Shown here piece after piece: positions 1-64,000 of a stretch of DNA of 64,000 bases. Numbering within the stretch: the first letter of the stretch is position 1; every line of letters starts with the position of its first letter. A program made the translations under genes and the position numbers. Below the pieces are notes generated by a model. That model saw only the letters and a program-made list of their open reading frames with translations, searched no databases and was not told where the DNA came from. The stretch lies in NCBI RefSeq assembly GCF_002939985.1, contig NZ_MDFM01000024.1, positions 1-64,000 on the forward strand, written 5' to 3'. Source of the stretch: Xanthomonas hortorum pv. cynarae (GTDB lineage: Bacteria > Pseudomonadota > Gammaproteobacteria > Xanthomonadales > Xanthomonadaceae).

Positions 1-37
1 CTTCCTGCAGGCGTCCGCACAAATTACCTGCGCACAC

Positions 38-49
38 TGTCAAAGAACA
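38..49 (-). promoter_or_regulatory. boxA antitermination element of an rRNA leader
   Basis: Read on the minus strand this is TGTTCTTTGACA, close to the rRNA boxA consensus TGCTCTTTAACA. It lies about 60 bases downstream of the nearest of three rRNA-type promoters. The bases beyond it also resemble the region just ahead of 16S rRNA. NusB/S10-dependent antitermination is the known role of boxA. The 16S gene itself would lie off the left edge. Confidence 0.7.
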
Positions 50-111
50 TTGGGAAGTGGCCTCAGCGCCGTTCCCGTCAGCTTCGCCGTTTCCGTCGAA
101 GCGAGCCGCCT

Positions 112-139
112 AGTATAGCGGACTTTTTCTTGCCGTCAA
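112..139 (-). promoter_or_regulatory. rRNA-type promoter, copy nearest the leader
   Basis: On the minus strand: -35 TTGACG (134-139), a 16-base spacer, -10 TATACT (112-117), then a GC-rich discriminator beginning AGGCGGCTCGC. Short spacers and GC-rich discriminators are typical of rRNA promoters under stringent control. It points leftward, out of the window. Confidence 0.8.
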
Positions 140-208
140 CACCTTGTTTCCGAGGTGGTTGACGCTGCTTCGTTTCGACCCGAAGGTTTTCTGCGAAGCG
201 AGCCGACC

Positions 209-236
209 ATATTAGCAGGCTTTTCATCTTCGTCAA
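209..236 (-). promoter_or_regulatory. rRNA-type promoter, middle copy
   Basis: On the minus strand: -35 TTGACG (231-236), a 16-base spacer, -10 TAATAT (209-214) and a discriminator containing GGTCGGCTCGC. It shares layout and flanking bases with the copies 97 bases to the left and 101 bases to the right. Confidence 0.78.
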
Positions 237-309
237 CCCCTCGTGAAGAGGAAGTTGCCGCCGCTGCACTTCAATCCGCCGTAGCGTCTTTCCGTGTAGC
301 GAGCCGCCC

Positions 310-337
310 ATCATAGCCGACTTTCCTGCTTCGTCAA
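310..337 (-). promoter_or_regulatory. rRNA-type promoter, distal copy
   Basis: On the minus strand: -35 TTGACG (332-337), a 16-base spacer, -10 TATGAT (310-315) and discriminator GGGCGGCTCGC. It is the most upstream of the three tandem copies. The bases behind it (340-360) hold A/T tracts that could be an UP element, but that is inference. Confidence 0.78.
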
Positions 338-439
338 CACCCAATTTTCTGGGGGTTTTCGAACCCTTTCCGCTCTGGTTCCGCGTTTGCGGGGCCGTTG
401 CGTCGGGGGAGGCGAACTATAGGCCCAACCGGAGAGTTT

Positions 440-482
440 GGGAAGGGTTTTGTGAAAAAAATTTCACGATTTTTCCCTTCCC
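440..482. terminator. inverted repeat between tyrS and the rRNA promoters
   Basis: GGGAAGGG (440-447) pairs perfectly with CCCTTCCC (475-482). Inside it GTGAAA (452-457) pairs with TTTCAC (462-467). The core is A/T rich. It lies about 120 bases past the tyrS stop and could end the tyrS transcript before the rRNA promoters, or act as an AT-rich upstream element. The rest of 345-605 shows no gene. Confidence 0.4.
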
Positions 483-605
483 CTGCGGTGACGGGTCCTG
501 ATAGTCCGCTATGGCAAGCCGCTGATCCGGCTCATGCATCCCGGTGCACCTATATAGATGTAACCGCAGAGCGGAGGTTGCCGCCATGCAGCAACCCTTC
601 GCAGC

Positions 606-1817
606 TCAGCCGCTGACCAGCGCCACGCGGGCGAAGTTACGCTTGCCCACCTGGATGACGCCTTCGAAGCCTGGCCCGAACTGGCGTGCCGGATCTTCGA
701 CCACTTCGCCATCGATCTTGACCGCCCGCTCCTTGAGCTTGCGCGTAGCCTCCGAATTACTCGGCGTCAGGCCAGCTGCAGTAAGCAGGCTTGCGATCCG
801 CAGACCTTCGTCCGGTACAGCGACCTCCTGCAGCGGCAACAGGCTGGTGTCGCCCTGCCCTGTCACTACCGCGTGCCAGCCGGCAATGGCCTGCTCCGCG
901 GTAGCAGCGTTATGGAAACGTGCGGTGAGTTCGCGTGCCAGCCGCAATTTGACCTCGCGCGGGTGCAGTTCACCTGAGGCGACCTGGGCCTTCAGGCGCT
1001 CTGCTTCGGCCACGCTGATGTCGAAAGACAGCAGATCGATCCAGCGCCAGGTCAGCTCGTCGCCGATCTTCATGGTCTTGGTGACGATGTCGATGGCCGG
1101 CTCGTTGATGCCGATGTAGTTGCCCAGCGACTTGGACATCTTGGCCACGCCGTCCAGGCCTTCCAGCAGCGGCATGGTCAGCACGACCTGCGGGGCCTGG
1201 CCGTAGTGCTCCTGCAGGCCACGCCCCATCAACAGGTTGAACTTCTGGTCGGTACCGCCCAGTTCGACGTCCGCCTTCAGGGCGACCGAGTCGTAGCCCT
1301 GGACCAGCGGATACAGGAATTCGTGGATGGCGATCGGCTGCTGGCCGCTGAAGCGCTTGGCGAAGTCGTCGCGCTCGAGCATGCGCGCCACCGTGTGCTG
1401 CGCGGACAGCTTGATCATGTCCGCCGCGCTCATCTGGCCGAACCACTCGGAGTTGAAGCGCACCTCGGTGCGTTCGCGGTCCAGGATCTTGAAGACCTGC
1501 TCCTCATAGGTGCGCGCGTTGGCCAGCACATCGTCGCGGCTAAGCGGCTTGCGGGTAACGTTCTTGCCGCTCGGGTCGCCGATCATGCCGGTGAAGTCGC
1601 CGATCAGGAAGATCACCTGGTGCCCGAGCTGCTGGAACTGCCGCATCTTGTTGAGCAGCACGGTGTGGCCCAGATGCAGATCCGGCGCGGTGGGATCGAA
1701 GCCGGCCTTCACCCGCAACGGGACGCCTGATGTCAGCCGTGCTTCGAGCTGATCGAGCTTGAGGATCTCTTCGGCGCCGCGGCCGATGAGTGCGAGGGAT
1801 TCTTCGATAGTGGCCAA
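606..1817 (-). CDS. tyrS: tyrosyl-tRNA synthetase
   Basis: This class I aminoacyl-tRNA synthetase charges tRNA-Tyr with tyrosine in the cytoplasm. At 403 residues it fits the longer bacterial TyrRS branch. The HIGH-type motif HLGH is at residues 48-51 and KMSKS at 226-230. The C-terminal part, ending in a stretch with [19 protein letters not shown], looks like an S4 RNA-binding domain. The gene runs leftward toward the rRNA promoters and is divergent from mepM with a gap of about 170 bases. No truncation or odd residue was seen. Confidence 0.97.
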
Positions 1818-1913
1818 CCACAGACTCCAGCGGCGCTTGCCGTCAAAAACGTGAACGATGTTAAACTCGGGTTAATTCCGCGCCAAATGAAAATGTTGAA
1901 CAGGCTCAATGGT

Positions 1914-1942
1914 TTGACGCGCTGTTACAGGCTGTCTATGGT
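1914..1942 (+). promoter_or_regulatory. sigma-70 type promoter for mepM
   Basis: TTGACG (1914-1919), a 17-base spacer and TATGGT (1937-1942). It sits 45 bases ahead of the mepM start, which has its own GAGGA ribosome site at 1974-1978. It is assigned by match and position only. Confidence 0.6.
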
Positions 1943-1987
1943 ACCGGCGATTGGGCTCGCATTTCGAGCCAGCGAGGAATTTGAACG

Positions 1988-3406
1988 ATGCAGAACTCAG
2001 AGCAGGGCCGTGCACGCAAGCGGCGCTTTCAAGAACGCCTCCACGTCCTCCACGACACTGCCCTGCATCGCAAGCTCAAGGCCCATCTTCCGGCGGCATT
2101 CAACGACCAGTGGACGCGCCGTCACTGGATCCACGCCAGTCTGTTTGCCACCATCGGTGCGCTGGTTGCAACGATCGTGCCGGGCTTCTCCAACGCCATC
2201 GATACGCCGCTGTCCAGCCATTCCACACTGGCGTTGCCGCTGCCGCCGTTGGTGCCGAGCCGCAAGCAGCTGGCGCCGAGTACCGATTGGGAAATCGTGC
2301 AGGTCAAGTCGGGCCAGACGCTGAGCACCCTGTTCGGCGAGTTGGGACTTCCGACCACGGTGATGTACCAGGTGCTGGCGCATCCGGGCACCAAGGACGC
2401 GCTGACCAAGCTGCGCCCGGGCGCCGAGATCGCCTTCGATATGCCCACGCCAGGCGAGCTGCGCGCATTGCGCTTCGACCGCGACGACAGCCACCGTGTG
2501 GAGCTGCGCCTGCTGGGCGACAGCGTGCGCGAGAACGTCACCGAGCGGGCAACGACCACGCGCACGGTGGTGGCAAGCGGGGAAATCAGCAGCTCGCTGT
2601 ACGCCTCGGCCGGCAAGTCGGGCCTGTCGCCGGCGGCAGTGGCGATCATGACCGACGAGATCTTCAAGTACGACATCGACTTCGACAAGGATCTGCAGCC
2701 GGGCGACCGTTTCAGCGTGGTGATGGACGAGACCTGGCGCGAAGGCGAGCGGATCAACACCGGCGACATCCTGGCGGCGACCTTCACCACCGGCGGCAAG
2801 ACCTACACCGGTTTCCGCTTCGAGCGTGCCGGCAAGCCGGCCGAGTATTTCGACATCACCGGCCGGCCTTTGAAGAAGAGCTTCATCCGCATGCCGGTGG
2901 CTTACAGCCGCATCAGCTCGACCTTCGGCGCACGCAGGCATCCGGTGCTGGGCACGATGCGCATGCATAAAGGTGTGGATTACGCGGCAGCGTCGGGGAC
3001 GCCGATCATGGCGGCCGGCGATGCGCGGGTGGTGTTTGTCGGTACCCAGCGCGGCTACGGCAATGTGGTGATCCTGGACCACGGCAGGAATTTCAGCACG
3101 CTGTACGGGCACATGTCGCGCTTCGGCAAGGTCAAGGCGGGGCAGCGCATCAACCAGGGCACGGTGATCGGCTATGTCGGCATGACCGGTCTTGCGACCG
3201 GCCCGCATCTGCATTACGAATTCCGCGTGGCCGGGCAGCAGCGCAACCCGATGTCGGTGACCATGCCGCCGCCGGAACCGCTGCAAGGCGCCGAGCTGGC
3301 CGCATTCCGTGCACAGACGGCGCCGGCGCTGGCGCGTATCGAAGGCATGGAGAAGTTGATCTACGCCGACGCCGCCAAGCCTGCCAAGGGCAAGCCGCGC
3401 GGTTGA
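1988..3406 (+). CDS. mepM: M23 family murein endopeptidase (MepM/YebA-like)
   Basis: This membrane-anchored zinc peptidase probably cuts peptidoglycan cross-links to allow wall growth. It has 472 residues with a short cytoplasmic N terminus and a membrane segment near residues 48-65. A LysM/OapA-like region follows (residues about 95-250). The C-terminal M23 domain has the metal motif HKGVD (H327, D331) and HLHYEF (H407, H409). The start has a GAGGA site ten bases upstream and a good promoter ahead. anmK lies 74 bases downstream on the same strand, so wall turnover and muropeptide recycling may be co-expressed. Confidence 0.92.
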   Translation: MQNSEQGRARKRRFQERLHVLHDTALHRKLKAHLPAAFNDQWTRRHWIHASLFATIGALVATIVPGFSNAIDTPLSSHSTLALPLPPLVPSRKQLAPSTDWEIVQVKSGQTLSTLFGELGLPTTVMYQVLAHPGTKDALTKLRPGAEIAFDMPTPGELRALRFDRDDSHRVELRLLGDSVRENVTERATTTRTVVASGEISSSLYASAGKSGLSPAAVAIMTDEIFKYDIDFDKDLQPGDRFSVVMDETWREGERINTGDILAATFTTGGKTYTGFRFERAGKPAEYFDITGRPLKKSFIRMPVAYSRISSTFGARRHPVLGTMRMHKGVDYAAASGTPIMAAGDARVVFVGTQRGYGNVVILDHGRNFSTLYGHMSRFGKVKAGQRINQGTVIGYVGMTGLATGPHLHYEFRVAGQQRNPMSVTMPPPEPLQGAELAAFRAQTAPALARIEGMEKLIYADAAKPAKGKPRG

Positions 3407-3480
3407 GTGGGTGCGGGGCTGGTTGACGGCCCCTGCCCCGGCTGCACAAGCTGCTGGATCGCTGCGCAACTGGCTCTGGC

Positions 3481-4623
3481 ATGTCTGCTCTGGAACACCT
3501 GGAATCCCCGCTTTACCTGGGCCTGATGTCGGGCACCAGTGCCGACGGCATCGATGCCGCGCTGGTGCGCTTCGAAGACGATAGCCATGGCCGCTGCGAA
3601 CTGGTTGCCGGCACGACGGTGGCCTGGGAGCCGCAGCTGCGCGAGACGCTGGTGATGCTGGGCCAGGGCGCCGAGGTGATCGCCATCGATGCGCTTGGGC
3701 AGCTGGATGCGCAGGTGGGGCTGGCGTTTGCAGCCGCTGCCAATCAATTGATCCGCGAGAGCGGTATTGCGCGTGGGCGCATTCGGGCGATCGGCTCGCA
3801 TGGGCAGACCATTCGGCATCGACCCAAGGCCGATCCGGCCTTCACCTGGCAGATTGGCGATGCCAGCCGGATTGCCGAGCACACCGGCATTACCACGGTG
3901 GCCGATTTCCGCCGTCGCGATGTGGCCGCCGGTGGCCAGGGCGCGCCGCTGATGCCGGCGTTTCATCTGGCCATGCTGGGCGCGGGGGACGAAGACCGTG
4001 CAGTGCTCAATCTGGGCGGCATCGGCAATCTGACACTGATTCCGCGCAATGGCACGGTGCTGGGCTTCGATACCGGCCCGGCTAACGCGCTGCTGGATAG
4101 CTGGTGCCAACAGCATCACGGCACGCCGTTCGATGCCGATGGGGTATTTGCTGCCCGTGGGCAGGTCGATGCCGCGCTGCTGCAGGCGTTGTTGGCCGAC
4201 CGGTGGTTTGCGCTTGCGCCGCCCAAGAGCACCGGGCGCGAGCAGTTTCATCTGGCCTGGGCGTTGCAGGCGATGCAGTCCCTAGGAAACGTGGCGCTGT
4301 CTGCGGCCGATGTGCAGGCGACGCTGCTCGAACTCACTGCGGCCAGTGTGGCCGATGCGTTGTTGCGGCTGCAGCCCGACACCCGCCGGGTGCTGGTGTG
4401 CGGTGGCGGGGTGCGTAATCCGGTGCTGATGGCGCGATTGGCGGCACGGTTGCCGAACGTGGTGGTGGAATCCAGCGCGCGGCATGGGCTGGACCCGGAT
4501 TATCTGGAGGCGATGGGGTTTGCGTGGTTGGCGGCGGAGCTGATCGCGGGGCGTGCGGCCAATCTACCGTCGGTGACCGGGGCGGCGGGGCCGCGATTGT
4601 TGGGGGCGATTTATCCGGCGTAA
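3481..4623 (+). CDS. anmK: anhydro-N-acetylmuramic acid kinase
   Basis: AnmK phosphorylates and opens 1,6-anhydro-MurNAc to give MurNAc-6-phosphate during cell-wall recycling in the cytoplasm. The 380-residue product has the family opening [18 protein letters not shown] (residues 14-31), the ATP-site motif NLGGIGN and a late CGGGVRNP loop. Length matches the family. It follows mepM, and an AmpG-type importer lies about 560 bases beyond it on the other strand, so recycling genes cluster here. Confidence 0.95.
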
Positions 4624-4886
4624 GCGGCCTGCATCGGCTCGATCCGGATGCCACCGGCCTCGCTTCTTGAAATGCCCTCCCTTGCATCTGGCGACTCTCA
4701 CCAGTGCTCAACTAATCAGGTGTGGCGATGATGTGTGCGGTCTAGCCTGCGAGTGCGCCGGAGCCTGAGCCCTTCTCGGCAATGTGCATGGCTTTTGACC
4801 GAGCCATCCGCAGTTGCACACCATCGTCGATCGTCGCTCCGGGTGGATTCACACGCGAGGCAGCGCTGGCGGAGCGACGTGCAGCG

Positions 4887-5114
4887 CTAGGGATGATTTC
4901 CCGCCGGCAGCGCCTTGAGCGCGGCGATCGCTTCGGCCAGGGCATCGACTTCCGGGTGTTGCAGGCCGCCGGTGACTTCGTATTCGCTGGCGAACAGGCC
5001 TTGTTCGAGCAGATGCATCACGGCCTGGTGCTGGGTCCAGCCGCGTGCGACGGAGATGCGACGGATCCTGTCTACCAGCAATGGATCGATGTCACGTAAT
5101 ACCAGATCGGTCAT
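4887..5114 (-). CDS. small protein with a CopG/Arc-like N terminus
   Basis: This 75-residue protein begins MTDLVLRDIDPLLVDRIRRIS, then ARGWTQHQAVMHLLEQGL. A short strand followed by two helices is the layout of ribbon-helix-helix DNA-binding antitoxins and repressors. The C-terminal third is acidic and alanine rich. A GGGAG site lies five bases ahead of the ATG. It sits 71 bases after ampG on the same strand, so it may be the last gene of the xth-ampG transcript. No toxin-like partner was found. The fold is inferred from pattern only. The 263 bases between anmK and this gene hold nothing I recognise. Confidence 0.6.
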   Translation of the reverse strand: MTDLVLRDIDPLLVDRIRRISVARGWTQHQAVMHLLEQGLFASEYEVTGGLQHPEVDALAEAIAALKALPAGNHP

Positions 5115-5185
5115 GCATACTCCCTATTTGCAAGGTTTCCGGCGTGTTGGCGATCATCCCGCAACGCTGCGGCCACCCGCGACCG

Positions 5186-6553
5186 TCAAGCCGCAGCAGT
5201 GTGCCGGCGCTGCTGCAGGATAAGCATCCCGCACAGGATCACAACGGGGATCGCAATCAGCGCTGTCCCGACGAAGAACAAGGCGTACCCCTCCAGCAGG
5301 GTTCGTCCCTGTGACAATGTCTGGACCGACCAGCCCGAGAAGCCTTTCAGTGCCTTCCCCGGCATGGCATAGAACGAACTCAGTAAGGCGTACTGGGTCG
5401 CGGTATAGCCGAAGCTGGTCAGGCTGGACATGTAGGCGATCAGCGCGGTTCCGGCAAAGCCGTTGGCGAAATTATCGATCGCCATCGCCACTGCAAATTT
5501 GGTCGTGTCCGGGCCGACATAGGCTAACCATGCAAATGCCAGATTCGAACATGGACCCAACACCGCGCCAACCATCAATGTCGCAAGCACTCCCCAGCGC
5601 ACGGAGACCAGACCGGCAGCTGCAATGCCGACGAACGTCGCAACCAGCCCCACCGAGCCGCGGATGGCGCCGACGGTATCTTCAGACAGGCCAAGGTCGA
5701 CATAGAACGGATTGGCCATCGGCCCCATCACGAAATCCGCCATGCGATAGACGCTGATGGCTACCAGGATCAAGATTGCGCCGCTGCGATGCTCACGAAT
5801 GAAGGCAAGAAACGGCCCGGCGATTGCGTCGAACAGCCCGCGCGGGGTCCACAGCGAAGCGGCCTGTGTTTGCACGGCAATGATTTCGCGGGCCGGCTCA
5901 CCTGCCATCGTCACGGCGATCACGCCCAGCACCATCAGCGCTGCCATGACTTCATAAGAGACTTGCCAGCCGACGCGTGCGGCGATGATCAGGATCAGCG
6001 CATCGGTCACCAACAAGGCCGAGCGATAGCCTAGTGCCGACGCGGAGGTCAGCAGGCCGAGCTGCTCACTGTTGTCGGCACTTTCGATGCGCCACGCATC
6101 GATGACGATGTCCTGTGTGGCCGAGGCGAAGGCAACCACCACCGCCATCACGCCGAACACCACCAGGTGTTCCCAGGCAATGCCCATCATTAGTACCTGG
6201 CCGCCTTTGGGCTGGACCAGCGCCATGCCAACCAGACCTATCGCCACGACCGCCTGCGATAGCAGCATCCAGCCGCGGCGTCGCCCCAACCGGCCCAGCA
6301 GCGGCACGTCCGTCTTGTCGACAATCGGCGCCCATAAGAACTTCATGGTGTAGGCCAGGCCAACCCAGGACAGGAAACCGATCGTGCTCAGATCGATGCC
6401 TTCCTTGCGCATCCAGAAGCCGAGCGTGTTGCCAACCAGGTACAACGGCAGGCCGGAACTGAAGCCCAGCAGCAGCATCGTCAGCACTTTGCGCTGGCGA
6501 AGGTTGGTCAGCACTTGCTGCCAGCGTCGACGTGGCTTGGTGACCCCGCTCAC
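5186..6553 (-). CDS. ampG: AmpG-family muropeptide permease
   Basis: This major-facilitator membrane transporter probably imports anhydro-muropeptides from the periplasm for recycling, a step that also feeds beta-lactamase induction in related bacteria. The product has 455 residues with about twelve hydrophobic segments. The N terminus carries the AmpG-like stretch LLLGFSSGLPLYLVGNTLG, followed by a basic loop, GRLGRRRGW. I chose the GTG at 6553 because it overlaps the xth stop as GTGA, giving translational coupling. An internal ATG about 19 codons later is the alternative. The tie to anmK supports the substrate, but related MFS carriers exist. Confidence 0.85.
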   Translation of the reverse strand: MSGVTKPRRRWQQVLTNLRQRKVLTMLLLGFSSGLPLYLVGNTLGFWMRKEGIDLSTIGFLSWVGLAYTMKFLWAPIVDKTDVPLLGRLGRRRGWMLLSQAVVAIGLVGMALVQPKGGQVLMMGIAWEHLVVFGVMAVVVAFASATQDIVIDAWRIESADNSEQLGLLTSASALGYRSALLVTDALILIIAARVGWQVSYEVMAALMVLGVIAVTMAGEPAREIIAVQTQAASLWTPRGLFDAIAGPFLAFIREHRSGAILILVAISVYRMADFVMGPMANPFYVDLGLSEDTVGAIRGSVGLVATFVGIAAAGLVSVRWGVLATLMVGAVLGPCSNLAFAWLAYVGPDTTKFAVAMAIDNFANGFAGTALIAYMSSLTSFGYTATQYALLSSFYAMPGKALKGFSGWSVQTLSQGRTLLEGYALFFVGTALIAIPVVILCGMLILQQRRHTAAA

Positions 6554-7350
6554 TCCGCGTAATCCACGATGTAAGGGGCGTGGTCGGAGAAGCGCTGTTC
6601 GCGGTAGATCGCGCAGCGTTGCAGCTTGTCGCGCATCCAGGGGGTGACCAGCTGGTAGTCGATGCGCCAGCCGACGTTGTTGGCGCGCGCGGCGCCGCGG
6701 TTGCTCCACCAGGTGTAGTCCTCGCCCTGCGGGTGCAGCACGCGGTACGTGTCGACCCAGCCGCGGCCGTTGGCGGCGTTGGCTTCTTCCGGCGCGTCGG
6801 CGCACAGGCCATTGAGCCAGTCGCGCTCCGGTGGCAGGCAGCCGGAGTTCTTCTGGTTGGACTTCCAGTTCTTGATATCCAAAGCGGTGCGCACAATGTT
6901 CCAGTCGCCGCACAGCACGTACTGCCTGCCGCTGGCCAGCCACTCGTCCAGGATCGGCCGCAGCCATTCCATCACCTGGAACTTGTAGCCCTGGCGCAAC
7001 TCGCCCGATGAACCGGACGGAATGTAGAAGGACACCACGCTGAGGTTGCCGAAGCGCGCTTCGATATAGCGGCCCTCTTCGTCGAACTCGGGCCAGCCCA
7101 GCGCGGTGCGCACTTCGTCGGGCTCATGCCTGCTGTAGATCGCCACGCCGCTGTAGCCCTTCTTGGTACTGGCATCGCGAAACCAGGCCTTGTAGCCGGT
7201 GGGCAGGAATTTCGGCCCGGCCAGCTGATGCTCCTGAGCCTTGGTCTCCTGCACGCATAGCACGTCGGCGTCCTGGGTGGCGAACCACTCGAAGAAGCCC
7301 TTGGTCGTGGCCGAGCGCAGGCCGTTGGCGTTGAAACTGATGATGCGCAT
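6550..7350 (-). CDS. xth: exodeoxyribonuclease III / AP endonuclease
   Basis: The enzyme cleaves abasic sites and degrades DNA 3' to 5' during base-excision repair. The 266 residues begin MRIISFNANGLRSA, with the metal glutamate in VQETKAQ, the D-x-N pair in CGDWNIV and the terminal SDHAPYIVDY that carries the catalytic histidine. Length fits the family. It overlaps ampG by four bases. Its upstream region, only 120 bases to pyrE, is filled by a palindromic repeat, so its promoter must lie in or next to that repeat. Confidence 0.95.
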   Translation of the reverse strand: MRIISFNANGLRSATTKGFFEWFATQDADVLCVQETKAQEHQLAGPKFLPTGYKAWFRDASTKKGYSGVAIYSRHEPDEVRTALGWPEFDEEGRYIEARFGNLSVVSFYIPSGSSGELRQGYKFQVMEWLRPILDEWLASGRQYVLCGDWNIVRTALDIKNWKSNQKNSGCLPPERDWLNGLCADAPEEANAANGRGWVDTYRVLHPQGEDYTWWSNRGAARANNVGWRIDYQLVTPWMRDKLQRCAIYREQRFSDHAPYIVDYAE

Positions 7351-7356
7351 AAGGGC

Positions 7357-7469
7357 CGGGAATGGGGAGTTGGGAATGGAGAATCGTAAAGCCTACCCCA
7401 GCGCAGCCGCGAAGGCTGCCGAGGCGCGATGCGTTTACCATTCCCGACTCTCCATTCCCCATTCCCGTC
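7357..7469. repeat. dispersed palindromic repeat, copy 1 (between xth and pyrE)
   Basis: The left arm (7357-7388) starts CGGGAATGGGGAGTTGGGAA and the right arm (7438-7469) is its near-perfect reverse complement, ending CCATTCCCCATTCCCG. Arms of about 30 bases enclose a loop of about 50 bases. The right arm ends two bases before the pyrE ATG. A matching copy lies at 63079-63155 and a half copy at 13280-13310. Confidence 0.8.
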
Positions 7470-7470
7470 A

Positions 7471-8130
7471 ATGACCGACCACCGCACCCGTTTCCTGCAG
7501 CTGGCCCTGGGCGCCGATGCCCTGCGCTTTGGCGAGTTCACGCTCAAGTCCGGGCGGCTCAGCCCGTATTTCTTCAATGCCGGTCGCTTCGATTCGGGCG
7601 CGAAGACTGCGCAGCTGGCGCAGTGCTATGCCGATGCGATCGATGCGGCGGGGGTGGAATTCGATCTGTTGTTCGGGCCGGCCTACAAGGGCATCCCGTT
7701 GGCGACCGCGCTCGCCTGCGCGTATGCCGGGCGCGGGCGCGACCTGCCGATGGCGTTCAACCGCAAGGAAGCCAAGGCGCATGGCGAGGGCGGCAGCCTG
7801 ATCGGTGCGCTGCTTGAGGGGCGCAAGGTCTTGATCGTCGACGATGTGATCACCGCCGGCACCGCAATCCGTGAGGCCTTGGGCATCATTCGTGGCGCGG
7901 GCGGCATCCCGTCCGGGATCGTGGTGGCGCTGGACCGGCAGGAGATCGCCTCCGAGCAGGATCGCCGTTCAGCCGCACAGGCGGTGGCAGCCGAGGCCGG
8001 CATCCCGGTGATTGCGGTGGCCAACCTGGGCGACCTGCTTGCTTTTGCGGCAGGAAACGCCGACCTTGTGGGCTTCCGGGAACCGCTGCTGGCCTATCGT
8101 GGCCGCTACGGCACCGACACTACAGGCTGA
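7471..8130 (+). CDS. pyrE: orotate phosphoribosyltransferase
   Basis: PyrE joins orotate to PRPP to make OMP in pyrimidine synthesis. The 219-residue product starts MTDHRTRFLQLAL, which matches the family opening. An upstream in-frame extension would be repeat-derived, so I excluded it. The PRPP-binding loop VLIVDDVITAGTA is at residues 120-132, and FGPAYKGIPL is also typical. No ribosome site is visible, because the bases before the ATG belong to the palindromic repeat. It is divergent from xth. A small secreted protein gene follows 22 bases later. Confidence 0.95.
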   Translation: MTDHRTRFLQLALGADALRFGEFTLKSGRLSPYFFNAGRFDSGAKTAQLAQCYADAIDAAGVEFDLLFGPAYKGIPLATALACAYAGRGRDLPMAFNRKEAKAHGEGGSLIGALLEGRKVLIVDDVITAGTAIREALGIIRGAGGIPSGIVVALDRQEIASEQDRRSAAQAVAAEAGIPVIAVANLGDLLAFAAGNADLVGFREPLLAYRGRYGTDTTG

Positions 8131-8152
8131 CGGCAGGCGACAGGGGGCTGCG

Positions 8153-8833
8153 ATGATGCCGATACACATCCGTTTGGCGTTACTCGCCGCCGCGGCCGCA
8201 GCTGTCGTTGCGACAACGATCGCCGCCGCGCCCGCCAGTGCGCAGGACAAACCGGCCGCGAAAAAGCTGTATTGCTGGAACCAGAACGGCGCCCGCGTGT
8301 GCAGCGACACGCTGCCGCCGGAGGCGGTGAACCAGGCGCGCGACGAATTCAACGTCAAGAGCGGCATGCGCAGCGCCGAGGTGCAGCGCGCGATGAGCAG
8401 CGACGAGCGTGCCGCCGCCGCGGCAAGCGAGCAGCAACGCCAGGCCGATCTGGCCGCCGAGCAGATGCGCCAGCGCACCGACCAGGCAATGTTGATGTCG
8501 TATCAGAGCGAGGACGATCTGCGCCGGGTGTTCAACGAGCGCATCGCCATCGTCGACAACAACATCCACACCGCCCGCTTCAATGTGACTAGCCTGCGCG
8601 AGGGGCTGGCCAGCATGCTGCGCACCGCCGGTGATCGTGAACTGGCCGGTCAAGCCGTTGCCGACAAGCTGGCCGGCGACATCCAGCAGCGCCATCGCGA
8701 GCTGATGGCGCAATTGCGTTTGCAGACCAGCTTCGAGCAGCAACGGGTGGCACTGGACGGCGAAATCGCCGACATCCTGCTGCGCTACCGGGCCATGAAG
8801 GAGCCCCCGGCCGGCGCTTCGCCGAGCGGCTGA
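8153..8833 (+). CDS. secreted DUF4124-like coiled-coil protein
   Basis: The 226-residue product has a clear signal peptide (hydrophobic AAAAAAVVATTIAAAPASA, cut near residue 25). The mature start LYCWNQNGARVCSDTLPP resembles the DUF4124 pattern, with two cysteines that could pair in the periplasm. The rest is alanine/glutamine-rich helix, probably coiled coil (SEQQRQADLAAEQMRQRTDQ). It is close behind pyrE and 115 bases ahead of parA. Function is unknown and the DUF4124 match is from memory. Confidence 0.75.
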   Translation: MMPIHIRLALLAAAAAAVVATTIAAAPASAQDKPAAKKLYCWNQNGARVCSDTLPPEAVNQARDEFNVKSGMRSAEVQRAMSSDERAAAAASEQQRQADLAAEQMRQRTDQAMLMSYQSEDDLRRVFNERIAIVDNNIHTARFNVTSLREGLASMLRTAGDRELAGQAVADKLAGDIQQRHRELMAQLRLQTSFEQQRVALDGEIADILLRYRAMKEPPAGASPSG

Positions 8834-8948
8834 CTGGCGCAGCCGTCATTCCCGCCGGTGCGGCGCGCTGCTGCGGGCGGCATTTCCCGATCCGACGCCC
8901 TGCCCGCATAATGGCCGGTCTTACTCCTTGCCCACGAGGCTCTCCCGC

Positions 8949-9746
8949 ATGGCCCGGATCATCGCCATTGCCAACCAGAAAGGCGGCGTCGGCAAGACCA
9001 CGACGGCAGTCAATCTGGCGGCCGGCCTGGCGCGCGCGCCCAAGCGTGTGTTGCTGGTGGATCTGGACTCGCAGGGCAACGCCACCATGGGCAGCGGCAT
9101 CGACAAGCGCGATGTGGCCGCCTCGACCTGCGACCTGTTGCTGGGCGAAAACACCGCTGCCGAGATCCGGGTCACTGCGCCGGAAGGCTTCGATCTGCTG
9201 CCCGGCAACATCGACCTGACCGCCGCCGAGATCCAGCTGATGGATCAGGGCGAGCGCGAACAGCGGCTCAAGCGCGCCCTGGCGCCGATCCGCGACGAAT
9301 ACGATTTCATCCTGATCGACTGCCCGCCGGCGTTGTCGCTGCTCACGCTCAATGCCTTGACCGCGGCCGATTCGATCATCGTGCCGATGCAGTGCGAGTA
9401 CTACGCGCTGGAAGGACTCACGGCATTGCTGGAGACGATCGAGGCGCTGCGCGCCAACCTCAATCCGGCGCTGGAAATCGAAGGGGTGTTGCGCACGATG
9501 TTCGACATCCGCAACAACCTGGCCAATGCGGTGTCGGCCGAGTTGACCCAGCATTTCGGCGACAAGGTGTTCCGCACCATCGTGCCGCGCAACGTGCGCC
9601 TGGCCGAGGCGCCCAGCCATGGCCAGAGCATCCTCGGTTACGACCGCACCTCGCGCGGTGGCGTGGCGTACCTGGGGCTGGCCGGCGAGATCGTGCGCCG
9701 CCAGAACGATCGCAACAAGGCCTACCGGCCCGTGGAGACCGTTTGA
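8949..9746 (+). CDS. parA: chromosome partitioning ATPase ParA
   Basis: ParA is the Walker-type ATPase that, with ParB bound at parS, separates newly replicated origins. The 265 residues start MARIIAIANQKGGVGKTTTA, with the deviant Walker A at 11-17. The Walker A' region LLVDLDSQGNA and the switch DFILIDCPP are present. I used the ATG at 8949, which gives the standard N terminus. The stop overlaps the parB start (TGATG), so the two are coupled. Confidence 0.96.
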   Translation: MARIIAIANQKGGVGKTTTAVNLAAGLARAPKRVLLVDLDSQGNATMGSGIDKRDVAASTCDLLLGENTAAEIRVTAPEGFDLLPGNIDLTAAEIQLMDQGEREQRLKRALAPIRDEYDFILIDCPPALSLLTLNALTAADSIIVPMQCEYYALEGLTALLETIEALRANLNPALEIEGVLRTMFDIRNNLANAVSAELTQHFGDKVFRTIVPRNVRLAEAPSHGQSILGYDRTSRGGVAYLGLAGEIVRRQNDRNKAYRPVETV

Positions 9747-10675
9747 TGAGCAAGCCGATCCCCGCAAAAAAGCGTGGTCTGGGCCGCGGCCTGGAAGCGC
9801 TGTTGGGACCGAAGGGCGCAGCCGCCGCAGCGGCACCGAGCGCAGCCAGCGAAGACGCCTTGCAGCCGGGCGACAGCTTGCGCCAGTTGCCGGTCACCCA
9901 GTTGCAGCCGGGCAAGTACCAGCCGCGTAAGGAGATGGACGAGGTCAAGCTGGCCGAGCTGGCCGAATCGATCAAGGCGCAGGGCGTGATCCAGCCGATC
10001 GTGGCGCGCGAGCTGGCGCCGGGCCAGTTCGAGATCGTGGCCGGCGAACGCCGCTGGCGCGCCTCGCAACTGGCCGGGCTGACCGAAGTGCCGGTGGTGG
10101 TGCGCGAGCTGGACGACCGCACTGTCATCGCGATGGCGCTGATCGAGAACATCCAGCGCGAAGACCTCAACCCGCTGGAAGAAGCGCAGGCGCTGCAGCG
10201 GCTGATCGACGAATTTTCGCTGACCCACGCCGAGGCCGCCGGCGCGGTGGGCCGCTCGCGTGCGTCTGTGTCCAACCTGCTGCGGTTGCTGGAATTGCCG
10301 GTGGCGATCCGGGTGCTGCTGGAAACCCGCCGTCTGGAAATGGGCCATGCGCGTGCGCTGCTCACCCTGGCGCCGGAACTGGCCAGCAAGCTGGCGCAGG
10401 AAGCGGCCGACCAGGGGTGGTCGGTGCGTGAGGTAGAACACCGCGCGCAGCAGTTCGCCGCCGGCAAGGTGCCCGGATCGTTGCGCAAGGGCAAGCCGGC
10501 CGCCGCCGCACCGCAGGCCGACATCGCCTCGCTGGAAACCGAGCTGTCCGAGTCGCTGGGCACCAAGGTGGTGTTCAACCACGGCCGCGGCGGCAAGGGC
10601 AAGCTGGTGATTCATTACACCGACCTGGACACGCTGGATGGCGTGCTGGAACGTTTACGCGCCCAGCGCAGCTGA
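9746..10675 (+). CDS. parB: chromosome partitioning protein ParB
   Basis: ParB binds parS sites, spreads as a CTP-dependent clamp and stimulates ParA. The 309-residue product opens with KKRGLGRGLEALLG, the usual ParA-contact motif. It holds the CTP-binding GERRWRAS motif and a helix-turn-helix, GRSRASVSNLLRLLEL. The C terminus ends in a dimer-type domain (KGKLVIHYTDLDTLDGVLERL). The start overlaps the parA stop by one base. A parS-like sequence lies about 8.5 kb away at the argS start. Confidence 0.96.
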   Translation: MSKPIPAKKRGLGRGLEALLGPKGAAAAAAPSAASEDALQPGDSLRQLPVTQLQPGKYQPRKEMDEVKLAELAESIKAQGVIQPIVARELAPGQFEIVAGERRWRASQLAGLTEVPVVVRELDDRTVIAMALIENIQREDLNPLEEAQALQRLIDEFSLTHAEAAGAVGRSRASVSNLLRLLELPVAIRVLLETRRLEMGHARALLTLAPELASKLAQEAADQGWSVREVEHRAQQFAAGKVPGSLRKGKPAAAAPQADIASLETELSESLGTKVVFNHGRGGKGKLVIHYTDLDTLDGVLERLRAQRS

Positions 10676-10709
10676 GTTCCTGCATCCGCGCAAGAGGATC
10701 ATTCCGGCT

Positions 10710-11018
10710 ATGCATCCCGCCAAGGTCGATCGCAATCATCTGCTGTGTCTGACCGAACTGCCGAACGTCGGGCCGGCCTGCGAAAAAGATCTGCGTCTGA
10801 TCGGCATCCGTGTGCCCGCGCAGCTGCGCGGCCGCGATGCCTACGACATGTACGCGCAGCTATGCCTGCGCACCGGTGTGCTGCACGATCCGTGCGTGAT
10901 CGATGTGTTCCTGTCGATCGTGCGTTTCATGGAAGGCGAGGCACCGGGCCCGTGGTGGTCGTTCAGCGCCGAACGCAAAGCCAAACTGGCCAGCGAAGCA
11001 CCGCTCAGCATGGGGTGA
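10710..11018 (+). CDS. helix-hairpin-helix 'pathogenicity locus' (Cdd1-like) protein
   Basis: This 102-residue cytoplasmic protein carries LTELPNVGPACEKDLRLIGI, a helix-hairpin-helix motif of the kind that binds DNA without sequence preference. The following RDAYDMYAQLCLRTG and CVIDVFLSIVRFMEG match my recollection of the small Cdd1-like 'pathogenicity locus' family. The start at 10710 has an AAGAGG site 13 bases upstream. It follows parB by 34 bases on the same strand. A longer frame from 10638 would overlap parB and is not favoured. The biological role is not known. Confidence 0.75.
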   Translation: MHPAKVDRNHLLCLTELPNVGPACEKDLRLIGIRVPAQLRGRDAYDMYAQLCLRTGVLHDPCVIDVFLSIVRFMEGEAPGPWWSFSAERKAKLASEAPLSMG

Positions 11019-11117
11019 GTGCGATGGGTGAGCGAACGTCGCCAGGAAGCGCTTCGGAGTGGTCTAGCGTCGCCTTTCGCCTCCCTTTTGCCACTCAAAA
11101 TCTCCAGGACAACTTCC

Positions 11118-12083
11118 ATGACCATTCTCGTGACCGGCGCTGCCGGTTTCATCGGTGCCTACACCTGCCGCGCGCTGGCTGCGCGTGGTGAGACGGTGGT
11201 GGGCCTGGACAACTACAACAGCTACTACGACCCGCAGCTCAAGCGCGACCGGGTGGCGGCGCTGTGCCCGGACATCGACATCCGCACGCTGGATCTGACC
11301 GACCGTGATGGCCTGGCCGCGTTGTTCGATGAGATCCAGCCCACGCGCGTGGTGCATCTGGCCGCGCAGGCCGGGGTGCGTTACTCGCTGGAAAATCCAT
11401 CCGCCTACGTCGACAGCAACCTGGTCGGTTTCGTCAACATGCTGGAGCTGTGCCGGCATCGGGGCGTGCAGCATCTGGTGTATGCATCGAGCAGCTCGGT
11501 GTATGGCGACTCGGCGACCCCGCCGTTCTCGGAAGACCAGCGCGTGGACCAGCCACGCTCGCTGTATGCGGCGACCAAGGCCGCCAATGAGCTGATGGGC
11601 TACACCTACGCGCAGTTATACGGCCTGCGCGCGACGGGCCTGCGCTTCTTCACCGTGTATGGGCCGTGGGGCCGGCCGGACATGGCGCCGCTGATCTTCA
11701 GCCGCGCGGTGCTGGCGGGGCGGCCGATCGAGGTGTTCAACCACGGCAAGATGCAGCGCGATTTCACCTTCGTCGACGACATCGTGGCAGGCGTGCTGGG
11801 CGCGCTTGACACACCCAGCAGCGAGCCGGTGCCGCACCGGGTGTTCAACCTGGGCAACCACACCCCGGTGGAGCTGGAATACTTCATCGACGTGATCGCG
11901 CAGGCCGCCGGCCGCCCGGCCGAGAAAGTCTACCGGCCGATGCAGCCGGGCGACATGGTCCGCACCATGGCCGATACGCAGCGCGCGCAGGCCGCGTTCG
12001 GCTTTGAGCCGGCCACTCCGGTCGAACGTGGCTTGCCGCAGGTGGTGGACTGGTGCCGCCGCTATTTCGGCGATCGCGCTTAG
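11118..12083 (+). CDS. UDP-glucuronate 4-epimerase-like SDR enzyme
   Basis: This NAD-dependent extended SDR probably interconverts UDP-glucuronate and UDP-galacturonate for surface polysaccharide. The 321 residues have the Rossmann motif GAAGFIGAYT at the N terminus and SSSSVYG. The catalytic tyrosine and lysine are in YAATKAANE, and FFTVYGPWGRPDMA is typical of the GlcA-epimerase group. LDNYNSYYDPQLKRDR is also diagnostic. The ATG at 11118 is used because upstream codons lack domain homology. A glycosyltransferase follows 130 bases later. Confidence 0.88.
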   Translation: MTILVTGAAGFIGAYTCRALAARGETVVGLDNYNSYYDPQLKRDRVAALCPDIDIRTLDLTDRDGLAALFDEIQPTRVVHLAAQAGVRYSLENPSAYVDSNLVGFVNMLELCRHRGVQHLVYASSSSVYGDSATPPFSEDQRVDQPRSLYAATKAANELMGYTYAQLYGLRATGLRFFTVYGPWGRPDMAPLIFSRAVLAGRPIEVFNHGKMQRDFTFVDDIVAGVLGALDTPSSEPVPHRVFNLGNHTPVELEYFIDVIAQAAGRPAEKVYRPMQPGDMVRTMADTQRAQAAFGFEPATPVERGLPQVVDWCRRYFGDRA

Positions 12084-12213
12084 CATCCAACACGCTACAG
12101 GCCGCTTTCCATTCGCTCCACCGCGCACAACGCACGTTCGCTTCATGCCTGACTCAGACAGGGCACAATGCGCGATCTTTTTCGCTCAGCCTTCATCTGG
12201 CCACTACGAATCC

Positions 12214-12936
12214 ATGAGCCAACCTCAGCTTTCCGTTGTCGTCCCGGTGTTTAATGAGCGCGATAACGTCGCCGCGCTGGTTGGCGAAATCGTCGCTGCG
12301 TTGCGCGGGCTGGTGGCGTTCGAAATCGTCTATGTCGACGACCACTCGCGCGACGATACGCTGGCGGTGCTGCAAGGCCTGAAGACCACCACGCCGGAAC
12401 TGCGCGTGCTGCATCACGTCACCCAGAGCGGCCAGAGCACGGCGGTGCGCAACGGCGTCAAGGCGGCGCGTGCAAGCTGGATCGCCACGCTCGATGGCGA
12501 CGGCCAGAACGACCCGGCCGACATTCCCAAACTGCTGACCGCGCGTGCCAGCGCCGAGACGCAAGTGAAGCTGTTCGCCGGCTGGCGGGTCAATCGCCAG
12601 GATTCGGGGTCCAAGCGCTGGGCCAGCAAGTGGGCCAATGCGATCCGCTCGCGCATGCTGCACGACAACACCCCCGACACCGGCTGCGGCATCAAGCTGT
12701 TCGAGCGCGAGGCGTTTCTGGACCTGCCCTACTTCGACCATATGCACCGCTATCTGCCTGCGCTGATGCAGCGCGCCGGCTGGCGCACGGTGAGCGTGCC
12801 GGTGCACCACCGCCATCGCACTGCCGGCGTGTCCAAGTACAACAACCTCAATCGCGCCCTGGTCGGCATCCGCGACCTGCGTGGCGTGGCCTGGTTGATC
12901 ACCCGCAGCAAGCGCACCGTGGTGCAGGAACGCTGA
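12214..12936 (+). CDS. GT2 glycosyltransferase, dolichol-phosphate-mannose-synthase type
   Basis: The 240-residue protein begins QLSVVVPVFNERDNVAALV and has the GT2 acidic motifs YVDDHSRDDT and TLDGDGQNDPADI. It ends in RHRTAGVSKYNNLNR. It lacks the two C-terminal membrane helices of the longer GtrB/ArnC type. By family it should move a sugar from a nucleotide carrier onto a polyprenyl phosphate at the inner membrane. Its stop overlaps the next gene's ATG, so it is coupled to a LABN membrane protein. Confidence 0.88.
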   Translation: MSQPQLSVVVPVFNERDNVAALVGEIVAALRGLVAFEIVYVDDHSRDDTLAVLQGLKTTTPELRVLHHVTQSGQSTAVRNGVKAARASWIATLDGDGQNDPADIPKLLTARASAETQVKLFAGWRVNRQDSGSKRWASKWANAIRSRMLHDNTPDTGCGIKLFEREAFLDLPYFDHMHRYLPALMQRAGWRTVSVPVHHRHRTAGVSKYNNLNRALVGIRDLRGVAWLITRSKRTVVQER

Positions 12937-13277
12937 TGGAACTGCATTGGCTGGATCAACCGCTGACCTGGCTGTTCTGGACCGGGCTGCATGTCACCTG
13001 TTGGAAGCTGATCGGCTATGTGGGCGCGCTGATGTTCGGCGGCCGCTGGCTGGTGCAGTTCGTCGCCTCAAAACGCGCCGGCAAGCCGGTGATTCCGCGC
13101 ATGTTCTGGTACATGAGCGTGGTCGGCAGCCTGATGACGCTGAGCTACTTCGTGTTCTCGGCCAAGCAGGATTCGGTGGGCGTGCTGCAGAACCTGTTTC
13201 CGGCGTTTACCGCGTTTTACAGCCTGTATCTGGATGTGAAGCATCGCGGCTGGAAGCGGGATCGGGCGGTGCATTGA
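12936..13277 (+). CDS. LABN-domain small membrane protein
   Basis: This 113-residue protein has three hydrophobic segments and the motifs GGRWLVQFVASKRAGKPVIPRMFWYMS and SLYLDVKHRGWK, matching the domain seen at the N terminus of some LpxB proteins ('lipid A biosynthesis N-terminal', LABN). The overlap with the GT2 gene suggests the pair works together at the membrane, perhaps flipping or presenting a lipid-linked sugar. That role is inference. A half copy of the palindromic repeat follows its stop. Confidence 0.82.
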   Translation: MELHWLDQPLTWLFWTGLHVTCWKLIGYVGALMFGGRWLVQFVASKRAGKPVIPRMFWYMSVVGSLMTLSYFVFSAKQDSVGVLQNLFPAFTAFYSLYLDVKHRGWKRDRAVH

Positions 13278-13279
13278 GC

Positions 13280-13310
13280 CAGGATTGGGGAGTCGGGATT
13301 GGGAGTCGCA
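13280..13310. repeat. half copy of the dispersed GGGAATxGGGAGT repeat
   Basis: AGGATTGGGGAGTCGGGATT followed by GGGAGTCGCAAG resembles the left arm of the repeats at 7357 and 63079. No matching right arm follows, so it looks like a decayed or partial copy. Confidence 0.55.
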
Positions 13311-13523
13311 AGTGCGGCACTGGTGCTCCGGTCTTCAGGCGTTTGAGGTGATGCTGGCTGCGCAACTGAGCTGATGGAGCATGCTGCATCGGCTTTACTT
13401 TGCAGTGGATAACGCCAGGCGCGCGATCTCCGAGAGTTCGTACACCGCGCTGCGATGGTTACCGACCTGAGATGACGCGCATCGCCGATGCCGCTTCGCT
13501 AACGCCATCGACATGCTGGGGTC

Positions 13524-14057
13524 ATGTCCAGCGCCTTGCTCCATCGTCCCGTCTCCATGCCAGCGCCCACTGCGGTGTACTGGCATCTGCGTTTGCAGAC
13601 GCATCAACACGTACCGCTGTTTGCGGACTGGCGCTGCGCGCGGGCGGCGGCAGCGAGCCTTGCGATGGCCGGTCACTGGCATGGTGCGCGCCTGCTGTGC
13701 TGGGTGCTGCTGCCGGATAGTTGGTGCGCCTTGCTGCAGGCACCGGGCAAGGCTGCGCTGCTGCAGATGGCTGGTGTCGCGCGACAGGCGGCTGGCGAGG
13801 CGGTCAATCGCGCGCGTGGCCGTGGCGGAACGGTGTGGCAGCCGCAGATGCAGGCGTCGGCACTTCCGCTGCAGGCCGATCACCGCCAGTTCGCGCGCTC
13901 GCTGGTCGCGTTGCCGTTGCGTGCGGGACTGGCCGAGCAGATCGGTGGGTATCCGTATTGGGACGCGATCTGGTTGTTGCACGACAACGCCGGGAACGCC
14001 GCCGCCATTCCGGCGCCGGATGATCGCTTACGCATGGCAGGTTTAGGAGGCGCGTGA
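13524..14057 (+). pseudogene. degenerate REP-associated tyrosine transposase (RAYT, Y1-type)
   Basis: The 177-residue frame follows the RAYT layout: VYWHLRLQTHQHVPLFAD, RLLCWVLLPDSWCALLQ, AGEAVNRARGRGG, LPLRAGLAEQIGGYPYWDAIW. In active relatives as I recall them the metal motif is PDHWH and the catalytic segment is [YF]HDRALR. Here they read PDSWC and MQASALP, so both key sites are lost. The frame is open end to end, which suggests recent decay or a domesticated non-catalytic protein. The start could be 13524 or, better fitting the family, 13557. It lies between the LABN gene and algC. Confidence 0.65.
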
Positions 14058-14095
14058 TCGTCATCGCTTGGGTCTGCAGGGATCGAGCACGACGT

Positions 14096-14117
14096 ACAGG
14101 TGATCCTCTACACCTGT
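14096..14117. repeat. small hairpin after the RAYT-like frame
   Basis: ACAGGTG (14096-14102) and CACCTGT (14111-14117) form a seven-base stem with an eight-base loop. It could be a REP-type target of the adjacent transposase remnant, but its size alone does not prove this. Confidence 0.4.
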
Positions 14118-14160
14118 CAGCGTCGAGCGCAACGGGATCGGCAACTGCTGCTCACCACCT

Positions 14161-14184
14161 GCTCTGCCGCCATGCCGGCAGAGC
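14161..14184. terminator. hairpin between convergent RAYT frame and algC
   Basis: GCTCTGCCG and CGGCAGAGC make a perfect nine-base stem around a six-base loop. No T run follows on the plus strand. Its place between convergent genes suggests a shared terminator or a REP-like unit. Confidence 0.5.
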
Positions 14185-14208
14185 AATCGCCCGTCACTCA
14201 CCTGTCGA

Positions 14209-16557
14209 TCAAAACGCCAACGGATGCTCTGGCAGCAAGGCCTGCAATTCGCTGCGGAACAACGCGCGGATCCGGTTCAATGCAGCCTCGGTGTCGGCTT
14301 CGAACCGCAGCACCAAGATCGGCGTGGTATTGGAGGCACGCACCAGGCCCCAGCCGTCGGTAAAGTCCGCACGCAATCCGTCGATCGTGGAGAGCCGAGC
14401 CGATTCGAACGGCGATTCTTCGCTGGCCTGCGCACGTTCGACAAAGCGCGCCACCAGCGCATGCGCATCACCGTCGACCGGCACCTTGATCTCCGGCGTG
14501 GCCACGCTTTCGGGTAGCGCGTTCAGCACTTCGGACGGGGTTTCCTCGCGCTGGGCCAGGATTTCCAGCAGGCGCGCGGCGGCATAGATGCCGTCGTCGA
14601 AACCGTACCAGCGCTCCTTGAAGAAGAAGTGCCCGCTCATCTCGCCGGCCAGTTCGGCGTCGGTCTCGCGCATCTTGGACTTGATCAGCGAATGCCCGGT
14701 CTTCCACATCAACGGGCTGCCGCCATTGCGCAACACGTAGTCGGACAGCTTGCCGGTGCATTTGACGTCGTAGATCACCAGCGCGCCGGGGTTGCGCTGC
14801 AGCACGTCGGCGGCGAACAGCATCAGCAGGCGGTCGGGAAACACGATGGCGCCTTCCTTGGTGACCACGCCCAGACGGTCGGCATCGCCATCGAAGGCCA
14901 CGCCGATATCCGCATCGAAACGCTGCACCATGTTCACCAGATCGTCGAGATTGTGCGGCTCGCTCGGGTCGGGGTGATGATTGGGAAAGGTGCCATCGAC
15001 ATCGCAGTACAGCGGAATGACTTCGGCGCCGATCGCCTCCAGCAAGCGCGGTGCGATATCGCCGGCCACGCCGTTGCCGGCATCCACCACCACCTTGATC
15101 GGGCGGTCCAGCTGCACGTCGTCGGCGATGCGCTGGATATAGGCATCGCTGATGTCGCGCTGTTCCAGTTCGCCGGGCGCCGCTGCGGTGTGCAGGCGGC
15201 CTTCGTTGATGCGCTGGTGCAGGTCGGTGATCGCCGCACCCGACAGGGTCTCGCCTCCGATCACGATCTTGAAGCCGTTGTAGTCGGGCGGATTGTGGCT
15301 GCCGGTCACCGCCACGCAGCTGCCGGCGCGCAGCTCGTAGGCGCCGAAATACACCACTGGCGTCGGTGCCAGACCGATGTCGATCACGCTGCAGCCGGCA
15401 CGGCGCAGGCCTTCGATCAGGCCGTTGGCAAGCTCTGGGCCCGACAGGCGCCCGTCACGGCCGACCACCACCTCGCGCAGGCCTTGGGCCTGCATCACGC
15501 TGCCGATGGCCTGGCCGATCAGCGCGGCAACGCCAGGATTCAAGTCCTTGCCGACCACGCCGCGGATGTCATAGGCGCGGAACATCTCGGTGGCGATCTG
15601 CACCGCCGGCACCAGGGCGGGCGGCGCGGATGTGGCGGCGTCCTGGTCCAGCGCGCGTGCCTGGCTGGCGACGCTGGCATCGTGCTGCAGGCTTTGCCCG
15701 AAGGTAGGTTCGTCGGCCGTCGATTCGCTTGCCACGCGGCGGCGCGGCAGGGCGACACGGCCACGGCTGGCGAGTACCAGCAGCACGGCGATGATGAGCA
15801 ACAGCGACGCCACGATCGCGCAGCCAACTGCGCCAAGACCCAACGGGCCGCTGTCGCTCTGTCGCACGGCGGCGGCAACGCGCAGACCGCTGTCGCCCAG
15901 CGGCCTGGCCAGCGTTTCGGCGGCGTCGGCCAGCCCGGCATCGCCCTGCTCGGCGACGTTGTAGCTGCCCTGACGCAATGCCAGATAGGCGCTGCCGGGC
16001 ACTGCGATCGCATCCAGCGGGCCGGTCAACCGCAACAGCGGCAGGCGCGCATACGCCACGGCCGGCTGCGTGCCTAAAGTCACCGCTGCCGCCACGCCGA
16101 GGCGGACCTGCTCGGCGTCGCGCACCACATGCACCTGCGCACGTTTGCCGACCAGCGCCGACTCGAGCAGGCTCAGCCGCGCATAGCCGAAGTCCTTGGG
16201 ATTTTCATAGGCGGCGGTCAGATCGCCGGACAGCACCTGCACGTCTTCGGCGCCCTTGAAGCGCTCGCGGATGGCCGAAGCGGCGGCGAGCGCATCGCCA
16301 TTGGCCAACGCGGCGATGACCTGCGGCTGCTTGAGCACGGCGTCGAGCTGGCTGGCCTGCTTGGCCATGGCCTGGCTGACGTCCTGCACGGCGCGGTCGC
16401 GCGCCTGCTCGAGGTCCTGCGTCATCGCATCTTCGCGCCACTGCGCGTAGCCGCTCCAGCCGAACCACGCTGCCAGCAGCAACAACACGCCCCCCAACAC
16501 CGGACCACTCGTGCGCATGCCGGACGCGGCCTGGCTGCGCTCGCTCGCTTTGCTCAT
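14209..16557 (-). CDS. algC: phosphomannomutase/phosphoglucomutase with N-terminal membrane domain (AlgC type)
   Basis: The enzyme moves phosphate between C1 and C6 of mannose or glucose for LPS and exopolysaccharide precursors. The catalytic half starts near residue 325 (FRAYDIRGVVGKDL), with the phosphoserine loop TGSHNPPDYNG near residue 420, the metal loop DGDADRLG and the substrate loop GEMSGH. The first 320 residues are unusual: a membrane helix (about 19-36), a periplasmic-looking alanine-rich domain and a second helix (about 245-262). This matches the long AlgC form. dut lies 12 bases upstream in the same operon. Confidence 0.92.
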   Translation of the reverse strand: MSKASERSQAASGMRTSGPVLGGVLLLLAAWFGWSGYAQWREDAMTQDLEQARDRAVQDVSQAMAKQASQLDAVLKQPQVIAALANGDALAAASAIRERFKGAEDVQVLSGDLTAAYENPKDFGYARLSLLESALVGKRAQVHVVRDAEQVRLGVAAAVTLGTQPAVAYARLPLLRLTGPLDAIAVPGSAYLALRQGSYNVAEQGDAGLADAAETLARPLGDSGLRVAAAVRQSDSGPLGLGAVGCAIVASLLLIIAVLLVLASRGRVALPRRRVASESTADEPTFGQSLQHDASVASQARALDQDAATSAPPALVPAVQIATEMFRAYDIRGVVGKDLNPGVAALIGQAIGSVMQAQGLREVVVGRDGRLSGPELANGLIEGLRRAGCSVIDIGLAPTPVVYFGAYELRAGSCVAVTGSHNPPDYNGFKIVIGGETLSGAAITDLHQRINEGRLHTAAAPGELEQRDISDAYIQRIADDVQLDRPIKVVVDAGNGVAGDIAPRLLEAIGAEVIPLYCDVDGTFPNHHPDPSEPHNLDDLVNMVQRFDADIGVAFDGDADRLGVVTKEGAIVFPDRLLMLFAADVLQRNPGALVIYDVKCTGKLSDYVLRNGGSPLMWKTGHSLIKSKMRETDAELAGEMSGHFFFKERWYGFDDGIYAAARLLEILAQREETPSEVLNALPESVATPEIKVPVDGDAHALVARFVERAQASEESPFESARLSTIDGLRADFTDGWGLVRASNTTPILVLRFEADTEAALNRIRALFRSELQALLPEHPLAF

Positions 16558-16569
16558 ATGACGCCCCCG

Positions 16570-17037
16570 TCAGCGCACGCCGGTGTGGCCGAATCCACCC
16601 GCTCCCCGCGCGCTGTCGACGAAAGTATCCACCACTTGCAAGCCCACGCGCACGATCGGCAGGATCACCAGCTGCGCGATGCGATCGCCCGGCTCGATGG
16701 TGAAGGCGGCACGGCCGCGATTCCAGGTGCTGATCAGCAGCGGCCCCTGGTAATCGGCATCGATCAGGCCGGTGCCGTTGCCGAGCACGATGCCGTGGCG
16801 ATGGCCCAGGCCCGAGCGCGGCAGGATCACCGCGCACAGCTGCGGGTCGGCCAGATGAATCGCGATGCCGCTGGGGATCAGCGCCGCATCGCCGGGCTCC
16901 AGCGTCATCGGCGCTTCCAGCGCAGCGCGCAGGTCCATGCCTGCGCTGGCTTCGGTGGCATAGGCCGGCAACGGCCACAGGTCGCCGAAGCGCGGGTCGA
17001 GCAACTTCACTTGCAAGGACTGGGTTGGGTGGCTCAT
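16570..17037 (-). CDS. dut: deoxyuridine 5'-triphosphate nucleotidohydrolase
   Basis: dUTPase hydrolyses dUTP to dUMP, which keeps uracil out of DNA and feeds thymidylate synthesis. The 155-residue trimeric type shows the five motifs: [38 protein letters not shown] and [11 protein letters not shown]. The ATG at 17037 is chosen because it overlaps the coaBC stop as ATGA; a longer frame to 17127 runs inside coaBC and lacks family residues. The coaBC-dut-algC order is conserved in many gammaproteobacteria. Confidence 0.96.
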
Positions 17038-18293
17038 GCCTGCAATCTCTCCGCGATCAGGGCCAGCAGTTGCTCGGCCAATTCGGTTTTGCTGCTGCTG
17101 GGGAAGCCACGTTCGCCACCCTGCCAATAGGCGATCGCAGCGTTGTTGTCGCTTTCGAAGCCACCGCCTTCGATCCCCACCTGATTGGCGATGATCAGGT
17201 CCAGCCGCTTGGCGGCGAGCTTGCCACGCGCATAGTGCTCCACGTCGTGCGTTTCGGCCGCAAAACCGACCACCAGCTTCAATGCGCCGGTTTGCGCGGC
17301 GACTTCGGCCAGGATGTCCGGGGTGCGCACCAGTTCCAGGGTCAGCGTTTCGCCGGTCTTCTTGATCTTCTGCGCGACCACCCGTTTGGGGGTGTAGTCG
17401 GCCACTGCGGCGGCACCGATGTAGATGTCGGCCGGAAACGCGCCCAGCACCGCATCGCGCATCTGCGCGGCCGAGCGCACGTCGATCCGTTGCACGCCGG
17501 CCGGAGTGGTCTGATGCACCGGGCCGCTGACCAGCACCACCTCAGCACCCTGGTAGGCAGCCGCGGCGGCCAGGGCATAGCCCATCTTGCCGCTGCTGCG
17601 GTTGCCGACGTAGCGCACCGGGTCCAGGTCCTCGAAGGTGGGGCCGGCACTGATCACGATGCGTAGACCTTCCAGTTGCGCGCTGCCGGGCACGAAGGCC
17701 GGCGCAGCTGCGCTCCTGGAAGCGGCAGGCGCGGCGGTGCCAGACACTGCGGCAATGATCGCCGCCGGCTCGGCCAGCCGACCGGGGCCCGATTCGCCTT
17801 CGGCCAACGGGCCGTCGTCCGGGCCGACCACGCTCACGCCACGCGTGCGCAGAGTCGCCACGTTGGCCTGGGTGGCCGGATGCAGCCACATGCGATGGTT
17901 CATCGCCGGAGCCACGGTCAGCGGCGCGGTGGTGGCCAGGCACAGCGTGGTGACCAGGTCGTCGGCCAGGCCATGCGCCAGACGTGCCAGCAGGTCGGCG
18001 GTGGCCGGGGCGACGATCACCTGATCGGCCCAGCGCGCCAGTTCGATATGCCCCATCGCCTGCTCGGCGGCGCTGTCCCACAAGGTGGTGCGGGTGGGCT
18101 GCCCGGACAGCGCCTGGAAGCTGAGCGGGGTGACGAATTGTTGTGCGCCGCTGGTCATGGCGACCTGCACCTGCGCGCCGGCGTCGCGCAGGCGACGGAC
18201 CAGTTCGAGCGATTTGTAAGCGGCAATGCCTCCGCCGACGCACAGCAGCAAGCGCTGTCCGTCCAGGGGGCGGGCCTGAGTGGAGCCGATCAC
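17034..18293 (-). CDS. coaBC: bifunctional phosphopantothenoylcysteine decarboxylase / phosphopantothenate-cysteine ligase
   Basis: CoaBC carries out two steps of coenzyme A synthesis. The 419 residues begin with the flavoprotein CoaC half: [19 protein letters not shown], the active histidine in MGHIELARW, and [10 protein letters not shown]. The CoaB half starts near residue 205 ([26 protein letters not shown]) and carries [18 protein letters not shown]. The stop overlaps the dut start by four bases. It is divergent from radC across about 100 bases. Confidence 0.95.
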
Positions 18294-18389
18294 GTCGGAG
18301 TCGTCCTACGGTTACAAGGACAACTAGATTAGCCGATGCCCCCGCCTGGCCTGATAGGCGTGAGCGATGAGCACCGGCAATCTCGCCAT

Positions 18390-19067
18390 ATGCACATTCA
18401 CGACTGGCCCACCGACGAACGCCCGCGCGAGAAACTTCTGGCGCGCGGGGCGACTGCCTTATCCGATGCCGAGCTGCTGGCGATCTTTGTCGGCTCCGGT
18501 CTGCGCGGCCAGGACGCCGTGCGCACTGCGCGCGATCTGCTGCTTCGCCACGGCCCGCTGCGCGTGCTGCTGGATCGCCCGGCCCCGGCCCTGGCGCGCC
18601 TGCCCGGCCTTGGGCCCGCCTCGGCCTGCAAGCTCAACGCGGCACTGGAACTGGCACACCGTCACCTGATGAGCGAGCTGGAGCGCGGCGAAGCGCTCAG
18701 CGACCCACCCAGCGTCGGCCGCTATTTTTCGCAGCGACTACGTGCAAAGGCGTACGAGGTGTTCGCGGTGCTGTACCTGGATACCAAACATCACGCCATC
18801 GCCTTCGAGGAATTGTTCACCGGCACGCTGGATGGCGCCGACATCCATACGCGCGAAGTGGTGCGACGGGCGCTACTGCACAATGCAGCGGCCGTGATCG
18901 TCGGGCACAACCATCCGTCCGGCAACCCGGAGCCCTCCGAGGCCGACCGCGCGGTTACCAAACGTTTGCTGGAGGCACTGGATCTGGTGGAGATCCGCCT
19001 GCTCGACCACTTCGTGATCGGCGACGGCCGCCCGGTGTCGCTGGCCGAGCGCGGCTGGCTGGAATGA
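18390..19067 (+). CDS. radC: RadC/YeeS family JAB1-MPN protein
   Basis: The 225-residue protein has an N-terminal helix-hairpin-helix region ([21 protein letters not shown]) and a C-terminal JAMM metalloprotease-like domain with the zinc motif [14 protein letters not shown]. RadC was once tied to DNA repair, but its biochemical function remains unsettled. The ATG at 18390 ([16 protein letters not shown]) gives the usual family N terminus; upstream in-frame starts do not. It is divergent from coaBC and ahead of argS. Confidence 0.92.
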
Positions 19068-19119
19068 CAACGCGGCGGTGACCTGAACCGTCGGCCGGAC
19101 CCGGGCGCGCGCGGTCGGG

Positions 19120-19125
19120 TAAAAT
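19120..19125 (+). promoter_or_regulatory. possible -10 element of argS
   Basis: TAAAAT lies 28 bases ahead of the argS start. No good -35 match is visible at the expected distance, so this is tentative. Confidence 0.35.
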
Positions 19126-19149
19126 CGGTGGTTTCGTTCCAAGCAGATC

Positions 19150-19157
19150 TCACGTGA
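19150..19157. promoter_or_regulatory. parS-like palindrome overlapping the argS start
   Basis: TCACGTGA is the perfect core of the ParB site consensus TGTTTCACGTGAAACA. With flanks (19146-19161) 11 of 16 bases agree. It is within about 9 kb of parAB, a usual distance for parS, but it also coincides with the GTG start of argS, so chance is possible. Confidence 0.3.
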
Positions 19158-20842
19158 AAGCCCAACTCCGCGCACTGATCGGCCAAGGTATTGAAGCCTT
19201 GCGCGCCAACGGCACCCTGCCTGCCGACACCCTGCCGCCGGATTTTGTGGTCGAGCGACCCAAGACGCGCGAGCACGGCGACTTCGCCACCAATGCCGCA
19301 ATGCTGCTGGCCAAGCCTGCACGCTCCAATCCGCGCGCACTGGCGCAGGCGCTGGTGGCCGCATTGCCGGCCAGCGACGAGGTGGCCAAGGTGGAGATCG
19401 CTGGGCCGGGGTTCATCAACTTCCATCTGACGCCCTCCGCCTACCAGCGCGAAGTGGCGCATGTCATCAAGCAAGGCCCCGACTACGGTCGCGGGCTGGC
19501 CGGCAATGGCCGCTCGGTGGGCGTGGAATACGTCTCGGCCAACCCGACCGGCCCGCTGCATGTCGGCCACGGCCGCGCGGCGGCGATCGGCGACAGCCTG
19601 GCGCGCGTGCTCGATGCCAACGGCTGGAACGTCAAGCGCGAGTTCTATTACAACGATGCCGGCGTGCAGATCGAAAACCTGGCCTTGTCGGTGCAGGCGC
19701 GCGCGCAAGGGCTCACCCCCGACAGCGACGGCTGGCCGGAGAACGGCTACCGCGGCGACTACATCGCCGATGTCGCCAACGCCTACCTGGCCGGCGATAC
19801 CGTCGACCTGGAAGGCCATCTGGTCACCGGTACCCAGGACCCGGCCGATATCGAGTCGATCCGCCGCTTCGCGGTGGCCTATCTGCGTAACGAGCAGAAC
19901 CACGACCTGGCCGCGTTCCGCGTCGATTTCGATATCTATTTCCTGGAAAGCTCGCTGTACAAGGACGGCAAGGTCGAAGAGGCCGTGCAGAAGCTGATCG
20001 CTTCCGGCCACACCTACGAGGAAGGCGGCGCGTTGTGGTTGAAGTCCACCGACTTCGGCGACGACAAGGACCGGGTGATGCGCAAGTCCGACGGCACCTA
20101 CACCTACTTCGTGCCGGACGTGGCCTATCACCTGACCAAGTGGCAGCGCGGCTACGAGCGCGCGATCACCGAGCTCGGCGCTGACCACCACGGCTCGCTG
20201 ACGCGCGTGCGCGCCGGCCTGCAGGCCTTGGAACTGGGCATCCCGCAGGGCTGGCCGGAATACGTGCTGCACCAGATGGTCACGGTGATGCGCGGCGGCG
20301 AAGAGGTGAAGCTGTCCAAGCGTGCCGGCAGCTACGTCACCCTGCGCGATCTGATCGAAGAAACCAGCGCCGATGCGGTGCGCTGGTTTCTGATCGCGCG
20401 CAAGCCCGATTCGCAGCTCACCTTCGACATCGACCTGGCCCGTCAGCAGAGCAACGACAACCCGGTGTTTTATGTGCAGTACGCGCATGCCCGCGTGTGC
20501 AGCGTGCTGCGTCAGGCGCTGGAAAAAGGCTACAAGTACGAGCAGGCACATGGGTTGGCCGAGCTGGCGCGTCTGGATGACGAGCATTCGCTCAACGTCA
20601 TGGTCGAGCTGTCGCGCTATGCGGAAGTGGTGGAAATCGCCGGCCAGACACTGGAGCCGTATCAGATTGCGCAGTACCTGCGTGAATTGGCGCACGCCTT
20701 CCACACGTGGTATCACAACACCAAACTGCTGGTGGACGATGCCGCAGAGCGCGACGCCAAACTCACCCTCGCCGTCGCCACGCAACAGGTGCTCGCCAAC
20801 GGCCTGGAACTGCTCGGCGTCAGCGCCCCAGAAAAGATGTAA
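19154..20842 (+). CDS. argS: arginyl-tRNA synthetase
   Basis: This class I synthetase charges tRNA-Arg. The 562-residue product starts at GTG ([16 protein letters not shown]). It has an N-terminal Add-1-like domain and the signature [16 protein letters not shown], with HVGH at 136-139. [12 protein letters not shown] stands in the KMSKS position and a C-terminal anticodon-binding domain contains [20 protein letters not shown]. Length fits the short bacterial branch. A SPOR-domain gene follows 45 bases after the stop, past a small hairpin. Confidence 0.96.
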
Positions 20843-20844
20843 GT

Positions 20845-20860
20845 CGGGCCGCACGGCCCG
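20845..20860. terminator. short GC hairpin after argS
   Basis: CGGGCCG and CGGCCCG form a seven-base stem with almost no loop. There is no T run, so it may weaken rather than end transcription into the SPOR gene. Confidence 0.4.
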
Positions 20861-20887
20861 CAACGACGTGATTCGGAGAAGTGGTAG

Positions 20888-21787
20888 ATGGCAGCACGAC
20901 GCGGTAAGAGTCAGGCGCGACGCAACACCAGCAATGGCACCCCCGTTTGGGTGTGGTTGGTGGCGGGCGCCGCGATTGCGGCAGTGATTTTCCTGGCAGC
21001 GCCCAACCTGTTCAAGAAGGACGGCGACGGCTTCCTGCGTGTGGGCCCGCGCGCCAATCCCGATGCGCAGCCAGAGCCGGTGGCAGATGCCGACGTGGAT
21101 ACGCCGGCCGACCTGCCCAAGCCCAGCGCACAACCGCCCAAGCCGCAAGCCAAACCCGGCGATGCGCAGACCCAGTACGACTTCTACACCTTGCTGCCCG
21201 GCAAGGAAGTGCAGATGTCCGATGCCGAACTGGCGGCCAGTGCGCGCGCCGAGGAAGCCGCTCGTGCGCGTGCGGCACTGGAAGGCAAGCCGGTTGCGCC
21301 CGCACCAGGTGCAGCAGCACGTGTTGCTGCAGCCACGCCGGCCGCCAGCGTGCCGGTGCCGTTGAACGAAACCGCCGCCAGTGTGCCCAAGCCGTTGGCA
21401 GAAACTGCGCCTGCGCGTCCGGCGGCCACACCGGCGCCGGCCAGCACCGCAGCGCTCACCACGCCGGCTGCCGCCGCACCTGCAACTGCAGCGCCCAAAC
21501 CGGCTGCGACGACCGCAGCGGCAACGACGGCGGCTGCACCTGCAATGACAGACAACACCCGCTACATCCTGCAGGCCGGCTCGTTCGGCGCCTCCGGCGA
21601 TGCCGAATCGACCAAGGCCAAGCTGGCGATGATGGGCCTGGCCGCACGCGTGGAATCGGCCGAAATCAGCGGCAAAACCGTCTACCGCGTGCGCATGGGG
21701 CCGTATGGCAGCGCCGGCGAACTGGCCGAAGCCAAGCAGAAACTGACCGGCAGCGGATTGCCTGCCATCGCCATCAAGGCGCAGTAG
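20888..21787 (+). CDS. SPOR-domain inner-membrane protein
   Basis: The 299-residue protein has a short basic cytoplasmic start (MAARRGKSQARRNTSNG), one membrane segment at about 19-40, and a long proline/alanine-rich periplasmic linker. The C-terminal SPOR domain begins near residue 225 (RYILQAGSFGASGDAESTKAKL) and ends VYRVRMGPYGSAGELAEAKQ. SPOR domains bind denuded glycan strands at the division septum, so a FtsN/DedD-like septal role is likely. It follows argS, a common arrangement. Confidence 0.88.
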   Translation: MAARRGKSQARRNTSNGTPVWVWLVAGAAIAAVIFLAAPNLFKKDGDGFLRVGPRANPDAQPEPVADADVDTPADLPKPSAQPPKPQAKPGDAQTQYDFYTLLPGKEVQMSDAELAASARAEEAARARAALEGKPVAPAPGAAARVAAATPAASVPVPLNETAASVPKPLAETAPARPAATPAPASTAALTTPAAAAPATAAPKPAATTAAATTAAAPAMTDNTRYILQAGSFGASGDAESTKAKLAMMGLAARVESAEISGKTVYRVRMGPYGSAGELAEAKQKLTGSGLPAIAIKAQ

Positions 21788-21925
21788 CGACAGTGTCGGA
21801 TCGCGCTTGCGGCCTGTTGCTACGACGTCGTTGCGCGCCAGCCGCTCGGTGCGGCCGGGCTGCACGCACGCCGTGCAGCGGCACGCGCATCCGGCACGGT
21901 CGCCACACCTGATTGCTTCGCCTGA

Positions 21926-22705
<780 letters not shown>

Positions 22706-22834
22706 CGATGGCCTGCAACGCCAATGCCTCGGTCGCGCCGTGATCCGATGATGTGTTGATTGGCGCGTGCGCAGATCGCGCAGCATCCAAGCTCGGTGCG
22801 GCGCTGGAACTGGCGCACTGCCAGAGATGACGAC

Positions 22835-22859
22835 AACGCCGCGCATTGCGCGGCGTTTT
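22835..22859. terminator. bidirectional terminator between SDR and acyltransferase genes
   Basis: AACGCCGCGC (22835-22844) and GCGCGGCGTT (22848-22857) form a perfect ten-base stem with a three-base loop. T residues follow on the plus strand and their mirror on the minus strand. Confidence 0.75.
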
Positions 22860-22870
22860 GCGATGCCCGG

Positions 22871-23998
22871 TCAGGCGCGATCAGCGGCAGCCAACGGCCG
22901 CGCGCCTGGCCGCAGCATCTTGTCGCGCAGCTGCAGGAACGGGCGCTCCACCGCGTAGTGCAAGACCGCACCGCCCAGCACTGCCATCAGGCCATACACC
23001 GCAAATGCCAGCACGCCACGTCCCTCCAGCGCCGGGCCGAACCAGCCCTGGGTGAGATGGAACACGGCCTTGTGGGTCAGATACAGGCTGTAGGAAATGC
23101 CCGCCAGCCATGCGGCGCCTGGCACGCGCAGGCCGCCAAGCACTCCGCGGGTGGCGGTGCCGGCCAGCACCAGCAAGGCGAGCCCCAACGACAACACCGG
23201 CCAGCCCAGCGCATTGCCGATCAGGCCGGTGCGCTCGCGAAACAGCCACAACGCCAGCGCCAGAATCGCCATGCCGGCACACAGCACAGCGTTGCCGCGC
23301 TGCTGCAGCCGTTGCCACAGCGTGGGGCGGAAGATCTTGAGCACCGCCAGGACGACACCGGCCAGCAGACCGTCCAGACGGTTCCAGGTCGGGTAATAGA
23401 TGTCTTCGATAAACCAGTTGCGCTGCAGGCCGGCACCGGCGCTGTCCAGGGCGGTGTTGTGCCACCAGATGCCGGCACGCAGCGCGATGCCTGCAACCAC
23501 CACCAGCACGTAGAGCACGACAAAGCGCGCGGCCGAGGGCCGACGCATCAACAGCGTCGCCAGCAACGGAAACACCAGATAGAAATGTTCTTCCACGCAC
23601 AGCGACCAGGCGTGCGAGAACGCGGCATCGCGGCCGTAATCGACGAACAGGTTCAGGGTAAAGCTGACGAACATCCACCACGGTGCCAACCCGGGCGACT
23701 CACGAAACTCCGGCCACGCCATGTAGATCGCCAGCACCACCAGAAACGCCGGCAGGATGCGGAACGCGCGGCGCAGATAGAACGCCTTGAAGTCCAGGCC
23801 TTGCCCGTGCGCCAGCGGCCGCAGCACCTGCGTACCGATCAGAAAACCGCTCAACACGAAGAACAGGTCCACGCCCATCCAGCCGTAGCGGGACAACCAC
23901 GCCCAGTCCGGCCCCAGGCCGCCGACCACGAAGGAATGGAACAGCATCACCCAGACGATGGCGATGCCACGCAGCAGATCAAGGGCGGGATAGCGCAT
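22871..23998 (-). CDS. membrane acyltransferase, OafA/YrhL type (acyltransferase 3)
   Basis: This 375-residue protein has about ten membrane helices. It starts MRYPALDLLRGIAIVWVMLFHS, which includes the family's conserved R-G and membrane histidine, and has GWMGVDLFFVLSGFLIG and HAWSLCVEEHFYLVFP. Such enzymes transfer acetyl or longer acyl groups to sugars of LPS, antibiotics or glycolipids. It is the third minus-strand gene after the NRPS and GT1 genes, with a 208-base gap from GT1. It may acylate their product, but separate transcription is possible. No clear ribosome site was seen. Confidence 0.88.
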   Translation of the reverse strand: MRYPALDLLRGIAIVWVMLFHSFVVGGLGPDWAWLSRYGWMGVDLFFVLSGFLIGTQVLRPLAHGQGLDFKAFYLRRAFRILPAFLVVLAIYMAWPEFRESPGLAPWWMFVSFTLNLFVDYGRDAAFSHAWSLCVEEHFYLVFPLLATLLMRRPSAARFVVLYVLVVVAGIALRAGIWWHNTALDSAGAGLQRNWFIEDIYYPTWNRLDGLLAGVVLAVLKIFRPTLWQRLQQRGNAVLCAGMAILALALWLFRERTGLIGNALGWPVLSLGLALLVLAGTATRGVLGGLRVPGAAWLAGISYSLYLTHKAVFHLTQGWFGPALEGRGVLAFAVYGLMAVLGGAVLHYAVERPFLQLRDKMLRPGARPLAAADRA

Positions 23999-24206
23999 GC
24001 GGGCGATGCAAGGCGAAGGAGCCCGATTGTGCCGCATCCCGCCGATGCAGCGATGCCGGCATCGACGTTGGCCGCAGCAACACGCCCGGCACCTCACCCG
24101 TGCCGCACTCAGAGACCTGCGGTAATGCCCAGCCGCCTTGCCGCCGCCAATCCGCTGTCGACGCTGTGTTTCCCCCACAGCGTCATCCATCACACGACGG
24201 TCTGTA

Positions 24207-25544
24207 TTACGCGACGGCCTGCTGCTCGATCCGCTGGGTCGGCGCCACCGACACCGCCGGTTGCAGCAATCCCCATGCTTCCAGCTGATCCACCGCCCGG
24301 CTGATCCCGTCCTCCTCACGGATGCGCTGACCCAGCACGCGTGCTGCTGCACGCATGCTCGGCGCGCTGGCCTGGCGGATGGCATCGGCCAAGGTTTCCG
24401 GCTGCAATCCGACCCGTGCGAGCGCCGGGGGCGCGACGCCGCGCTGGGCCAGGCAATGCGCCCAGAACGGTTGGTCGTAGCCGAACGGTAGGACCACCGA
24501 CGGAATCCCCGCAGCCAGCGCCGCACCGGTCGTGCCGGCACCGCCGTGATGCACCGCGACCGACACCCGCGGGAACAGCCAATCGTGTGGTGCCTGTTCC
24601 AACTGGAAGAAGCGCTCCGCATCGTCGGACGCATCTTCCCCGGCCGCCAGCCCGCCCCAGCCGCTGGCCAGCAACGCGCGTTGACCGGTCAGACGCACCG
24701 CCGCCTTGACGATGGCGGTGAGCTGCGCCGCATCGATGCTGATCATGCTGCCGAAGCCGACATACAGCGCCGGCGGGCCGGCCTGCAAAAACGCTTCCAG
24801 CGCGGCCGGCGGCTGCCATTGGGGCTGCGGCAACTGCCAGAAACCGGCGACCTGGGCTCTGTCCGGCCAGTCCGGCGGACGTGGGCACAGATGCTCGCTA
24901 TAGCCATACACCACGCGCTGCGCGCTGCGATCGGGACCACTCCACGGATACGCCGGCAGCCCCAATGCCGGGCGCACGATGCCGTTGAGCGCCGGGCGCA
25001 TCAGCTGCCAGGCGGCAAAGCGCACCGCGTGATGCAGTGCCACACTCACCAGCCCGGGCAGACGCACAGTGGGCATCACCATCAACGGCACATGGCGCGA
25101 GGCGTTCAGCGGCTGCAATTGCGTGAATACCACCGGCAGGCCGTAGGCCTGGCCCAGGCTATGCGCCAGCAGGCTGGCGCTGCCGACGCCGAGAATCAGG
25201 CCGGCATCGGCACAGGCCGCGCGGCCCTGCTCGGCCCAGTCGCGCGCCCAGTCCATCAGTTGTGCGCGCAAGGTGCCCCAGATGCCGCGCCAGCCACCGC
25301 GCATCTCGGCGACATTCGGATGGCCTTGCAACAGCTTCTGGTGGTCGCCGCTGAGCGGAAAGAACTCCAGCCCATTGGCGCGGATCAGGGATTCGAAGTT
25401 GGCGCTGGTCAGCACCCGCACCGGATAGCCGCGCTCCTGCAGGCCGCGGCCCAGCGCAATGATCGGGCGCACATCGCCATGCGTGCCCAGGGTGGCGATC
25501 AGCACCGGGCGGTGACGTGCCGGCGTCTGCAGTGACTCAGGCAT
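24207..25544 (-). CDS. GT1-family glycosyltransferase (macrolide/sterol glucosyltransferase type)
   Basis: The 445-residue protein opens PVLIATLGTHGDVRPIIALG, the GT28/GT1 N-terminal pattern, and has LYVGFGSM plus the C-terminal nucleotide-sugar loop HHGGAGTTGAALAAGIPSV near residue 331. Relatives glucosylate sterols, macrolides, rhamnolipid precursors or other small hydrophobic acceptors. It overlaps the NRPS stop by eight bases, so the two are translated together. The acceptor is therefore probably the NRPS product, though that is inference. Confidence 0.87.
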   Translation of the reverse strand: MPESLQTPARHRPVLIATLGTHGDVRPIIALGRGLQERGYPVRVLTSANFESLIRANGLEFFPLSGDHQKLLQGHPNVAEMRGGWRGIWGTLRAQLMDWARDWAEQGRAACADAGLILGVGSASLLAHSLGQAYGLPVVFTQLQPLNASRHVPLMVMPTVRLPGLVSVALHHAVRFAAWQLMRPALNGIVRPALGLPAYPWSGPDRSAQRVVYGYSEHLCPRPPDWPDRAQVAGFWQLPQPQWQPPAALEAFLQAGPPALYVGFGSMISIDAAQLTAIVKAAVRLTGQRALLASGWGGLAAGEDASDDAERFFQLEQAPHDWLFPRVSVAVHHGGAGTTGAALAAGIPSVVLPFGYDQPFWAHCLAQRGVAPPALARVGLQPETLADAIRQASAPSMRAAARVLGQRIREEDGISRAVDQLEAWGLLQPAVSVAPTQRIEQQAVA

Positions 25545-28500
25545 ATTCGGCCACCCCGTCGCTGGCGGTGGCGGTGGCGGTGCTGCCATCGCGTTGTGCG
25601 GCTTTCGCAGTGGCAGCATGCAGTAAGGCGCTGAGCGTGGCCGAATGCGTGGACGACAGCATCGAATGATGATCGCTGTCCAAAACGTGCAGGTGCAGAT
25701 TGCGCACGTATGGTTGCCAGGCCTGCGGCCGGTAGTCCAGCCAGACCGCATCGCCGCCGCCGAAGCTCATGCGCACACGTGCTTCGACGAACAGCACGTC
25801 CTGCTGCAGCGGCTTGGGCCGATGGCGTCGCGACAGTTGCAGGTGATGCTGAGTCAGCCCGCCCAGATCATCCAGCAGGGTTGGGTGTTGTGTGAGCAAC
25901 TGGCGCAACGCGGGCAAGTCGTTTAGCAAGTAGTGATCGCATAGCAGGCTGGCCAGTTCGGCGAGCGTGGTCGGTCTCGTTTTGTCATCTGCCACGTCCA
26001 GGCCCAAGGCATGCATTGAGGCATGCACCATCTCGGATTCCGGCAATGCTGCGGCTTGTTCCAGATATGGGTAACTGTCGAGCATCGCCAGCAACTCGAC
26101 TTCTTCGCCAAGCGCATGCAACTCGGCGGTGATGGCATGGGCGATCAAGCCGCCCAGCGACCAGCCGATCAATCGATACGGCCCGTGCGGCTGCACGCTG
26201 CGCAGACGGGCCAGATAATCGCGCGCGATCGCCTCGATGCTTTCCGGGCGATGCTGCGGGTCGCTCAATGCCGGCGACTGCAATGCATACACCGGCCACT
26301 GCGGATCGAGCTGACCGAGCAAGGTGAGATACGACCAGCCCAGACCGACCACCGGATGGATGCAGAACAGCGGCGTGGTGCCCGGCGTACCCGCACGCAA
26401 CGGCAACAGCACGCCGAGCGGATCGTTCGGGGTCTGTGCGCTGCGTTTGATCACCTCGGCCAGGCCGGCAATCGTCGGCGCATGGAACAGCGTGCCCAGC
26501 GGCAGTTCGACGCCGAACATCTGCGGGAAACGCGCGGCCATTTCTGCCGCGCGCAGCGAGTCGCCGCCGAGCTCGAAGAAGTTGTCTTCCACCCCCACCA
26601 CTTCAATGCCCAGCACGTCCTGCAACATCGCTGCCAGTTGGTGTTCGAGCGCATCGCGTGGCGCCACATGCGCGCGCTGCGGCAATGCGCCCGGTGACGG
26701 CAATGCGCGGCGATCCAGCTTGCCGTTGGGTGTCAGCGGCAGTGCCTCCAGCGGCATCCACAGCGTGGGAATCATCGACGCAGGCAAGCGTTGCTGCAGA
26801 TGCGCGCGCAGCAGCTCGGTCGACGGCATGGTGCCGTGCTTACCCACCACATAGGCCAGCAACTGCAACGCGTTGTTGTCGCCATCGCTATGGCCAACCA
26901 CCACTGCCTGGGCCACCTGCGAATGCAGCAGCAAGGCGTTTTCGATTTCGGCCGGCTCCACGCGATGGCCGCGGATCTTCAATTGCGCGTCCGCACGGCC
27001 GATGAACTCCAGCATGCCGTCGCGACGCTGACGCACGCGGTCGCCGGTGCGGTACATGCTGCTGCCGTCGTCGGCAAACGGGTCGCGCACAAAGCGCTCG
27101 CTGGTCAGCTGGCGCTTGCCGCGATAGCCCTTGGCCACGCCCGCGCCGCCGATATACAGCTCACCGATCGCACCGGTGGGCAGCGGCTGCCGCTGCGCAT
27201 CCAGCACGTAGACGCGCGTATTGAGCAGCGGCCTGCCAATGGGTGGGGCTGCGGCGTCGGTCAGCTGCAACGGCATGATGGTCGACCAGATGGTGGTTTC
27301 GGTTGGCCCGTACAACTGGGTCAGGCGCCCCACCCGGCTCAGCAACTGCGTCGCCAACTCCGGCACCAGGGCCTCACCGCCCACCAGCGCGTGGATACGG
27401 TCCAGTGCCAGATCTTCATTGGCCAGCAGGATGCGCCACAACGACGGGGTGGCCTGCACCACGCTGATCTGCTCGTGTGCGATCAGGCGCGACAGGCTGC
27501 GTGGATCGTGGGTGATGCCGGCCGGTGCGATGACCACGCGTGCGCCCACCAGCAGCGGCAGGTACAACTCCAGCCCGGCGATGTCGAAGGTGATGGTGGT
27601 GACCGCCAGCACGCGGTCGCGCGGCCGCAATGCCAGTTCATGCTCCATCGCATGCAGGAAATTGAAGAGATTGCGATGGCTGATTTCCACGCCCTTGGGC
27701 GCGCCGGTCGAGCCGGAGGTGTACAGCACGTAGGCGGTGCCATCCGGCGTGGCGAGCGGTGCTATCGCCGCCGGCAACACCGCCGGGCGTGGATCCAGCC
27801 ACACCATGCCACCGAGCAGATAGCGCTCGCACAACGCCGGCTCGCAGACCAGCGCGATGGCGCCGGAATCGTTGAGCATCTGCCGATTGCGTGCGGCCGG
27901 GCTTTCCGGGTCCAGTGGCAGATACGCCGCCCCACTCCACATCACTGCCAGCAAGGCCACCAGCAACTGTTCGCTGCGCGGCAACGCGATGGCGACCACA
28001 TCGCCGGGGCCCACGCCGTCGGCCACCCACTGCGCCGCAATGCGCGAGGCGAGCTCGCACAGCGTGGCGTAATCCAGCGTGCGGTTGTCGTATTGCACCA
28101 CCACCGCCGCCGGCATCAGCTCGGCGCGCTGCAACATGCCGTGCAACAGCGTGCTCGGCTCCGGCAGTGGCGCTGCGGTGTCGTTCCAGGTGTGCAGCAG
28201 TCGCTGACGCTCGTCATGACCCAGCACATCGATCAGGCCGAGTGCGCATTCCGGATTTGCCAGTACCGCATCGGCCAGGTGGGTCAGGCGGCGGCAATGT
28301 TCTGCCAGCTCGTCGCTGTCGTACATTGCCGGGTTGGCATCCAGATCGAAGCGCAACGCGGCGCCATCGCCACGCTCGTAGCAGAAGATGGTCAGATCGT
28401 CGACGCGACCATTGGAAAGATTATGCGGGATCGCAGACGCCTCGCCAAAACGCAGCGCACAATCGAAGGGTTCGATGTTGACCGCCAGCCGCGCGACGTT

Positions 28501-29535
28501 CTGATCGATGCCGAACATACCCAGATCACGGCGCAGATCCTCATAGCGATATTGCTGATGGCGCAACGCATGCCTGACCACCGACGAGACCTGTGTAAAC
28601 AAGGTATGGAGCGGTTGCTGCGGATCCATCTTCAGACGCAGCGAGATCAGATTGGCAACCATGCCAGCGGTTTTACGGTAACGCGCGTTGATGCGACCGG
28701 TCACCGGCATTGCCAACACCAGATCTTCTGCGCCGGTGCAACGGTAGTAATAGGCCGCGATCAGCGAAATCAGCATCTGCGGCAAGCTGGCACCGTATTG
28801 CTTGCCCAGCGCGTGCAGACGCACCACTTGCTGTGGCGAAAAATACCCGGTGCTGCGCAAAAGACCGGTAGACGGATGGCTGCCGAGCCGCGACAAAGTC
28901 GTCGGCGGTGGCAGATCGGCCAGCTGCTGCATCCAGTATGCGCGATCGCGCTGAAGACGATCGGAGTCGAGGTACTGCTGCTCCCACTCCATCAAGGACA
29001 GCGCACTGCCGAATTGCGCAGGTTCCGGCTCGACACCTTCTGCGTATGCGTTATACAGCGCCGCCATGCGCTGCATCATGATCGATCCGCTATAACCATC
29101 CACCACCAGATGGTTCGCGCAATGCACCCACATATGGTGATCTTCGCCAAGACGGAACACCGCGCAATGCCATAACGGCCCGTCCTGCAGATTGTCCGGC
29201 TTGCGGACTTTCTCGTCGAGCCAGTGCTCGGCGGCGTCGCGCGGGAAGGGATCTTCGCTGACGTTGAAGTACGGAATGGCAGCCGTGTAATCGGGCCGGA
29301 TCACCTGGCCGGGCACGCCATCGTGTTCGACGATGCACAGCCGCAGCGTGTCGAACTCGCGCGTCAGCTGCATGCTGGCGCGCAACAACAGCTGCGGATC
29401 GAGCGGGCCGAACATCTCCAATGCTTCGGACAACATCAAGGTGTTGTAGGTGTGCAACTTGCTGACGACCCACAGGCCGCGTTGCGCTTTGGTCAGGGGA
29501 ATCACGGCAGAGACTTCAGCGTGCATTGCGTGCAT
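25537..29535 (-). CDS. single-module nonribosomal peptide synthetase, C-A-T-TE, predicted to activate glycine
   Basis: The 1332-residue enzyme has an EntF-like condensation domain (about 10-440), with NHLVVDG near residue 140. The adenylation domain (about 470-945) has YTSGSTGAPKG near 605, FDIAGLE near 651, QLYGPTETTIW and NGKLDRR near 936. A carrier domain with FELGGDSLRAAE has its phosphopantetheine serine near 992. The thioesterase has GWSLGG near 1125. The ten specificity residues, aligned by eye to GrsA, read D-I-L-Q-L-G-L-I-W-K, the code recalled for glycine. It overlaps the GT1 gene. Genomes may list it as an EntF-like serine activator; the code disagrees. Confidence 0.9.
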   Translation of the reverse strand: MHAMHAEVSAVIPLTKAQRGLWVVSKLHTYNTLMLSEALEMFGPLDPQLLLRASMQLTREFDTLRLCIVEHDGVPGQVIRPDYTAAIPYFNVSEDPFPRDAAEHWLDEKVRKPDNLQDGPLWHCAVFRLGEDHHMWVHCANHLVVDGYSGSIMMQRMAALYNAYAEGVEPEPAQFGSALSLMEWEQQYLDSDRLQRDRAYWMQQLADLPPPTTLSRLGSHPSTGLLRSTGYFSPQQVVRLHALGKQYGASLPQMLISLIAAYYYRCTGAEDLVLAMPVTGRINARYRKTAGMVANLISLRLKMDPQQPLHTLFTQVSSVVRHALRHQQYRYEDLRRDLGMFGIDQNVARLAVNIEPFDCALRFGEASAIPHNLSNGRVDDLTIFCYERGDGAALRFDLDANPAMYDSDELAEHCRRLTHLADAVLANPECALGLIDVLGHDERQRLLHTWNDTAAPLPEPSTLLHGMLQRAELMPAAVVVQYDNRTLDYATLCELASRIAAQWVADGVGPGDVVAIALPRSEQLLVALLAVMWSGAAYLPLDPESPAARNRQMLNDSGAIALVCEPALCERYLLGGMVWLDPRPAVLPAAIAPLATPDGTAYVLYTSGSTGAPKGVEISHRNLFNFLHAMEHELALRPRDRVLAVTTITFDIAGLELYLPLLVGARVVIAPAGITHDPRSLSRLIAHEQISVVQATPSLWRILLANEDLALDRIHALVGGEALVPELATQLLSRVGRLTQLYGPTETTIWSTIMPLQLTDAAAPPIGRPLLNTRVYVLDAQRQPLPTGAIGELYIGGAGVAKGYRGKRQLTSERFVRDPFADDGSSMYRTGDRVRQRRDGMLEFIGRADAQLKIRGHRVEPAEIENALLLHSQVAQAVVVGHSDGDNNALQLLAYVVGKHGTMPSTELLRAHLQQRLPASMIPTLWMPLEALPLTPNGKLDRRALPSPGALPQRAHVAPRDALEHQLAAMLQDVLGIEVVGVEDNFFELGGDSLRAAEMAARFPQMFGVELPLGTLFHAPTIAGLAEVIKRSAQTPNDPLGVLLPLRAGTPGTTPLFCIHPVVGLGWSYLTLLGQLDPQWPVYALQSPALSDPQHRPESIEAIARDYLARLRSVQPHGPYRLIGWSLGGLIAHAITAELHALGEEVELLAMLDSYPYLEQAAALPESEMVHASMHALGLDVADDKTRPTTLAELASLLCDHYLLNDLPALRQLLTQHPTLLDDLGGLTQHHLQLSRRHRPKPLQQDVLFVEARVRMSFGGGDAVWLDYRPQAWQPYVRNLHLHVLDSDHHSMLSSTHSATLSALLHAATAKAAQRDGSTATATASDGVAEYA

Positions 29536-30481
29536 CCTTCTTCAATGTAGAGCGCAGTCGCCCAACGCGCCGTGCCCGCAATGCGGTCAACGAGACGCCG
29601 GATCAGCACTTGGCCTAAAAACGTTCAGGTAGAAAACACCATCGACCACCGGCAGAGGCCGGCGATACGCAGTTGGAACACTCGATAAAGACGCACAATG
29701 GAGACGTATAACGAAGTGGCTCGTAAGTGACACCAAGACGTGCAACTGCGTTTTTCTTGAAGCACTTGCTTCCCGGCAAGTTAATAAACACTAACAATCG
29801 GGCAACACAATGAACCGTGCAAAAATCACGAATTGCGCGTTTCCTGCAAATTCTTTTTAATGAAGTGTGATTGCAGTTAGTGTTCTGGATACATACCTCT
29901 GTTTGGGGATCCGGCACTGCATGCAGCGCCACACACAAAACGCGACGCATGTCGCGTCGACGCGGCAGGTGCGCGATTGCAGGCGAAATTGCAGGCGGAT
30001 TTGCGTTCTCCGCATTGCATAAAAGACCGCAATGCATAAGACCACTACGCGCGGCAGCGTTGATATAGCTGCGCTACCAGACAAATCACTGCACGACATG
30101 CGGCATCGCTTGCGACACCTAGCGCGTGCATTCGTTCGATCATGCGTCGGTCGTTTGGATGTCATACGACTGCGGCACTCTGTAGATCAACGCGCGGGGT
30201 CGCGCGGGTCACAGTGCGCTGTTTTATGTGGACTGCGCCGGTGCGCGTCTGCGCGGAGTCATGCGTGCGTGACTGAGCGGTGGCAAGCGGCGATCAAGGC
30301 GCGCTGGCAGGGCGGTGCCCAACAGATTCATGCCAAGGCCGATCACCTGCCGCGTCCGCTTTACGACTGCTCACTCGTCTATGCAGCTCTTTCTACACAG
30401 CTGCGGCGCCGCGGAATCAGTGCTGATCCTGCATCGGCACTGCCTGCGCGCCACGGCGTCGGCCGCAGCGCGCGTACTGCT
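29536..30481. other. long gene-poor stretch upstream of the NRPS gene
   Basis: About 945 bases separate the NRPS and speA genes, both on the minus strand. Bases 29620-29900 are clearly richer in A/T than the surroundings and should hold the NRPS promoter, but I could not fix convincing -10 and -35 boxes. Bases 30268-30490 hold protein-like coding (ERWQAAIKARWQGGAQQ in one frame) with no usable start, possibly a gene remnant. No tRNA or other RNA gene was seen. Confidence 0.5.
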
Positions 30482-32368
30482 TCAGCCCAACGGTTCGTCG
30501 GACAGATAGGTATAACCGGTCAGCCCGGCTTCCAAGGCGTCGTGCAATTCCTGCGCACGCTCCGGCGACAGCTGCGCGGCGGCGATGCGCTCGGCATAGG
30601 TCGCGCGCAGCGTGTCCAGCTGATAGCCCACATAGTCCAGCATCACATCGGTGGTATCGCCACGGCGCTGCTGCGCAATTCGATAGCCATCGCCGTCCAC
30701 GGCCACTTCCACCGCATCGGTATCGCCGAACAGGTTATGGATATCGCCGAGGATTTCCTGGTAGGCGCCGACCAGGAAGAAGCCGATGCGATAGCTCTCG
30801 CCCGGATTCAATGTGTGGAGCGGCATCGAGTTGTCCAGGCTTTCGTTCTCGACGTAGGTCTTGACCATGCCATCGGAGTCGCAGGTCATGTCGGCGATGA
30901 TGCCGCGCCGCTGCGGCGCTTCGTTCAAGCGCTCGATCGGCACGATCGGGAACACCTGATCGATCGCCCACACATCCGGGATCGATTCGAACACGCTGAA
31001 GTTGACGAAGTACTTGTCCACCAGCCGCTCGTTGAGCTCGTCCAGCACCGGGCGGTGGCTCTTTTCGTCGAAGCTCAGGCGTGCACGCACGCCATGGGCG
31101 ATGGCGTAGAACAGATCGTCGATACGCGCGCGATGGGTGAGGTCGATCTGGCCCAATGCATACGCACTCAGGCCTTCGGCATGGAAGTGCTGCGCCTCCT
31201 GGAACAGTTCCACCGCCGGGCGCACGTCGAGTTCGTCGTGGATCTCGCGCAGGTGGCGAATCGCTGCCGGTTCGTCGTCGTGCGCGTCGGGCACGCGGCC
31301 TTCCGGCGCCTGCTCCACTTCGGACACGTTGGCGATCAGCACCGCGTGGTGCGCGGTCATCGCGCGGCCGCATTCGGTGACGATGCGCGGCGGGGTCAAG
31401 CCATGCTCTTCGCAGGCATTGGCCAGCGGCTGCACGATGTTGCTGGCGTAGGAATGCAGGCCGTAGTTGATCGAGCAATAGCTGCGCGAGCGGGTGCCTT
31501 CGTAATCGATACCCAGTCCGCCGCCGACATCCACGTGGCTGATCTTGGCGCCCAGGCGCGAGAGCTCCACGAAATAGCGCGTGGCCTCGCGCATGCCGTT
31601 GGCGATGTCGCGCACGTTGGAAATCTGCGAGCCCATGTGGAAATGCAGCAACTGCAGGCAGTCGGCGTATTCGGTGTCGCGCAGCGTCTTCCACAGATCG
31701 AGCACCTGCCGTGGCGACAGCCCGAACTTGGCCTTGTCGCCACCGCTGTTCTGCCACTTGCCCGCGCCCAACGAGGCCAGGCGCATGCGCACGCCCAGGC
31801 CCGGCTTGACCTCCAGCGCGCGCGCTTCTTCCAGCACCAGCTTCAGCTCGGAGGGCTTTTCGATGACGATGAAGGTCTGCAGGCCGAGCTTGCGCCCGAT
31901 CAGTGCCAGGCGGATGTATTCGCGGTCCTTGTAGCCGTTGCAGACGATCAACCCGCCCGGGCGCGACAGTGCCAGCACCGCCATCAGCTCGGGCTTGCTG
32001 CCCGCTTCCAGGCCGAAGCCCTCGCCGTGGTGGCTGGCCAGGGTGCCGGCCACGCCGCGATGCTGATTGACCTTGATCGGATACACGGCCGTGTAGCCGC
32101 CGGCGTAGTCCCATTCGGACTGCGCCTGCGCGAACGCCGCCTGCAGCTTGCCCAGGCGCTGGCCCAGGATGTCCGGGAAGCGCACCAGCAGCGGCAGCTT
32201 GGCGCCGGCTGCGCGCGCGGCATCCACCACCTCGGGCAGCGACACCGATGGACCATCGCCGGTCGGGGTGACCACGATGTGTCCGGCAGCATTCACATCG
32301 AAATACCCGTCGGCCCAATGCGGGATCGAATAGGTCTTGCGGGCTTGGTCGAGGGACCAATCGCTCAT
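30482..32368 (-). CDS. speA: biosynthetic arginine decarboxylase
   Basis: SpeA is a PLP enzyme that turns arginine into agmatine, the first step of one putrescine route. The 628 residues include the PLP lysine K99 in VYPIKVNQ and LQLLHFHMGSQ. They also include HVDVGGGLGIDYEG and the later CDSDGMVKTYVENE motif carrying the active cysteine. Length matches the fold-III family. It is divergent from speE, so polyamine genes face each other, although no agmatine-processing gene is in the window. Confidence 0.96.
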   Translation of the reverse strand: MSDWSLDQARKTYSIPHWADGYFDVNAAGHIVVTPTGDGPSVSLPEVVDAARAAGAKLPLLVRFPDILGQRLGKLQAAFAQAQSEWDYAGGYTAVYPIKVNQHRGVAGTLASHHGEGFGLEAGSKPELMAVLALSRPGGLIVCNGYKDREYIRLALIGRKLGLQTFIVIEKPSELKLVLEEARALEVKPGLGVRMRLASLGAGKWQNSGGDKAKFGLSPRQVLDLWKTLRDTEYADCLQLLHFHMGSQISNVRDIANGMREATRYFVELSRLGAKISHVDVGGGLGIDYEGTRSRSYCSINYGLHSYASNIVQPLANACEEHGLTPPRIVTECGRAMTAHHAVLIANVSEVEQAPEGRVPDAHDDEPAAIRHLREIHDELDVRPAVELFQEAQHFHAEGLSAYALGQIDLTHRARIDDLFYAIAHGVRARLSFDEKSHRPVLDELNERLVDKYFVNFSVFESIPDVWAIDQVFPIVPIERLNEAPQRRGIIADMTCDSDGMVKTYVENESLDNSMPLHTLNPGESYRIGFFLVGAYQEILGDIHNLFGDTDAVEVAVDGDGYRIAQQRRGDTTDVMLDYVGYQLDTLRATYAERIAAAQLSPERAQELHDALEAGLTGYTYLSDEPLG

Positions 32369-32501
32369 TTCGCTGACTCGGCTGGGGCAAAAAGGGCGTG
32401 AAGTGTAACGCCTGGCACGCGCAGGGTCCGTTACAATCCGCGCCGACTTGATGCCCCGCTCCTGGTTGGAGTGGGGTGGAACGCAGATTCAGCCGCCGCG
32501 C

Positions 32502-32572
32502 AGTTTGGCTGCACGAGGCTGCGCCCGACCCTCATCCGGCGCTACGCGCCACCTTCTCCCGGTGGGAGAAGG
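32502..32572. repeat. dispersed repeat ending in CCTTCTCCC-hairpin, copy 1
   Basis: The stretch CTGCACGAGGCTGCGCCCGA, CCCTCATCCGG and ACCTTCTCCCGGTGGGAGAAGG recurs in reverse orientation at 57820-57890. It ends in a perfect hairpin (CCTTCTCCC/GGGAGAAGG) and contains a second GGCGC/GCGCC stem. It lies in the speE leader. Confidence 0.75.
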
Positions 32573-32603
32573 AACAGTCCTCCATTCTTTCTAGGATCAC
32601 CGC

Positions 32604-33461
32604 ATGAGCGCCAACGACAACTGGTACATCGAACACTTCCAGCCCACCGGCTCGGCGATCGGCTTCCGCATCAGCGGCAAGCTGGACGAGGTGCAGTCCC
32701 CGTTCCAGAAGATCGAGATCTACCAGACCACCGACTGGGGCAAGCTCATGCTCATCGACGGCGCGGTGATGCTGACCAGCCGCGACAACTTCTTCTATCA
32801 CGAGATGATCAGCCACCCGGCGCTGTTCACCCACGCTGCGCCCAAGCGCGTGGTGATCATCGGTGGCGGCGACTGCGGCACGCTGCGCGAGGTGCTAAAG
32901 CACCCGGGCGTGGAAAGCGCCACCCAGTGCGATATCGACGAGCAGGTCACGCGCATGTCGGAGAAGTACTTCCCCGAGCTGTGCGATTCAAACCATGACG
33001 CGCGCGCCGAGCTGTTGTTCGACGACGGCGTGGCCTATATGGCCAACTGCCCGGCCGGCAGCGTGGACATCGTGATCGTCGATTCCACCGACCCGGTCGG
33101 CCCGGCCGAAGGCCTGTTCAACAAGGACTTCTACGCGAGCTGCTTCAAGGCGCTGAAGGACGACGGCATCCTGGTGCAGCAGTCCGAATCGCCGCTGGCG
33201 CTGTTGGAGCTGATCAAGGAAATGCGCACCGAAATGGGCAAGGCCGGCTTCCAGTCGTTCAAGACTCTGCCGTTCCCGCAGCCGTGCTACCCCACCGGCT
33301 GGTGGAGCGTGACCATGGCCAGCAAGCAGGCCAACGCCGATTTCGCGTTCCGCCAAAACGATGCGCAGGCCAAGGGTTTCGAGACGCTGTACTACACCGC
33401 GCATCTGCATACCGGCGTGCTGGTTGCACCGCCGTTCGTGGCCAAGGCGCTGGGCGAGTAA
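32604..33461 (+). CDS. speE: spermidine synthase (polyamine aminopropyltransferase)
   Basis: SpeE transfers aminopropyl from decarboxylated SAM to putrescine. The 285-residue product has an N-terminal beta domain (WYIEHFQPTGSAIGFRIS), the SAM-type nucleotide loop IIGGGDCGT (85-93) and the catalytic VDSTDPVGPAEGLF. A late CYPTGWWS is typical. The ATG at 32604 follows an AGGATC site. The upstream 235 bases shared with speA contain a dispersed repeat. Two hairpins follow the stop. Confidence 0.95.
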   Translation: MSANDNWYIEHFQPTGSAIGFRISGKLDEVQSPFQKIEIYQTTDWGKLMLIDGAVMLTSRDNFFYHEMISHPALFTHAAPKRVVIIGGGDCGTLREVLKHPGVESATQCDIDEQVTRMSEKYFPELCDSNHDARAELLFDDGVAYMANCPAGSVDIVIVDSTDPVGPAEGLFNKDFYASCFKALKDDGILVQQSESPLALLELIKEMRTEMGKAGFQSFKTLPFPQPCYPTGWWSVTMASKQANADFAFRQNDAQAKGFETLYYTAHLHTGVLVAPPFVAKALGE

Positions 33462-33472
33462 GCATGTCATCG

Positions 33473-33541
33473 GGCCGGCGCAGCTTGCTGCGCGCCGGCC
33501 TGATTGAAAAGAACCGGCGCATCGCTCGCGTGCGCTGGTTC
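33473..33541 (+). terminator. two consecutive hairpins after speE
   Basis: GGCCGGCGCAGC pairs with GCTGCGCGCCGGCC (33473-33500). GAACCGGCGCA pairs with TGCGCTGGTTC (33511-33541). Neither has a T run, so the pair may act as a strong block or mRNA end stabiliser. Confidence 0.55.
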
Positions 33542-33710
33542 TGCAGATTGAGGGGGCGAAGACAGCACCGCTTACAGGCGTGCTGGCGATGCTCGCAGTG
33601 TCGCGCAGCATCGGCAGGGCCATGTGTGCACTACGCTCCCCTGCTGCGGCACGCATCTACCTGAGGCTTGTGCACGCAGTGCCGCCAGCCCCGTTCTTCG
33701 TTTGCCAGCC

Positions 33711-34322
33711 CTAGAGCCGCGCCAACACTTCAGCCTTTTTGGCGTCGAACTCTTCCTGGGTCACCAACCCCGCATCCAGCAACTGCTTGAGCTTGCTCAG
33801 CACCTGCATCGGATCATCCGCGCCGGCCACCGCAGTCGCTGGCACTGAAGGCGCCACGCCCTGCGCTGCAGGCGCATGCACCACCACACCGCCGGCCGAT
33901 GCACGCAACTTGTCGAACTCCAGCTGCTGGCGTTTTTCGTGGGCCGATTCTTCCACCTGCTGGGCATAGGCGTAGACCCGCCGTGCCTGTTTCTTGGGCA
34001 GGCTGTCGATGGATAGGTAGCCGCCCTGCGTGGTGCGGCACATGATCGTCGCGCCCAGCATCTGCTCGCTCATATGCACGTCGAGCACCTCGCGCCAGGG
34101 GACATCCCGAAACGTCATCCCGAACAGCGTGGGGTGTACAACGATGAATCTGCGATTGGTCAGCACCACCGCGGCCGGCGACAAGTTCATCACCATTTTC
34201 TTCTGCACAGCGATGTACTCGACCTGCTCGTCGCGGGTCAGCAACTCGTTCACCTTGGGCAGGATCTTGCCCACGGCCACCGGGTCCTGCTCGTCGGTCA
34301 GGAATTGCGTAAAGACCTCCAT
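33711..34322 (-). CDS. bacterial PH domain plus SHOCT domain protein
   Basis: The 203-residue soluble protein starts MEVFTQFLTDEQDPVAVGK. A bacterial PH-like (YokE type) domain covers residues about 30-125 (VVLTNRRFIVVHPTLFG, WREVLDVHMSE). It ends with a SHOCT oligomerisation motif, LSKLKQLLDAGLVTQEEFDAKKAEVL. SHOCT units are usually found at protein ends and probably mediate assembly. No enzymatic role can be assigned. The GAGGAAGG ribosome-like site lies only one base before the ATG, so translation may actually begin elsewhere. Confidence 0.8.
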   Translation of the reverse strand: MEVFTQFLTDEQDPVAVGKILPKVNELLTRDEQVEYIAVQKKMVMNLSPAAVVLTNRRFIVVHPTLFGMTFRDVPWREVLDVHMSEQMLGATIMCRTTQGGYLSIDSLPKKQARRVYAYAQQVEESAHEKRQQLEFDKLRASAGGVVVHAPAAQGVAPSVPATAVAGADDPMQVLSKLKQLLDAGLVTQEEFDAKKAEVLARL

Positions 34323-34520
34323 ACCTTCCTCGTCGTGATTGCTTGCGCCGCAGCGTTGTCTTGTATGACACCACATCCGTGCCCTCGTGGTGCCGATCAG
34401 AGCTACGACGAAGCGTGCGCAGTACCGGATCACCGAGCGCTTCATACAGCCCAGCGGCAACAAGGCGGATGTCGCCATCCGCCTTTGTTGTGTGCACAAC
34501 GCTGTTTTTCTATCGCCGAC

Positions 34521-35330
34521 TCAAAAGCGGACTTCGGCGCCGAAGCTCAGCACTTCGGCACGATTGATGGTGATGTCTTCGTAGTCGTCGTAGTACTCGT
34601 CGGCGTACAGGTAGTTCGTGTAGAGCGCGCTCAGACTGAAATGCTTGCCGATATCCACACCGAGGCCCGCACCCAGATATGCGCCGTAGACACGCTCGGT
34701 GTAGTCCTCGCCTTTTGCCTCGCCTCCCCAATAGCCCATGCGTACCAGAGCGAACACTGGGGTGTCGCCGAAGTTGAAGCGCGCCGTTCCACCGATGCTG
34801 CCGAAGTCCACTGTCGGAATGACGACAAAGCCATCCGCATCCTTCGAACCGTCAACCTTTCCGGTGGCCACTTCAATGCCGACCAGCGTGACCGGACCAG
34901 CACGCCAGCGGTAACCGACGTTGAAGCCCGCCATGTCCTGCTTGTTGCCCTCGAACACCTTGGCTTCGCCGCCCTGCGCGCCCAAGAACATGCCGCTCTT
35001 GAGGCGCTGTTCTTCTTCGCGCGGCGCAGGCGCAACGTAGGCGGGCGCCGGTGCAGGCGGTGCCGCCGCTGCGGGCATCTGCGCCGTCACCGTGGTGAAG
35101 CCGCCGGTCTCGCCGGCTGCGCTGTCTTGCACTGCCGTCTGTCCTGCGGCGGTACCGTCTTGCGACGGGCCCGACGGTGGCGCTGCCGGTGCGGTGGCCC
35201 CCTGGGTGCCAGCCTGCTGTTTTTGCTGTTGCCGATAATTGTCCCAGCCGCGCGACAACGACTGCGCGGCCGCGTCGGAAACGCAGCCCAGCGCCGTGCA
35301 GGCCAACAGCCATGTTGCGGTCCTTTTCAT
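34521..35330 (-). CDS. secreted outer-membrane beta-barrel protein, OmpA/OmpX-like
   Basis: The 269-residue product has a signal peptide (MKRTATWLLACTALGCVSDAAAQS) and a Q/P/A-rich linker to about residue 110. An eight-strand-like barrel follows, with alternating strands (GFNVGYRWRAGPVTLVGIEVATG, TPVFALVRMGYWGGEAKG), ending EVRF with the terminal phenylalanine expected for BamA-assembled barrels. Acidic tyrosine turns (YADEYYDDYED) occur late. The ATG at 35330 gives the signal peptide; longer frames do not. Specific function is unknown. Confidence 0.8.
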   Translation of the reverse strand: MKRTATWLLACTALGCVSDAAAQSLSRGWDNYRQQQKQQAGTQGATAPAAPPSGPSQDGTAAGQTAVQDSAAGETGGFTTVTAQMPAAAAPPAPAPAYVAPAPREEEQRLKSGMFLGAQGGEAKVFEGNKQDMAGFNVGYRWRAGPVTLVGIEVATGKVDGSKDADGFVVIPTVDFGSIGGTARFNFGDTPVFALVRMGYWGGEAKGEDYTERVYGAYLGAGLGVDIGKHFSLSALYTNYLYADEYYDDYEDITINRAEVLSFGAEVRF

Positions 35331-35893
35331 CGCATTCCCCAATGAGTCGTACTCCATCGTCCCCGCATCCAATGCGCACGCAGGCATGGCCTGGCGGCGT
35401 CCGGAAGTGGCGCAGTTGCTGTCCAATTCGGGGGCTTCCCCAGCATCACAGGATCGTGCGCGTACTCGGCTTCAGGCATCGCCCGTGTGGGCGTGCCGGT
35501 ACTGACGCGTGATGCAGCCCCCTGACCGCAGCCGGCACAGTGAATCGAGTCTCATCAGCTGTCAAGAAGGGCTGTGATCGCTGCCTGTCGGCGCGCATTT
35601 CGCGCGGCCAGCCGCCTGATGAGCGCTCCTGCCGATGGGTAGGGCTTGGCTTTGCGCTCCACGCTCGCTCCCTGCAGGCGGCGCGCCGCGCGTGCGTACC
35701 GAAAAACTAGACACGGCCGACTTGGCAACCTATTGATTCTTTAGGCCGTTCCACTCCCGAAACATTTCATTTTTTTAACAAATGTAATTTCAATACTCAC
35801 AAGTTCTAAAATTCACCGAACCGATCCCCCGCGATCATCGTGAACCTGCCAGACGCGTGATTCCTCCGCGCCGCCAAGGTCCGGAGACTTGCC
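35331..35893. other. gene-free stretch with an A/T-rich end before the kinase gene
   Basis: About 560 bases between divergent genes. The first 380 bases show nothing recognisable. Bases 35705-35815 are unusually A/T rich for this genome (ACATTTCATTTTTTTAACAA) and probably carry the kinase promoter. No confident -10/-35 pair was found. Confidence 0.5.
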
Positions 35894-36568
35894 ATGCACT
35901 ACCAGCCGCTGGACACCTCCAGCCTGCAAATCGTCACGCCCGTCCTGCTCAAGCAGGGCACCCGGCTGCTCGAGCCCACCGTTTATCGCACGCATCTGGA
36001 TGGGCAACTGGCGGTGGTCAAGGACTACAGCCGCTACCGCCGTACGCTGCTGGCGCCGATCGCGCGGCTGATGGTGCGGCACGAGTCCAAGATGCTGGCC
36101 CGCCTGCACGGCTGGCGGCATGCGCCGGCCCTGCTCGGCACGCTGGGCGGGCTGGCACTGGGCATGGAGTTCATTCCGGGCGACACCCTCAGCGCCAGCG
36201 CGGTGGTCGGCCAGGAGGTGTTCCAGCAGCTGCAGCAGGCGCTGCGCCGCCTGCACGCAGTCGGCATCACCCACAACGATCTGCACGGCACCAATGTGGT
36301 GATCAGTGCCGGCGTGCCGGTGCTGATCGATTTCACCTCGGCCTGGCGCTTCCCGCGCTGGTTGCGACGCGGCACGCTGGCGCGTCAACTGCAGCGCAGT
36401 GACTTGGCCAATTTCCAGAAGATGCGCCAGCGCCTTGCCGGTATCGCGCCGACCGCCGACGAGGCCGCACGCAGCGCCGAGCCGCGCTGGGTACGCACCA
36501 TCCGCGGGAGCTGGAAGCGGCTGTATTGGCACATGAAGCGCCATGCGCAGCCAACCAGTGCCGACTGA
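35894..36568 (+). CDS. small RIO/lipopolysaccharide-kinase-like protein kinase
   Basis: The 224-residue cytoplasmic protein has a kinase-like core: a lysine in LAVVKDYS (about 40-47), a glutamate-bearing helix VRHESKMLARL, the catalytic loop GITHNDLHGTNVV, and the metal site LIDFTSAWRF in place of DFG. The short size and HNDLHGTN loop resemble RIO or KdkA/WaaP-type kinases. The C terminus is basic (RGSWKRLYWHMKRH). Its target may be a lipid or protein at the envelope, but this is unproven. It stands alone between long intergenic stretches. Confidence 0.78.
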   Translation: MHYQPLDTSSLQIVTPVLLKQGTRLLEPTVYRTHLDGQLAVVKDYSRYRRTLLAPIARLMVRHESKMLARLHGWRHAPALLGTLGGLALGMEFIPGDTLSASAVVGQEVFQQLQQALRRLHAVGITHNDLHGTNVVISAGVPVLIDFTSAWRFPRWLRRGTLARQLQRSDLANFQKMRQRLAGIAPTADEAARSAEPRWVRTIRGSWKRLYWHMKRHAQPTSAD

Positions 36569-36918
36569 AACCCGCTGACCGGCAGGCCGCGGACCCGCCG
36601 CCGAGGCAGCGCGCACCCGCCGTGATGCCTGGCCGGTGACGTGCAACCGCGCCCTGCATCCAGCACCCGCACCTGCGCAACAACGCATCTCGATCTGCGT
36701 GCCGCATGCTGATCCGGCGACGCGGGCCACGCCCACCGGGCTGCACGCCTGACCATCCCGATGACACGCCAACGGTGCGCCTATCCACCTGGCGAGCAAT
36801 CGCCAGGTGGTGCGCAACGGCGCGGGGGAACCACAGCAGACAGGGGTACGCGTCGATGCCGCGCACCGGCGACGCCTGTCTAGTGGCTAGGCCGTCGTCC
36901 GGTCGCCGCCCCAGGTCG
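36569..36918. other. gene-free stretch between convergent genes
   Basis: About 350 bases. The only structure seen is a perfect hairpin at 36785-36810. GC content is high and no open frame on either strand looks like a protein. Confidence 0.5.
36785..36810. terminator. perfect 11-base hairpin with GCAA loop
   Basis: CCACCTGGCGA (36785-36795), loop GCAA, TCGCCAGGTGG (36800-36810). It lies between the convergent kinase and hexosaminidase genes and has no T run. It may be a shared terminator or an RNA structure. Confidence 0.55.
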
Positions 36919-38892
36919 TCACTGCGCGTTTGCCGCTTCGGCTGCCGACTGCGCGCGGTAGGCGATCAGGCGCGGCGCGTCGGCGACGAAGCGGTCCAGT
37001 ACGCCATCGGCGATCTTGACCGGGCCACCGAAACGCGTGGCGCCGGGAATCGAGGGGATGGCTGCGGCTTCGGCGGCGATCCGCTTGGCATCGGCAAACG
37101 CCATTGACGCCTGTGCATCGCCGCGATTGGCGGCCTCCAGGCCGGCGGCAGTCTGCTGCAGCGCGCGGCCCCAGCCTTCCATGGCGTCCAGCCAGGGGCG
37201 CGATTGTTCCGCAAAGCCCTTGTCGGCCACCCCTGCGCGGATGATCTGCGGCGCGGCCGCGAATGCGTCTGCCGTGCGCGCCAACTCCGCGATGGCCTGG
37301 CTGCGTGCGGCCGCATCGCCGAGCGCGATCGCCTCGCGCACATGGTCGAGCACGGCCTTCAACTGCGGTGCCTGCTCCTGCCATGGCTGGCTGCCGAAGG
37401 TCGGCGCCAGATGCTGGGTGTCGAAGAAGGTCAGCAGCGCGGCGGTCACCCGCGCATCGCCGCCCGCCAGATCACGCGCGGCCGCGTGCCAGGTGCGCTC
37501 GGCGTCGTAGCCTTTGTCGTTCCACGCGAAGGCGGTGATCCCCATCACCGCGACGCGGCTGGGCACTTCCTGATTCATCGGATTGGAGACGATGCCGGAC
37601 AATTCCGCGGACAAGCCCGCCTCGCGTCGCGCGTAAGGCGCCATCAGCAAACGCCCGGCCGAGGTTTCGAAATCGTTGACCGGGTAGTTGTCCCACAGCA
37701 GCGTCTTGCGGCCAAACGCCTTGGTGGCCGCGCGTGCATCGGGGATGGAAATGGCCGGCGGCACCACGTCGGTGCCGGTCCACTGCACCACGACTTTCGG
37801 GTCCAGGTGCTTGCGCAGTGCTTCCTTGTACGGGCTTTCCTTGGCGTCGAAATACTCGGTCGGCACCATGATCAATTCCGACGACGCATCGTGGCGGGCG
37901 ACCAGATCGGCCTGCACCAGATTGAGCAGATGCGACTGCGCGATGCCGGCCGCTTGCGCACCGGAGTCGCCGAAAGTGGTCTTGTCGCGCTCGCAATTCC
38001 ACTTGGTGTATTCGATATCGTCCAGCGCCACGTAGAAGCTGCGCACGCCCAGCGCGCGGAAGGCATCGAACTTGCGCAGCAGCGCCTTGGCGTCGGCCGG
38101 ATCGGAGAAGCACACCGTCGGCCCCGGGGAGATCGCATAGACGAAGTCAACGTGATTGCGTTTGGCGGTGGCCGCCAGCTTGCCCAGCGCCTTCAACGTG
38201 GCGGCCGGATACGCCTCGCGCCAGCGGTCGCGCGCGTACGGGTCGTCCTTCGGGCTGTAGATGAAGGTGTTGGCCTTGGTACGGGCAAGAAATTCCAGAT
38301 GCTTGGTGCGATCGGCCATCGACCACGGTGCACCGTAGAACCCTTCGATGGTGCCGCGGATCGGCATCGCCGGATGATCCTGGATCACCAGGATCGGGAT
38401 GGCGGGGCGCTCGACCAGCTGACGCAGCGTCTGCGCCGCATGGAACAGCCCATCGTTATCGTGACCGGCCAGCGTGATCAGGCTGCCGTTGCCGAGCGCG
38501 ACGCTGGCGAGCGTATAGCCCTCCTTGTGGCTGTCCTGCGCCGCCTTGCTGCGCGTCAGGGCATCGCGCACCACCGCCGCCTCGCCGGTGCCGAGCACGA
38601 CGTACGGGCGATCAAGGGTGGCGGGCAGCCGCGACGCGGTAGCGAGTTTGGTGACGCCGGCGGTGCCGAGGATGCGACGCACCAGCGCGACCGATTCCGG
38701 ATCTGCGCCCGGCGCGACGACCAGCACCACCGACTGACCCAGCGTGACCGTGCCGCCATCCAATGCGATCGACACCGGGGCCGGGAAGATCGCCGGCTGC
38801 GTCACCGGCTGCGCCAGCGCGGGGCCCGCAAGGCCCAGCGCTACCAGGATCGGGAGCAGGCGCAAACCCGACTTGCCATGACGTCGCTTCAT
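36919..38892 (-). CDS. secreted GH84 beta-N-acetylglucosaminidase
   Basis: The 657-residue protein has a signal peptide (GLRLLPILVALGLAGPALAQ, cut near residue 28). A GH20b/GH84-type N-terminal domain comes next, then the GH84 barrel from about residue 175 (IRGTIEGFYGAPWSMADR). The catalytic acidic pair lies in VALDDIEYTKW (near 290). It should release GlcNAc from chitin-, peptidoglycan- or glycoprotein-derived substrates in the periplasm or outside. A palindromic GntR-type operator lies 20 bases before the ATG, consistent with GlcNAc-responsive control. Confidence 0.9.
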   Translation of the reverse strand: MKRRHGKSGLRLLPILVALGLAGPALAQPVTQPAIFPAPVSIALDGGTVTLGQSVVLVVAPGADPESVALVRRILGTAGVTKLATASRLPATLDRPYVVLGTGEAAVVRDALTRSKAAQDSHKEGYTLASVALGNGSLITLAGHDNDGLFHAAQTLRQLVERPAIPILVIQDHPAMPIRGTIEGFYGAPWSMADRTKHLEFLARTKANTFIYSPKDDPYARDRWREAYPAATLKALGKLAATAKRNHVDFVYAISPGPTVCFSDPADAKALLRKFDAFRALGVRSFYVALDDIEYTKWNCERDKTTFGDSGAQAAGIAQSHLLNLVQADLVARHDASSELIMVPTEYFDAKESPYKEALRKHLDPKVVVQWTGTDVVPPAISIPDARAATKAFGRKTLLWDNYPVNDFETSAGRLLMAPYARREAGLSAELSGIVSNPMNQEVPSRVAVMGITAFAWNDKGYDAERTWHAAARDLAGGDARVTAALLTFFDTQHLAPTFGSQPWQEQAPQLKAVLDHVREAIALGDAAARSQAIAELARTADAFAAAPQIIRAGVADKGFAEQSRPWLDAMEGWGRALQQTAAGLEAANRGDAQASMAFADAKRIAAEAAAIPSIPGATRFGGPVKIADGVLDRFVADAPRLIAYRAQSAAEAANAQ

Positions 38893-38902
38893 TCCGAACT
38901 CC

Positions 38903-38923
38903 GGTATTGAAATGGTATTACCA
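38903..38923 (-). promoter_or_regulatory. GntR-type operator (TGGTATTACCA) at the GH84 gene
   Basis: TGGTATTACCA (38913-38923) is a near-perfect palindrome of the TGGTnTAnACCA-like class bound by NagR/DasR-type GntR regulators. It is preceded by GGTATTGAAATGGTAT, which recurs as GGTATTAAAATGGTAT at 39061-39076. The regulator identity is inferred. Confidence 0.55.
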
Positions 38924-39060
38924 CCTAGAGTAGGCAAGTCGTCGCGCGGCGACAAGCAGGGGCCGTCTCAGGACGTTCTAGCTCTCTTCGACAATTCGCA
39001 GCTAGGTTACGAGCAGGCGGCCGGTACCGTTGCTGGCCTCTGGTGTCGGGGCAGATCTGC

Positions 39061-39076
39061 GGTATTAAAATGGTAT
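39061..39076. promoter_or_regulatory. second copy of the GGTATTxAAATGGTAT motif
   Basis: It differs by one base from the motif at 38903-38918, about 158 bases away. It may be an auxiliary operator for looping. The remainder of 38924-39319 shows no gene. Confidence 0.45.
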
Positions 39077-39319
39077 GAGCGGGCAACGTAGCGCGGCGCG
39101 CGTTGGCGATACTTGGGCCCTATCGCGGCCAGACTGCTCCATCGAAGGTGGGCCCGGCTGCCAATTTCATAACCGCGTTGGTTGTCGGCAGCTGGATGCC
39201 GCCTACGACGGCAGTGACCGACGGTGCAGACCCGGCCCCGTGGCGCTGTTTTTCTGTCATCGGTCAGTTGCCTGCGCAACGCCGGCACAGCATCGACCGA
39301 AGTCGCTTCCGCTGACGCC

Positions 39320-39760
<441 letters not shown>

Positions 39761-39847
39761 CTATCCTTACCGCCTGCCGACTGCCTTGCCGATGTCCCGC
39801 GTGTTCCGGCCTGCACTAGGCTTCCTACGGACCTGCGGAGAACACCC

Positions 39848-40126
39848 ATGATCGATTTCAATCAGCTCGACGACCTCGCCCGCCGCCTCAGCGACCTGGT
39901 GCCGCCGGGCCTGCGCCAATCGCGCGAAGAACTGCAGAGCACCTTCAAGGGCGCACTGCAGGCCGGCCTGGGCAAGCTGGACCTGGTCACCCGCGAAGAG
40001 TTCGACGTGCAGCGCGCGGTGCTGCTGCGCACGCGCGAAAAACTCGACGCACTGGAACAGGCCGTCGCCGCACTGGAAACACGCGCCGCCGGCGCGCCGC
40101 CCCCAGCGCCACCCACCACTCCCTGA
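39848..40126 (+). CDS. ubiK: ubiquinone biosynthesis accessory factor UbiK (BMFP/YqiC)
   Basis: The 92-residue product is a small trimeric coiled-coil protein. It starts MIDFNQLDDLARRLSDLVPPGLRQSREELQ and has the family segment LVTREEFDVQRAVLLRTREKLDALE. UbiK helps the soluble Ubi complex handle hydrophobic ubiquinone intermediates. The C terminus is a proline/alanine tail. It lies 16 bases ahead of comM on the same strand, opposite glnB. Confidence 0.9.
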   Translation: MIDFNQLDDLARRLSDLVPPGLRQSREELQSTFKGALQAGLGKLDLVTREEFDVQRAVLLRTREKLDALEQAVAALETRAAGAPPPAPPTTP

Positions 40127-40142
40127 CCCAAGGCCCTCCACC

Positions 40143-41663
40143 ATGAGTCTGGCGCTGGTGCACAGCCGTGCCCGCGTAGGGGTGCATGCGCCTGAGGTTC
40201 GGGTGGAAGTGCATCTCTCCGGCGGGCTTCCCTCCACCCAGATCGTGGGCCTGCCCGAGGCGGCGGTGCGCGAGTCGCGCGAACGCGTGCGTGCCGCGCT
40301 GCTGTGCGCACAGTTCGAATTCCCCGCGCGGCGCATCACCATCAATCTGGCGCCGGCCGATTTGCCCAAGGAAGGCGGCCGTTTCGATCTGCCGATCGCA
40401 CTCGGCATCCTGGCCGCCAGCGGGCAGATCGACCGGCAGGCCCTGGCCGAGTACGAATTTCTCGGCGAACTCGCCCTCACCGGCGAATTGCGCGGTGTCG
40501 ATGGCGTGCTGCCCGCCGCCCTGGCAGCCGCGCAGGCCGGCCGCCGCCTGATCGTGCCGCTGGCCAACGGTGCCGAGGCCGCCATCGCCGGCCACGTCGA
40601 AGCCTTCACCGCGCGCACGCTGCTGGAAGTCTGTGCCACGCTCAATGGCACCCAGAAGGCGCCCGCCGCCGAACTGGCGGTGCAAGCGCTCGGCGCACGC
40701 GCCCTGCCCGACATGGCCGACGTGCGCGGCCAACCGCATGCCCGCCGCGCGCTGGAAATCGCTGCCGCTGGCAGTCACCATCTTTTGCTGGTTGGTAGCC
40801 CTGGCTGCGGCAAGACTCTGCTCGCCTCGCGCCTGCCCGGCCTGCTGCCGGAAGCCAGCGAGGCCGAAGCGCTGGAAACCGCTGCCATTACCTCCATCAG
40901 CGGTCGCGGACTGGATCTTGCGCGCTGGCGGCAACGCCCCTATCGGGCACCGCATCACACTGCCAGCGCGGTCGCCTTGGTGGGCGGCGGCACACATCCA
41001 CGTCCTGGCGAGATTTCGCTGGCCCACAACGGCGTGCTGTTTCTGGACGAATTGCCCGAGTGGCAACGCCAAACGCTGGAAGTGCTGCGCGAACCGCTCG
41101 AATCGGGCCTGGTCACCATCTCACGCGCCGCGCGCAGTGTGGATTTCCCGGCAAGATTTCAATTGGTCGCCGCAATGAATCCATGCCCGTGCGGGTGGGC
41201 CGGCGATGGCAGTGGGCGTTGTCGTTGCAGCAGCGACACCATCGTCCGTTATCGCAGCCGGATCTCCGGGCCGCTGCTGGACCGCATCGATCTGCACGTT
41301 GAAGTTCCGCGCCTGCCACCGCAGGCCCTGCGCAACGGCAACGTCGGCGAGGACAGCGCCAGCGTGCGCACCCGCGTAGTCGCAGCACGCGTCCTGCAGC
41401 TGGCACGTGCCGGCGTGCCCAACGCACAACTAGACCAGGCGCAAACCGATCACCACTGCCGCCTGCGCAACGACGATCAGTTGCTGCTGGAACGCGCGAT
41501 CGAACACCTGCAGCTGTCTGCACGCTCGATGCATCGCATCCTGCGCGTGGCACGCACCATCGCCGATCTCGACGACAGCGCGGTCATTGCCACCCACCAT
41601 CTCACCGAAGCGATCGGCTACCGCAAACTGGATCGCGCGGTGGGTACAGCAAGCGCGGCGTAA
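40143..41663 (+). CDS. comM: YifB/ComM family AAA+ ATPase
   Basis: ComM is a hexameric branch-migration helicase that aids integration of DNA taken up by natural transformation. The 506 residues comprise an N-terminal Lon-like/ChlI domain (SLALVHSRARVGVHAPEVRVEVHL, LPSTQIVGLPEAAVRESRERVRAAL). The AAA+ core follows, with Walker A GSPGCGKT near residue 218 and Walker B VLFLDELPEW. AMNPCPCGWAGD, a zinc-finger-like insertion, is next. The C terminus carries LSARSMHRILRVARTIADL. It is in the same orientation as ubiK. Confidence 0.94.
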   Translation: MSLALVHSRARVGVHAPEVRVEVHLSGGLPSTQIVGLPEAAVRESRERVRAALLCAQFEFPARRITINLAPADLPKEGGRFDLPIALGILAASGQIDRQALAEYEFLGELALTGELRGVDGVLPAALAAAQAGRRLIVPLANGAEAAIAGHVEAFTARTLLEVCATLNGTQKAPAAELAVQALGARALPDMADVRGQPHARRALEIAAAGSHHLLLVGSPGCGKTLLASRLPGLLPEASEAEALETAAITSISGRGLDLARWRQRPYRAPHHTASAVALVGGGTHPRPGEISLAHNGVLFLDELPEWQRQTLEVLREPLESGLVTISRAARSVDFPARFQLVAAMNPCPCGWAGDGSGRCRCSSDTIVRYRSRISGPLLDRIDLHVEVPRLPPQALRNGNVGEDSASVRTRVVAARVLQLARAGVPNAQLDQAQTDHHCRLRNDDQLLLERAIEHLQLSARSMHRILRVARTIADLDDSAVIATHHLTEAIGYRKLDRAVGTASAA

Positions 41664-41752
41664 TGGCGCTGATCCAACAGCGGCAGCATCCCAACATGCA
41701 TTTCATGACGATGCACGTACAACATCGGCCAACCCACTGCGCAGAGGCCGCC

Positions 41753-42262
41753 ATGAGCCGACTTCCCGACCTAGTCACCGTCCCGTCCCTGGATCTGAAT
41801 CGCTATCTGGGCACCTGGTACGAAATCGCGCGGCTGCCGATCCGCTTCGAAGATGCGGATTGCACCGATGTGTCGGCGCACTATGCGCTACAGGACGATG
41901 GCACGGTACGCGTGCAGAACCGCTGCCTGACCGCCGAAGGCGAATTGGAAGAGGCCATCGGTGAGGCCCGCGCCATCGACGACAGCAACGCGCGCCTGGA
42001 AGTCACCTTCCTGCCCGAAGGCCTGCGCTGGATTCCTTTCACCAAAGGCGATTACTGGGTGATGCGCATCGATGCGGACTACACCGCCGCGTTGGTCGGT
42101 GGCCCCGACCGCAAGTATCTGTGGCTGCTGGCACGGCTGCCGCAGCTGGACGAAAACATCACCCAGGCCTATCTGGCGCATGCGCGCGAGCAGGGCTTCG
42201 ATCTGGCGCCGCTGATCCACACCCCGCATACCGGGCGGCTGACCGAGCAGCCGCTCTCCTGA
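41753..42262 (+). CDS. bacterial lipocalin (Blc-like), cytoplasmic form
   Basis: The 169-residue protein has the lipocalin signature LNRYLGTWYEIARLPIRFE. It also has VQNRCLTAEGELEEAIGEA, GDYWVMRIDADYTAALVGGP and RKYLWLLARLP, all matching E. coli Blc. It lacks the signal peptide and lipobox of Blc, so it may stay in the cytoplasm or use an unrecognised route. The ATG at 41753 follows a GCAGAGG site. Ligands of the family are lysophospholipids and fatty acids. It starts 90 bases after comM. Confidence 0.88.
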   Translation: MSRLPDLVTVPSLDLNRYLGTWYEIARLPIRFEDADCTDVSAHYALQDDGTVRVQNRCLTAEGELEEAIGEARAIDDSNARLEVTFLPEGLRWIPFTKGDYWVMRIDADYTAALVGGPDRKYLWLLARLPQLDENITQAYLAHAREQGFDLAPLIHTPHTGRLTEQPLS

Positions 42263-42342
42263 TCAGGGCTTGGGGTTTTCAGTAAAGCAATCTGCAACTG
42301 CCCAGAGGGCACTGCACCTTACGACTAGCCAAGTTTCTGCCA

Positions 42343-42710
42343 GTTGTAGAGCGGGTGATCTGCGGCTTGGCTGCAGGGCCCTTGCCTGCCCACCATCGCG
42401 GGACACGCCGCAAGTACTTCCGTGTAGCGGCATCCATGCCGCGTAAGGTCCCGCGACGGTGGGCGGGCAAGGACCCGTCGAGCTGGTCGGTGTGCATGGT
42501 TGCAAGCAAGGCATGTCGCGCGTTGTTTGGATAACTGCGCGTTTGATCAGCTTCGCAACGCAACGCGATCAACAGGCAGGCTTTCAACAAAGCAACCGCC
42601 AACTTTCTGGTGCGGTGTCCTCGCCGATTGCGGGACCGTGTGGTGGCATGGATGCCGCCACCGAGCCCCCAGGGACGAGTTAACGGCGTGTCCCGCGAGC
42701 GGCGAGGGCA
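42343..42710. repeat. large palindromic intergenic element, copy 1
   Basis: It begins TTGTAGAGCGGGTGATCT. A core hairpin (42378-42474) follows, whose arms GGCCCTTGCCTGCCCACC and GGTGGGCGGGCAAGGACC are reverse complements, then CAACAAAGCAACCGCCAACT and TCTGGTGCGGTGTCC. The same order recurs at 48213-48510, without about 70 bases present here. It carries no gene and fills most of the 537-base gap. Confidence 0.75.
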
Positions 42711-42799
42711 CCGCGCACTCGACTACCCCACCTCGCCGGCCTCCAGCGCAACCTCGTGCCTGTGCGTCGTCGATTAACTGACGAATCTAAAGCACGCCC

Positions 42800-42976
42800 T
42801 CAACCGTTGAGTGTGCTCAGATCCTTGGCCGCAGCCTGCGCACCTTCCAGGCTGTCGAAGGCCACGCCGGTGTCGCCGACAACGTACTTGGTAAGTTCGC
42901 CGTCGCGCGTGGTTTCCTGCATCTTGAAGATCGGCACGGCATCGGTGCCGCCGACACGTTCTTTCTGGGTTGTCAT
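42800..42976 (-). CDS. 58-residue conserved-looking small protein
   Basis: This short frame has a strong ribosome site (GAGGAGGAAT) seven bases ahead of its ATG, with codon use like its neighbours. The product starts MTTQKERVGGTDAVPIFKMQ and contains GELTKYVVGDTGVAFDSLEG, ending KDLSTLNG. It is soluble and slightly acidic, has no membrane segment and no motif I recognise. The fold may be a small beta-alpha unit. The 384 bases upstream to the EAL gene hold no other gene and no clear promoter. Confidence 0.65.
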   Translation of the reverse strand: MTTQKERVGGTDAVPIFKMQETTRDGELTKYVVGDTGVAFDSLEGAQAAAKDLSTLNG

Positions 42977-43360
42977 GAGTGATTCCTCCTCGGAAAGCGT
43001 CTTGCGTGGGACCGGATTGTCCCGCTGCTCCCGGACGGGAGGGCAGACCTTTCGACCCTAGCGCGCCATCGCGTGCAGGCGCGTGAACCTATTGACAAGC
43101 CCGCTTGCCACTCTGCGGTGCATGCGCGTCGGCAGAAAATCACATCCGCTTCGCTCCGAGGACGCGCGCAATGCACGCGCGTGTCGTACATTCGCGACGT
43201 GCAGCCTCATCAGTCCATGTCTCCTATCGTCACCATGCGCGCATCGGGCCTCCGTGTGCGCGACGACTTCGCTGTGCCGGTTGCTCGGCAATGCGCATCT
43301 GCCGCGCACTGTCCAGGGTGCACTGCGTGAGCTGGCCGCCATGCAGATGCGGGGGATGAG

Positions 43361-44923
43361 GTGAAGCGACAACGCATCATCAGTGTGACCGTGTTGCTGG
43401 TGGTGCTGTGCGCAACCCTTCCGATCAGCCTGTCCTATTATCTGGCGTGGCGGCTGGCGCTGGATCGCGAGCAGAGCAGGCTCAGCCAGCTGGCGGCGCT
43501 GTCGATCCGGCGCACCGAAGCCGCCTTCGACGAAGCGCACGGCGCGCTGGTGAACATGGCCGGCTCGCAGCTGCCGCGCTGTTCCCCGGAGCATCTGGCG
43601 CAGATGCGCGCCTTGGTGCTGACCAGTCATTACATCGTGGAGCTGGGGCATTTTCAGCAGCGCCGTTTGCGCTGCACCTCGTGGGGGCCGTTGCCAGAGG
43701 CCATTCCACAGTCCACCCCGGATTTCGTGGTCAAGCGCGGCATCGCGGTGACCACCCGCCTGCGTCCGCTGGCCAATCCGCAGCACCCGCTGATGGCGCT
43801 GCAGCTGGACGACTACAACGTGTTGATCAATCCGGCCACGCTCACCGACATCAATATCCCGACCGGCCTGCAACTGGCGATCGGCACCCCGGCCGGGCAG
43901 ATCCTGAGCAGTACCGATACCGCCGCCGAGCAATTGTTGATCGAGCCGTTGCCCGATACATCCAGCGCAGACGCAACGCAGACGCAGGTCTTGTCCGGCC
44001 GCGACCGCCGCGGCGACTGGGCTGCGGTGGTCACCGAACCGGCCGCTTACCTGCGTGGCCCGCTGGCGGCGGCCCGCTTGCAGACAGTGCCGGTCGGCAT
44101 CGCAGTGGCGCTGCTGCTGGTCAGCCTGGTGATCTGGGTTTCGCGGCGGCGGCTGTCGCCCTTGGCACGGCTGGAAAGCGCGGTGCAGCGCGGCGAATTC
44201 ATCGTGCACTACCAGCCGATCATCGCGCTCGATAGCGGCGCATGCGTCGGTGCCGAGGCACTGGTGCGCTGGCAGCAATCCGATGGCGTGCTGATCCCGC
44301 CCGATGCCTTCATTCCTTTGGCCGAAGAGAGCGGTCTGATCCTGCCGATCACAGACATGGTGGTAGCCGAAGTCATCCGCGAACTCGGCCCGACCCTGGC
44401 GGCGATTCCGTCGCTGCATGTGGCCATCAACGTCTCGGCCGGCGACATCAAGAGCGGCCGCGTGCAGACCGTGCTGGCGCAAGCACTGCGCGGCACCGGC
44501 GTGGACAGCGGGCAGCTGTGGGTGGAGGCCACCGAGCGCAGCCTGATGGATATCGATGCGGCACGCGCCACCATCACCCATCTGCGCGGCGCCGGCCACA
44601 CGGTGTCGATCGACGACTTCGGCACCGGCTATTCGAGCCTGCAGTACCTGCAAGGGCTGCCGCTGGATGCATTGAAGATCGACAAGTCGTTCGTGGACAC
44701 CATTGGCACCCACTCGGCCACCAGTGCGGTGACCTCGCACATCATCGACATGGCCAAGACGCTGAAGTTGCGCACCATTGCCGAAGGCGTGGAGCGCCAG
44801 GAGCAGCTGGATTATCTGCGCGCACATGGCGTGGATCTGGCGCAGGGCTGGCTGTTCTCGCGCGCGCTGCCGGCGACCGGTTTCATCGCCTATCACGCGC
44901 TGATGCGCGGCGCCGCACACTGA
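43361..44923 (+). CDS. CSS-motif EAL c-di-GMP phosphodiesterase
   Basis: The 520-residue inner-membrane enzyme has an N-terminal membrane segment (about 7-28). A periplasmic CSS-type sensor domain follows, with paired cysteines in LPRCSPEH and LRCTSWGPL. A second membrane segment lies near 245-265. The cytoplasmic EAL domain has GAEALVRW, the metal motif DDFGTGYSSLQYL and AEGVERQEQL. Disulfide state of the sensor controls activity in relatives. The start is GTG with a GGGGG site five bases upstream. It degrades c-di-GMP and probably affects biofilm or virulence. Confidence 0.9.
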   Translation: MKRQRIISVTVLLVVLCATLPISLSYYLAWRLALDREQSRLSQLAALSIRRTEAAFDEAHGALVNMAGSQLPRCSPEHLAQMRALVLTSHYIVELGHFQQRRLRCTSWGPLPEAIPQSTPDFVVKRGIAVTTRLRPLANPQHPLMALQLDDYNVLINPATLTDINIPTGLQLAIGTPAGQILSSTDTAAEQLLIEPLPDTSSADATQTQVLSGRDRRGDWAAVVTEPAAYLRGPLAAARLQTVPVGIAVALLLVSLVIWVSRRRLSPLARLESAVQRGEFIVHYQPIIALDSGACVGAEALVRWQQSDGVLIPPDAFIPLAEESGLILPITDMVVAEVIRELGPTLAAIPSLHVAINVSAGDIKSGRVQTVLAQALRGTGVDSGQLWVEATERSLMDIDAARATITHLRGAGHTVSIDDFGTGYSSLQYLQGLPLDALKIDKSFVDTIGTHSATSAVTSHIIDMAKTLKLRTIAEGVERQEQLDYLRAHGVDLAQGWLFSRALPATGFIAYHALMRGAAH

Positions 44924-45118
44924 CCGGGGGCGGTGCGCCGCCACACCCTGACCTGAGCCGGCACTACGCGCCGCCGACCCACCAGGCACAGCGCTGGCCG
45001 GTATGCGCGAACGGCAGGCTCAACTCCCAGCGCAGGTCTTCACCGCTGCCGCAAGGGCACCGCCAGCGCCAGCGCGACGATGCGCAACGTCGTATGGCGA
45101 CCACTTCGCTGACCCAAC

Positions 45119-45147
45119 AAAAAGGGCCGCCGATGGCGACCCTTTTT
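45119..45147. terminator. bidirectional terminator between EAL and desaturase genes
   Basis: AAAAAGGGCCGCC and GGCGACCCTTTTT form a stem with A and T tracts on each side, suiting Rho-independent stops in both directions. It lies between convergent genes. Confidence 0.85.
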
Positions 45148-45175
45148 GATAACGTTGATCAGGCGCTTTGCCTGA

Positions 45176-46300
45176 TCAGGCGCTCTGCAAGGCGCTTTCG
45201 CGTTGGCGGCGCACCGGCTTGGGCCGGCTCGGGAAGGCGTGGCGCACGATCCGCCACATCACCTGACCGAACTGACGCGGCAGCGAGCCGGTGTTGTAGT
45301 GCTGGCCGTAACGCGCACAGATCTGCTTCACTTCCACGGCAATCTGCGCATAGCGATTGGCCGGCAGGTCCGGGTAGAAGTGATGCTCGATCTGATGGCT
45401 CAGATTGCCCGACAGCACGTTCATCAGCTTGCCGCCGGTCAGATTCGACGAGCCACGCAGCTGACGCAGATACCAATGGCCGCGCGACTCGTTGCGGATC
45501 GATTCCTTCGGGAACACTTCCGCATCGGCGGTGAAGTGGCCACAGAAGATGATCACGAAGGTCCAGATGCTGCGCAGCACGTTGGCAGCCAGGTTGCCCA
45601 GTAGCACGGTCAGGAAGAACGGACCGGCCAGCAGCGGGAACACGATGTAATCCTTGAGCATCTGGCGGCCCATCTTGCGGCCCACCGGAAGAAACGAAGC
45701 GCGCAGCTCTGCGGCTTTCATCTTGCCGGCAAACCAGCGGCCCAGGCGCAGGTCCTGGATCGCCACGCCCCATTCGAACAGCAGCGCGAAGAACACCGCC
45801 ACGAACGGCTGCAGCAGGTAGAACGGGCGCCAGCGCTGCTCGGGGAAAATGCGCAGCAGGCCGTAGCCGATGTCGTCGTCCATGCCGCGCACGTTGGTGT
45901 AGGTGTGGTGCTTGAAGTTGTGCGTCTTGCGCCAGTTGTCGCCGGTGGCAACGATGTCCCACTCGTAGGTGTTGCCGTTGAGCTGCGGGTCGCCCATCCA
46001 GTCGTACTGGCCGTGCATGACATTGTGGCCCAGCTCCATGTTCTCCAGGATCTTGGACAGGGTCAGCAGCACCACGCCGGCAATCCACGCCGGAATCAGC
46101 ACGCTATGCACGAACGCGCCCAGGAACAGCAGCGCGCGACCGGCCACACCGGTCCAGCGCACCGCCGCCACGATGCGGCGGATGTAACGCGCATCGGCAG
46201 CGCCGACCTGGCTCTGCACGCGGGCGCGGATGGCATCGAGCTCGTCGCCGAAGGACTGCAGTTCGGCAGCGGACAGGGCGCGGTTATGGACTCGGCTCAT
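45176..46300 (-). CDS. membrane fatty-acid desaturase (DesA/DesC type)
   Basis: The 374-residue di-iron enzyme inserts double bonds into acyl chains, which tunes membrane fluidity. The three histidine boxes are HNVMH (92-96), HNFKHH (127-132) and HQIEHH (near 300). Hydrophobic pairs flank them (about 55-85, 175-215). It follows the reductase gene by nine bases, so the two are one operon. The FabR/DesT-like repressor divergent from that operon supports unsaturated-fatty-acid homeostasis. Regioselectivity cannot be read from sequence. Confidence 0.92.
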   Translation of the reverse strand: MSRVHNRALSAAELQSFGDELDAIRARVQSQVGAADARYIRRIVAAVRWTGVAGRALLFLGAFVHSVLIPAWIAGVVLLTLSKILENMELGHNVMHGQYDWMGDPQLNGNTYEWDIVATGDNWRKTHNFKHHTYTNVRGMDDDIGYGLLRIFPEQRWRPFYLLQPFVAVFFALLFEWGVAIQDLRLGRWFAGKMKAAELRASFLPVGRKMGRQMLKDYIVFPLLAGPFFLTVLLGNLAANVLRSIWTFVIIFCGHFTADAEVFPKESIRNESRGHWYLRQLRGSSNLTGGKLMNVLSGNLSHQIEHHFYPDLPANRYAQIAVEVKQICARYGQHYNTGSLPRQFGQVMWRIVRHAFPSRPKPVRRQRESALQSA

Positions 46301-46309
46301 GAGGATTCC

Positions 46310-47386
46310 TTACAGATCCAGGATCAGGTCAGTGCTCGGGGCACTGATGCACAGGCGGACCTGTGCGGTGGGTTCGTTGCTGCGCTCACCGGTCAACAGG
46401 TGGCGCGTGGTGCCGGACTGGCGCGCGCAGGCGCAGCTGTTGCAGATGCCCATGCGGCAGCCGTGTTTCGGCCGCAGGCCTTGCGCTTCCAGGCCTTCCA
46501 GCAGCGACTGGCCGCGCGGCAGGGTGAGCGTACGGCCGCTGCGTGACAGCTGCACCTGCACCTCACCGGCCTCGCCCTCGTCCAGCGTCGGCACGCTGAA
46601 GGCTTCGGCCTGAAACGCGGCTACGCGCCCCTGCAAGCGCTCGCGCGCTGCCTGCACAAAACCGCCCGGGCCGCAGACCATGACGTGACGGTTGGAAAGA
46701 TCGGCGATCTGCTCCAACGGATAGGTATCCACGCGCGCAGCCGGCGCCTCGCCTTCACGGGTGGTCAGCAAACGCACGCGCAGGCGCGGATGCGCAGCCG
46801 CCAGCGCTTCGAATTCTTCGACAAAACAGGCTTCGTCGCGCTGGCGCACCCAGTACAGCAGGTCCACCTCCATCGGCATGCCCGCCTGCGCGGCGGCCTG
46901 CAGCAGCGCGCGCATCGGGGTGATGCCCGAGCCGGCGGCCAGCAGCAACAGCGGCGTGGGCGTGGTCGGCAGCAGCATGTCGCCGAAGGCCGGCTCCAGC
47001 GAGACCACCGTGCCGATGGCCGCATCGGTTGCCAGGTAGCGACTCACCAGCCCGCCCTCGATCGCCTTGGCGGTGATCGCCAGGCGGCCATCGGCCAGCA
47101 CGGTCGGGCTGTAGCTGCGCAGCAGGCGGCGGCCGTCGATCTCCACACCCAGGCTCACATGCTGGCCGGCGCGCAGGCCCTGCCAGTGGCCATTGGGCTG
47201 CAGCACCAGGGTCACCGCATCACGGCTGGCTGCGGTGCGCGCAACCAGGCGGGCCATCGGCCGCTCCAGGGTCCACAAGGGATTGAGCCGGGTTGCCCAG
47301 AAGTCGAACAACTGCGGCGACACCAGCCGGCGCGCCAGGCGCGTCGGCAACGGTGACTTGGACTTGGGGTCAGATGCCAGGTTCAT
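46310..47386 (-). CDS. ferredoxin-type NADPH reductase partner of the desaturase
   Basis: The 358-residue electron-transfer protein has an N-terminal FAD-binding barrel (RSYSPTVLADGRL) and an NAD(P) half (LLLLAAGSGITPMRALLQ, VMVCGPGGFVQAARERL). The C-terminal plant-type 2Fe-2S ferredoxin has CRMGICNSCAC and RLCIS. It should feed electrons to the adjacent desaturase, as DesB does in Pseudomonas. A -10 box TATAGT (47394-47399) lies only eight bases ahead of the ATG, so the mRNA may be nearly leaderless. An alternative start six codons earlier would overlap that box. Confidence 0.9.
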   Translation of the reverse strand: MNLASDPKSKSPLPTRLARRLVSPQLFDFWATRLNPLWTLERPMARLVARTAASRDAVTLVLQPNGHWQGLRAGQHVSLGVEIDGRRLLRSYSPTVLADGRLAITAKAIEGGLVSRYLATDAAIGTVVSLEPAFGDMLLPTTPTPLLLLAAGSGITPMRALLQAAAQAGMPMEVDLLYWVRQRDEACFVEEFEALAAAHPRLRVRLLTTREGEAPAARVDTYPLEQIADLSNRHVMVCGPGGFVQAARERLQGRVAAFQAEAFSVPTLDEGEAGEVQVQLSRSGRTLTLPRGQSLLEGLEAQGLRPKHGCRMGICNSCACARQSGTTRHLLTGERSNEPTAQVRLCISAPSTDLILDL

Positions 47387-47393
47387 GGATTGC

Positions 47394-47399
47394 ACTATA
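47394..47399 (-). promoter_or_regulatory. probable -10 box of the reductase-desaturase operon
   Basis: TATAGT on the minus strand. The expected -35 position falls next to the palindromic operator at 47420-47433. The predicted start of transcription is at or within a few bases of the ATG at 47386. Confidence 0.5.
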
Positions 47400-47419
47400 C
47401 GCATGCATGCACAGACGTG

Positions 47420-47433
47420 TATACAGTTGTATA
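47420..47433. promoter_or_regulatory. palindromic operator for the FabR/DesT-like repressor
   Basis: TATACA-GT-TGTATA is a perfect inverted repeat placed between the divergent reductase and repressor genes. It is next to the -35 zones of both; a repressor-side -10, TATGAT, is at 47448-47453. TetR-type acyl-CoA sensors commonly bind such sites. The exact ligand site is inferred. Confidence 0.65.
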
Positions 47434-47479
47434 TCGGCCGAAGGGGCTATGATTCATCCCCACGACCGGCCGCAGCCTC

Positions 47480-48127
47480 ATGACCTCCATCGCCCTGCCT
47501 TCCCACGACGCGCCGCCGTCACGCAAGCCGGCGATTTCACGCGAGGACCTGATCGCCGCCGCGCTGTCGTTGATCGGCCCGCACCGCAGCCTGTCCACGC
47601 TGAGCCTGCGCGAGGTGGCACGCGAAGCCGGCATCGCGCCCAACAGCTTCTATCGCCAGTTCCGCGACATGGACGAGCTCGCCGTGGCCTTGATCGATCT
47701 GGCCGGGCGCTCGCTGCGCACCATCATCGGCCAGGCCCGCCAACGCGCCACCTCCACCGACCGCAGCGTCATCCGCGTGTCGGTCGAGGCCTTCATGGAA
47801 CAGCTGCGCGCCGACGACAAATTGCTGCATGTGCTGCTGCGCGAAGGTGCAGTGGGCTCGGATGCGTTCAAGCAGGCAGTGGAGCGCGAGCTCAGCTATT
47901 TCGAAGACGAGCTGCGCGTGGACCTGATCCGCCTGGCCGCCGCCGACAACGCCAAGCTGCACGCACCGGCGCTGGTGTCCAAGGCGATCACCCGGCTGGT
48001 CTTTGCGATGGGCGCAGTAGCGATGGATTCGCCGCCGGAAAAAGATCCCGAACTGGTCGAACAGATCTCGCAGATGCTGCGCATGATCCTGACCGGCGCA
48101 CGCACGCTGGGTACGCACGGCGGTTGA
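47480..48127 (+). CDS. fabR: TetR-family repressor of unsaturated fatty acid genes (FabR/DesT-like)
   Basis: The 215-residue regulator has a TetR N-terminal DNA-binding domain. LSTLSLREVAREAGIAPNSFYRQFRDMDELAVALIDLAG is nearly the FabR helix-turn-helix. The C-terminal half is the ligand-binding bundle (SVIRVSVEAFMEQL, LLREGAVGSDAFKQAVEREL). FabR and DesT sense the saturated/unsaturated acyl-CoA balance and control desaturation. Being divergent from the reductase-desaturase operon makes DesT-like control the likely role. The ATG is 47480. Confidence 0.88.
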   Translation: MTSIALPSHDAPPSRKPAISREDLIAAALSLIGPHRSLSTLSLREVAREAGIAPNSFYRQFRDMDELAVALIDLAGRSLRTIIGQARQRATSTDRSVIRVSVEAFMEQLRADDKLLHVLLREGAVGSDAFKQAVERELSYFEDELRVDLIRLAAADNAKLHAPALVSKAITRLVFAMGAVAMDSPPEKDPELVEQISQMLRMILTGARTLGTHGG

Positions 48128-48212
48128 GTGTGCTTGTGCTTTCGCATCTAAAAACGACGCTGCGACTCGAAATCTGGGTTGCCTTGTAGGGTTGATGGCG
48201 CGGATAGATCAA

Positions 48213-48510
48213 TTGTAGAGCGGTTGATCTTTAGCTTTTCTGCAGGGCCCTTGCCGGCCTACCGTCGCAGGACACGCCGCAAGTACGTCCGTGTAGGCTC
48301 TTACGCGGCATCCATGCCGCGTAAGGTCCCGCGACGGTAGGCCGGCAAGGACCAGTCGAGATGGTCGGTGTGCATTTTTTTCAACAAAGCAGTCCGCAAG
48401 CTTCCTGGTGCGGTGTCCCCACCGCTTGCAGGACTCTTTGACGGCATCGATGGATTCACGGCGTGTCCCGCTAGCGTTGAAGGCATCGCGTCTGCTAACG
48501 CGGCTTGGAG
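48213..48510. repeat. large palindromic intergenic element, copy 2
   Basis: It starts TTGTAGAGCGGTTGATCT. The core hairpin is at 48247-48352, with arms CCTTGCCGGCCTACCGTCGC and GCGACGGTAGGCCGGCAAGG. CAACAAAGCAGTCCGCAAGC and CTGGTGCGGTGTCC follow. It matches copy 1 at 42343-42710. No gene was found in 48128-48794 besides this. Confidence 0.75.
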
Positions 48511-48794
48511 GCTTCCAAGTTGTCGGCTCGAAAACTTGATTGAGGTCGTCTGTAGACGCCATTGCTGTGCATCAAGGGGAAAAGTAGAAGACCCGCGCAT
48601 ATCCCTTAATTTCCGCGGGAAAATATTGCAGCGGTATGTCACCAACCTCATCCACACTGCACTCGTGCACAGTTCAGGCATGTCGCGATGATGCTCACAT
48701 CTACGCACACGCGTTTCACTCCTGCATCGCCATGGTGGCGCCACGTTGGCGATCTGTATCCACAGACCGCATCCACCAGGCAACCGGAGACGAC

Positions 48795-49616
48795 ATGACC
48801 AATCACGACAGCAATCTAGACAAGCTGGATAAGCAGGAACGCGCAGCAGAAGCACAGGATTCGAATCGTGACCCGATCACCGGTGCACCCGGATCGCATC
48901 CGGTTGGCGTGGGCGTTGGTGGCATCGCGGGCGGCGCTGCAGCAGGCGCGTTGGCCGGCACCGTGTTCGGCCCGCTAGGCACCTTGATCGGTGCGGCAGT
49001 CGGTGTTGTGGCTGGCGCTGCGGCCGGCAAGGGCGTGGCGGAACGCCTGGACCCGACCGTCGAATCCGAATACTGGCGCCAGGAACATCAGAACCGTCCT
49101 TACTACAAGGAAGGCACCGATTACGATCGCGATTACGCAACGGTTTACGGGTTCGGTCTGCAGGCACGCGAAACGCGTCCGACCAGCACCTGGGAAGAAA
49201 CCGAAGCGACCCTGGCCGGCGAGTGGCCACGTAATCGTGGCGAATCGCGTCTGGAGTGGGACGACGCACGTCTGGCTGCACGCGATGCCTGGGAGCGCGC
49301 CGATCGCACGCACAGCGTGTATCGCGATGGCGACACGCATTACGAAGGTCGCTTCGACAGCGCAGGTTATCGCGATGCCGACTATTCGTACGACGATTAT
49401 CGCCCGGCGTATCGCTACGGCATGCAGGCACGCCAGCAGCACGCCGGCCGCCAGTGGGACGACCATCTGGAACGCGACCTGGGCGATGGCTGGGACCGCT
49501 TCAAGTCCAACTCGCGTCTGAGCTGGGAAAAGGCCAAGCATGCCGTGCGCGAGGCATTCGACTCCGAGCATCACGACGAAGCCGCACGTCGTAACCCGAC
49601 CGATCCACGCGTGTAG
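48795..49616 (+). CDS. glycine-zipper protein with two tandem alike domains
   Basis: The 273-residue product has a hydrophilic start, then a glycine-zipper stretch (VGVGVGGIAGGAAAGALAG, GPLGTLIGAAVGVVAGAAAG, residues about 34-78) that could insert in or line a membrane. Two repeats of about 75 residues follow: YWRQEHQNRPYYKEG...VYGFGLQARETRP...SRLEWDDARLAARDAWE and YEGRFDSAGYRDADY...AYRYGMQARQQHA...SRLSWEKAKHAVREAF. They are rich in Y, D, R and W. The family is unknown to me; a stress-related envelope role is a guess. A strong terminator follows. Confidence 0.75.
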   Translation: MTNHDSNLDKLDKQERAAEAQDSNRDPITGAPGSHPVGVGVGGIAGGAAAGALAGTVFGPLGTLIGAAVGVVAGAAAGKGVAERLDPTVESEYWRQEHQNRPYYKEGTDYDRDYATVYGFGLQARETRPTSTWEETEATLAGEWPRNRGESRLEWDDARLAARDAWERADRTHSVYRDGDTHYEGRFDSAGYRDADYSYDDYRPAYRYGMQARQQHAGRQWDDHLERDLGDGWDRFKSNSRLSWEKAKHAVREAFDSEHHDEAARRNPTDPRV

Positions 49617-49669
49617 CCGTCTCGATCCAGCGCTTCACTGCAGTGAAAGCGAGAGCGTAATAAAAAAGA

Positions 49670-49694
49670 ACGGGCCCAGTGGCCCGTTTTTTTT
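49670..49694 (+). terminator. strong Rho-independent terminator
   Basis: ACGGGCC (49670-49676), loop CAGT, GGCCCGT (49681-49687) and a run of eight T bases. It ends the glycine-zipper gene. A second imperfect palindrome, CGCTTCACTG/CAGTGAAAGCG, lies at 49631-49651. Confidence 0.9.
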
Positions 49695-49744
49695 GCCGCG
49701 CATTCGTGATGATCGAGCATGGCGTGATCAGCCACTGCTCCAGA

Positions 49745-50611
49745 TCAACCGGAGGTCTTTTCCACTGCCCGGATATCGCCAAGAAACTCACGCGCGCCCT
49801 GCCCCGAAGACGACCCCTCGTCGCCCTGCTCCTTGAGCAATTGCTTGCGTGCAGCTACCACTTCCTTGGCCAACGCGATCCGACGCCCGACAACCTTTTC
49901 GGTCAACCAGTCGATCAATGCGCGCGTGTAATGCTGTTGATGCTCCTTGACGCTCAAGGCATGGTCGGCGCCGGCAATCACACGTGTACTCAGTGAGCGC
50001 GCATTGACGAAGGCATCGGCGTAATTGCGCAACACCGGGTGCGGTACGATGACATCGTTTTCTGCTTCCACCAGCAGCACATCGCCCTTGTACTGCGCGC
50101 AGGCGGCCAGGGCGATGTTGTCATCGGGCGTCAGCGTGCGCTGGCGGTAGTCCATCAACTCCGGATCGGCATTGAGGCTGACCTTGGGGTGGTCCCAATG
50201 TTCGTCCTTGTAGAGTGCAGGCGAGCGCAATGCCAGCCATTCCACGGGGCGCTCGCGCGTCAGCAGGGCAGACAGATAACCGCCGTAGCTCAGCCCAACC
50301 ACGGCAATCGACTGCGCATCCACATACGGCAGATGCGCGAGTTGATCGTAGGCGGCCTTGATGTCGTCCAGGTTCTGCGCACGGGTCACGGTCTGGCGCA
50401 TCGATGCGTAGCCTTCGTGACCACGCAGGTCGAAGGTCATGCAGATACAGCCCAGGCCCACCGCCTCGCGTGCGCGCAGCAGATTGTGGTGCTGGCTGCC
50501 ACCCCAGCCGTGCACGAACAACACGGCCGGCATGCCCGACGGCGTGAGCAAGGTACCGCTGAGCGCGTCCTGGTCGACGGGAATTTGGATGCTGGAAAGT
50601 TTGGCTTCCAT
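49745..50611 (-). CDS. alpha/beta-hydrolase family protein
   Basis: The 288-residue cytoplasmic enzyme has the oxyanion region [17 protein letters not shown]. The nucleophile elbow is GLSYGGY with its serine, and the acid is in [14 protein letters not shown]. The histidine is in [10 protein letters not shown]. Family enzymes hydrolyse esters, lactones or peptides. The C terminus is a helix rich in basic residues. Its ATG overlaps the stop of the DUF3182 gene by one base (TAATG), so the two form a coupled pair. The substrate is unknown. Confidence 0.85.
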
Positions 50612-51696
50612 TACGTGCTGGATACCCTCCTGTATTTGTAGCGCGGACCTGACCCGGCATGCTCGGCGCGGTAGTAGATCTGCGCATCGGCCGGCGGTTC
50701 GCCCTGATAGATCTCATGCGTGGATGCTGTCACCCATTGCAGCGCCGGGTCTTGCTGAAAGCGGGCGATTGCAGCGAGCTCGGCCGGGGTGGCGCCACCG
50801 ACCCGCCAGGATTGCTCCAGCACGCCGCAGATCAGCCCAGCCTGCGCATCTTCACCGCTGACCACATCGTAATTGCGGCGCGAGATGTGCAACTCAGGAT
50901 AGGCGGCGGTGATGAATCGATCGTATCTGCAGGCCTGTTCGACCACGTGTTTCTGCAATGCCGACAGCGCGGTGGCGGCCAGCGCTTCGAGCGATCCGCG
51001 ATACACCTGCAGCGACGAGCCGCCGTAGACCTCGTCATCCTGCGCGTTGCGCACGTTGCATTGCGTGCCGAAATAGGCGATCTGAATTCCGGCAACACAC
51101 AACTCGCCAACGCTATGCGTGACTGCATGCAGGACGTTGCGCTCCAGCACGGCGCCGTGCGTCGCAAGATAACAATCAGGCAGGCTGTCCAGTGCATCTG
51201 CCAGCTGCGCGGCACTGGCGATGCGCCATTGACCATTGCCACCGACGCCGGTCGGCAACTTGAGTCGCACCCCTCCGCCTGGCAGCAATGCATCCAGTGC
51301 GTGCTCGGCATCGGCACGCGAAAACACCGTGTAGCCCGGTAGCGTAGCCGGGATCAGCGCTGTGGCCAGCGCCTGATTCCAGCCACGGATGCTGGCCGCA
51401 TCGTCGGCGATCAGCGGATGGCCAATCACCTTGGTCGCCAGAAACGCGTGCGGCACGATGCCGCCCAGCAGATCGCCGTTGTTGTCGATTCCCAAGCCAT
51501 GCGCCTGCTCGGTGGTCAGGGTCTCGTCTGGCACATGGAAGACTGCGGCATCATCAACGGCCGCTGTTGCATCATGCGCGCCCAGCAAGCGTTCAATCTC
51601 GCTGCACACCCACGCATGCGTGATCCGCTCATGGCCGTGTTCGGGCACCAGACGCGTGACGTGTCCCAGCACCTGCCGATACCGCTTGTGTGCCAT
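50611..51696 (-). CDS. DUF3182 family protein (ATP-grasp-like)
   Basis: The 361-residue protein shows the features I recall for DUF3182: [57 protein letters not shown] and [18 protein letters not shown]. The [11 protein letters not shown] and VLERNVL segments look like an ATP-grasp nucleotide fold. I start at the ATG at 51696, six bases after a GAGGGG site; a GTG lies one codon upstream. It is coupled to an alpha/beta hydrolase. No biochemical function is known to me. Confidence 0.8.
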
Positions 51697-51794
51697 CACG
51701 TTCCCCTCGCGGCGCTCGGCCGCTTGATCGTTCTGGCTCTAATCGCGCACCTGAAACCTGCAATGCGTTAGCGCACGCGGGTTGCGCTAGCGTT

Positions 51795-51977
51795 TCACTT
51801 CAGTACCAGGTAGACCCCAAGCACAATCACAAGCACCACAACTAGGCTGATGGCGACGCGCCCGCCACGTAACTCCAGCAAGGCATGCCACCATACGCGT
51901 GCTTCCGATGTGCCGCTGGCGTGCTGCGGCTTGCTGCGACTGCTTTCGCTGTCCTGCATCCTGGGTGCTCTCTCCAT
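51795..51977 (-). CDS. possible small single-pass membrane protein
   Basis: This 60-residue frame starts MERAPRMQDSESSRSKPQHA and ends with one strong hydrophobic segment (GGRVAISLVVVLVIVLGVYLVLK), like a tail-anchored inner-membrane protein. A CCAGG lies just ahead of a second ATG (MQDS). No clear upstream ribosome site supports the first ATG. It lies upstream of the DUF3182 pair on the same strand. Confidence 0.5.
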   Translation of the reverse strand: MERAPRMQDSESSRSKPQHASGTSEARVWWHALLELRGGRVAISLVVVLVIVLGVYLVLK

Positions 51978-52346
51978 TAGGTCGCTGCAGAGCTTACGGA
52001 TCAGACGTTATACAGGTGTAGAGCGGTTCAGAATCTTCCGTAAAACACGGCTGTTTCTAGCGCAATTTATCGTATTCATCTTTGCACTGCGCTCGTTTGC
52101 GCGGCGCCTCGATCCGCTCAAAGTGATACAGGCCGGTGCACGAGCAGCATGTGGTCAGTGCCGGTCGACGCTGGAATCGCATGTAGGCCGCAGTGCACAT
52201 GTAGCGTGTAGAGATCCATGAACACGCTGACCAATTAAGGCAATACGGCCGCACGAAGGGCCAATGGTCGCGTTCGATGATCAATCGTTGACATACCCGC
52301 AGTTACCCTGCACGTCAAGTTTGTTTAACCCGGACCACCCGAAGTC
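51978..52346. other. gene-poor stretch with the end of a repeat family
   Basis: About 370 bases. At 52016-52030 GTGTAGAGCGGTTCAG resembles the first bases of the large palindromic elements (TTGTAGAGCGGTTGATCT), but no core hairpin follows. A 75-codon minus-strand frame (52057-52284) is cysteine rich, lacks a ribosome site and is not called. Confidence 0.4.
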
Positions 52347-52628
52347 ATGAGCAGAGACCCCTCCGTTATCGATGTACAAGCCGAAATCGCGCATTGGCAA
52401 GCGCGGCATGCCCAGGGCAACCTTGGTGCAGGCAAGTTCAGCGAGTTGTCACCGGTGGTGAAAATGGCCTGCGATATCTATCTGCAGGCACCGCGTTCAA
52501 GCGATCAGGAGCGTCTGCGATTGTTTCGCGACCGCCTGGAACATCACTTCATTTCATCCAACACCCAGTCCAATTACGAGCAGTTGGCCACCGATTGCTG
52601 GCAGCGTCTGGGCATGCGCAATAGTTGA
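52347..52628 (+). CDS. small hypothetical helical protein
   Basis: This 93-residue soluble protein starts MSRDPSVIDVQAEIAHWQAR and continues KFSELSPVVKMACDIYLQAP and LRLFRDRLEHHF, ending WQRLGMRNS. It is predicted mostly helical by eye. I recognise no family. A second small helical gene follows 43 bases later on the same strand, and a hairpin terminator ends the pair, so they may form a two-gene operon. Confidence 0.65.
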   Translation: MSRDPSVIDVQAEIAHWQARHAQGNLGAGKFSELSPVVKMACDIYLQAPRSSDQERLRLFRDRLEHHFISSNTQSNYEQLATDCWQRLGMRNS

Positions 52629-52671
52629 GTACGTCAGTGTCAGCAGGACCCGTTATTCATTGGAGAACGTC

Positions 52672-52938
52672 ATGAAAACCCCGTATCAAGTGCAGCAGGA
52701 GCTGGAACGATTGGAGCGGTTGGTACCCCACATCGTCAGCGACCAGGGCGACCGCGCGGAGGACATCCTTGGCTTTCATGTGGCCAGTCTGTTGGGCAGT
52801 GCGCCGGCCAGCGAACACGCGGTGATTCGCGAACGCACCGCACGCATGACGCGTCTCTGTCGCAGCGCGCAGGACGCAGTGCATGCACCGGCCAGGCCGA
52901 TGGGCCTGGGGTCGGTAGCCCAGACCCAGTGGGCGTGA
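52672..52938 (+). CDS. small hypothetical helical protein with ribosome site
   Basis: The 88-residue product begins MKTPYQVQQELERLERLVPHI and has IRERTARMTRLCRSAQDAVH. It ends with PMGLGSVAQTQWA. The ATG at 52672 has a TGGAGAA site eight bases ahead; an upstream TTG in the same frame is weaker. Amphipathic helices with no membrane segment. No family recognised. A clean hairpin at 52965-52986 follows. Confidence 0.7.
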   Translation: MKTPYQVQQELERLERLVPHIVSDQGDRAEDILGFHVASLLGSAPASEHAVIRERTARMTRLCRSAQDAVHAPARPMGLGSVAQTQWA

Positions 52939-52964
52939 GTGCATAACTCCCCCCGCGCATTATC

Positions 52965-52986
52965 GGAGCCGCACAGCGGCTCCTTT
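52965..52986 (+). terminator. terminator after the small helical gene
   Basis: GGAGCCG and CGGCTCC make a seven-base stem with loop CACAG, followed by TTTGCATTTTG. Confidence 0.65.
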
Positions 52987-53037
52987 GCATTTTGCCGTCG
53001 GCACCTGCCGGCGGTTTCTTCAACGCTCAGGACGTCC

Positions 53038-53631
53038 ATGAAATCCCTTCTTGTTGCTACCTCGTTGTTCGCCATGCTGACGCTTACCGCATGTGATCGC
53101 CCCGGCGGCGATGCCTCGCGCACCGCACCGGCGGTGTCGCCGGAACCCACTGCCGCACCGGTCAGCGGCACCGGCGCAGCCGAATTGGCCAAGGGCGATG
53201 GCGCGGTGCTGGGCGTGCTGGCGGCGCTGGATGAAAACGAAATCGCGCTGGCCAAGCAGGCCATCGCGCAGGACATGGGCGGCGCCACCGACGCATTCGC
53301 CAAGCAGATGCTGCACGACCACGAAGCCAATCTCGAAAAGTGCAAGGCCTTGGGTGCCACCGGCAGCGCGCGCGCCGATGCGATGCGCGCCAAGGGCAAG
53401 GCTTCCGCCGATGCGCTGTCGCAGACCTTGACCCTGCCCGACGGCAAGGATGCGTATCGCAACGGCTTCATGCGCACCATGGTCATCGACCATGGCGACA
53501 CCATCAAGATCATCGACTCCGAACTGCTGCCCGCCGCCGAAAGCGCTGCGGTCAAGCAGCATCTGGAAGAAAGCCGCCGTGTGGTGTCGGCGCACTTCGA
53601 GCGTGCCCACGCGGTATCTTCGTCGAAGTAA
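53038..53631 (+). CDS. DUF4142 lipoprotein
   Basis: The 197-residue product has a signal peptide with a lipobox, LTLTAC, so Cys18 is probably lipidated. An alanine/proline linker leads to a helical DUF4142 domain: AALDENEIALAKQAIAQDMG, AFAKQMLHDHEANLEKCKAL and MVIDHGDTIKIIDSELLP, with histidines of the kind found in ferritin-like bundles. Function is not established. The ATG at 53038 gives the signal peptide. Terminators lie on both sides, so it is monocistronic. Confidence 0.85.
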   Translation: MKSLLVATSLFAMLTLTACDRPGGDASRTAPAVSPEPTAAPVSGTGAAELAKGDGAVLGVLAALDENEIALAKQAIAQDMGGATDAFAKQMLHDHEANLEKCKALGATGSARADAMRAKGKASADALSQTLTLPDGKDAYRNGFMRTMVIDHGDTIKIIDSELLPAAESAAVKQHLEESRRVVSAHFERAHAVSSSK

Positions 53632-53657
53632 GCGCTCGACTGTTTTAGCGATCGCGC

Positions 53658-53683
53658 AACGCGCCGGCTGGTCCGGCGCGTTT
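53658..53683 (+). terminator. terminator after the DUF4142 gene
   Basis: AACGCGCCGG (53658-53667), loop CTGGT, CCGGCGCGTT (53673-53682), then a short T run. Confidence 0.7.
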
Positions 53684-53820
53684 GCGTTTGGGCTGCGCAG
53701 CGATCAGCTCGGTGCAACACGCCGTGATCCGATCGCAGCACCGGCAAGGCATCGACTTCACTCCGCTGCCGTCCACCCTGGCCTATCGTGCCGCATCGCC
53801 TTGGCCCAGGAATCTCCACC

Positions 53821-54708
53821 ATGCAGTTGCTCATCACCGGCGGCACCGGTTTTATCGGCCAGGCACTGTGCCCGGCATTGCTGCGCGCCGGGCATCAGGT
53901 CAGCGTACTGACGCGCGATCCCCGCCGCGCCAGCCGCACCCTGCCCGGCATCGCCGCCGTGGAGACGCTGGACGGCGTGCAAGCCGATGCCGTCATCAAC
54001 CTGGCCGGCGAGCCGCTGGCGGCCGGCCGCTGGACCGAGGCACGCAAGCAGCAATTTCGCGCATCGCGGCTGGGCATCACCCGGCAACTGCAGGCCTGGA
54101 TCGCGCAGCAACCGGCCGAGCAGCGCCCGTCCGTGCTGATCTCCGGCTCGGCGGTGGGCTATTACGGCGAACGCGGCGACACCGCGCTGACCGAAGCCGA
54201 CAGCGCCGGCGACGATTTTTCCGCCGTGTTGTGTCGCGACTGGGAGGCCGAAGCGGCCAAGATCGCCGCACTGGGCCCGCGCGCGAGCTGGGTGCGCACC
54301 GGCATCGTGCTCGACCGCGATGGCGGCGCGCTGGCGCGCATGCTGCCCGCGTTCCGCTTTGGCGGCGGCGGCCCGTTCGGCAATGGCGGCCACTGGATGA
54401 GCTGGATCCACCGCGCCGACATGGTCGAGCTGCTGCTGTGGCTGCTCGAGCACGGCGAAGCCGGCGCCTACAACGCCACCGCACCGACCCCGGTCACCAA
54501 CGCCGAGTTCGCGCGCACGCTGGCCCGTGCGCTGCACCGCCCGGCGCTGCTGGCGCTGCCCGCCGGCCTGCTGCGGCTGGGCTTCGGCGAAATGGCCGAG
54601 CTGCTGCTGATCAGCCAGCGGGTGCTGCCGCAGCGCGCGCTCGCAGCCGGCTTCCGCTTCCAGTACCCAGGCCTGGAAGCGGCATTGCGCGCCATCCTGC
54701 AGCGCTGA
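53821..54708 (+). CDS. TIGR01777/YfcH-type SDR epimerase family protein
   Basis: The 295-residue protein has the Rossmann motif LLITGGTGFIGQAL at the N terminus. NLAGEPLAAGRWTEARKQQFRASR and SGSAVGYYGERGD, with the tyrosine of the active site, are typical of the YfcH/TIGR01777 group. RTGIVLDRDGGAL also fits. Members bind NADP-like cofactors but their substrates are mostly unknown. The ATG at 53821 gives the standard start. Confidence 0.88.
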   Translation: MQLLITGGTGFIGQALCPALLRAGHQVSVLTRDPRRASRTLPGIAAVETLDGVQADAVINLAGEPLAAGRWTEARKQQFRASRLGITRQLQAWIAQQPAEQRPSVLISGSAVGYYGERGDTALTEADSAGDDFSAVLCRDWEAEAAKIAALGPRASWVRTGIVLDRDGGALARMLPAFRFGGGGPFGNGGHWMSWIHRADMVELLLWLLEHGEAGAYNATAPTPVTNAEFARTLARALHRPALLALPAGLLRLGFGEMAELLLISQRVLPQRALAAGFRFQYPGLEAALRAILQR

Positions 54709-54859
54709 GCGGCGCCACCGGCCCGGTGACTTCGGCCACCGGGACAACGCCGCTGGCCGCGCTGGAATGCGCGCCTGGGCCATGCACTAATATTTGCCTA
54801 ATGGCGACCTCCGACAGTGGCGCGCATCTCGGACTGGCCCCGTGCCTGGCGGAACCTCT

Positions 54860-55525
54860 ATGCACCTGCTCCTCGTCGAAGACGACACCATGCTGGCCAA
54901 CGCGATCTGCGCCGGCGTGCGCCAGCAGTCCTGGACCATCGACCATGTCGGTAGTGCCAACGCCGCCAAGACCGTGCTGGTGGACCATCGCTACACGGCA
55001 GTGCTGCTGGATATCGGCCTGCCCGGCGAGTCCGGGCTGACCGTGATCCGCTTCATGCGCGGCCAGTACGACGCCACCCCGGTGATCGCACTGACGGCGC
55101 GCGGCCAGCTCACCGATCGCATCCGCGGCCTGGATGCCGGCGCCGACGATTACCTGGTGAAACCCTTCCAGTTCGATGAACTGATGGCGCGGCTGCGCGC
55201 AATCACCCGGCGCAGCCAGGGCCGCGTGGTGCCGCTGCTCACTCAGGGCGATGTCTGCGTGGACCCGAGCAGCCGCAAGGTCACCAGGGACGGCAAGTGG
55301 GTCGCACTGAGCGCGCACGAATACCGCCTGCTGCTCGCATTGATGGAACGCGCCGGGCGCGTGGTCACCAAGGATCAGCTGGAAGAAGGCGTCTACGGCG
55401 GCCCGTCCGAAGGCGGCAGCAACATGATCGCGGTGTATGTGCACCAGTTGCGCCGCAAGCTGGGCGACGAACTCATCTCCACCATTTATGGCCAGGGCTA
55501 CATGGTCGGCAAGGCGCCCGAATGA
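54860..55525 (+). CDS. OmpR-family response regulator (QseB/PmrA-like)
   Basis: The 221-residue regulator has a receiver domain with acidic residues in LLLVEDD and phospho-acceptor D51 in LLDIGLPGESG. The switch threonine is in ALTARGQ and the lysine in LVKPFQ. A winged-helix C-terminal domain (LSAHEYRLLLALMERAGRVV, VYVHQLRRKLG) binds DNA. The histidine-kinase gene overlaps its stop by four bases (ATGA), so they form one system. The group is close to QseB/PmrA, often tied to LPS change or virulence; targets are not visible here. Confidence 0.92.
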   Translation: MHLLLVEDDTMLANAICAGVRQQSWTIDHVGSANAAKTVLVDHRYTAVLLDIGLPGESGLTVIRFMRGQYDATPVIALTARGQLTDRIRGLDAGADDYLVKPFQFDELMARLRAITRRSQGRVVPLLTQGDVCVDPSSRKVTRDGKWVALSAHEYRLLLALMERAGRVVTKDQLEEGVYGGPSEGGSNMIAVYVHQLRRKLGDELISTIYGQGYMVGKAPE

Positions 55526-56703
55526 AATCGCTGCAGGCGCGCATGCTGGCGGCGCTGGCCGCAATCGTGTTGCTGAGCTGGTCCACCTCGCTGTGGATCC
55601 TGGTCGCACTGGTCACCCAGGGCCATCACAGCGTGTTCGAGCAGGAGCTCAACACGTTTGGCGATCAATTGATCGCCGTGTTGCCGGACTCGCTGGAGCA
55701 TCGCTTCGATACCCCAGACCCTCCGGATGTGGCAGACATCCAGACCCCGATGGGCAACGCGTCCTCGCGCATCAGCCTGAAGCAGACGCTCACTGCCATC
55801 GTGTTGAATACCTCGCAGCTAGCGATCCTGGGCCTGTTGATGTGGTGGGCGGTGCGCACCTCGCTCGGGCCGCTGCGCGCTGTTTCGCTCGCCATTGCGC
55901 AACGCACCGGGCTGGATACCGAACCGGTGCCGCTGGACCAGGTACCCGATGAAATCCGTCCGCTGATCGGCTCCTTCAACACCTTGCTGGCGCGGGTGGA
56001 AAAAACCGTGCAGGCCGAACGCGATTTCGTTGCCGATGCCGCACACGAATTGCGCACCCCGCTGTCGGCGCTGCATGCCTATGCCGAAGTCGCGCTGCGT
56101 GCGCCCACGCTGGAAGCCAAGGACGCGGCGCTGCAACAGCTGCTGGAAACCGCACGCCGCAGCAACCGTCTGGCCGAGCAATTACTGGACCTGGCGCGGC
56201 TGGATGCAGGCATCACATCGGCGGCGTATCAGCAGGTCGATATGGGCGAATTGATCACCCATGTACTGGACGAATTCAGCGTGCAGGCCGATGCGCGCCA
56301 CATCACCCTGCAGCTGGAAGCCGCACCGTGCACCCTGCGTTGCGATGTGGACGCAGTGGGGATCCTGATCCGCAATCTGGTCGACAACGCCATCTGCTAC
56401 GGCCGCACCCATGGCACGGTTGAAGTGAGTTGCGGCTATTGCCTGCGCGCCGATGTGCTGCACCCGTTCGTGCAGGTCAGCGATGACGGCCCCGGCGTGC
56501 CGGAGAGCGCACGCGCATCCATCTTCGAACGCTTTTACCGGGTTGCCGACAGCGAGGTGCAAGGCAGCGGTATCGGCTTGTCGCTGGTGGCCGGCATCGC
56601 ACGCCTGCACGAAGCCACCATCGAAACCTGCGAAGGCAACGAGGGGCGTGGCCTGTGCGTGCGCGTGGTGTTTGCCAGCGACAGTGCGCGCATTAGCGGC
56701 TGA
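55522..56703 (+). CDS. sensor histidine kinase (QseC/PmrB-like)
   Basis: The 393-residue kinase has a first membrane helix (about 8-28), a periplasmic domain of about 70 residues (GHHSVFEQELNTFGD) and a second helix near 95-112. A HAMP-like linker leads to the dimerisation helix FVADAAHELRTPL with H175. The ATPase domain carries N box LVDNAICYG, GPGVPESA and the G box GSGIGLSLV. It starts inside the regulator stop. The signal it senses is unknown. Confidence 0.92.
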   Translation: MKSLQARMLAALAAIVLLSWSTSLWILVALVTQGHHSVFEQELNTFGDQLIAVLPDSLEHRFDTPDPPDVADIQTPMGNASSRISLKQTLTAIVLNTSQLAILGLLMWWAVRTSLGPLRAVSLAIAQRTGLDTEPVPLDQVPDEIRPLIGSFNTLLARVEKTVQAERDFVADAAHELRTPLSALHAYAEVALRAPTLEAKDAALQQLLETARRSNRLAEQLLDLARLDAGITSAAYQQVDMGELITHVLDEFSVQADARHITLQLEAAPCTLRCDVDAVGILIRNLVDNAICYGRTHGTVEVSCGYCLRADVLHPFVQVSDDGPGVPESARASIFERFYRVADSEVQGSGIGLSLVAGIARLHEATIETCEGNEGRGLCVRVVFASDSARISG

Positions 56704-56797
56704 CTGCAGTCCGCGCACCGCAATGGCGCGCCGACGATACCAATAAGTTTCCAAAACCGCTTGCCTAGAGTGCACTCACCGCACGCGTCCAGGATGC

Positions 56798-57094
56798 ATG
56801 GTGATGTTCCACTCGATCCGTTCCACCCATCTCGCTCCGGCCGCCGTCTCGCTGCTGGCACCGCACATCGCCGCCAACGACAGCGTCACGACCGCTGTCA
56901 CTGCTGCGACGCCTGCACTGGAATTCCGCTGCGGCCGCACCGGCACGCGCAATCGCGACATCTGGAGCGCATTGCCGGATATCCGCAGCGCGCGCGATGC
57001 ACGCCGACTGCAGCACTGGGCAAAAAGCAGTGTGTTGTTCGTTGCCGCAGCGGTGGTCTTTGCGCTGGCCTTGGCCAGTTTCTTGATGCATTGA
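56798..57094 (+). CDS. possible small tail-anchored protein
   Basis: This 98-codon frame starts MVMFHSIRSTHLAPAAV. The middle is basic (RCGRTGTRNRDIW, RSARDARRLQHWAK) and the C terminus is one hydrophobic segment (SSVLFVAAAVVFALALASFL). A CCAGG lies close upstream of the ATG. No family recognised. It lies between the kinase gene and the DUF3313 gene on the same strand. The antisense frame here looks less protein-like. Confidence 0.5.
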   Translation: MVMFHSIRSTHLAPAAVSLLAPHIAANDSVTTAVTAATPALEFRCGRTGTRNRDIWSALPDIRSARDARRLQHWAKSSVLFVAAAVVFALALASFLMH

Positions 57095-57154
57095 GCGCTG
57101 GGCATCGGCTGTGTGCTGTTGCAAGGCCATTTCCTCTTCTTCAGGTACTTTTTC

Positions 57155-57817
57155 ATGTCGCACTCTTTTTCTGTCCGTTGCTGCGCGCTCGCAATGGTCG
57201 GCGTGACGCTGATCGGCTGCGCCAGCACGCGTCCGATGCCGTATAGCCAACTGCCGTCTGCCAGTTATCTGCGCCCGCACGACGGCAGCCGCGGCGACCG
57301 CATGCCGTATTCGTATGAGAGCGAAGTGGACTGGACCCGCTACCGTGCCGCGCTGATCGAGCCGGTGAGCATCTATCGCGGGCCGGACGCGCAATTCGAA
57401 GACGTGCCCGAGCAGGACAAACGCATGTTGGCCGACTACATGCAGCAAGAGTTCGGCAATGCGATCGGACAACGCTGGCAGCGTGCGACCACGGCAGAGC
57501 GCGACAGCTTACGTGTGCGCATCACCTTGACCGGCGCCAAGCCCAGCAAACGCGTACTCGGCACCTTCATGAAGGTGGATATCGGCGGCGGTTCCTACAA
57601 CGCAGTGCAGGCCGCGCGCGGCAAGGAGGGCGCGTTCTCCGGCTCGGTCAGCTACGCGGTGGAAATCTTCGATGCACAGAGCAATCGCCTACTCGCTGCC
57701 TATGTCGAAAAGCAGTATCCGAGCGCGATGAACATCAAGGCCAGCCTGGGTGCATACGACGCGGCAAAAGCCGGCATTCGCAAGGGTGCCGAGCAGTTGG
57801 TCAAAGGGATGGAGTAA
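57155..57817 (+). CDS. DUF3313 family lipoprotein
   Basis: The 220-residue product has a signal peptide ending in lipobox LIGC, so it is probably an outer-membrane lipoprotein. The mature part (LIEPVSIYRGPDAQFEDVPEQ, LADYMQQEFGNAIG, RVRITLTGAKPSKRVLGTF, YAVEIFDAQSNRLLAAYVEKQ) matches DUF3313 as I recall it. These resemble surface-assembly or efflux-type accessory lipoproteins; function is unknown. The ATG at 57155 is chosen because it opens the signal peptide. Confidence 0.82.
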   Translation: MSHSFSVRCCALAMVGVTLIGCASTRPMPYSQLPSASYLRPHDGSRGDRMPYSYESEVDWTRYRAALIEPVSIYRGPDAQFEDVPEQDKRMLADYMQQEFGNAIGQRWQRATTAERDSLRVRITLTGAKPSKRVLGTFMKVDIGGGSYNAVQAARGKEGAFSGSVSYAVEIFDAQSNRLLAAYVEKQYPSAMNIKASLGAYDAAKAGIRKGAEQLVKGME

Positions 57818-57819
57818 CT

Positions 57820-57890
57820 CCCTTCTCCCCACGGGAGAAGGTGCCCCGAAGGGGCGGATGAGGGTGCGAGCGAAGCCTCGTGCAGTCGGA
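57820..57890. repeat. dispersed CCTTCTCCC-hairpin repeat, copy 2
   Basis: CCCTTCTCCCCACGGGAGAA, then GGTGCCCCGAAGGGGCGGAT, GAGGGTGCGAGC and CGTGCAGTCGG. This is the reverse complement of the repeat at 32502-32572. It lies between convergent genes and its hairpin may end the DUF3313 transcript. Confidence 0.75.
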
Positions 57891-57917
57891 ACGACACGAG
57901 GGCTTGGCCCCGCACCA

Positions 57918-58769
57918 TCAGCGCGTCACGCGCTTGGCCACTTTCTTGCCGACGGCCTTGCGGGCGGCGGTGGTCTTGGCCACTGCGCGCGTTGCCGGGG
58001 TCTTGGTCACCTTGGCGGCCTTCTTCAAGGCGGTCTTGGTCACCGCCTTCTTGATCGGCGCCTTCTTCACCGCTGCCTGTTTGGTCGCGGTCTGCTTGGC
58101 CACTGGCGCTTTCTTGGCCGTGGTCTTGGCAATGGTCTTGGCGACCGGCTTCTTGACGGCAGCCGACTTGGCCGCAGCCTTCTTCGCCGCCGAGCGCGCG
58201 CCGACCTTGGCCACCGCGCTCTTGCGCGCTGCGCTCTTGGCGGCAGTCTTGGCAGTCAATGCAGCAGCTTCGGCCTTGGCGTTGGCCTTGGCTGTTTCCA
58301 GCTTCTGCCTGGCGCTGGCCTTTGTGCTGGCCAGTTTCTGCTTGGCTGCAGCGGTGCTGCTGGTCAGCTTCTGCTTGGCCGCATCCTTGGTTGCGGTCAA
58401 CTTCTGCTTTGCCGCGTCTTTGGTCGTGCTCAGCTTCTGCTTGGCCGCGTCTTTGGTGGCCGTCAGCTTGTCCTTGGCAGCCTCTTTGGTCGACACCAGC
58501 GAGCGCTTGGTCTTGGCCACGCTGCGCGTGACGGCAGTGGCCGCTTGATTGGCTTTTTTGACCACGCGTTTTTCGACCTTGACCACGGCCTTGCGTGCCT
58601 TGGCCACGCGCGTCTTGACCTCTTCCACTGCCGTGCCGGCTGCGTCCTGCACGCTGGCAACCGCCTCGCTGGTGGTGCTGGCGATGGTTTCGGTCAGTTC
58701 GGTGGCCGTGCTTTTTACGCTGTCGACGGCGTCGGACAGGGTTGCCGTCACACCATTGCCGTTGCTCAT
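57918..58769 (-). CDS. Lys/Ala-rich LEA-like and histone-H1-like protein
   Basis: The 283-residue product has an N-terminal neutral helix (MSNGNGVTATLSDAVDSVKS) and then an array of 11-residue units such as TKDAAKQKLTA, repeated about six times (residues about 92-165) like LEA group 3 motifs. It ends in a K/A/P-rich tail (AKKPVAKTIAKTTAKKAPVAK type) like histone H1 or AlgP. It is strongly basic and probably binds nucleic acid or protects against desiccation. An AAGGAGG site lies just before the ATG. The function is inferred from composition. Confidence 0.85.
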   Translation of the reverse strand: MSNGNGVTATLSDAVDSVKSTATELTETIASTTSEAVASVQDAAGTAVEEVKTRVAKARKAVVKVEKRVVKKANQAATAVTRSVAKTKRSLVSTKEAAKDKLTATKDAAKQKLSTTKDAAKQKLTATKDAAKQKLTSSTAAAKQKLASTKASARQKLETAKANAKAEAAALTAKTAAKSAARKSAVAKVGARSAAKKAAAKSAAVKKPVAKTIAKTTAKKAPVAKQTATKQAAVKKAPIKKAVTKTALKKAAKVTKTPATRAVAKTTAARKAVGKKVAKRVTR

Positions 58770-59011
58770 AGACCCTCCTTAAGGGCGTCATTTCTGAAAA
58801 ACGCAGGCGATGCACGACGGCATGCGTATGCTGAACAGGCATCGGATCAAGCGGACGCTACGCCGGGCTCAAGCGGCTGTCAACGCAAGGCCTGCAAGGG
58901 GTGCGCGGCGCTTTCACCAGAAGTTAAATTACGCACTGGCACTCTCGTTCAGCTTGATTTACGCAGTCAGACGCCCTATTCCTCTTCCACCGCGTAACCG
59001 GATTCCGTTGC

Positions 59012-60448
59012 ATGCGACCGCTGCCTACCCTGCTGACACTTTCATTGGCCGCCGCGTTCGGCGGATTTGCCGCCACCGGCATCAATGCCTGGCTGGACAA
59101 CCGTGCCGAGGCCACCCCGGCCGGCACTGCGTCCTTCACCCTGCCGGCGGCTGCCGCGCTGCCGGCTGCGGTCGCCGGGCAACCAGTGCCGTCGTTGGCG
59201 CCGATGCTGCAGCAGGCGATGCCGGCGGTGGTGAGCGTCAACACCAAGCAAGTGGTGCGCGTGCGCAACCCGTTCTTCAACGACCCGATCCTGCGCCGGC
59301 TGTTTCCGGAAATTCCGCAGGACCGCATCAACGAATCGCTGGGTTCGGGCGTGATCATCGATGCGCAAAAGGGCTACGTGCTGACCAACCACCACGTCAT
59401 CGAAAATGCCGACGATGTGCAGGTGACACTGGGCGACGGGCGCACCGTCAAGGCCGACTTCATCGGTTCCGACGCCGACACCGATATTGCGCTGATCCGC
59501 ATCAAGGCCGACAAGCTCACCGACATCAAACTGGCCGATAGCAGCGCCTTGCGCGTGGGCGATTTTGTGGTGGCGATCGGCAACCCATTCGGCTTCACCC
59601 AGACGGTCACCTCCGGCATCGTCTCGGCGGTGGGCCGCAGCGGCATCCGCGGGCTGGGCTACCAGAACTTCATCCAGACCGATGCTTCGATCAATCCGGG
59701 TAACTCCGGCGGTGCGCTGGTCAATCTGCAAGGCCAGTTGGTGGGCATCAATACCGCCAGCTTCAATCCGCAGGGCAGCATGGCCGGCAATATCGGGCTG
59801 GGCCTGGCGATCCCCTCCAACCTGGCGCGCAATGTGGTGGAGCAATTGGTCACCAAGGGCGTGGTGGTGCGCGGCACGCTCGGGTTGGAAACCCAGAACC
59901 TTACCCAGCAGATGCTGCAGGGCCTGGGTGTGGATTCATTGCGCGGCGCCCTGGTGACGCGCGTGTTGCCAGGTTCCGCTGCTGCGGCCGCAGGCGTGCA
60001 GCCGGGCGATGTGGTGGTGGCGGCCAACGACCAACGCGTGGACAGTGCCGAAGCCTTGCACAACTACGAAGGCCTGCAAGCGGTAGGAAGTGCGGTGACC
60101 TTGGAGATTCGTCGCGACGGCAAACCGCTCAAGCTCAGCGCCACACTGAAAGAGCAGGATCGCGCGGTCACCGGCGACATGCTCGACCCACGCCTGGGTG
60201 GTGCCACCTTTGTGGACCTGCCCGAATCGCTGCGCCAATCCGGCATCACCGGCGTCATGGTCAGCGAGGTCAAACGCGGCGGTCGTGCCGCAGCCAATGG
60301 TCTGGTCAGCGGCGATGTGATCGTGGCCAGCAGCGTGGGCGAGTTTGCCGATCTGGCCAGCTGGCGCGCCAACTTTCAACGCAAACCGCAGCAATTGGTT
60401 GTACGCATCTTGCGTGGCAACGCGCAGTACGACGCGTTGATGCGTTGA
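59012..60448 (+). CDS. degP: DegP/DegQ-type periplasmic serine protease
   Basis: The 478-residue protease-chaperone has a signal peptide (LPTLLTLSLAAAFGGFAATG). The trypsin-like domain has a catalytic triad: H128 in TNHHVIEN, D158 in DTDIALIRI, S232 in NPGNSGGAL. Two PDZ domains follow (LVTRVLPGSAAAAAGVQPGD; VMVSEVKRGGRAAANGLVSGD). The layout and length match DegP/DegQ (HtrA), which degrades misfolded envelope proteins. It starts 242 bases past the start of the divergent LEA/H1-like gene. The exact paralogue (DegP or DegQ) cannot be decided. Confidence 0.93.
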   Translation: MRPLPTLLTLSLAAAFGGFAATGINAWLDNRAEATPAGTASFTLPAAAALPAAVAGQPVPSLAPMLQQAMPAVVSVNTKQVVRVRNPFFNDPILRRLFPEIPQDRINESLGSGVIIDAQKGYVLTNHHVIENADDVQVTLGDGRTVKADFIGSDADTDIALIRIKADKLTDIKLADSSALRVGDFVVAIGNPFGFTQTVTSGIVSAVGRSGIRGLGYQNFIQTDASINPGNSGGALVNLQGQLVGINTASFNPQGSMAGNIGLGLAIPSNLARNVVEQLVTKGVVVRGTLGLETQNLTQQMLQGLGVDSLRGALVTRVLPGSAAAAAGVQPGDVVVAANDQRVDSAEALHNYEGLQAVGSAVTLEIRRDGKPLKLSATLKEQDRAVTGDMLDPRLGGATFVDLPESLRQSGITGVMVSEVKRGGRAAANGLVSGDVIVASSVGEFADLASWRANFQRKPQQLVVRILRGNAQYDALMR

Positions 60449-60563
60449 CGTGGCGTGCACTGCGATGCACGTCCACTAACACCCCCTACACCGCAGCGAT
60501 GCTATTGCTGCACCACGCCCGCATGCTGTCGCGGCTGCCATCAATGACCGAAGGAGATATCGC

Positions 60564-60926
60564 ATGAGCCCCACCAATACCGATCAGCTGAAAGAGAATC
60601 TGAGCGAAGCCAGCACCCACCTGAAGTCCGCTGCCAGCGCTGCAGGCGAAGCGGTCAAGGGCGCCACCAGCGCTGCGGGCGATGAGCTCAAGCTCGGTCG
60701 CGCCAACGTCAAGGCAGAGCTGTCCGACACCGCACTGGCCGGCATGGCGGCTGCAGAGTTCGGCGGCGCCGCTGCCAAAGAGCAGCTCGATGTGCTGGTC
60801 AGCAAGGGTAACGACCTGCTGGAAAGCGCCACCGATCTGATCCGCGAGCGTCCGCTGGCTGCGTTCGGCGTTGCATTTGCGACCGGCTGGATCATTGCCA
60901 AGCTGGCACGCAGCAACGACAACTAA
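60564..60926 (+). CDS. ElaB/YqjD/DUF883 membrane-anchored protein
   Basis: The 120-residue protein has two amphipathic alanine-rich helices (LSEASTHLKSAASAAGEAVK, LISR-like spacer) and a C-terminal membrane segment (PLAAFGVAFATGWIIAKLA), with IRERPL just before it as in YqjD/ElaB. In E. coli YqjD tethers ribosomes to the membrane in stationary phase. An AAGGAGATAT site lies before the ATG. It leads a three-gene tight operon. Confidence 0.85.
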   Translation: MSPTNTDQLKENLSEASTHLKSAASAAGEAVKGATSAAGDELKLGRANVKAELSDTALAGMAAAEFGGAAAKEQLDVLVSKGNDLLESATDLIRERPLAAFGVAFATGWIIAKLARSNDN

Positions 60927-60929
60927 GTC

Positions 60930-61418
60930 GTGAGCGATCAGGCCTCTACAGCTGGAGCATCCGACACGCCCAACGCGCGTGCGGAAACGCCAGGACTGGA
61001 CGAAAGCGTACGTGCGGTCGGCGCTGCCGGTCGTGCGACGCTGGGCTCGGCCAAGGACACCAGCCGCGCATTACGCCGGCTGGTGTCGGCCGATCTACAA
61101 CTTGCACGTAGTGCCTTCGGGCGCGGCCTGGCATGGGCATGCGTTGCCGTGGTCTTCGGCGCTTCATCATGGTTGTTGTTGGCAGGCGCGATCATTGCGT
61201 TGTTGCAGCGCGCCGGGTTGTCGTGGTTCCAGGCAATGTTCTTCACCGCGTTGGCCAGCTTGCTGGTCACCGGCATCGCAGCGTGGCGGGTGTTCTTCTA
61301 CTTCGATCACACCGGCTTGAATGCGACACGTCGTCAGCTGATCAAGCTGGGCATCTTCGATGACAGCAATGACGACGACGATGCCACTGCATCGCCCAGC
61401 AATGGAGCGCGTACATGA
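60930..61418 (+). CDS. YqjE-like phage-holin-superfamily III membrane protein
   Basis: The 162-residue product has a hydrophilic start, a basic/helical SADLQLARSAFGRG segment and two membrane helices (LAWACVAVVFGASSWLLLAG; FFTALASLLVTGIAAWRVF). The charge-rich tail is DDSNDDDDA. This fits the YqjE/DUF1469 group. The GTG start is four bases after the YqjD-like stop, and the next gene's ATG overlaps its stop, so it is the middle gene of a coupled trio. Confidence 0.8.
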   Translation: MSDQASTAGASDTPNARAETPGLDESVRAVGAAGRATLGSAKDTSRALRRLVSADLQLARSAFGRGLAWACVAVVFGASSWLLLAGAIIALLQRAGLSWFQAMFFTALASLLVTGIAAWRVFFYFDHTGLNATRRQLIKLGIFDDSNDDDDATASPSNGART

Positions 61419-61798
61419 AGTTTGGCACCTTGCGTCAGCGCGTCGAGCGCGCTGAATTTCTGGTGGAAGGGCGCGCCCAAGAAACGCGTCAGCATTGGGG
61501 TGAATTACGCCAGATCTGGCGTGCTGGCTGGTCGCCGCTGCGCATCGTGGTGGTGGGTTTCGGACTGGGTTTCGTCACCGGCCGCAACGAACCGCAAGCC
61601 GCGCTTGGCAGCATCGCCAGCAAGCTGGGCGGTATCCCGAAGATTCTGCAGATGATCAGCACGATCTCTGCACTGTTTACCGCACATCGTGCGCAGGAGG
61701 CCTCCGAGCAGGCCGAACGTGCGGCCGACAACGCCGAAGAGGTTGCTGCCGATCCGCCGGTGACCGTGGTGCAGGCGCCGGTAGAGCGCGCAGCCTGA
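61415..61798 (+). CDS. YqjK-like accessory protein of the YqjD/YqjE trio
   Basis: The 127-residue product starts MKFGTLRQRVERAEFLVEGR with a basic amphipathic helix. One membrane-like segment (SPLRIVVVGFGLGFVTGRN) follows, then a helical tail with KLGGIPKILQMISTISALF and a coiled acidic end. Its ATG overlaps the previous stop (ATGA). Position and size match the third gene of yqjDEK-like operons; sequence identity to YqjK is not certain. Confidence 0.7.
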   Translation: MKFGTLRQRVERAEFLVEGRAQETRQHWGELRQIWRAGWSPLRIVVVGFGLGFVTGRNEPQAALGSIASKLGGIPKILQMISTISALFTAHRAQEASEQAERAADNAEEVAADPPVTVVQAPVERAA

Positions 61799-61970
61799 TC
61801 GCTGCGCTGAAAGCCGGCACCGTGTGCCTTTGTGTACTGCCTGTGCGGCCGAGTCCGCCACGGAACTTACGATACTGACGTGATGCGCACAGACTCTGTG
61901 CGCGCTGTTGACGCGTTCTGCCGATAATGGCGCACCGCTGGCACCACGCCAGTCTGCTGCCAGGGCGCGC

Positions 61971-63077
61971 ATGTCTTTTCCCATCGATTCATTGGATGCT
62001 GCCGTCCCGGCAGAATCGCTCCCGCCTCCACCGGCACCGCGCCCACGCGCGCCAGTCTCGCTGGTGGTGTTGGCGACGCTCGCGGTGGGTTACACCTTGT
62101 GGGCCGCACAGACGATCATCCTGCCGGTAATGCTGGCGGCGTTCTTCGCACTGATCGGCAATCCCATCTTGCGCGGATTGCGCAAGCTCTACATCCCGCG
62201 TTTCCTGGGCGCCTTTATGGTGTTGTGCCTGGGGTTGGCCGGCACCGTGGCGCTCGCCGCGCAACTGGCGGGCCCGGCGGCGGAATGGGTGCAGCAGGCA
62301 CCGCGGCAGATGCGCCAGATCGCACGCGATGTGCGCGATCTCACCAAGCCGGTGATGCAGGCCAACCAGGCGGCGGAAAATTTTGCACGTGCGGCCGGCG
62401 GCGAAGGCCAGCGCAACGTGCAGATCGTGCGCACGCAGATGGACGACCCGTACAAGGCGCTGGTGCGCACGCCTAAATTGGCCGCATCGGTGTTGGCGGT
62501 GGTGCTGCTGACGTTCTTCTTCATGGTCTATGGCGAAAGCCTGCAGCGGCATGCGATCGCCTTGCTGCCCAATCGACAGCAACAGCGCTTCACCACCGAA
62601 ATCATGCTGGACATCGAACGCGAGGTCTCGCGCTATGTACTCACCATCAGCGTGATCAATACGCTGGTCGGACTGGTCTTCGCCGGCATTCTGTATGCGC
62701 TCAAGATTCCGCTGCCCGAAGCATTGCTGTGGGGCACGGTGGTGGCGCTGCTCAACTTCGCGCCTTATGTGGGCCCGCTGATCGGCGTGATGCTGATGCT
62801 GCTGATGGGTTTTGTGGAATTCCGCACCACCTTGTCGGCGATGCTGCCGGCGATCCTGTATCTGGCGCTGCACACCATCGAAGGCCAGGTGGTGACCCCG
62901 ATCGTGCTGGGCCGACGCATGGCAATCTCGCCGCTGATGTTGATTTTGGCGCTGATGCTGTTCGGCTGGCTGTGGGGCATGGTGGGCCTGCTGCTGGCGG
63001 TGCCGCTGCTGGTCTGCATCAAGATGGTGCTGAGCCGGGTGGAGGGGATGCAGCGTTGGGCCAGGCTGCTTGAGTAG
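61971..63077 (+). CDS. AI-2E (PerM/TqsA) family transporter
   Basis: The 368-residue membrane protein has about eight helices. The family segments are LWAAQTIILPVMLAAFFALIG, a soluble helical hairpin near residues 100-160 (APRQMRQIARDVRDL), LTFFFMVYGESL and ILYALKIPLPEALLWGTVVALLNFAPYVGPLIG, ending TIEGQVVTPIVLGRRMAISPL. The family includes autoinducer-2 exporters and Na+/H+ antiporters, so substrate cannot be assigned. The ATG at 61971 is used; an upstream in-frame start at 61908 is possible. Confidence 0.88.
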   Translation: MSFPIDSLDAAVPAESLPPPPAPRPRAPVSLVVLATLAVGYTLWAAQTIILPVMLAAFFALIGNPILRGLRKLYIPRFLGAFMVLCLGLAGTVALAAQLAGPAAEWVQQAPRQMRQIARDVRDLTKPVMQANQAAENFARAAGGEGQRNVQIVRTQMDDPYKALVRTPKLAASVLAVVLLTFFFMVYGESLQRHAIALLPNRQQQRFTTEIMLDIEREVSRYVLTISVINTLVGLVFAGILYALKIPLPEALLWGTVVALLNFAPYVGPLIGVMLMLLMGFVEFRTTLSAMLPAILYLALHTIEGQVVTPIVLGRRMAISPLMLILALMLFGWLWGMVGLLLAVPLLVCIKMVLSRVEGMQRWARLLE

Positions 63078-63078
63078 C

Positions 63079-63155
63079 CGGGAATCGGGAGTTGGGAATC
63101 GCAAGAGCAGAGGCGCCGCTCTACCCATTCTCGATTCCCGACTCCCCATTCCCGG
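63079..63155. repeat. dispersed palindromic repeat, copy 2
   Basis: The left arm CGGGAATCGGGAGTTGGGAA and right arm TCGATTCCCGACTCCCCATT-CCCGG are near reverse complements, with a short GC loop. It matches 7357-7469. It fills the gap between the AI-2E gene and the HAD gene and may serve as a terminator. Confidence 0.8.
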
Positions 63156-63170
63156 CATTACAGTCTCGCG

Positions 63171-63908
63171 ATGAGCTTCCACATCAGCGCCATCACTCTC
63201 GACCTCGACGATACGTTGTGGCCCTTTGCGCCGATCGGGGCGCGGATCGATCAGGTGCTGTACGACTGGATGCGCGAGCACAGCCCGGTCACTGCCGAGC
63301 GCTTCCCGGTAGAGGCGATGCGCGAGCTGCGTGAGCGCAGCTTTGCCGACAACCCGCACCTGCATCACGACCTCAGCGCGCTGCGCCGGTTGACGCTGGA
63401 AATGGCGCTGCGCGAGAGCGGCGGCGATCTGGCGTTGCTGGAACCGGCCTATGAGGTGTTCTACGCCGCGCGCAACCAGGTGGAATGCTATCCGGATGCG
63501 CTCGACGCACTGGCACGCATCGCTGCGCATGTGCCGGTGGCCGCGCTCAGCAACGGCAATGCCGATCTGCAGCGCATCGGGTTGATGCACCACTTTGCGT
63601 TTCAACTTGGCTCGCGCGAACACGGCAGCGCAAAACCCGACCCGAGCATCTTCCTGGCCGCATGCGCGCGGCTGGACGCGCCGCCGGCCCAGGTGCTGCA
63701 TGTGGGCGACCACGTGCGCATGGACGTGCTCGGCGCGCTGGATGCCGGCTTGCGCGCGTGCTGGATCAATCGCGAAGGCGCGCAGTGGTCGCACCCCACG
63801 CAGCAGCCGGATCTGGAGTTCAACTCCATGGCCGGGCTGGCCGATTGGCTCGACGCACACCGGCCGCATCCAGGCGCCGCACACGCTGGCGTCCGCCTTC
63901 CCGCCTGA
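63171..63908 (+). CDS. HAD-superfamily hydrolase, YigB-like
   Basis: The 245-residue enzyme has motif I LDLDDTLWP with nucleophile D11 and D13, an inserted helical cap, motif II VAALSNGN, motif III with a lysine in GSAKPDPSIF, and motif IV VGDHVRMDVLGALDAG. This matches YigB/YjjG-type HAD phosphatases, often acting on FMN or nucleotides; here the substrate is unknown. The ATG sits 15 bases after a palindromic repeat and lacks a clear ribosome site. Confidence 0.9.
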   Translation: MSFHISAITLDLDDTLWPFAPIGARIDQVLYDWMREHSPVTAERFPVEAMRELRERSFADNPHLHHDLSALRRLTLEMALRESGGDLALLEPAYEVFYAARNQVECYPDALDALARIAAHVPVAALSNGNADLQRIGLMHHFAFQLGSREHGSAKPDPSIFLAACARLDAPPAQVLHVGDHVRMDVLGALDAGLRACWINREGAQWSHPTQQPDLEFNSMAGLADWLDAHRPHPGAAHAGVRLPA

Positions 63909-63950
63909 GCCACTATTGCTCGGCGCACGGCGCCGCATTCAAGGATTCCC

Positions 63951-64000
63951 ATGTCGCAGCTCACCGGTTTCATCGATCCCAACGCCGCCGCGTTGCCGCT
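63951..64000 (+). CDS. start of a protein gene, cut by the window end
   Basis: The ATG at 63951 follows an AAGGA site. The first codons read MSQLTGFIDPNAAALPL and run off the edge. The position and opening recall a leucyl-aminopeptidase-family gene seen after the HAD gene in Xanthomonas, but 16 codons cannot establish this. Confidence 0.4.
   Translation, partial: MSQLTGFIDPNAAALP

What the first reader, a model, noticed from the sequence alone, without database searches (positions are those of the whole stretch)
22871..29535. Three-gene NRPS, glycosyltransferase and acyltransferase cluster with glycine code
A single-module NRPS (C-A-T-TE) is followed by a GT1 gene that overlaps its stop by eight bases and then an OafA-type membrane acyltransferase. 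The A-domain residues aligned by eye to GrsA read D-I-L-Q-L-G-L-I-W-K, the code recalled for glycine. If correct, the cluster could make a glycosylated, acylated glycine conjugate. A short coupled cluster with no transporter or loading gene is an unusual natural-product layout. The product is not one I recognise.
Basis: partly seen in the sequence, partly recalled or inferred. Interest (0 to 1): 0.75.

Follow-up and report, generated by a model that had tools for sequence, protein, structure and literature searches.

The report
Two-gene glycine glycolipid synthesis locus
A plant-associated Xanthomonas carries a two-gene assembly line that probably joins a fatty acid to glycine and adds a sugar; such loci have been described before, but in this strain the parts thought to handle the fatty acid look swapped in from an unknown relative.

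Summary
The genes are as described: a C-A-T-TE synthetase (25537-29535, -), a GT1 gene overlapping its stop by 8 nt (24207-25544), and an OafA-type acyltransferase (22871-23998). The pocket reads DILQLGLIWK.

The unit looks like two genes, not three. NRPS and GT are neighbours in 60 of the 78 best named loci, Acidobacteria and alphaproteobacteria included. The acyltransferase lies there only in Xanthomonas, after a 208-nt gap, and is kept in both of the 35 genus genomes that lack NRPS and GT.

This kind is in print: Royer et al. 2013 describe 'short NRPS' genes overlapping a GT by 4 or 8 bp in X. albilineans, relate them to ABO_1784/1783 of Alcanivorax borkumensis, and predict glycine + beta-hydroxy acid + sugar. 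I add the link to the Alcanivorax glycine-glucolipid.

Beyond that paper's main text: (1) purifying selection is as strong in species with one PPTase gene as with two, against the suggestion that function was lost there; (2) the window's NRPS is a mosaic: most of its C domain and the TE stretch between catalytic Asp and His are 81-83% identical to X. hortorum, the A-T core 97%. Altered acyl specificity is inferred, not shown.

The parts
25537..29535 (-). single-module NRPS, C-A(Gly)-T-TE, 1332 aa (possible start 29526)
28195..29508 (-). condensation domain (Pfam 10-447), probably starter type (acyl donor)
28403..29302 (-). divergent block in C domain, codons 78-378: 82.7% nt identity to X. hortorum L006 against 97.0% in the core
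26719..28128 (-). adenylation domain (residues 470-939), pocket DILQLGLIWK
26449..26640 (-). carrier (T/PCP) domain (966-1029), GGDSL
25636..26373 (-). thioesterase domain (1055-1300)
25684..26074 (-). divergent block in TE domain, codons 1154-1284, between catalytic Asp (1153) and His (1289): 80.8% nt identity
24207..25544 (-). GT1 glycosyltransferase, 445 aa, start overlaps NRPS end by 8 nt
22871..23998 (-). OafA-type membrane acyltransferase, 375 aa; neighbour, probably not part of the unit

Best explanation
NRPS and GT form a two-gene glycine-glycolipid locus. The single PPTase of the genome loads the T domain (inferred). The A domain activates glycine (inferred from the pocket). The N-terminal C domain takes a 3-hydroxyacyl thioester and acylates glycine (inferred from domain place and nearest solved C domains). 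The TE releases the N-acylglycine, and the overlapping GT glycosylates the hydroxyl of the acyl chain (inferred from its nearest solved relatives and from the Alcanivorax product). The acyltransferase downstream is an independent resident gene. In this strain most of the C domain and the TE segment between catalytic Asp and His probably came by recombination from an unsampled lineage (supported by synonymous divergence), which may alter the lipid tail (inferred).
For: Domains and pocket. NRPS-GT adjacency: 24 of 24 Xanthomonas and 36 of 54 other named loci. Both genes absent together in G003 and G010, the only 2 of 35 genus genomes without them; G003 keeps a 222-nt GT scrap between speA and the acyltransferase. 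Prior description of X. albilineans XALc_0364/0365 and A. borkumensis ABO_1784/1783/1782. The A. borkumensis lipid is four 3-hydroxy acids with glycine on the terminal acid by amide and glucose at the other end; ABO_1783 is described as RhlB-like (passages); Gly-bearing aglycones occur and no glycine-free form was found (passages). GT's best solved relatives are sterol 3-beta-glucosyltransferases, E 5.6e-45. Purifying selection, equal in single- and two-PPTase species. L078 has the order NRPS-GT-PPTase, as reported for A. borkumensis. Mosaic: dS 0.55 and 0.52 in the two blocks against 0.13 in A and 0.09 in T; against X. hortorum five of 63 windows of 300 nt fall below 0.88 and four of these are the blocks.
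Against: No product or enzyme assay. ABO_1784 itself was not compared (not reached). That the code means Gly is recalled; the one solved Gly-activating domain I aligned (LgrA module 2, Gly by recall) has, by my reading of the alignment, a different pocket. Royer et al. doubted function in species without XaPPTase; G000 has one PF01648 match, and all 5 broken NRPS copies lie among the 21 NRPS-bearing genomes with one match, 0 among the 12 with two (Fisher p = 0.13). In the paper the 8-bp overlap belongs to the copy with an unknown signature, the Gly copy overlaps by 4 bp. Eighteen of 54 non-Xanthomonas loci show no adjacent GT hit, among them Marinomonas NRPSs with the same pocket; 3 of the 18 end within 0.8 kb of the NRPS. 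In the class-wide draw only 5 of 368 other genomes pass E 1e-190, so the kind is patchy.
Confidence: 0.75

Rival explanations
1. Three-gene operon: the acyltransferase O-acylates the sugar of the glycoside, so the product is glycosylated and acylated.
For: Same strand and downstream in Xanthomonas: 23 of 24 named loci show a hit, L015 ending before it; it is itself under purifying selection, dN/dS 0.14-0.42 against 19 copies.
Against: No hit in the DNA held for 54 non-Xanthomonas loci. Kept without NRPS-GT in G003 and G010; no match at E <= 1e-60 in G020 and G033 that have the GT. Gap 208 nt here, roughly 0.1 to 3.4 kb elsewhere. [Pseudomonas] boreopolis L067 has NRPS-GT between the same flanking genes without it.
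Confidence: 0.15
2. The locus is decaying and silent in this species because no dedicated PPTase is present (suggestion of Royer et al. for X. campestris and X. axonopodis).
For: One PF01648 match in G000; broken copies in 5 of 21 NRPS-bearing genomes with one match, 0 of 12 with two.
Against: Core dN/dS median 0.102 within 14 single-PPTase copies (91 pairs) and 0.109 within 8 two-PPTase copies (28 pairs) (loci assigned to genomes by matching coordinates). Catalytic residues intact, and the divergent blocks keep frame and motifs. The single PPTase is 198 aa, longer than a typical AcpS (recall), so a broad-range enzyme is plausible.
Confidence: 0.15
3. The A domain activates another small amino acid (Ala, Ser) and the product is not a glycine lipid.
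For: A. borkumensis also makes alanine congeners (passages); related loci with other pockets exist, e.g. DVWHFSLVDK, DIFQLTLVWK.
Against: Pocket identical in 23 of 24 named Xanthomonas loci, the exception being the broken L023; Royer et al. call the signature of XALc_0364 Gly.
Confidence: 0.1
4. The divergent C and TE blocks reflect fast local evolution rather than recombination.
For: C and TE blocks are the more variable parts in other species pairs too; a control pair (L013/L021) also shows a diverged stretch at codons 1-182 (0.874).
Against: Synonymous divergence is raised about four-fold in the blocks, with sharp edges; X. hortorum/LMG 31884 are one stretch throughout; bromi, populi and melonis share a C class but fall in three A-tree clades.
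Confidence: 0.08

Closest known systems
Short NRPS-glycosyltransferase loci of Xanthomonas albilineans (XALc_0364/0365, XALc_1145/1144; Royer et al. 2013, PMC3849588)
   Same: One module C-A-PCP-TE, GT overlapping the 3' end by 4 or 8 bp, Gly signature in XALc_0364, similar genes stated for X. campestris pv. campestris and X. axonopodis pv. citri
   Different: One PPTase-superfamily match in this genome; mosaic C and TE domains in this copy; 8-bp overlap with a Gly-type pocket (there the Gly copy has 4 bp)
Alcanivorax borkumensis glycine-glucolipid genes (ABO_1784 NRPS, ABO_1783 GT, ABO_1782 PPTase)
   Same: Gene order NRPS-GT as reported; product known to hold glycine amide, 3-hydroxy acids and glucose
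   Different: PPTase not linked here; product here unknown; sequences not compared; the NRPS's role in that lipid is my inference, since the passages seen say the pathway is not elucidated
Serrawettin W1 synthetase type unimodular C-A-T-TE NRPS (recalled)
   Same: One module that N-acylates an amino acid with a 3-hydroxy acid
   Different: Serine instead of glycine, no coupled GT (recall, not tested)

Membership tests
Short NRPS-GT loci (Royer et al. 2013) | single module C-A-PCP-TE | tested here: met
Short NRPS-GT loci (Royer et al. 2013) | GT gene overlapping the NRPS 3' end by 4 or 8 bp | tested here: met
   8 bp
Short NRPS-GT loci (Royer et al. 2013) | starter-type C domain | tested here: inconclusive
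   best solved matches 7c1k, 6n8e, 4jn3, 5ja1 are starter-type by recall; no C-domain class tree made
Short NRPS-GT loci (Royer et al. 2013) | Gly signature (in XALc_0364; XALc_1145 has another) | tested here: inconclusive
   DILQLGLIWK; that this string means Gly is recalled, and the paper's table with its signature was not read
Short NRPS-GT loci (Royer et al. 2013) | XaPPTase in the genome (held by the paper to matter for function, not for membership) | tested here: not met
   one PF01648 match in G000, a 198-aa protein
Alcanivorax glycine-glucolipid pathway | product with glycine amide, 3-hydroxyacyl chain and glucose | not testable with these tools
   no chemistry
Alcanivorax glycine-glucolipid pathway | linked PPTase after the GT | tested here: not met
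   acyltransferase, then ydfG on the other strand, follow the GT; the linked order is seen in L078
Alcanivorax glycine-glucolipid pathway | orthology to ABO_1784/1783 | not tested
Three-gene NRPS-GT-acyltransferase cluster | acyltransferase co-inherited with NRPS-GT | tested here: not met

The most novel reading that the evidence does not exclude
In Xanthomonas the glycine-activating A-T core and the GT are kept while the acyl-handling parts, the C domain and the TE segment between catalytic Asp and His, are exchanged between lineages as cassettes. A family of glycine glycolipids with different tails would thus be made by natural domain swapping in one minimal synthetase, and the window's strain carries a C/TE pair from an unsampled lineage and makes a lipid unlike that of X. 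hortorum.
Probability: 0.35. Interest if true: 0.6.

Novelty: new member of a known kind. Interest (0 to 1): 0.4.

Why it matters
It ties a gene pair whose NRPS is intact in 28 of 35 genus genomes examined, and which is found also in Dyella, Lysobacter, Acidobacteria and acetic acid bacteria, to the glycine-glucolipid class known from an oil-degrading marine bacterium, so a lipid can be looked for in many cultured species. The mosaic gives a natural comparison of which parts of a minimal NRPS can be exchanged in evolution without breaking it.

Tried and rejected
A 1351-aa minus-strand ORF at 18791-22846 looked like a further gene but is antisense to argS, ftsN and ydfG. Promoter scan: one hit against a mean of 1.2 in shuffles, no use; CACAAT upstream of the acyltransferase ATG is suggestive of its own promoter but untested. 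A paper search for the string DILQLGLIW found 0 papers. A class-wide search for the NRPS (369 genomes, 6 past E 1e-190, the window's own among them) gave no copy that I could name as Alcanivorax; GT adjacency was not checked for the other five. The link of broken copies with PPTase number was not significant (Fisher p = 0.13). Passages of PMC8776678, PMC6669457 and PMC12299268 were seen and added nothing used here. No structure was predicted.

Rows dropped: NRPS copies L023, L028, L039, GT L016 and L018, and AT L013, L020, L023, L024 were left out as broken, cut by a contig end or short, and L015 has no AT; the trees use the 22 remaining NRPS rows, window included. The first AU run warned of too few replicates and was repeated with 10000. 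The segmentation used identity levels that I chose, different ones for the bromi and populi pairs. One search kept the best 80 of 491 relatives, so counts on named loci are of that capped list (78 distinct).

Full report
OBSERVATION. All three genes are where the finding says. The NRPS (25537-29535, -) is 1332 aa with C, A, T and TE domains. The GT (24207-25544) starts 8 nt inside the NRPS end. The acyltransferase has an Acyl_transf_3 domain; matches in relatives begin at its first residue when the start is put at 23998, 208 nt after the GT stop, so it is not coupled by overlap. The pocket is DILQLGLIWK. That this string means glycine is recalled; a search of the paper library for DILQLGLIW found nothing, and the Gly-activating (by recall) LgrA module-2 domain has another pocket by my reading of the alignment. 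The T-domain Ser and the TE triad are present; the C motif is NHLVVDG with the first His replaced; the other Xanthomonas loci have SH there.

SETTING. The window lies in an unnamed Xanthomonas genome (G000, 5.06 Mb; genus inferred from its nearest named relatives). Of the two close named loci compared at length, X. hortorum L006 has a median nt identity of 97% over 63 windows of 300 nt. The locus sits between speA and ydfG. It is the only full NRPS found in the genome with this query; the other four hits are A-like stretches at 27-31% identity.

THE UNIT IS TWO GENES. The genome scan kept the best 80 of 491 relatives, 78 distinct loci. Of these all 24 Xanthomonas loci and 36 of 54 others have a GT homologue next to the NRPS on the same strand: [Pseudomonas] boreopolis, Lysobacter, Luteimonas, Dyella, Rhodanobacter, Frateuria, Acidobacteria, Nitrospirillum, Zavarzinia, Asaia, Gluconobacter and others. 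Of the 18 without, 3 end within 0.8 kb of the NRPS. An acyltransferase hit is found in 23 of 24 Xanthomonas loci (L015 ends before it) and in 0 of 54 others; 34 of the 36 GT-bearing others hold more than 2.5 kb after the NRPS end. In 35 genus genomes NRPS and GT are present together in 33 (NRPS broken in 5) and absent together in G003 and G010; both of these keep the acyltransferase between speA and ydfG, and G003 also keeps a 222-nt scrap of the GT. G020 and G033 have the GT but no acyltransferase match at E <= 1e-60.

WHAT IT MAKES. Royer et al. 2013 (PMC3849588; section 7 read whole, further passages) describe this gene pair in X. albilineans with the same domain order and overlaps of 4 bp (the Gly copy) and 8 bp (a copy of unknown signature), name similar genes ABO_1784, ABO_1783 and the contiguous PPTase ABO_1782 in A. 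borkumensis and similar short NRPS genes in two other Xanthomonas species, and predict glycine linked to a beta-hydroxy acid and a glycosyl residue. Its main text holds no word beginning with glycolipid, glucolipid or surfactant. A 2015 paper (PMC4584326, one passage) repeats the hypothesis of glycosylated amino acids. The A. borkumensis glycine-glucolipid is four 3-hydroxy acids with glycine amide-bound to the terminal acid and glucose at the other end; ABO_1783 is described there as RhlB-like and the pathway as not elucidated (PMC10710537, passages). Glycine-bearing aglycones occur, no glycine-free form was found, and those authors speculate that glycine is joined first and glucose last (PMC10684412, passages). 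Joining these, the Xanthomonas pair most likely makes a glycosylated N-(3-hydroxyacyl)glycine. The GT's nearest solved relatives are sterol 3-beta-glucosyltransferases, which fits a lipid acceptor; the sugar is unknown.

IS IT FUNCTIONAL? Royer et al. suggest function may be kept only where XaPPTase is kept. G000 and 21 other genus genomes have one PF01648 match, 13 have two. The window NRPS against 21 intact copies has dN/dS 0.11-0.18, the GT 0.08-0.22 (22 copies), the acyltransferase 0.14-0.42 (19 copies). Within 14 single-PPTase copies the core has a median dN/dS of 0.102 (91 pairs), within 8 two-PPTase copies 0.109 (28 pairs) (loci assigned to genomes by matching coordinates, pairs not independent). 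Against this: broken NRPS copies occur in 5 of 21 NRPS-bearing single-PPTase genomes (G008, G017, G027, G033, G034) and 0 of 12 with two (Fisher p = 0.13; species not independent).

A MOSAIC GENE. Against X. hortorum the NRPS falls into five stretches: codons 1-78 at 95.3%, 78-378 at 82.7%, 378-1154 at 97.0%, 1154-1284 at 80.8%, 1285-1332 at 94.9% nt identity. Of three control pairs under the same settings, X. hortorum/LMG 31884 is one stretch at 97.3%, L026/L009 has one 12-codon low stretch, and L013/L021 has a low stretch at codons 1-182 (87.4%), so exchange near the start of the gene may be common. In protein the core is 99% identical and the two blocks 80% and 78%. Synonymous divergence is 0.55 and 0.52 in the blocks against 0.13 (A) and 0.09 (T), which argues for import rather than selection. 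Against X. hortorum 5 of 63 windows of 300 nt fall under 0.88, four of them in these blocks; against L017 8 of 64 do, four in these blocks and four at 34.4-35.9 kb. The TE block fills the stretch between catalytic Asp 1153 and His 1289. The best match among the other genus genomes is 84% (C block) and 82% (TE block), 35 genomes searched each time with the window's own among them, so the donor is unsampled. C domains have moved elsewhere as well: X. populi, X. bromi and X. melonis share a C class (support 100) but belong to three different clades in the A tree. The C-block data reject the A tree (delta lnL 415, AU p 8e-5), the TE-block data reject it (delta lnL 38, AU p 7e-4), and the A data reject both block trees; but the A data also reject the tree of the neighbouring T-TE1 stretch (delta lnL 87), so these tests are not specific to C and TE and partly reflect small trees. 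The end of the C block recurs near codons 357, 378 and 380 in three comparisons (with identity levels chosen for each pair). That the swaps change acyl choice is an inference from which parts were swapped.

LIMITS. Novelty statements rest on the searches.

Noticed in passing
L052 12017-17667; L069 13301-14886; L030 13432-14391: Exporter genes lie beside NRPS-GT in other lineages: an open frame holding GT and HlyD domains followed by an AcrB-type pump (Nitrospirillum), an ABC transporter pair (Asaia), an HlyD protein on the other strand (Dyella).
   Followed up: partly
L049 14609-16093: A 494-aa protein with a partial Condensation match and a weak AATase match follows the GT in Granulicella; it might add further acyl units.
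   Followed up: no
L056-L062, L082: Marinomonas and Terasakiispira have the same pocket DILQLGLIWK in a C-A-T-TE-like NRPS without a GT hit nearby; L062 ends 0.7 kb after the NRPS.
   Followed up: no
L053, L054, L066, L078: PPTase-like motifs just upstream of the NRPS (L053, L054, L066) or after the GT (L078), 4 of 6 motif hits in the loci scanned; the L078 one confirmed by Pfam.
   Followed up: partly
L015, L016, L018: X. populi, X. bromi and X. melonis share a distinct C-domain class (YMSHLVMDGY) on different backgrounds.
   Followed up: yes
window 18791-22846 (-): 1351-aa open frame antisense to argS, ftsN and ydfG; high-GC artefact.
   Followed up: yes
window 34401-35300: This stretch is 67-69% identical to L017 but not under 88% against X. 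hortorum L006; unexplained.
   Followed up: no
G009:C121:18052-19350: The GT copy of one genus genome (coordinates match X. bromi L016) reads through two TAG codons although its NRPS is open.
   Followed up: no
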